From assembly GCA_024278555.1 (NCBI GenBank), contig JAJRSX010000141.1, forward strand, positions 1-5,803: a stretch of 5,803 bases of DNA. Direction: 5' to 3'. The position numbers and the translations under genes were made by a program. The stretch comes from a bacterium (GTDB lineage: Bacteria > CG2-30-53-67 > CG2-30-70-394). The first letter of the stretch is position 1. Each line of letters begins with the position of its first letter. Shown here piece after piece: positions 1 through 5,803 of the stretch. The notes under the pieces are model-generated. The model searched no databases, was not told the origin of the DNA, and worked only from the letters and a program-made list of their open reading frames with translations.

Positions 1-1
1 C

Positions 2-970
2 GCGCTCGCCCTCGTCTCCGTCGTCGGCCACCTCCTGGCGCGGCGGATCACCCGGCCGGTGGCGGCCCTCGCCACCGCCGCCTCCACGGTCGCCGGCGGC
101 GGCCATCCGGAGCCGGTGGGGACCGGCGCCGGCGGCGAGGTGGCGGAGCTCACCACCGCCTTCAACACGATGGTGGCGCGGCTGGAGGAGACCGAGCAGC
201 TCCGCATCGCCGCCGAGCGCCAGGCGGTGGCCGGGCGGCTGGCGGCGACCGTCGCCCACGAGGTGCGCAACCCCCTGTCGTCGGTCCAGATGCTGGTCCA
301 GATGGTCCGGGACCGCCTGCGCAGAGAGCCCACCCTCGCCGCCGAGGCCGCCTACACCGAGGTGGTCCTGCGCGAGGTGGCACGGGTGGAGTTGGTGGTC
401 CAGGACCTCCTCGACCTCGCCCACCCGCGCCCCCTGCGGCCGCGGCCGTGCGACCTCGAGCAGGTGGTGGAGGAGGTGGCGGCTCTCACCAGGGCGCAGC
501 TCGACCACCAGGGGATCGCGCTGCGCCGCGCCACCGAGGGGGCGCCGCGGCCGGTGGTGGCGGACCCGGAGCGGGTCAAGCAGGTGGTCCTCAACCTCCT
601 CCTCAACGGCGCCGGGGCGATGGCCGACGGCGGCGACCTGACCCTGGCGACCCGCTGGCCGCCGGCGGTGAACGCGGGGTGGGTGGAGATCGAGGTGCGC
701 GACTCGGGCGGCGGCATTGACCCGACCCAGGTGGAGGCGCTCTTCGAGCCCTTCCGCGCCGGTACCGCCACCGGCAGCGGGATCGGCCTCGGGGTGAGCC
801 GCCAGATCGCCCGGGACCACGGCGGCGACCTCTGCCTCGCCCCGGCAGACGGCGGCGGCACCCGAGCGATCCTCTCCCTCCCCCTCGCGCCACCGGCCGC
901 GGCGCGGCACGATGGCGACAACCCGCCCCCGACACCGCCGCCCTCCCCCACCCCAGGATCCACCCCATGA
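2..970 (+). CDS. Sensor histidine kinase, NtrB/AtoS-like (5' partial)
   Basis: This is the C-terminal part of a membrane-bound sensor kinase that autophosphorylates on histidine and passes the phosphate to the regulator encoded next door. The frame is open from base 2, so the true start and the sensor domain lie upstream. The first residues look like the end of a transmembrane helix, followed by a HAMP linker (RRITRPVAAL near 43-72). The H-box (VAHEVRNPLSS) carries the phospho-accepting His at 257-259. The ATP-binding domain follows: N-box Asn in NLLLNGAGAM at 605-607, G1 box DSGGGI from 701, F-box FEPF, and G2 box GSGIGLGVS near 773-799. No PAS domain lies between HAMP and H-box. The last 25 or so residues form a proline-rich tail. 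The stop overlaps the regulator start as ATGA, implying translational coupling. A GTG at 59 is an internal Val codon within HAMP, not the likely start. Family assignment is firm; the signal sensed is unknown. Confidence 0.95.
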   Translation, partial: ALALVSVVGHLLARRITRPVAALATAASTVAGGGHPEPVGTGAGGEVAELTTAFNTMVARLEETEQLRIAAERQAVAGRLAATVAHEVRNPLSSVQMLVQMVRDRLRREPTLAAEAAYTEVVLREVARVELVVQDLLDLAHPRPLRPRPCDLEQVVEEVAALTRAQLDHQGIALRRATEGAPRPVVADPERVKQVVLNLLLNGAGAMADGGDLTLATRWPPAVNAGWVEIEVRDSGGGIDPTQVEALFEPFRAGTATGSGIGLGVSRQIARDHGGDLCLAPADGGGTRAILSLPLAPPAAARHDGDNPPPTPPPSPTPGSTP

Positions 971-2397
971 GCCGCATCCTCGTGGTCGACGACGACGCCG
1001 CCATCTGCTTCGCCCTCGGCGAGTACCTGCGCGGCAGGGGCCACGCGGTGGAGACGGTGGCCACCGCCCGCGCCGCCCGGGCGCAACTGGAGGCAGCCCC
1101 CTTCGACCTCGCCCTGGTGGACATCCAGCTCCCCGGCGAGGACGGCCTCTCCCTCCTGGCGGAGATCCACCCCCGCTGGCCGGCCATGCCGGTGGTGATG
1201 ATCACCGCCCACGGCGGCCTGGAGCGGGCGGTGGCGGCGATGCAGGCGGGCGCCTACGACTATGTCACCAAGCCCCTGGATCTCGACCGCATGGGCGAGC
1301 TCCTGGCGCGGGCCCTCCGGCCCCGCCCCGCCCAACCGCCGCCCGAGGCGAGCCAGCCGTCGCCCCCGGAAAGCCACCCCCTGGTGGGCACCAGCGCGGT
1401 GATGCAGGAGCTCTTCAAGCACATTGGCCTGCTCACCACCAACGACCTCACGGTGCTTCTGTTGGGGGAGAGCGGCGTCGGCAAGGAGCGGGTGGCGCGC
1501 GCCATCCACCATAACAGCCCCCGCCGCGACGGCCCCTTCGTGGCGGTGAACTGCGCCGCGGTGCCGGAGACCCTCCTGGAGAGCGAGCTCTTCGGCCATG
1601 AGCGCGGCGCCTTCACCGGCGCCGATACGCGGCGGCCGGGGAAGTTCGAGGTCGCCGCCGGCGGCACCCTGCTGCTGGACGAGGTGGGCGACCTCCCCCT
1701 CGCCTTGCAGCCGAAGCTCCTGCGGGTTCTGCAGGAGCGCGAGCTCTACCGGGTCGGCGGCAGCCAGCGGATCCCGGTCGAGGCGCGGATCATCGCCGCC
1801 TCCAACCAGGATCTCGCCGCCGCGGTGGCCGCCGGCCGCTTCCGCAAGGACCTCTACTACCGCCTCCACGTCGCCACCCTCACCATCCCCCCCCTGCGCG
1901 ACCGGCCCGAGGACATCCCGCTGCTCGTCAACCACTTCCTCGGCCGGACCGCGGCGCTGCTCGCCACCCCACCGCCGGAGCTCGACGACGACTGCCTCCG
2001 ACAGCTCGCCTGCCAGCCGTGGCCCGGCAACGTGCGGGAGCTGGAGAACCTGATCCACCGCCTCTGCGCCTTTGCCCGGGCGCCGCGCCTCACCTGGGAG
2101 GAGGTCCGGCCCCACCTCGACCCGCCGCTCCCGGCCGGCGGCGAGGGCGGGAATCCGGAGAGGGCGTGGGAGGGCTACCTGCGCGGCGAGGTCCGCCGCC
2201 TCGCCGCTGCCGGCAGGGAGGCGGAGCCCGGCGACGGGGTCTTTCACTGGCTCACCGGACGGACCGAGGAGATCCTCCTCGACGAGGCCCTCACCCAGAC
2301 CGACGGCAACCAGGTGCGGGCGGCGAAGCTCCTCGGGATGCAGCGCTCGAGCCTACGCAAGAAGCTCAGCCACCGCCGTGATCGTGGCCACGAATGA
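967..2397 (+). CDS. Sigma-54-dependent NtrC-family response regulator
   Basis: This 476-residue DNA-binding activator couples phosphorylation to ATP-driven opening of sigma-54 promoters. The receiver domain is residues 1-120: acidic pocket VVDDD at 6-10, phospho-acceptor Asp52 in LVDIQLPGEDG, Thr80 and Lys102. A Pro-rich linker (118-137) leads to the AAA+ domain: Walker A GESGVGKE 168-174, the sigma-54 contact loop GAFTGA 214-219, Walker B LLLDEV 235-240, probable arginine fingers in FRKDLYYRL 292-300, and sensor II WPGNVREL 352-359. The C-terminus (about 435-470, TDGNQVRAAKLLGMQRSSL) is a Fis-type helix-turn-helix. All catalytic motifs are intact, so it should be a working activator. The ATG overlaps the kinase stop (ATGA) and has AGGA at 955-958, 8 nt upstream. 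The order receiver-AAA+-Fis matches AtoC/ZraR/NtrC-type proteins, but sequence alone does not say which. Its probable target is the sigma-54-like promoter 100 bp downstream. A stretch of about 45 residues (388-433) between AAA+ and HTH is longer than a minimal linker. Confidence 0.97.
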   Translation: MSRILVVDDDAAICFALGEYLRGRGHAVETVATARAARAQLEAAPFDLALVDIQLPGEDGLSLLAEIHPRWPAMPVVMITAHGGLERAVAAMQAGAYDYVTKPLDLDRMGELLARALRPRPAQPPPEASQPSPPESHPLVGTSAVMQELFKHIGLLTTNDLTVLLLGESGVGKERVARAIHHNSPRRDGPFVAVNCAAVPETLLESELFGHERGAFTGADTRRPGKFEVAAGGTLLLDEVGDLPLALQPKLLRVLQERELYRVGGSQRIPVEARIIAASNQDLAAAVAAGRFRKDLYYRLHVATLTIPPLRDRPEDIPLLVNHFLGRTAALLATPPPELDDDCLRQLACQPWPGNVRELENLIHRLCAFARAPRLTWEEVRPHLDPPLPAGGEGGNPERAWEGYLRGEVRRLAAAGREAEPGDGVFHWLTGRTEEILLDEALTQTDGNQVRAAKLLGMQRSSLRKKLSHRRDRGHE

Positions 2398-2438
2398 ACA
2401 CGAGGTGGCCACGCTGGAGGGTCGGTCGGGTGGTCCAC
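2382..2438. promoter_or_regulatory. Cluster of GTGG/CCAC palindromes, candidate activator-binding sites
   Basis: Three palindromic sites lie in a row. TCGTGGCCACGA is a perfect 12-bp palindrome at 2382-2393, inside the end of the regulator gene. GTGGCCAC is at 2405-2412, and GTGG-T-CCAC at 2430-2438. The first two centres are 21 bp apart, two helical turns. Relative to a start near 2525 predicted from the sigma-54 element, the centres are at about -137, -116 and -91, the usual distance for NtrC-type enhancer sites. A direct repeat CCGTGATCG (2376-2384 and 2440-2448) brackets the cluster. Caution: GTGGCCAC also occurs inside coding regions (1057-1064, 2898-2905, 4002-4009), where valine-alanine codon choice explains it. 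The assignment rests on clustering and position. Confidence 0.45.
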
Positions 2439-2479
2439 ACCGTGATCGATCTCTTTCCCTCCAACGGGTTGACACCCCG

Positions 2480-2491
2480 GCGCCGCGGCGC
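2480..2491. promoter_or_regulatory. 12-bp perfect palindrome next to the -24 element
   Basis: GCGCCGCGGCGC reads the same on both strands and ends 7 bp before the TGG of the sigma-54-like promoter. A dyad here could be an operator for a repressor or accessory protein. Because the region is so rich in G and C, chance is a real alternative. Confidence 0.25.
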
Positions 2492-2498
2492 GTACGGA

Positions 2499-2514
2499 TG
2501 GCCCGGAGATTGCA
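2499..2514 (+). promoter_or_regulatory. Sigma-54 (RpoN) -24/-12 promoter for the ino1 operon
   Basis: TGGCCCG, four bases, then TTGCA matches the RpoN consensus TGGCACG-N4-TTGCW at 11 of 12 positions; the one difference is C for A in the -24 box. The invariant GG (2500-2501) and GC (2512-2513) are separated by exactly 10 bp, as required. Transcription would start at about 2524-2526, giving a leader of about 220 nt before the ino1 ATG. The element lies directly downstream of a gene for a sigma-54 activator with GAFTGA, and GTGG/CCAC palindromes sit at enhancer distance upstream. A TTGACA at 2469-2474 could be a sigma-70 -35 box, but nothing resembling a -10 box follows at 16-18 bp. Confidence 0.7.
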
Positions 2515-2563
2515 GTGGAGCTGGTATGGCCGTCGTCCTCCTAGGCTGCCGGGCCACTCCCGA

Positions 2564-2671
2564 CGTGGACACCCACGGGGTCCGGCGCCGCTCAGATGGC
2601 CTCCAGGTCGCTCGTGCCGCCGCTCCCTTCGAGCGTGGCGGCGCGAGCGACGCCTGGTGGTGGACCCCACC
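2564..2671 (+). promoter_or_regulatory. Structured 5' leader of ino1 with a long stem-loop
   Basis: The main element is an inverted repeat: GTCGCTCGTGCCGCC (2607-2621) pairs with GGCGGCGCGAGCGAC (2637-2651) with one G-U wobble in RNA. Inside it GCTC (2622-2625) pairs with GAGC (2631-2634) around the loop CCTTC, leaving a two-base bulge. Outside it CCAG (2603-2606) pairs with CTGG (2654-2657). GGGGTCC (2577-2583) can pair with GGACCCC (2662-2668), enclosing the whole hairpin, and CGTGG/CCACG (2564-2568, 2573-2577) forms a small neighbour, sharing G2577 with that outer helix. If the sigma-54 promoter is real, all this lies in the untranslated leader and could act as an attenuator, protein-binding site or RNA stabiliser. 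No U-run follows, so it is not a classical intrinsic terminator, although U-poor terminators occur in GC-rich genomes. I do not recognise a known riboswitch class. A REP-like mobile palindrome is another option. Confidence 0.6.
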
Positions 2672-2709
2672 GCCACAGTAACCGAGAAGGCGGAGGTGCG
2701 CGCCCGAGG

Positions 2710-2727
2710 ATCGGTGGCGCGGCCGAT
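2710..2727 (+). promoter_or_regulatory. Hairpin just before the ino1 ribosome binding site
   Basis: ATCGG (2710-2714) pairs with CCGAT (2723-2727) around an 8-base loop. It ends 4 bases before GGAG (2732-2735), the only Shine-Dalgarno candidate for ino1, which sits 10 nt before the ATG. The hairpin could set the accessibility of the start site. The stem is short, so this is tentative. Confidence 0.3.
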
Positions 2728-2745
2728 ACGTGGAGATCGCCAGCC

Positions 2746-3984
2746 ATGCCCCCCCCCCTTGCCCCCTTTGGCCTCTGGCTCGCCGGCGGCCGCGGTAACG
2801 TCGCCACCACCACCGCGGTCGGCGCCCACGCCGTCGCCCGGGGGCTCGCCCCCCCCACCGGCCTGGTGACCGAGCTCTCCGACCTCGCCGCGGTGGGGTG
2901 GCCACCCCTCGATGCAGTCCCCATCGGCGGCTGGGAGGTGGCGGAGACCACCCTGATGGAGCGGGCCCGCGCCCTCACCGGCCCCGGCGGCTTCCTCCGC
3001 CCGGAGCATGTGGAGGCGGCGAGCGGCTGGCTCGCGGCGTGTGACGCGGAGATCCGTCCCGGCACCACCCGCGGCTGCGGCGCCGCCATCGAGCTTGTCG
3101 CCGGCCACGGCAGCCACGCCCCCGCCGCCGACCTGGTGGAGCAGTTCAAAAGGGACCTGACCGCCTACCGTGATCGCCACCACCTCGACACGGTGGTGGT
3201 GGTCAACCTCGCCTCCACCGCGGCCCCCCCCCCCGCCCCCTTTCCCGGCGCCGACCTCGCTGCCCTGCGCACCGCGATCGCCGCCGACGACCCCACCCTC
3301 CCCGCCTCCATCCTCTACGCGGTCGCCGCCCTGGAGGCGGGGGCCGCGTGGATCAACTTCACCCCGTCGCCCGGCGGGAGCTGCGCCGCCCTCGTCACCC
3401 TCGCGGAGGAGCGCGGCCTGCCGATCTACGGCAGCGACGGCAAGACCGGCGAAACGCTCATGAAGTCGGCCCTGGCGCCGCTCTTTGCCATGCGCCACCT
3501 GCGGGTGCTGGCGTGGGAGGGGTACAACCTCCTGGGCAACGGCGACGGCGCGGTCCTCGACGACCCGGCGAACAAGCAGACCAAGGTGGCCTCGAAGGAC
3601 CACCTCCTGGGCGAGATCCTCGGCTACGCCCCCCACACCCGGGTGGGGATCGACTACGTGCCGTCGCTCGACGACTGGAAGACGGCGTGGGACCTGATCC
3701 ACTTCGAGGGGTTCCTGGGGACGCGCATGACCCTCCAGTTCACCTGGCAGGGGTGCGACTCGGCCCTCGCCGCGCCGCTCATCCTCGACCTCGCCCGCCT
3801 CGCCGCCCTCGCCCGCCGCCGGGGCGAGGCGGGGCGGATGGACCACCTCGCCTCCTTCTTCAAGAGCCCCATGGGGTGCACCACCCACGACCTCACCCCT
3901 CAGTTCGAGCGGCTCCGCCACTACCTCGCGGCGGTGGCCGCCGAGGTTGGGGCGCCGCGAGAGGAGGCGGAGGAGGGGGGATGA
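2746..3984 (+). CDS. ino1: myo-Inositol-1-phosphate synthase (inositol-3-phosphate synthase)
   Basis: This 412-residue cytoplasmic NAD-dependent enzyme (EC 5.5.1.4) converts glucose 6-phosphate to 1L-myo-inositol 1-phosphate, the first step to inositol, inositol lipids and inositol-based solutes. A Rossmann-like nucleotide-binding start is seen (GLWLAGGRGNVATTT, residues 9-23). Family hallmarks follow: AWINFTPSPGGS 201-212, GSDGKTGETLMKS 229-241, the segment EGYNLLGNGDGAVL 258-271, the lysine-rich NKQTKVASKD 276-285, and DYVPSLDDWK 303-312. The lysines in these segments and near FFKSP (371-375) are the likely catalytic ones, by family knowledge. The frame stays open to an ATG at 2596, but those 50 extra residues resemble no part of the family and overlap the leader hairpin. 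The ATG at 2746 puts the nucleotide fold at the N-terminus as expected. Runs of C10 (2749-2758), C8 and C11 (3224-3234) lie in the gene without breaking the frame. The stop overlaps the next start as ATGA. Confidence 0.93.
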   Translation: MPPPLAPFGLWLAGGRGNVATTTAVGAHAVARGLAPPTGLVTELSDLAAVGWPPLDAVPIGGWEVAETTLMERARALTGPGGFLRPEHVEAASGWLAACDAEIRPGTTRGCGAAIELVAGHGSHAPAADLVEQFKRDLTAYRDRHHLDTVVVVNLASTAAPPPAPFPGADLAALRTAIAADDPTLPASILYAVAALEAGAAWINFTPSPGGSCAALVTLAEERGLPIYGSDGKTGETLMKSALAPLFAMRHLRVLAWEGYNLLGNGDGAVLDDPANKQTKVASKDHLLGEILGYAPHTRVGIDYVPSLDDWKTAWDLIHFEGFLGTRMTLQFTWQGCDSALAAPLILDLARLAALARRRGEAGRMDHLASFFKSPMGCTTHDLTPQFERLRHYLAAVAAEVGAPREEAEEGG

Positions 3985-4673
3985 ACCGCGCCTCCCTCGC
4001 CGTGGCCACCGTGGCGGCCGTCGCCCTCCTCGCCGTCGCCCTCCGCCACCCCCTGGCCGCGGTCGGGGCCGCCCCGGGCCTCGCCATGGTCGCCGCCCTC
4101 GGCGTCCTCCTCTGTCCCGGCCACGGCTGGCGCGGCGCCGCCCCCACCCTCACCTGGGTCGTGGCCGGCCCAACCGCCGCCGCCCAAATGGCCCTCGTGG
4201 GGCCGTGCATCGCGGGGATCGCGGTGGCCCTCCCCACCCTCGTGGCGCTCCTCCCGGTCGCCGCCCTCCCCGCCGCCCTCGTCTACCTCGCCGTCGGAGT
4301 GGCCCTGGCCACCGGCCTCTCCCTCCGCGCCACCACGGCCGCGACCGCCGCCGGCCGGGTCGCCGCCGCCCTCGCCCTCCTCTACGGCGCCCCCCTCTAC
4401 CTCCTCCTGGTCGCCGAGCTCTTCCCCCACCCCGAGCAGGCGATCGCCACCGCCCTCCCCCTCTGGCCGCCGGCGGTGGCCGCCGCCCTCACCGGGGTTG
4501 ACCTGGCGCGGCAAGGGTGGGCATACGCCCACCTCCCCCTCGCCTACTACCCGTACCACTACCCGGCCGCCCTCCTCGCCGCCCTGCCGATTGCCGCCGC
4601 CGCCCTCTCCCTCCACCTGACCCTCTGGCGCCGCCCCCACTATGGCTGGCGCCTCTCGACCTGGAGCCCGTGA
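3981..4673 (+). CDS. Multi-pass membrane protein of unknown family
   Basis: This 230-residue protein is extremely rich in Ala, Leu, Val and Pro, with about six or seven probable membrane helices (roughly 5-21, 27-44, 57-82, 84-113, 126-146, 158-171, 195-216). The last segment is followed by a basic tail (WRRPHYGWR). No aspartate-rich DxxxD motif of UbiA prenyltransferases or CDP-alcohol phosphotransferase signature is present, so it is not an evident inositol-lipid synthase. The section SLRATTAATAAGRVAAALAL followed by a helix and a proline-rich loop vaguely recalls ABC-2-type permease subunits, but this is only an impression. The start is the ATG overlapping the ino1 stop, with a strong purine-rich Shine-Dalgarno (GGAGGAGG, 3969-3976) inside the end of ino1, so translation is coupled. 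The gene lies between ino1 and a secreted protein, suggesting an envelope role. The codon pattern (third position nearly all C or G) matches its neighbours, so it is a real gene. Confidence 0.85.
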   Translation: MNRASLAVATVAAVALLAVALRHPLAAVGAAPGLAMVAALGVLLCPGHGWRGAAPTLTWVVAGPTAAAQMALVGPCIAGIAVALPTLVALLPVAALPAALVYLAVGVALATGLSLRATTAATAAGRVAAALALLYGAPLYLLLVAELFPHPEQAIATALPLWPPAVAAALTGVDLARQGWAYAHLPLAYYPYHYPAALLAALPIAAAALSLHLTLWRRPHYGWRLSTWSP

Positions 4674-4675
4674 CC

Positions 4676-5767
4676 ATGCGCCGTATCGCCCTCGCCCTTG
4701 CCGCCTGCTGCTCCCTCGCCCTCGCCCCGATCGCCGCCGCCCAGGAGCCGGGCAAGCCCATGGGCCTCCACGAGGCGACCAAGCGTGGCGTCGACCGCGC
4801 CCTGCGCTGGCTGCGCCACGAGCAGGGCAAGGACGGCTCGTGGTCCGGCCACCCGGGGATCACCTCCCTGGTGGCGCTGGCCTACCTCCGCTCGCCGCGC
4901 CACTACCACGAGGGCGACGGCCCCTTCCTCGACCGCGCCATCACCTACCTCACCACCAAGGCCCACCCGAACGGCGCCATCTACGACCGCGACAACCCCG
5001 GCTACAACACCGCCCTCGCCGTCCAGGTCCTGGCGGAGACGAAGAACCCCGCCTACCGGCCGCTCATCGATAAGGCGTCCGCCTACCTGCGCGGTATCCA
5101 GGCGCGGGACAAGACCGGCTACCCGCAGAGCCACAAGTACTACGGCGGCATCGGCTACGGCGGCGACGAGCGGCCCGACCTCTCCAACCTCCAGTTCGCG
5201 GTCGAGGCCCTGCGCGCCGCCGACACCGACCCGAAGGACCCGGCGTGGGGCCGCGCCATCCAGTTCATCTCCCGCTGCCAGAACCGCAGCGAGTCGAACG
5301 ACCAGCCGTGGGCCGCCAACGACGGCGGCTTCGTCTACGCCCCCGGGGAGTCGTTCGCCGGCGGGACCCGCTCCTACGGCTCGATGACCTTCGCCGGGAT
5401 CAAGTCGCTCCTCTTCGCCCGCGTCGACAAAACGGACCCGCGGGTGGCGGCGGGGGTCGATTGGGCCCGCCACCACTACTCGGTGGAGGAGAACCCGGGC
5501 CTCGGCCAGCAGGGGTACTACTACTATGTGGACACCTTCGCCCGCACCCTGGCGCTCCTCGGCGAGCCGACCCTGAAGTCCGCCGACGGCGCCACCCACC
5601 GATGGGCGGAGGAGCTGGCGCACAAGCTCCTCGCGATGCAGGACGAGGCGGGGTGGTGGTCGAACCCGGTGGGCCGCTGGTGGGAGGGGAACAAGCACCT
5701 CGCCACCGCCCACGCCTGCCTGGCCCTGGCCGCCTGTTACCCCTTCCTCACTGACGAGGCGCGGTAA
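4676..5767 (+). CDS. Secreted squalene-cyclase/prenyltransferase-repeat protein
   Basis: This 363-residue exported protein starts with a signal peptide: MRR, a hydrophobic core, and a probable signal peptidase I site after Ala22 (AAA|QE). The two cysteines at 11-12 lie within the core, so it does not look like a lipoprotein. The mature part is a series of alpha-alpha repeats of the squalene-hopene-cyclase/prenyltransferase-beta/pectate-lyase type: RALRWLRHEQGKDGSW (41-56, a QW-like motif), AITYLTTKAHPNGAIYD (88-104), ASAYLRGIQARDKTGYP (134-150), AIQFISRCQ...DGGFVY (194-221), GVDWARHHYS..GQQGYYYY (260-284) and LLAMQDEAGWW (318-328). The DxDD acid motif of squalene-hopene cyclases is absent, and the protein is about half the length of those enzymes, so hopanoid synthesis is unlikely. 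The fold suggests a six-hairpin barrel that binds or cleaves a hydrophobic or polysaccharide ligand outside the cytoplasm. The start ATG is 2 nt after the previous stop, with GGAG at 4663-4666; a longer frame to 4517 would lose the signal peptide. Substrate unknown. Confidence 0.88.
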   Translation: MRRIALALAACCSLALAPIAAAQEPGKPMGLHEATKRGVDRALRWLRHEQGKDGSWSGHPGITSLVALAYLRSPRHYHEGDGPFLDRAITYLTTKAHPNGAIYDRDNPGYNTALAVQVLAETKNPAYRPLIDKASAYLRGIQARDKTGYPQSHKYYGGIGYGGDERPDLSNLQFAVEALRAADTDPKDPAWGRAIQFISRCQNRSESNDQPWAANDGGFVYAPGESFAGGTRSYGSMTFAGIKSLLFARVDKTDPRVAAGVDWARHHYSVEENPGLGQQGYYYYVDTFARTLALLGEPTLKSADGATHRWAEELAHKLLAMQDEAGWWSNPVGRWWEGNKHLATAHACLALAACYPFLTDEAR

Positions 5768-5770
5768 CCC

Positions 5771-5803
5771 ATGGGTGGGTGGGCCGTACCCCTCCTCGCC
5801 CTC
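5771..5803 (+). CDS. Probable start of a further gene (3' partial)
   Basis: An ATG follows the previous stop after 3 nt and opens a frame to the window end, beginning MGGWAVPLLAL. GAGG at 5756-5759 could serve as ribosome binding site, though 11 nt is a long spacer. The hydrophobic beginning suggests a signal peptide or membrane helix, which would suit the operon. Only 11 codons are visible, so no family can be named. Confidence 0.45.
   Translation, partial: MGGWAVPLLAL

Follow-up and report, generated by a model that had tools for sequence, protein, structure and literature searches.

The sigma-54-like element at positions 2499-2514 of the window (the whole 5,803-nucleotide stretch of DNA that was analysed) is, judging from sequence comparison, very probably a real promoter run by the two-component system encoded upstream of it. 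The first transcript made from it is probably a folded RNA of about 130 nt, for which a regulatory role, like that of CrcZ beside cbrB, seems most likely. The promoter may perhaps also drive ino1 itself. The following features were recognised upstream of the RNA:

2..970, + strand: sensor histidine kinase gene, 3′ part, with HAMP, HisKA and HATPase_c domains (Pfam)
967..2397, + strand: complete gene for an NtrC-type response regulator with receiver domain, sigma-54 AAA+ domain carrying GAFTGA and Fis-type HTH
2382..2393, no strand assigned: candidate activator site 1, a perfect 12-bp palindrome, TCGTGGCCACGA, centred at about -137
2403..2414, no strand assigned: candidate activator site 2, GAGGTGGCCACG, centred at about -116
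2499..2514, + strand: predicted sigma-54 (-24/-12) promoter, TGGCCCG-GAGA-TTGCA, TGGCCCGGAGATTGCA
2525..2526, + strand: predicted transcription start, 12-13 nt 3′ of the GC

The element has GG at 2500-2501 and GC at 2512-2513, and thus N10 spacing, and shows a single mismatch (A5 to C) to TGGCACG-N4-TTGCW. The sequence-only reading had reported this motif, with its coordinates, exact GG-N10-GC spacing and one mismatch, and had placed it about 100 bp after a complete gene for a GAFTGA activator. Re-reading of the sequence agreed, the open reading frame at 967-2397 ending 102 bp upstream of the element. The presence of rpoN, named there as a check, was also borne out by one gene in the genome (E 6e-61, open frame of 538 aa). 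As a bare motif, the element is within chance at the scope of the whole window, where a search of both strands with at most 2 mismatches gave one match and 1.7 were expected. When only the + strand of the 348-bp gap between the regulator and ino1 was considered, with at most 1 mismatch, the motif was present in 1 of 3000 dinucleotide shuffles, and a chance match in this gap is therefore unlikely. In the genome (3.06 Mb in 211 contigs) sigma-54 sites are clearly over-represented: TGGCNCG-N4-TTGCW was found at 22 sites, against 3 for the reversed control pattern, and most of them (17 of the 22) were TGGCACG. The TGGCCCG form found here is rare (2 of the 22), which speaks against our main reading.

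The site was lifted above chance by its conservation in register in the single syntenic relative, and this conservation outweighs the motif statistics as evidence for a promoter. We found one congener only (G001), whose contig C145 shares its layout with L048, the locus from Nitrospirae bacterium CG2_30_70_394. L048 has the same gene order, from the kinase through the regulator and ino1 to the two genes that follow, and all conservation and covariation results given here come from two genomes. The promoter counterpart at L048 position 4255, TGGCCCACCGCTTGC, was identical at 10 out of 10 positions of TGGCCC-N5-TTGC. Only 1 of 5 positions was shared in the spacer between TGGCCC and TTGC, and 2 of the 9 bases 3′ of TTGC. 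Identity was about 50% across the regulator-ino1 gap and about 50% or less in the flanks of the motif, compared with a yardstick of 74% at fourfold-degenerate coding sites. Retention of the element upstream of ino1 in a relative with the same gene order, another point raised from the sequence alone, was therefore confirmed, but the site in L048 departs from the extended consensus at 3 positions, which also counts against the main reading. Among 89 loci with related synthases, the regulator-ino1 arrangement was kept only in L048; in L067 and L093 a regulator lies near ino1 on the opposite strand.

Downstream of the sigma-54-like element, a block at 2523-2590 was 94% identical to L048 over 68 bp, and its start agrees with the predicted +1 within 2 nt. 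The motif could instead be a chance occurrence, and the RNA could owe its transcription to a different promoter, such as that of the kinase-regulator operon through read-through. The lack of a window-wide excess and the rarity of TGGCCCG would fit this, but we consider it improbable in view of the shuffled gap sequences and the fully conserved motif standing in register with the RNA start. In addition, a scan of 2300-2850 for sigma-70-type promoters returned zero matches; a sigma-70 promoter was rejected, since no match scored and a TTGACA at 2469 is not conserved in L048.

The regulator is 80% identical to its copy in the congener. In same-class genomes no orthologous regulator was found, only matches of about 40-47%, like those of this genome's own paralogues; strong NtrC-type regulator matches in this genome number about 22. 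Candidate activator site 1 is identical at L048 4139-4150, and the counterpart of site 2 is located at L048 4160-4171 (GAGGTGGCCAGC). In both genomes these tandem GTGGCCA palindromes have centres 21 bp apart, and their distance to the promoter is the same within 1 bp. The exact paired core is rare, with 2 occurrences in this genome and 4 in that of the relative. Sigma-54 upstream activator sites usually lie at about -80 to -150, and both palindrome centres fall inside this range. We suggest that the palindromes are candidate binding sites of the adjacent regulator. Site 2 is outside coding sequence, but site 1 extends into the final codons of the regulator gene and may owe some of its conservation to coding constraint, and this position within a gene is a further point against the main reading.

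The kinase gene is cut at the contig edge, and comparison with L048 showed that its 5′ end region lies on another contig of this genome, C20, which abuts the window start. The gene divergent from the kinase has a conserved sigma-54-like site of its own:

L026 (G000:C20) 1501-1516 and L048 975-990, - strand: second sigma-54-like site, a conserved motif, GGTGGCGCG-N4-TTGCA (TGGCGCG-N4-TTGCA) in both genomes

This site is surrounded by a poorly conserved stretch. The product of the divergent gene looks like a secreted protein, and its L048 counterpart matches a PKD domain. Because two conserved sigma-54-like sites flank one two-component system, we argue that this system may control both flanks. 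The earlier proposal that the adjacent two-component system drives a sigma-54 promoter is thus supported by rpoN, the conserved site, the candidate palindromes and the second flanking site.

The transcribed region 3′ of the predicted start contained the following:

2526..2655, + strand: conserved structured RNA domain of about 130 nt, predicted from covariation and shuffled alignments
2528-2534/2595-2601, + strand: stem P1, GGCCGUC/GAUGGCC
2535-2543, + strand: exposed, unpaired loop, GUCCUCCUA, containing UCCUCC
2544-2589, + strand: long hairpin P2/P3, a shared fold
2607-2651, + strand: covarying 19-bp hairpin P4

Because the window is GC-rich and its coding stretches fold equally strongly by MFE, MFE alone was uninformative, and covariation and shuffled alignments were used. 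The two genomes aligned without gaps over 130 columns from 2526. All of the 43 pairs are standard in both genomes: 34 are unchanged, 5 changed on one side, 4 are compensatory and none is broken. On the + strand the 5 one-sided changes all give G-U-type pairs, whereas on the - strand they would break the pairing, and the structure conservation index was 0.98 on + and 0.80 on -, favouring + as the RNA-bearing strand. Alignment shuffles gave z values of -7.9 for the whole domain, -8.4 for P4 alone and -3.3 for the 5′ portion, against a background of 169 windows of the two-genome alignment in which z was no lower than -3.0. The value of -7.9 applies to the gapless alignment from separate MAFFT runs of the region; a sliding-window scan of the automatic whole-locus alignment missed the RNA (z -0.37 at 2505). 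We conclude that 2526-2655 is predicted to encode a conserved folded RNA matching no described family. Rfam gave no family match, only one chance-level match below the gathering score. Good matches to a covariance model among 41 genomes were found only in the two congeners, so the RNA appears confined to this genus as far as could be searched. A repeat or mobile element was rejected, the block being single-copy in both genomes.

A plain sigma-54 promoter for ino1, with a downstream structure that has no role, would draw on the same promoter evidence (rpoN, the site excess, conservation and shuffles). This, the simple form of the earlier proposal, is rather unlikely, as it leaves unexplained why diverged non-coding DNA should contain a block of 94% identity and a hairpin that covaries. 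The conserved block might also be a short coding sequence and not an RNA element: all 4 substitutions up to 2590 share one codon phase, as do 17 of the 29 up to 2651, the first ones being synonymous in that frame. However, no start codon (ATG, GTG or TTG) follows the predicted start in the favoured frame, and the upstream sequence is in different frames in the two genomes owing to a 1-nt indel at 2525. If the ATG at 2526 is taken to set the frame, the first three substitutions alter amino acids. Moreover, paired positions of P4 share phases, which inflates the phase count, and coding would not explain the intact 19-bp hairpin. The codon-phase signal was judged weaker than the structure signal, and we regard a short coding sequence as very improbable.

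The genes that follow the RNA were:

2746..3984, + strand: ino1, myo-inositol-1-phosphate synthase (Pfam PF07994, PF01658)
3981..4673, + strand: hydrophobic protein of 230 aa, no family, overlapping the ino1 stop
4676..5767, + strand: protein with a squalene-hopene cyclase C-terminal-like domain, after a 2-bp gap

Since it overlaps the ino1 stop, the gene at 3981..4673 probably belongs to the ino1 operon. In L048 (6608-9677) the operon continues with the cyclase-like protein, a 341-aa protein of no family and an ABC transporter ATPase, so that a role in export or in the cell envelope may be suspected. Outside the genus, the nearest synthases (about 45-53% identity) belong to Planctomycetota and haloarchaea, and same-class genomes lack a close match, which suggests that ino1 may have been acquired by lateral transfer.

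The element had originally been described as preceding an operon for inositol-phosphate synthase. The gene order agrees with this, but the structured RNA comes first and ino1 begins about 220 nt after the predicted start (410 nt in L048). The RNA might act in cis as the 5′ leader of ino1 and its operon, with sigma-54 transcription running through it, and tune stability, termination or translation. A U-tract terminator is absent from the stretch separating the RNA from ino1 in both genomes, so read-through is possible, and hairpin plus U-run terminators do occur elsewhere in this genome. The stretch at 2652-2745 (49% identity to L048, with no conserved stretch) shows no separate conserved ino1 promoter, synteny with L048 is kept and the genes after ino1 are tightly packed. 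A leader nevertheless seems to us somewhat less likely than a released RNA. The distance from the end of P4 to ino1 varies (about 93 nt here, 278 nt in L048), the ribosome-binding region of ino1 lacks conservation, and P1 is predicted not to form in the longer read-through transcript, which disfavours a leader if folding is at equilibrium.

We tentatively prefer a released, trans-acting RNA that would be sigma-54-driven, would carry an exposed anti-Shine-Dalgarno loop and would be linked to inositol-phosphate synthesis in a genome where no Hfq gene was found. The variable distance to ino1 and the non-conserved gap agree with a released RNA, and P1 and the loop are well formed only in the short RNA, where the predicted unpaired probability of UCCUCC was about 0.85 or more in both genomes. 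Against the released RNA, a discrete 3′ end is not evident, with no run of at least four T after P4 in the window, and an Hfq gene was found in none of the 9 genomes searched, including this one, although control searches were positive.

In the mechanism that we propose, the kinase would respond to a signal and phosphorylate its NtrC-type partner, which would then bind the palindromes overlapping and following the end of its own gene and remodel RNA polymerase-sigma-54 held at 2499-2514. Transcription would start near 2525-2526 and first yield the RNA of about 130 nt, with the 5′ closing stem, the UCCUCC loop, the long hairpin and the 19-bp hairpin, ending presumably after the last of these. 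The loop could pair with the Shine-Dalgarno regions of other mRNAs, and part of the transcription would perhaps continue into ino1.

The layout is most like that of cbrA-cbrB-crcZ in Pseudomonas and Azotobacter, where the regulatory RNA lies directly downstream of a CbrB-activated sigma-54 promoter (PMC8871633, PMC6292655). Both loci have a kinase gene, an NtrC-type regulator gene, a sigma-54 promoter and then an RNA, and this parallel would support the small RNA form. The RNA here lies directly 3′ of an NtrC-type regulator, as CrcZ does, and we do not claim membership of the CrcZ family. Unlike CrcZ, it is only about 130 nt long, highly folded and without an Rfam family match. CrcZ sequesters Hfq/Crc, whereas no Hfq gene was found here; the CbrB subsites are TGTTAC/GTAACA and those here GTGGCCAC; and the RNA here is followed by ino1. 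In Vibrio, the NtrC-family activator LuxO drives the sigma-54-dependent Qrr RNAs (PMC10162802), but our RNA had no Rfam match to Qrr, the lineage is unrelated and no quorum-sensing genes were seen in the window. The UCCUCC loop resembles the unpaired CCUCC-type anti-Shine-Dalgarno motifs between the stems of NfeR1, an alpha-r14 sRNA of rhizobia (PMC10746234). NfeR1 has three such loops and not one, and it is under LsrB and repressed by NtrC, not made from a sigma-54 promoter adjoining its own activator. Dedicated transcriptional control of ino1 is described for IpsA in Corynebacteria and Mycobacteria (PMC3899939), but IpsA is a LacI-type regulator. No paper on sigma-54 control of ino1 was found in the literature searched.

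If our main reading is true, an undescribed structured RNA joins the small set of regulatory RNAs made by sigma-54, and the CbrAB-CrcZ / LuxO-Qrr layout exists in a distant uncultured lineage that apparently lacks Hfq. A leader function of the RNA would instead indicate riboregulation of bacterial inositol-phosphate synthesis, of which we know no earlier sign. In both cases the prediction is precise, with a single start site, a single RNA and a single regulator.

Sigma-54 sites were found upstream of ino1 elsewhere in 3 of 82 loci, against 0.48 expected. In the Planctomycetota loci L066 and L077 the consensus TGGCACGTCGGTTGC lies about 90 bases before the ino1 match, and in L063, also from Planctomycetota, TGGCGCGCCGGTTGC is found at about -277. 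As two of the three sites come from closely related genomes, we did not consider sigma-54 control of ino1 elsewhere convincing. In the present genome, several TGGCACG-N4-TTGCW sites (L030, L038, L042 and others in L026-L047) precede genes for proteins with PEP-CTERM-like tails or a gene that we take to encode an acyltransferase. The canonical sigma-54 set may thus be largely a PEP-CTERM/exosortase regulon.
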